Source: Chloroflexota bacterium (GTDB lineage: Bacteria > Chloroflexota > UBA6077). Taken from it: 8,663 nt of DNA. Positions 1 to 8,663 of the stretch are shown here, piece by piece (position 1 is the stretch's first letter; each line of letters begins with the position of its first letter). Location: NCBI GenBank assembly GCA_021788565.1, contig JAJYKO010000175.1, positions 1 through 8,663 on the forward strand, written 5' to 3'. The position numbers were made by a program, and so were the translations under genes. The notes beneath the pieces were generated by a model, which was not told the DNA's origin, did not search any database, and worked only from the letters and a program-made list of their open reading frames with translations.

Positions 1-46
1 ATTGTCCCTCTGACTCCGAGAGATCTACGTAAGGCACTCTCGCCAT
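1..46 (-). CDS. N-terminal fragment, probable carboxymuconolactone decarboxylase (AhpD-like) family protein
   Basis: Only the first 15 codons are in the window; they read MARVPYVDLSESEGQ from an ATG at 44-46 and continue past the left edge. The start is supported by a strong purine-rich ribosome site four bases upstream (51-59). The opening MAR-[IV]-PYVD is the kind of N-terminus I know from carboxymuconolactone decarboxylase / AhpD-like proteins, small helical enzymes that often carry a CxxC peroxidase-type motif. That motif would lie outside the window, so the assignment rests on the N-terminal peptide alone. It follows the glycosyltransferase gene by 166 bp on the same strand and may be a separate transcription unit. 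The presence of a gene start here is fairly secure; the family call is tentative. Confidence 0.45.
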   Translation of the reverse strand, partial: MARVPYVDLSESEGQ

Positions 47-212
47 GGCTTCCTCCCCTTCGTACAAGCTTGCGTTCAGCCCTCGAGCCTGGAGCTCCAA
101 CCGGCTTGCCAGTGCGCCGCTCAGCTGGCTGTGGCTACGCACGCCTGCGAGCCGATCAGGTATGTAAGGAACGACACACTAACTGATCGACGCTCTTCAG
201 AGCCGGGTCAAA
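47..212. other. Intergenic region with imperfect dyad symmetry
   Basis: This 166-bp gap lies between the glycosyltransferase stop and the partial left-edge gene. It holds three pieces of symmetry. A 10-bp perfect palindrome, TGGAGCTCCA, sits at 90-99. A long imperfect inverted repeat has arms at about 102-116 and 138-154 (CGGCT and TGCG blocks conserved, with two extra bases in one arm). A 7-bp repeat CGATCAG (153-159) pairs with CTGATCG (183-189) around 23 bases. No T-run follows any hairpin, so I do not call an intrinsic terminator, and I see no convincing -35/-10 pair. The region may nevertheless hold the transcript end and the promoter or operator of the next gene. Confidence 0.3.
51..59 (-). 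promoter_or_regulatory. Ribosome binding site for the partial left-edge gene
   Basis: On the minus strand this reads AGGGGAGGA, ending four bases before the ATG at 44-46. It is a good anti-Shine-Dalgarno match and is the main reason for believing that a gene starts here, since only 15 codons are visible. Confidence 0.55.
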
Positions 213-2267
213 TTACCTCACGGTCACCTTCACGTCCCTGGTCTGGGCACCCTTGGCGGAGAGCCAGCTGAAGTTCTCCTGCACCAGGTCCAGCCGTAAC
301 GTGTACTCCCCGGGAGCGGCGGGCGCGACCACGCTGAGCTGGGAGGTGGCCTGACCGCCGGGGTCCACCTGCTGAGAGAGCTGGCCGTGCTGCTCCGGTA
401 CCTGCACCTCTTTGCCCGCCGCGTCGAGCCAGTGGTACCCCACCCGTACAGGGGTGTAGCCCTCCGCCGGCCACGGGACGTTCCCTACGTTCCGGACCGT
501 AACCTGGAAAGTTGTCCGCTGGCTCGGGGAAAGTTGAGCCGGGACGGCGGCATCCAGCCAGTCGACACTGTACCGAAGAGGTGGGCCGACCCTGTACACC
601 TTGATAGTGGGACCGGGGCGCACTCGATCGAGCACGGTGTAGATGGGCGTGATCTCTTCGTCCATGAGGAACGGGAGCTCGTGGCCGTCGGCAGTCGGGG
701 AGAAGGTCGCCACCAGCGGGAAGCGCTGATTTAGCTCCTGATAGTACTGGATCGCCGAGGCTTTGGCGTCCGGACTCAGGTCGTACCGCGCGTACACGAA
801 GGAGCTGGAGATCAGGTAGTCGAACTTCTCCTGAACGAAGAAATCCAGCGGGTCGACCCGCAGGCTGGGTACGACGTGCAGTGAGTACTTGATGTCCAGC
901 GGCCCCGTCTGCCGCCCCTCACTGTCCAGAAAGGTGTAGCCCTCCAGCGCGATCTTGCTGCCAGGCGGCACGTTCTCCTCAACCCAACGTCCCAGCATCA
1001 CCCTGGTGTCCTCAGCCTTCAGGAGAGAGTCGCTCCTGACATCGAGAACGAGAGAGGGCACAACCATCAGTCCAATCAGAGCCACCGCGAGAACAGCCAC
1101 GGCTTCCCTCGGGGCCACGAGCCTAGCCGATTGCACCACATAAACGGCACCGTAACCCGCGAAGATCGCGATGAATGGAAGCAGCGGGATTGCGAAACGC
1201 GCGTAAAAGAGATTGGACCCCATCAGGAAGAACGCCAGATAGACCACAGGGAACGATGCAAGCAGCAGAACCTCCCTGTGCCGCCGGAACGCCATGACAA
1301 CCACGCCCACGACGCAGGCGACGAGGACGGCGGGGCCCATTCCCACAGACAACACCCTCAGTATCATCCCGGCCATGGAGGTGTCGGAAGTGCTGTATGG
1401 GTCCGCGGTCCAGCGATACTGGGAGGCGAAGTCCTTCAGAAAAGCGGCGGAGTCCAGCAGGGTGTAAGGATTAGCCGCCAGATAGGCCAGTAGGGAGGCC
1501 GCGGCGGCCCCAAGCAGCGGAAGGGCAGATCGGATGTCCCGCAACCGCTGAGACTTCTGCTGCCTCAGCAGATGCGCCGACAGCAGGGCGACCGCCCCCA
1601 GTCCGACGTTGTACTTGGTGGCAACCGCCAGGCCGAGGAAAACGCCGCTGAGGAGGTAGTCTCTTCGCCTTCCTTCGGAGAACACCCGTGTAGCGAAGTA
1701 GACGCTGATCATCAGCAGGAAGGTGGCAGGAACGTCATTGACCGCGTAGTGAGAGTCCCGCACCTGGAGAAAGGCCACTGCCAGCAGCAGGGCGCTCAGC
1801 AGCGCGACTTTTGCGTCCAGCAGCCGCCTGGCAATTAGATAGGTCAGCAGCGCGGTGCCGGTGCCCATAAGCGCGACCTGAGTCCGAACGAGGACGTAGA
1901 GGGGCGTAGGGTCCACCAGCTGTTGCGTACCGATATCGGTGGCGCTGTGGAGAACGCCGAGGAGCTGGCCAGCGTGCAGCAACAGCTGAAGCTCCAACAG
2001 AATGACGTATGTCAGCAGCGGTGGGTTCTCAAAGTAGTGGGGGTTGAGATCCCCGTTCATCAACATGTTGACGGCACGGGCCAGGTACTTGGGCTCGTCG
2101 CCGTGGAACGTGTAGGGCATGCCCCAGCCTATACTCCATATCCTCAGCCCGAATCCGAGGGCAGAGATCAGCAAAATGGCCGCGATTGTTCTCGGCACTT
2201 TCAAGACGGTATTACCTCTGAGAGCCAGCTGATGCATTCGCCTTGTATCGACGGTTATCTTCTCCAT
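213..2267 (-). CDS. GT39/PMT-family membrane glycosyltransferase with C-terminal beta-sandwich domain
   Basis: A 684-residue GT-C type glycosyltransferase, expected to transfer a sugar from a polyprenyl-phosphate donor to an acceptor outside the membrane; donor and acceptor cannot be read from sequence. The first membrane helix is at about 27-45. It is followed by the acidic loop motif FHGDE with D57-E58 (the expected catalytic position in PMT/ArnT-like enzymes), then NPPL at 81-84, DSHYAVNDVP at 171-180, a series of helices, and YARFAIPLLP at 355-364. Residues about 410-560 form a soluble region. Residues about 565-684 look like an Ig-type beta-sandwich (RNVGNVPWP, then GYHWLDAAG, then PGEYTLRLDL). 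The ATG overlaps the upstream gene by 13 nt and lacks a clear ribosome site. M11 (2235-2237, with AAGG just upstream) or the TTG at L22 are possible true starts. It is probably translationally coupled to the YfhO-flippase gene. Confidence 0.88.
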   Translation of the reverse strand: MEKITVDTRRMHQLALRGNTVLKVPRTIAAILLISALGFGLRIWSIGWGMPYTFHGDEPKYLARAVNMLMNGDLNPHYFENPPLLTYVILLELQLLLHAGQLLGVLHSATDIGTQQLVDPTPLYVLVRTQVALMGTGTALLTYLIARRLLDAKVALLSALLLAVAFLQVRDSHYAVNDVPATFLLMISVYFATRVFSEGRRRDYLLSGVFLGLAVATKYNVGLGAVALLSAHLLRQQKSQRLRDIRSALPLLGAAAASLLAYLAANPYTLLDSAAFLKDFASQYRWTADPYSTSDTSMAGMILRVLSVGMGPAVLVACVVGVVVMAFRRHREVLLLASFPVVYLAFFLMGSNLFYARFAIPLLPFIAIFAGYGAVYVVQSARLVAPREAVAVLAVALIGLMVVPSLVLDVRSDSLLKAEDTRVMLGRWVEENVPPGSKIALEGYTFLDSEGRQTGPLDIKYSLHVVPSLRVDPLDFFVQEKFDYLISSSFVYARYDLSPDAKASAIQYYQELNQRFPLVATFSPTADGHELPFLMDEEITPIYTVLDRVRPGPTIKVYRVGPPLRYSVDWLDAAVPAQLSPSQRTTFQVTVRNVGNVPWPAEGYTPVRVGYHWLDAAGKEVQVPEQHGQLSQQVDPGGQATSQLSVVAPAAPGEYTLRLDLVQENFSWLSAKGAQTRDVKVTVR

Positions 2268-5200
2268 GGGAGGGCTTTGCGCAACATCACCATCTCCTCC
2301 TGGTCAAAGGCGCGTAGCGCCAGTAGCCCGGCGCCGTACACTACCGGGGCCAGGGCCACGGCCAGTGGCAAACTCCAGCCACGCAGCAGCCAGACCTCCA
2401 GCCCCATCACAGCCGAGGCCACCAGGGGTCGCCAGAACAGACGCGGCAGGGAGATGGGCGGCAGATGCCGCCGCACACAATACCAGAATGGGACCATCAG
2501 CACCCACTCCGAGAGCACCGTGGAGATCGCCGCACCGACATAGCCAAAGCGCGGGATCAGCAGCAGGTTGGCCGCCAGGTTGAAGGCGGTGGCGATGGCA
2601 AAGCTGAAGGTGATGAACCTCTGCTGATTGATGGCGATCAGCAGGTACTGGGTCACGCCGTTGACGAAGCTGAAGGGCAGGAACCAGATCAAGATTTCCA
2701 GCGCTATTGCCGAGTTGGGCAGATAGTCTGGCCCGCCGAACAAGAGGATGATTTCCGGGGCGATCAGCGTGGCGCCAACGCAGATGGGCAGGCTCACCAT
2801 CAGCAGTAGCTTGAGAGCGAGGCCGAAAGTGCGGGCGAGCGACTCCCTGGATGATTGCGCGTACCGGGAAAACAGCGGGAAAAGCGCCAGCGTGAAGCTG
2901 GAAGAGATAATGCCCAGCCCGTCGATGAACTTGTAGGCGGTGCTGTAGTAGCCCAGAGCAGCGTTGCCCGCGATCGGCTTCAGCATCAGACTGTCCATGC
3001 GGAAGAAGAGCGAGTTAAGCAAACTGTTCAGCATCAGCGGATATGAGACCCTCACCATCTCCCGTGAGAAGCCGAGATTGAACTCCGGCCTCGGTCTGAA
3101 AAGGGCGGCCCTCATCAACCCCAGAAGGGCCAACATGGTCACGAGGTTCACCACCACCGAAACCCCGGCCAGCCCGACGAACCCGAAACCGGCTCCGAGG
3201 GCAGTCACGCCCAGGACGAGCGTGATGACGGTCGTCAGCACGGTGACAGCGGCCGGGTACTCGAACTTCTCGTAGGCCTGGAAGAGGGAACTGAGGGTCC
3301 CGGCCACCATGGATGGCAGGAGGCCAATGGCAAGCAGCAGGATCGCCAATCCGACGTCCGGGGTGACGCCCAGCGGGCCCGAGAGCGGGCCGAGCAGCAT
3401 CCCGACAACCACCATCGCCAGAACCCAGAGGAGCATGCGCGTCGCCAGGGTGTTGCCCAGGTAGCGGTTGGCCGCGGCTCGATCTCGCGCTACTTCGCGG
3501 GTGAGAAGCGTCCCAAGGCCGAAGTTGGCGAGGATATCCAGGTAACCGAGCACCACCACAGCGAAGGCGTACTTCCCAGCGCCCTCCGCACCGAGCACTC
3601 TCAGCATGTACATCGCGAAGCCCATGCTCAGGAGCTTGTTCAGCAGCGAGGTGGCCATGGGAAAGACGGAGTTCTTGGTGAGCCGCTGGATAGTCGAGTC
3701 CGCGCTCCTCGGATAGAACCGCAGAACAGCGACCGAGCCGAGGGCCAGCAGGATCAGGCTGGAGGCCACCATGAAGGCAAACAGCCCCAACTGGAAGGAG
3801 AACGGCTTGAACTCGAAGACCACAGCGTGCTTCCCGGGCAGTAGTTTCACGGCACGGAAGGTATCATCTGCCCTCAAGATCGGTGTATCAACGCCGTCGA
3901 CCGTAGCTCGCCAGCCCGGATAGTAGACATCGGAGAGCACCAGGTAGCTCTCCGCCGTGGCATTGGCGCTTATCTCCACTCTGTTTGGCGTGTACGACGT
4001 GATCAGCGAGTGTTGGGTGCTGGATGTTGGGTACGGGATGCCAGTGGATGCGCCGCTCGATTGCCCGCTCTCCTGCTCTTTCGCTCCCCCTGCCGCCTCA
4101 CCGGTCTGTCCTCTCTCGACGACCACAGTCTCCCTAGGATCGAAGCTCGCAGCGGTCATCTGTCGCAGTGCATCACTCTCGTCGGGTACGTCGACAGCTC
4201 GTTCCACGAGGAAAGCCCGGGGGAGGACGGCTTCGTTTCTGTAGATTCTCACTTCGCCGTCGTAAACTAGGGTGAAGTTGGGTGAGTGTACCGGCCCGAG
4301 ACTCACCAGGTACTTCACATTCAACAGATCGAGCAGTGGCGAGTTCAGCGACGAAGGGTTGAAGATCGATTCGATTCGATTCTGAAGGAGGTACCCTTGC
4401 TGCCCAACTGCTTCCATGTAATTGACGTAGTTTCTCAAGATCAGCGAGTCGTATCCTCGCGCGTCCTGGATCCCGAATGCCATGGGCGCGTCAGGGATCA
4501 GCGCCCTGCCTGGACCGTAGGAGGCGATCCTGAAGATCGATTTATCCTCTTGCAGAAACTTGACAGACGGCGGGGTGAACCTCAGCAAACCAGGGTCCGA
4601 AGCGGTGTTGAAGCCCATGCCAAAATAGAAGAGGTCGGCGATGATGAAGGCCAGCGCGCCGGCCTTCACCCAGCGGTCGCGGCGGAATAGCAGCAGTGTG
4701 AGCACCAACCCTGAGGCCGTCATTAGCAGCGCCAGCAAACCAAGATTCCGGAACTCGTAGAAGAAGAACGCCCTGCCGTCAGGAAAGCCGTGTCTGAGAG
4801 CCGACGAGTGCTGAACGATGAACTGAGCGAGATTGAGGGACGGCTCCGCGAATAGCAGCGCGGCCGCGAGACTGGCCGCGAGGAGAACGCCGCCGCCCAC
4901 GGCCAATCCCGCCACAACGGCAAGGGTGCGCGCGCGCTCATCCACCCACAGTCTGGCTTTACCGATCATATGGGTGGCTGGACGGCCCTCTGCTATCGCC
5001 GAGGCGCCCAGACCCGCGAGGACTGCCACGGCGAAAGTGTAAGGAAATACCCACCGAAATGGGGTATGGAGTTGGTCGTAGCCAGGGATCTCCGAGTAGA
5101 ACGGGCCGTACACGGGGGTGCCGAAGGCTAGGGCGAGAGACAATACCGCCAACAGAGCGAAGAGCCAGGTATAGCGATCGCGCCTCTTCAAGAGGGCAAG

Positions 5201-6577
5201 AGAGGCCAGGAGCAGAGGCAAGATTCCGACGTATCCGGTGCCCTCTATGTAGTTCTTTGCTCCCCAGAAGATCGATTTCACTGGTTGGCCGAAAGAGTTG
5301 ACGGTGACATCGACCTCTTTATTGGCAAGCAGGTCCCAGAAAGAGTGGCGTGTAGGATTGCCGAAGAAGTCGGGCATCAGGAAGGCCACAAGCTGGGTGG
5401 GCCGGTACGCCCATCCGACTACCTGCTCGTACGTAACGGATGATGCGCGGAAGCTGTGGTTCGCCAGCTCGCCAAAGGGCAGAAGCTGGGGAGCCGCGAG
5501 GGCCGCGCCCACCACCACAAGCCCTGACAAAGCGAGGGCCGTGAGGAGTGAGGAGCGGGAGGCGAGAAAGATAGATGCCTTCTTCTCGCTCCCAGCTTCT
5601 CGCTTCTCCCTACTAAGTACCGACCTCGCGCGATCCAAGTTGTGCCACGTCCCCACGATCAGCCGGCCCGCCGCGTAGAAGCCGGTGGTTGCCAACAGGT
5701 AGCCGCTGATCTCCATGTGACCCGCCAGGAACTGAATGCCGACCGCGGACGCGAACACCACCGCCCACAGGACCCCCTTTATGAGCCGCGTTCCGGACGA
5801 GGGCTGAGGACTGGAGACTGAGGATTGATCGCTGATAGGCAAAACCCGTTCGCCGCTTGCAGTTCGCTGTTCATTTTCGGTTATCAGGCAAATGAGTTTC
5901 TCCGTGGCCAGGAGCACCAGGGGCAGCCACACCGCCACGCCGATAACCATTGGCCAGATGAAGCTCACCACCATGAAACCGCTGAACGCGAAGGTGATGC
6001 CGCTCACTGCCGCGCCGAACCGGCTGGAGCCTATGGCGCGGAGGAAGGCAAAAGTGAAGATACCAGCGAGCGCTACGTGCAGAGCCGTGTAGAGGCTGTA
6101 TGCCTGGGCGAGAGGCACAACCAGGAAGATGATCCCCAGTGGATACAGCACTCCGGCTTGGCCGGCCGCCAGAAACGGCTGGCCGGCCAGGATGTATGGA
6201 TTCCAGAAGGGGATCTGCCCTGCTGCGAGCGAGTCCCGCAAGAACTTCTTCCATTCGTAGTTCTGCAGGACGGCGTCGCTAAGCAGCTCGTTGTGGGGAA
6301 AAGAGATGCCGAACTGGGCGGCGTAGCTATCCCAAGGCGGGTATGAATAGAGGTTGTCGGCAGGTAATAGGACCTTGCCGGTGAAGAGAGTCTGGTATAG
6401 AAAGATGACCGCCAGTCCGGCGAATCCGAGGCAGACGGCGAGCACGGAGAAGTTGGACGCGAGAGACGATAAACGAGAAGCGAGCGGCGAGGAGCTAGAA
6501 GAGGCCTTTTTACTTTCTTCTCGCTTGCTGTCGTCCGCTGCTTGCGCTTCACCGATCGCCGCTGGCTCCCCGCTCAC
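2255..6577 (-). CDS. YfhO-like membrane protein fused to a Wzx/RfbX-type polysaccharide flippase
   Basis: One uninterrupted 1440-residue frame. Residues 1-955 are YfhO-like: helix at about 43-63; conserved outer loop with LPADNLYSYPPW (D74) and GQIPFWNPYILAGQPF (120-135); many helices; and a soluble C-terminal part ending in YYPGWRATVDG (885-895) and LPGKHAVVFEF (913-923) before a last helix (930-950). YfhO proteins are GT-C-like; Bacillus YfhO is linked to glycosylation of teichoic acid. Residues about 961-1440 are a full-length flippase of the MOP superfamily: STIQRLTKNS, LGAEGAGKYAF (995-1005), FGLGTLLTREVARD (1019-1032), FFRMDSLML (1191-1199), ALFPLFSRY (1231-1239) and IPRFGYVGAAISTV (1341-1354). 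The junction lacks a Met; the first internal Met, M974, lies inside the first flippase helix and has no ribosome site. The start is GTG (6575-6577), directly after the pepA stop, and no other start precedes the first helix. Four heptamer-repeat islands interrupt the YfhO half at residues about 10-39, 232-262, 318-346 and 828-856. Confidence 0.87.
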   Translation of the reverse strand: MSGEPAAIGEAQAADDSKREESKKASSSSSPLASRLSSLASNFSVLAVCLGFAGLAVIFLYQTLFTGKVLLPADNLYSYPPWDSYAAQFGISFPHNELLSDAVLQNYEWKKFLRDSLAAGQIPFWNPYILAGQPFLAAGQAGVLYPLGIIFLVVPLAQAYSLYTALHVALAGIFTFAFLRAIGSSRFGAAVSGITFAFSGFMVVSFIWPMVIGVAVWLPLVLLATEKLICLITENEQRTASGERVLPISDQSSVSSPQPSSGTRLIKGVLWAVVFASAVGIQFLAGHMEISGYLLATTGFYAAGRLIVGTWHNLDRARSVLSREKREAGSEKKASIFLASRSSLLTALALSGLVVVGAALAAPQLLPFGELANHSFRASSVTYEQVVGWAYRPTQLVAFLMPDFFGNPTRHSFWDLLANKEVDVTVNSFGQPVKSIFWGAKNYIEGTGYVGILPLLLASLALLKRRDRYTWLFALLAVLSLALAFGTPVYGPFYSEIPGYDQLHTPFRWVFPYTFAVAVLAGLGASAIAEGRPATHMIGKARLWVDERARTLAVVAGLAVGGGVLLAASLAAALLFAEPSLNLAQFIVQHSSALRHGFPDGRAFFFYEFRNLGLLALLMTASGLVLTLLLFRRDRWVKAGALAFIIADLFYFGMGFNTASDPGLLRFTPPSVKFLQEDKSIFRIASYGPGRALIPDAPMAFGIQDARGYDSLILRNYVNYMEAVGQQGYLLQNRIESIFNPSSLNSPLLDLLNVKYLVSLGPVHSPNFTLVYDGEVRIYRNEAVLPRAFLVERAVDVPDESDALRQMTAASFDPRETVVVERGQTGEAAGGAKEQESGQSSGASTGIPYPTSSTQHSLITSYTPNRVEISANATAESYLVLSDVYYPGWRATVDGVDTPILRADDTFRAVKLLPGKHAVVFEFKPFSFQLGLFAFMVASSLILLALGSVAVLRFYPRSADSTIQRLTKNSVFPMATSLLNKLLSMGFAMYMLRVLGAEGAGKYAFAVVVLGYLDILANFGLGTLLTREVARDRAAANRYLGNTLATRMLLWVLAMVVVGMLLGPLSGPLGVTPDVGLAILLLAIGLLPSMVAGTLSSLFQAYEKFEYPAAVTVLTTVITLVLGVTALGAGFGFVGLAGVSVVVNLVTMLALLGLMRAALFRPRPEFNLGFSREMVRVSYPLMLNSLLNSLFFRMDSLMLKPIAGNAALGYYSTAYKFIDGLGIISSSFTLALFPLFSRYAQSSRESLARTFGLALKLLLMVSLPICVGATLIAPEIILLFGGPDYLPNSAIALEILIWFLPFSFVNGVTQYLLIAINQQRFITFSFAIATAFNLAANLLLIPRFGYVGAAISTVLSEWVLMVPFWYCVRRHLPPISLPRLFWRPLVASAVMGLEVWLLRGWSLPLAVALAPVVYGAGLLALRAFDQEEMVMLRKALPWRR
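4011..4094. repeat. Degenerate heptamer-repeat island D, in frame
   Basis: Twelve 7-bp units can be laid end to end over 84 bp. The first four are the clearest, for example TGTTGGG at 4011-4017 and again at 4025-4031, with TGCTGGA (4018-4024) and TACGGGA (4032-4038) between and after. The second half is pyrimidine-rich, for example TGCTCTT (4074-4080) and TCGCTCC (4081-4087). It encodes residues about 828-856 of the fusion, a Gly/Ser/Thr/Gln-rich stretch (ESGQSSGASTGIPYPTSS) just before the conserved YfhO C-terminal segment. 84 bp is 28 codons, so the frame is kept. The exact edges are my choice. Confidence 0.6.
5541..5624. repeat. Degenerate heptamer-repeat island C, in frame, with hairpin
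   Basis: This is the clearest island. The unit GTGAGGA occurs twice in a row (5541-5554), followed by GCGGGAG and GCGAGAA (5555-5568). Then come TTCTCGC (5583-5589), TCCCAGC, TTCTCGC again (5597-5603) and TTCTCCC (5604-5610). Strand polarity changes from purine-rich to pyrimidine-rich midway. Positions 5557-5568 can pair with 5583-5593 as an 11-bp stem with one bulged G and a 14-base loop. It encodes residues about 318-346 of the fusion (RSVLSREKREAGSEKK and onward), a charged loop between membrane helices. Total length is 84 bp or 28 codons. Confidence 0.68.
5794..5882. repeat. Degenerate heptamer-repeat island B, in frame
   Basis: The first half is six units resembling GG-N-CTGA: GGGCTGA (5801-5807), GGACTGG (5808-5814), AGACTGA (5815-5821), GGATTGA (5822-5828) and TCGCTGA (5829-5835), preceded by CGGACGA. 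A 12-base spacer follows, then units resembling GTTCGCN: GTTCGCC (5848-5854), GCTTGCA, GTTCGCT (5862-5868) and GTTCATT. It encodes residues about 232-262, a polar stretch (NEQRTASGERVLPISDQSSV and on) between a membrane helix ending near 228 and the next starting near 266. Confidence 0.65.
6462..6548. repeat. Degenerate heptamer-repeat island A near the start of the YfhO-flippase gene
   Basis: Six phased units of the form N-N-N-N-[AG]CG or close: AGAGACG (6462-6468), ATAAACG, AGAAGCG (6476-6482), AGCGGCG (6483-6489), AGGAGCT and AGAAGAG. They are followed by a looser pyrimidine-rich half (6505-6548) containing TTCTCGC- and GCTTGC-like words. It encodes residues about 10-39, the Lys/Glu/Ser-rich cytoplasmic tail (SKREESKKASSSSS) before the first membrane helix. 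AAGCGAG (6478-6484) is an inverted match to CTCGCTT (6520-6526). Confidence 0.58.
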
Positions 6578-6587
6578 CTATCCTTCC
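6575..6587 (-). promoter_or_regulatory. Abutting stop/start with ribosome site: pepA TAG followed by GTG
   Basis: On the minus strand the order is GGAAGGA (6581-6587), TAG stop of pepA (6578-6580), GTG start (6575-6577). The purine-rich ribosome site lies inside the last pepA codons with only the stop between it and the GTG. The spacing is short, which suits re-initiation by a ribosome finishing pepA, that is, translational coupling. This decides the GTG start, because no other start codon lies ahead of the first membrane helix. Confidence 0.6.
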
Positions 6588-8098
6588 GCCTGCTTCTGCA
6601 CGAACTCCATGAGTAGACGGGCACCGAAGCCGGTCGGCCCTTTCGGAAGGTACGACTTCGACATCACCACCTGGTCGGAATCGATCCACGCGACGCCCGC
6701 TATGTCCAGGTGCGCCCACTTCGCCTTGTCCACGAACAGGGAAAGCAGCAGCGCGCCGACCTGCGCCCCCGCCTGCCGGCCGCCGGAGTTCTTGATGTCC
6801 GCGAACTCGCTCTTCACCTGCTCCCACAGATACTCTTCCCACATTGGCAGCGGCCACAGTCGCTCTCCGACGCGATCTCCCGTGTCCTGGAGCTGCCGCA
6901 TCAGCGCATCGTCGTTGCCTATAAGGCCCGCCCCGCCGGTCCCGAGCGCCGTCACGACCGCGCCCGTCAGGGTCGCGAGGTCCACCACCGGGTCCGCTCC
7001 TTGCTGCACCGCGTAGGCGAGCGCATCGGCGAGTACCAGCCGGCCCTCGGCGTCGGTGCTGATCACCTCGATGGTCTTTCCGTTCATCGCCCTTATGATG
7101 TCGCCGGGCCGGAAGGCGTTGCCGCCGGGCAGGTTCTCGGCAAGGGCCATGACGCCGAGGACGTTCGCCTTCGGCTTGAGCTCGGCGATCCCCTGCATGG
7201 CCCCCAGCACGGCCGCCGCTCCCGACTTGTCGTATTTCATCCGATCCATGTTCTGAGAGGGCTTGATGGAGATGCCCCCGCTGTCGAAGGTGATCCCCTT
7301 GCCCACCAGGCCGACGAGCTTCTGACTACCGGGATCGCCCTTGTACCAGAGCGCGACCATCCGCGGCGGATGGACGCTGCCCTGCCCCACGGCCATGATG
7401 GCTCCCATGCCCATTTCCTGCATCTCGTCCGGCCCCATCACCCGGCAATCCAGACCGTATCGGGCCGCCAGCTCCCGGGCTCGCTCGGCGACGTACTCCG
7501 GCGTTCCCAGATTCGGGGGGGCGGCGGCGATATCTCGGGCCGTCACCGTCGCGGCAGCGAAAACTTCGCCTCGCCGGATGCCCTCCTCGATCTCAGGTAC
7601 CTTCGCCACGTCCATCTCCACGAGGGTCATCCGCTCGACCTCGCCACGTGCCGGCCCCATGGTCTTGAACTGCCGGTAGCCATACGAAGCTAGGATCGCC
7701 CCTTCAGCCATCGCCTGCGCACACTCCGTCGGGCTCAACCCCCCTGCCCCGGCGCCGTGAACCACACTGCAAAAGCTCCCTAGACCCAGGTCTCGCACCT
7801 TCTTGAAGAGGCTTCCAGAAGCCCTTCGGATGGCGTCGAGGTCGAACTTTTCCTGCTTGCCCAGACCCACCACCGCGACGCGGCCGGCCTTCAGCGTTCC
7901 GCCAGTGTGGATTATGGTGACCTCACCGAGCGAGCCCTTGATCTCCCCGTCCGCGATCAACTGGGAGATGAGTCCTGCCAAAGCGCCATCGACGGCGGCT
8001 GTGGCGCCGCCGGGCTGGGTCATTCCCTCGAAGATGTTGACCGCCACCAGCGGCGTTTCGACCTCGGTTACCGAGCCCTGTCGCGCCACGATTTCCAT
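6578..8098 (-). CDS. pepA: Leucyl aminopeptidase (M17 family, PepA)
   Basis: A 506-residue cytosolic aminopeptidase that removes N-terminal residues from peptides using two metal ions; family members work as hexamers and are usually about 500 residues. An N-terminal macro-like domain (about 1-165) precedes the catalytic domain. The expected site residues are all present: K267 and D272 in GKGITFDSGG, K279 in SIKPS, D290 in KYDKSG, and D349, E351 and R353 in STDAEGRL. All are offset by three from the E. coli PepA numbering I remember (K270, D275, K282, D293, D352, E354, R356). The family signature usually begins with Asn; here it is Ser347. The ATG follows an excellent ribosome site. Some E. 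coli-type PepA proteins also bind DNA in recombination and regulation, but nothing here tests that. It is an odd neighbour for envelope genes, yet its stop abuts the next start. Confidence 0.95.
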   Translation of the reverse strand: MEIVARQGSVTEVETPLVAVNIFEGMTQPGGATAAVDGALAGLISQLIADGEIKGSLGEVTIIHTGGTLKAGRVAVVGLGKQEKFDLDAIRRASGSLFKKVRDLGLGSFCSVVHGAGAGGLSPTECAQAMAEGAILASYGYRQFKTMGPARGEVERMTLVEMDVAKVPEIEEGIRRGEVFAAATVTARDIAAAPPNLGTPEYVAERARELAARYGLDCRVMGPDEMQEMGMGAIMAVGQGSVHPPRMVALWYKGDPGSQKLVGLVGKGITFDSGGISIKPSQNMDRMKYDKSGAAAVLGAMQGIAELKPKANVLGVMALAENLPGGNAFRPGDIIRAMNGKTIEVISTDAEGRLVLADALAYAVQQGADPVVDLATLTGAVVTALGTGGAGLIGNDDALMRQLQDTGDRVGERLWPLPMWEEYLWEQVKSEFADIKNSGGRQAGAQVGALLLSLFVDKAKWAHLDIAGVAWIDSDQVVMSKSYLPKGPTGFGARLLMEFVQKQAEG

Positions 8099-8104
8099 TT
8101 CGTT

Positions 8105-8112
8105 CCCTCCTT
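8105..8112 (-). promoter_or_regulatory. Ribosome binding site of pepA
   Basis: The minus strand reads AAGGAGGG, six bases before the ATG at 8096-8098. It is a near-perfect anti-Shine-Dalgarno match and fixes the pepA start. It begins at the base immediately after the end of the 72-bp palindrome. Confidence 0.8.
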
Positions 8113-8184
8113 CGTAGGGCGGGGCGCTCTGCCCCTCCGCGTGCTTTCGGCAACGGCCGGCAGGGCACAGGGCCCAGCCCTACG
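8113..8184. repeat. 72-bp imperfect palindrome (MITE/REP-like) ahead of pepA
   Basis: The 27-base arms at 8113-8139 and 8158-8184 are inverted copies matching at 22 of 27 positions, with an 18-base loop. The outer 8 bp (CGTAGGGC and GCCCTACG) are perfect. On RNA it would form one long GC-rich hairpin, ending right at the pepA ribosome site and starting 18 bases after the upstream stop codon. No T-run follows, so it is not a typical intrinsic terminator. The size and ends resemble small palindromic repeats dispersed between genes in many bacteria. I saw no clear target-site duplication and no second copy in this window. Confidence 0.6.
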
Positions 8185-8202
8185 CGAAATGTGCGCCAAT
8201 CG

Positions 8203-8663
8203 CTATCTAAAGTATGGAATAACGTAACGGGTCAGGCAGACAAAGTCCAGAAGGGCGAAGCCCCCTACCGAGAGGGTCAGCAGCAGCTTCGCGTGGACAG
8301 ACGCCATCAATTCGCGAAGCCCAAGGATCATGAAGAGCGCGATGGGCAGTATCGCAGGGAAGAGGTATCGCCCCTGAGCCTGGATGAAAGTCAGGTTGTA
8401 GTAGGCCAGGACAGCCACTACCGCCAGGATCGCGGCAGCCATCAACGCGAACGATGCCCTCTGACTCGGGGAGAGCAGTCCCTTGCTGAACACCACCCTC
8501 CAGAGGAACAGCAGCAGGCCGAATGCCGCGAGGCCCGAGACTATCTCCAGGACGAAATAAATCCTTTCGTCCACGAGGACGCCCATCCAGCCGAACTGGC
8601 CCCAGAAGCTCTTGAACAGCGTGGTCCCAAGATAGGAGATGGCAGCGCCATTGAGCGGCCCCT
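8203..8663 (-). CDS. C-terminal part of a multi-pass GT-C-like membrane protein (DUF2142-like)
   Basis: The frame is open from the right edge to a TAG at 8203-8205, giving 152 complete codons; the start is outside the window. It should not be read as starting at the ATG at 8584-8586, because the residues just upstream (LGTTLFKSFWGQFGW) continue a conserved motif. FWG-x-FGW and the later QAQGRYLFPAILP are hallmarks I associate with DUF2142-type and related polyprenyl-sugar-dependent glycosyltransferases. About four membrane helices are visible, the last just before the basic C-terminus (LTRYVIPYFR). The role is probably sugar transfer in envelope glycan assembly; substrate unknown. It precedes pepA by 104 bp on the same strand and may or may not share its transcript. 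Confidence 0.72.
   Translation of the reverse strand, partial: GPLNGAAISYLGTTLFKSFWGQFGWMGVLVDERIYFVLEIVSGLAAFGLLLFLWRVVFSKGLLSPSQRASFALMAAAILAVVAVLAYYNLTFIQAQGRYLFPAILPIALFMILGLRELMASVHAKLLLTLSVGGFALLDFVCLTRYVIPYFR

Follow-up and report, generated by a model that had tools for sequence, protein, structure and literature searches.

The initial annotation of this DNA singled out four short stretches of one membrane-protein gene as in-frame islands of degenerate 7-bp units, which raises the question of whether this period belongs to the DNA itself or only follows from the encoded peptide, and of how such repeats come to reside in a coding sequence.

Period 7 and the purine-to-pyrimidine switch in a YfhO-flippase fusion gene

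Genes on the minus strand of the window (the whole stretch of 8,663 bp analysed here) are those of a PMT-type glycosyltransferase (213-2267), of a YfhO-type membrane protein joined to a flippase (2255-6577), and of a leucyl aminopeptidase of family M17 (6578-8098). All four islands lie inside the second of these, in one intact ORF (2255-6577, minus strand), and the claim that they keep frame therefore stands. An Rfam scan of the window returned nothing at gathering thresholds. The features referred to below are:

2255..6577, minus strand: host gene, YfhO-type membrane protein fused to a polysaccharide flippase (Pfam YfhO, Polysacc_synt, MurJ, MatE)
4011..4094, no strand assigned: island 1, weak, with a TGTTGGG-type repeat at 4011-4040 only and no significant period 7 in the remainder
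5541..5624, no strand assigned: island 2, GTGAGGA/GCGAGAA units, then TTCTCGC units
5794..5882, no strand assigned: island 3, GGACTGA-type units, then TTCGCTG-type units
6462..6548, no strand assigned: island 4, units of GCGAGAA type followed by units of TTCTCGC type; N-terminal, or upstream of the start should translation begin at residue 45
4916..4954, no strand assigned: fifth variable loop (residues 542-554), with no island in the window and heptamer-type peptides in the homologues P0033, P0058, P0064, P0107 and P0109

We counted lag-7 self-matches and compared them with shuffles of the gene in which codons change places only with synonymous ones, which keeps both protein and codon usage. 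Islands 2 and 4 gave 41/77 (p=0.001) and 39/80 (p=0.0005) matches, the 45/82 of island 3 were reached by none of 2000 shuffles, and the gene's three highest lag-7 peaks, which overlap these same islands, were reached gene-wide in 2, 0 and 2 of 1000 shuffles. Comparison with shuffled codons had been named beforehand as the test on which the period-7 claim could founder, and islands 2-4 exceed the shuffles. Over its full span island 1 shows no period 7 (27/77, p=0.42; lag 14, p=0.037), and a clear TGTTGGG-type repeat (TRF score 46) occupies its part at 4011-4040. The periodicity ascribed to all four islands thus holds for islands 2-4 and shrinks to some 30 bp in island 1, and 7-bp units above chance, the mark of heptanucleotide tandem repeats, occur with the same distribution. 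The mainly intergenic location of that repeat class is not seen here, all four islands being inside the ORF (island 4 perhaps upstream of its true start). At lags 4, 5, 8, 10, 11, 13 and 14 no peak in the gene rises above the 99th percentile of the shuffles, while lags divisible by three yield peaks in the window, as in coding DNA.

The codon usage of the islands is atypical, clearly so for islands 3 and 4. Islands 4, 3, 2 and 1 have GC3 values of 0.50, 0.48, 0.66 and 0.69, against 0.79 for the remainder of the gene. Values as low as those of islands 3 and 4 occur in none of the other 30-codon windows, while 8% and 14% of these windows get down to the level of islands 2 and 1, respectively. 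The switch from purine-rich to pyrimidine-rich sequence that had been noticed midway through each island was recovered in 4/4, with D values of +0.43, +0.71, +0.37 and +0.63 for islands 1-4, and its sign is identical on either strand. A convergent layout, in which a purine-rich array is followed by a pyrimidine-rich one, is accordingly present in 4/4 islands. Elsewhere in the window D is +0.37 or more at 1.6% of 1472 positions and -0.37 or less at 0.1%, which shows a bias of the window as a whole towards positive D, and the repeat-free position 5182 also has D=+0.43 (84-nt windows). Folded as single-stranded DNA, island 2, an imperfect palindrome, does better than shuffles (z -2.6), island 4 has z -0.8 and islands 1 and 3 do worse. 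A hairpin role common to all islands was rejected, as islands 1, 3 and 4 fold no better than shuffles.

The fusion protein has 1440 aa counted from the GTG at 6577 and 1396 aa if residue 45 is the start. The database protein for this contig (P0001, 1396 aa) begins at residue 45, downstream of island 4, so the translation of this island is uncertain: the true start codon may come after it, in which case it would be untranslated. The upstream GTG is preceded, three bases before, by GGAAGGA, a spacing shorter than usual, and 9/12 of the first 12 residues after it match P0002, the closest homologue among the matches listed (81% identical to the fusion protein; P0003 is 61% identical). Island 4 also adjoins the boundary between two co-directional genes.

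The islands compared with homologues and with one another

The homologue set comprised 119 proteins, namely the 120 listed of 976 matches minus P0001, the window's own protein. Where source organisms are named, homologues come from Chloroflexota, Chloroflexi, Anaerolineae or Dehalococcoidia MAGs, apart from one M17 homologue assigned to Sphingomonadaceae, which makes an uncultured member of the Chloroflexota the most likely source of the window. YfhO relatives in genome contigs amounted to one Geminocystis locus, there were none in viral contigs, and 10 plasmid records showed YfhO similarity, none of which covers more than 21% of the query.

Among the 119 listed homologues, mean occupancy is 0.14, 0.32, 0.31 and 0.52 at islands 4, 3, 2 and 1, against 0.91 overall, so islands 2-4 are absent from most of them and island 1 from about half; identity within the islands is 0.10-0.21, against 0.45 overall. 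Islands 2-4 thus combine period 7 and the switch with a location in regions that most listed homologues lack. The proposal that the islands are insertions is borne out insofar as they constitute extra in-frame sequence relative to most listed homologues, located N-terminally or in variable stretches that separate conserved parts; for island 1 this applies to about half only. The regions exceed the median of the listed homologues by 35, 25, 24 and 15 aa for islands 4, 3, 2 and 1 (52 versus 37 aa for island 1, 48 versus 24 for island 2 and 64 versus 39 for island 3). These lengths are not uniform and give no sign of the selection for 28 codons (12 units) that had been postulated. In P0002 the regions equal those of the window in length at islands 1-3 and are shorter at island 4, and the island residues are less conserved (6/17, 18/31, 14/29 and 10/28 identical in islands 4, 3, 2 and 1) than the whole protein (1162/1426). 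Repeat-like inserts of other kinds occupy the island regions of some relatives, for example HSERSEES...FAALRMT in P0010.

An AlphaFold model of residues 1-960, computed with the window protein and 39 homologues (mean pLDDT 85.9), falls below pLDDT 50 at residues 1-12, 137-139, 248-252 (island 3), 532-538 and 825-854 (island 1), and stays at 54-55 across residues 11-30 (island 4), the second half of island 4 being predicted as helix. The model fits predicted disorder of islands 1 and 3 and of the start of island 4. Disorder is not supported for island 2 (residues 318-346), since pLDDT dips only to 66 there, at 321-330, and most of the remainder is placed in helices. The low-confidence segment 532-538 lies near the fifth variable loop, and the low-pLDDT loop 137-139 is no island.

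We then compared the islands by shuffling either unit order or sequence within each half. Islands 2 and 4 share 33/44 positions in inverted alignment (p<0.001 and 0.006, respectively), an orientation chosen after an earlier unshuffled comparison; direct alignment is weaker (p=0.008 and 0.096). Judged from these alignments, islands 2 and 4 look related, which does away with the notion that each island uses its own vocabulary. Neither island 3 (p=0.054 and 0.109) nor island 1 (p=0.103 and 0.418) resembles island 4 beyond the same shuffles; the shuffle tests cover the pairs with island 4, and pairs 1-2, 1-3 and 2-3 have unshuffled scores only. The suggestion of one distinct repeat family inserted four times is not supported, as islands 1 and 3 lack similarity to island 4 beyond unit-order shuffles and the two-part layout is general (see below). 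A single common sequence behind the four islands finds no support save for islands 2 and 4.

Heptamer translations in the variable regions of the protein family

As 7 is coprime to 3, a stop-free heptamer array encodes the same cyclic heptapeptide whichever frame is read: EKREARS for GAGAAGC (complement, ASRFSLL), SEQRTAN for AGCGAAC, SVLSPQS for TCAGTCC and PNTQHPT for CCCAACA. The gene-strand peptides of the islands can be read as worn versions of such translations, those of island 2 (SREKREAGSEKK, then FLASRSSLL) and island 4 (SKREESKKAS, then PLASRLSSLAS) being of the EKREARS/ASRFSLL type, and that of island 3 (NEQRTAS, then SSVSSPQ) combining the words SEQRTAN and SVLSPQS. Island 1, which has CCCAACA on the gene strand, is read as PNTQHPT by way of P0002, where PNTQYP stands at the same place.

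We therefore scored every 14-residue stretch of the window protein and the 119 listed homologues against the translations of 11,260 stop-free heptamers, using reversed proteins as the control. Windows scoring at least 11 numbered 51 forward and 1 reversed, with P0068 counted on both sides. This low-complexity protein, whose island 3 region scores 13 forward and 11 reversed, was left out of the counts of separate matches, for which 118 homologues were scored. At a score of at least 11 there were 12 separate matches forward and 0 reversed; at 10 or more there were 19 forward, all of them in the five variable regions (14.5% of residues, with boundaries from the anchors of the earlier homologue alignment), and 4 reversed, 3 of which fall in region 525-600. 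At a score of at least 9 the counts were 60 forward and 39 reversed, made up of 37 versus 16 inside the regions and 23 versus 23 outside, so the excess of heptamer matches sits in the variable regions. A few of the 19 matches may have arisen by chance, most likely in region 525-600. Run as controls, 120 M17 peptidases (a smaller window set) gave 1 forward and 0 reversed match at 10 or more, and a pentamer code applied to the 119 listed homologues gave 3 in either direction.

Matches scoring at least 10 occur in the window protein and in 10/118 listed homologues, the other 108/118 being without any: P0002 has 4, P0003 has 3, P0024, P0033 and P0058 have 2 each, and P0009, P0012, P0064, P0107, P0109 and the window protein have 1 each. 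In the window only island 4 passes 10 (11/14; island 3 scores 9, island 2 scores 8 and island 1 scores 7), whereas P0002 scores 11 at the island 3 region and 10 at the island 1 region; at the island 2 region no listed homologue matches at 10 or more. The matches of P0002 and of the window are not mutually independent. Words often vary among homologues within one region, with SVISHQS and GLRTQDS both in P0003 at island 3; at region 525-600, P0064 carries IADCRLQ and P0033 carries SVLSPQS. What is new here is that peptides decoding as translations of DNA heptamers recur in the variable regions of one protein family, often with different words.

Heptamer islands elsewhere and the origin of the window's islands

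Heptamer islands as a kind are already known from the literature. In many bacterial genomes heptamers are reported to be an overrepresented kind of simple repeat that has received little further study, and convergent heptamer pairs to number 70 and 75 in two Xanthomonas species (PMC4692102). Cyanobacterial STRR usually consist of 7-bp repeats that can form hairpins, with suggested roles in transcript stability, coupling or termination (PMC2670836). The TAACTGA heptamers of Beggiatoaceae lie in ORFs in some cases, mostly at protein peripheries, one orientation giving stops in all three frames and the other a repeating peptide (PMC4679880). Rickettsia palindromic elements are repeats of about 150 bp inserted in frame in protein genes and encoding a conserved peptide (PMC10969869), and Borg tandem repeats inside ORFs make disordered regions, often in membrane or extracellular proteins (PMC9879509).

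For comparison we sampled 280 kb of one genome of the cyanobacterial phylum (G023; the phylum of the Geminocystis MAG behind locus L001), chosen for its abundance of a reversed control pattern. At threshold 30 it holds 109 lag-7 peaks, against at most 13 at any other lag tested; 34/109 have D of at least +0.4 and 5/109 have D of -0.4 or below, compared with 154 and 145 of 4000 random positions. Adjacent peaks can be one island, and 24 distinct switch-aligned sequences were left in the composition set. Only 1/95 islands of G023 lies inside an ORF of at least 100 aa, compared with 75% of random windows, and coding residence is thus an unusual trait of the window's islands relative to this genome. 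The GGACTGA pattern was found in 0/59 genomes of the cyanobacterial phylum, and 50 kb of a 918-kb Thermomicrobium roseum plasmid gave one weak lag-7 peak.

A second sample, of 36 IMG/VR loci (22, 12 and 2), was pulled by three exact heptamer patterns modelled on the islands, several loci being copies of one another. A pattern-free scan of these, with loci sharing a 25-mer merged, gave 36 lag-7 peaks, 8 with D of at least +0.4 and 0 with D of -0.4 or below; the corresponding numbers were 100 and 60 among 3000 random positions, and 1-3 and 1-2 for the control lags. Since peaks in both G023 and IMG/VR favour positive D, the two-part layout is a general habit of heptamer islands. Under a flank-only duplicate rule and threshold 29, 22 of 51 IMG/VR islands lie inside ORFs of at least 100 aa; with duplicates kept, 32/55 islands are in ORFs, versus 83% of random windows. 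By eye, some islands, for example in L029 and L019, are near-perfect convergent ones between a putative stop codon and the next putative start.

Of the known systems, filamentous-cyanobacterial STRR come closest, with 7-bp degenerate units and several words side by side, and G023 has the same switch. Unlike the islands of G023, all four window islands are in one ORF (island 4 with the caveat of its start codon) and the host is probably a member of the Chloroflexota. In the narrow sense cyanobacterial STRR have a filamentous cyanobacterial host and known words, whereas the named homologues here are nearly all Chloroflexota; we thus call the islands STRR-like by grammar and do not class them as cyanobacterial STRR. 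They share heptamer arrays, some within ORFs, with the Beggiatoaceae case, but that case is described as one fixed, mostly intergenic word (PMC4679880), whereas the window has several words, interior regions and several islands per gene. Xanthomonas GGGAATC and Nostoc GGGGA(C/T)T are likewise heptamers, with convergent pairs in Xanthomonas, and differ from the window's words in their G4-forming consensus (PMC4692102). Borg repeats, too, are DNA repeats within ORFs, but they are reported to be nearly perfect, with in-ORF units divisible by three (PMC9879509), in contrast to the degenerate units of 7 in the window. Like Rickettsia palindromic elements, the islands are extra in-frame sequence that leaves the ORF intact, relative to most listed homologues (about half for island 1). 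Those elements are longer and the description on which we draw mentions no 7-bp period (PMC10969869), while the window islands are built of 7-bp units; sequence and peptide are shared by islands 2 and 4 only among the pairs tested, and self-complementarity is present in island 2, not above shuffles in island 4 and lacking in islands 1 and 3. Of the two parallels drawn initially, STRR-like heptamers fit better than Rickettsia elements. Among the literature matches listed, we found no recurrent multi-word heptamer entry into a few regions of one protein family, nor, in titles and abstract openings, in-frame heptamer islands in YfhO or Chloroflexota proteins, the latter being weak evidence of absence.

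We consider it likely that the islands are passengers, degenerate STRR-like heptamer arrays with a two-part layout that are tolerated in frame in variable regions as passive linkers. Their common layout would be a purine-rich heptamer array, a short spacer and a pyrimidine-rich heptamer array. Such arrays would mostly form or spread between genes, and an occasional one would land, pre-formed, in a gene, where only stop-free words in tolerant regions would survive, their net length being trimmed to a multiple of three before the array decays; no function at the DNA level would be involved. As the same heptapeptide results in every frame, tolerance would be set by word and strand and not by the frame of entry. 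Counter to this explanation, island 1 fails to show period 7 over its span, the GC3 of island 2 (0.66) is in the ordinary range, and heptamer islands are nearly absent from ORFs in G023 (1/95).

The similarity of islands 2 and 4 (33/44 positions), the imperfect palindrome of island 2 and the other repeat-like inserts at the same regions in relatives such as P0010 would suit a mobile palindromic element of the Rickettsia kind that entered the gene more than once, each time as a whole copy, but islands 1 and 3 neither resemble island 4 beyond shuffles nor fold, and words vary between regions and homologues, so we regard such an element as unlikely. Growth of the arrays where they stand, by strand slippage in regions under weak constraint and with no insertion event, strikes us as rather doubtful: it would explain why own words tend to mark each region and lineage, and PMC4679880 relates a proposal that 7 nt is a possible polymerase-interacting length, but slipping by a single unit (7 nt) puts the gene out of frame, growth within it thus needing three-unit steps, and simple slippage would not predict the purine-to-pyrimidine switch.

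A role of the islands at the DNA or RNA level, with hairpins tuning transcription or mRNA and the peptide as a by-product, is very improbable. The hairpin of island 2, the place of island 4 beside a boundary of co-directional genes and the transcript-level roles suggested for cyanobacterial STRR (PMC2670836) speak for it; against it, island 4 does not outdo its shuffles in folding, islands 1 and 3 even fall below theirs, and islands 1-3 are deep within the ORF. Ser/Glu/Arg-rich loops are common in membrane proteins, and the lowest score tested in the heptamer code gives many reversed matches (39 versus 60 forward), as would be expected of ordinary low-complexity linkers under protein-level selection in which period 7 is coincidental. 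We give this account hardly any credence, since for islands 2-4 coincidence is contradicted by the synonymous shuffles, the forward-versus-reversed test at 10 and 11, and the pentamer and M17 controls.

If the islands are indeed tolerated passengers, the YfhO-flippase family would record repeated heptamer entry into a few variable coding regions, with different words per homologue, and would offer a test bed for repeat DNA becoming protein and for the frequent purine-to-pyrimidine direction of heptamer arrays. A bolder proposal, which we put forward as speculative and unlikely, is that purine-to-pyrimidine heptamer islands belong to a single class of self-spreading DNA that spans phyla and is recognised by its grammar (period 7 and the switch), not by its sequence. 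Members of this class would readily invade genes, as the peptide of a stop-free heptamer is the same whatever the frame. Such a class, if real, would be a continuing source of new flexible protein segments and a living case of Ohno's idea, according to which oligomer repeats of a length not divisible by three can reportedly found coding sequence. The heptamer-code test with its reversed-protein control is applicable to any proteome. In IMG/VR, in-frame peptides like those of the window occur in L027 and L034 (SEKREAR in both), partly owing to the choice of patterns.

Heptamer repeats in other genomes and contigs

Dense heptamer islands were found at loci L056 and L066 of genome G049 and at L069-L082 of the sampled cyanobacterial-phylum genome G023; the 280 kb of G023 scanned held 109 lag-7 peaks (local maxima of 7-nt self-match). 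In these islands the purine and pyrimidine halves often use different words, and the switch point is AT-rich. Convergent heptamer palindromes, with words differing from contig to contig, were detected in the IMG/VR contigs L029, L013, L016, L019 and L035, where they lie at putative gene boundaries (judged by eye). A Geminocystis MAG contig (L001, title coverage 2.0) encodes a YfhO relative (32%), although a Pfam YfhO search of the genome behind it returned no match at E 0.001.

Inserts in the variable loops of YfhO homologues

Homologues of the YfhO fusion protein harbour repeat-like inserts of other types in region 525-600 (P0010, HSERSEES...FAALRMT; P0115, LAPLRMT/LASLRMS; P0120; P0101), and in the island 3 region (P0068 and P0109), SPSP...GEG-type stretches also being among them. 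Because of these inserts, both regions may accept several kinds of repeat.

Start codon and upstream inverted repeat

Window 6443-6577, (-) strand gene: two candidate YfhO fusion starts, one a GTG that immediately follows the stop codon of the M17 gene, the other the GTG of residue 45
Window 8113-8184: intergenic inverted repeat upstream of the M17 gene, 27-nt arms CGTAGGGC...GCCCTACG

The database protein (P0001) begins at the GTG of residue 45, and it is uncertain which GTG is the true start. The arms of the inverted repeat are 81% complementary across an 18-nt spacer, and this element does not resemble the heptamer islands of the YfhO fusion gene.
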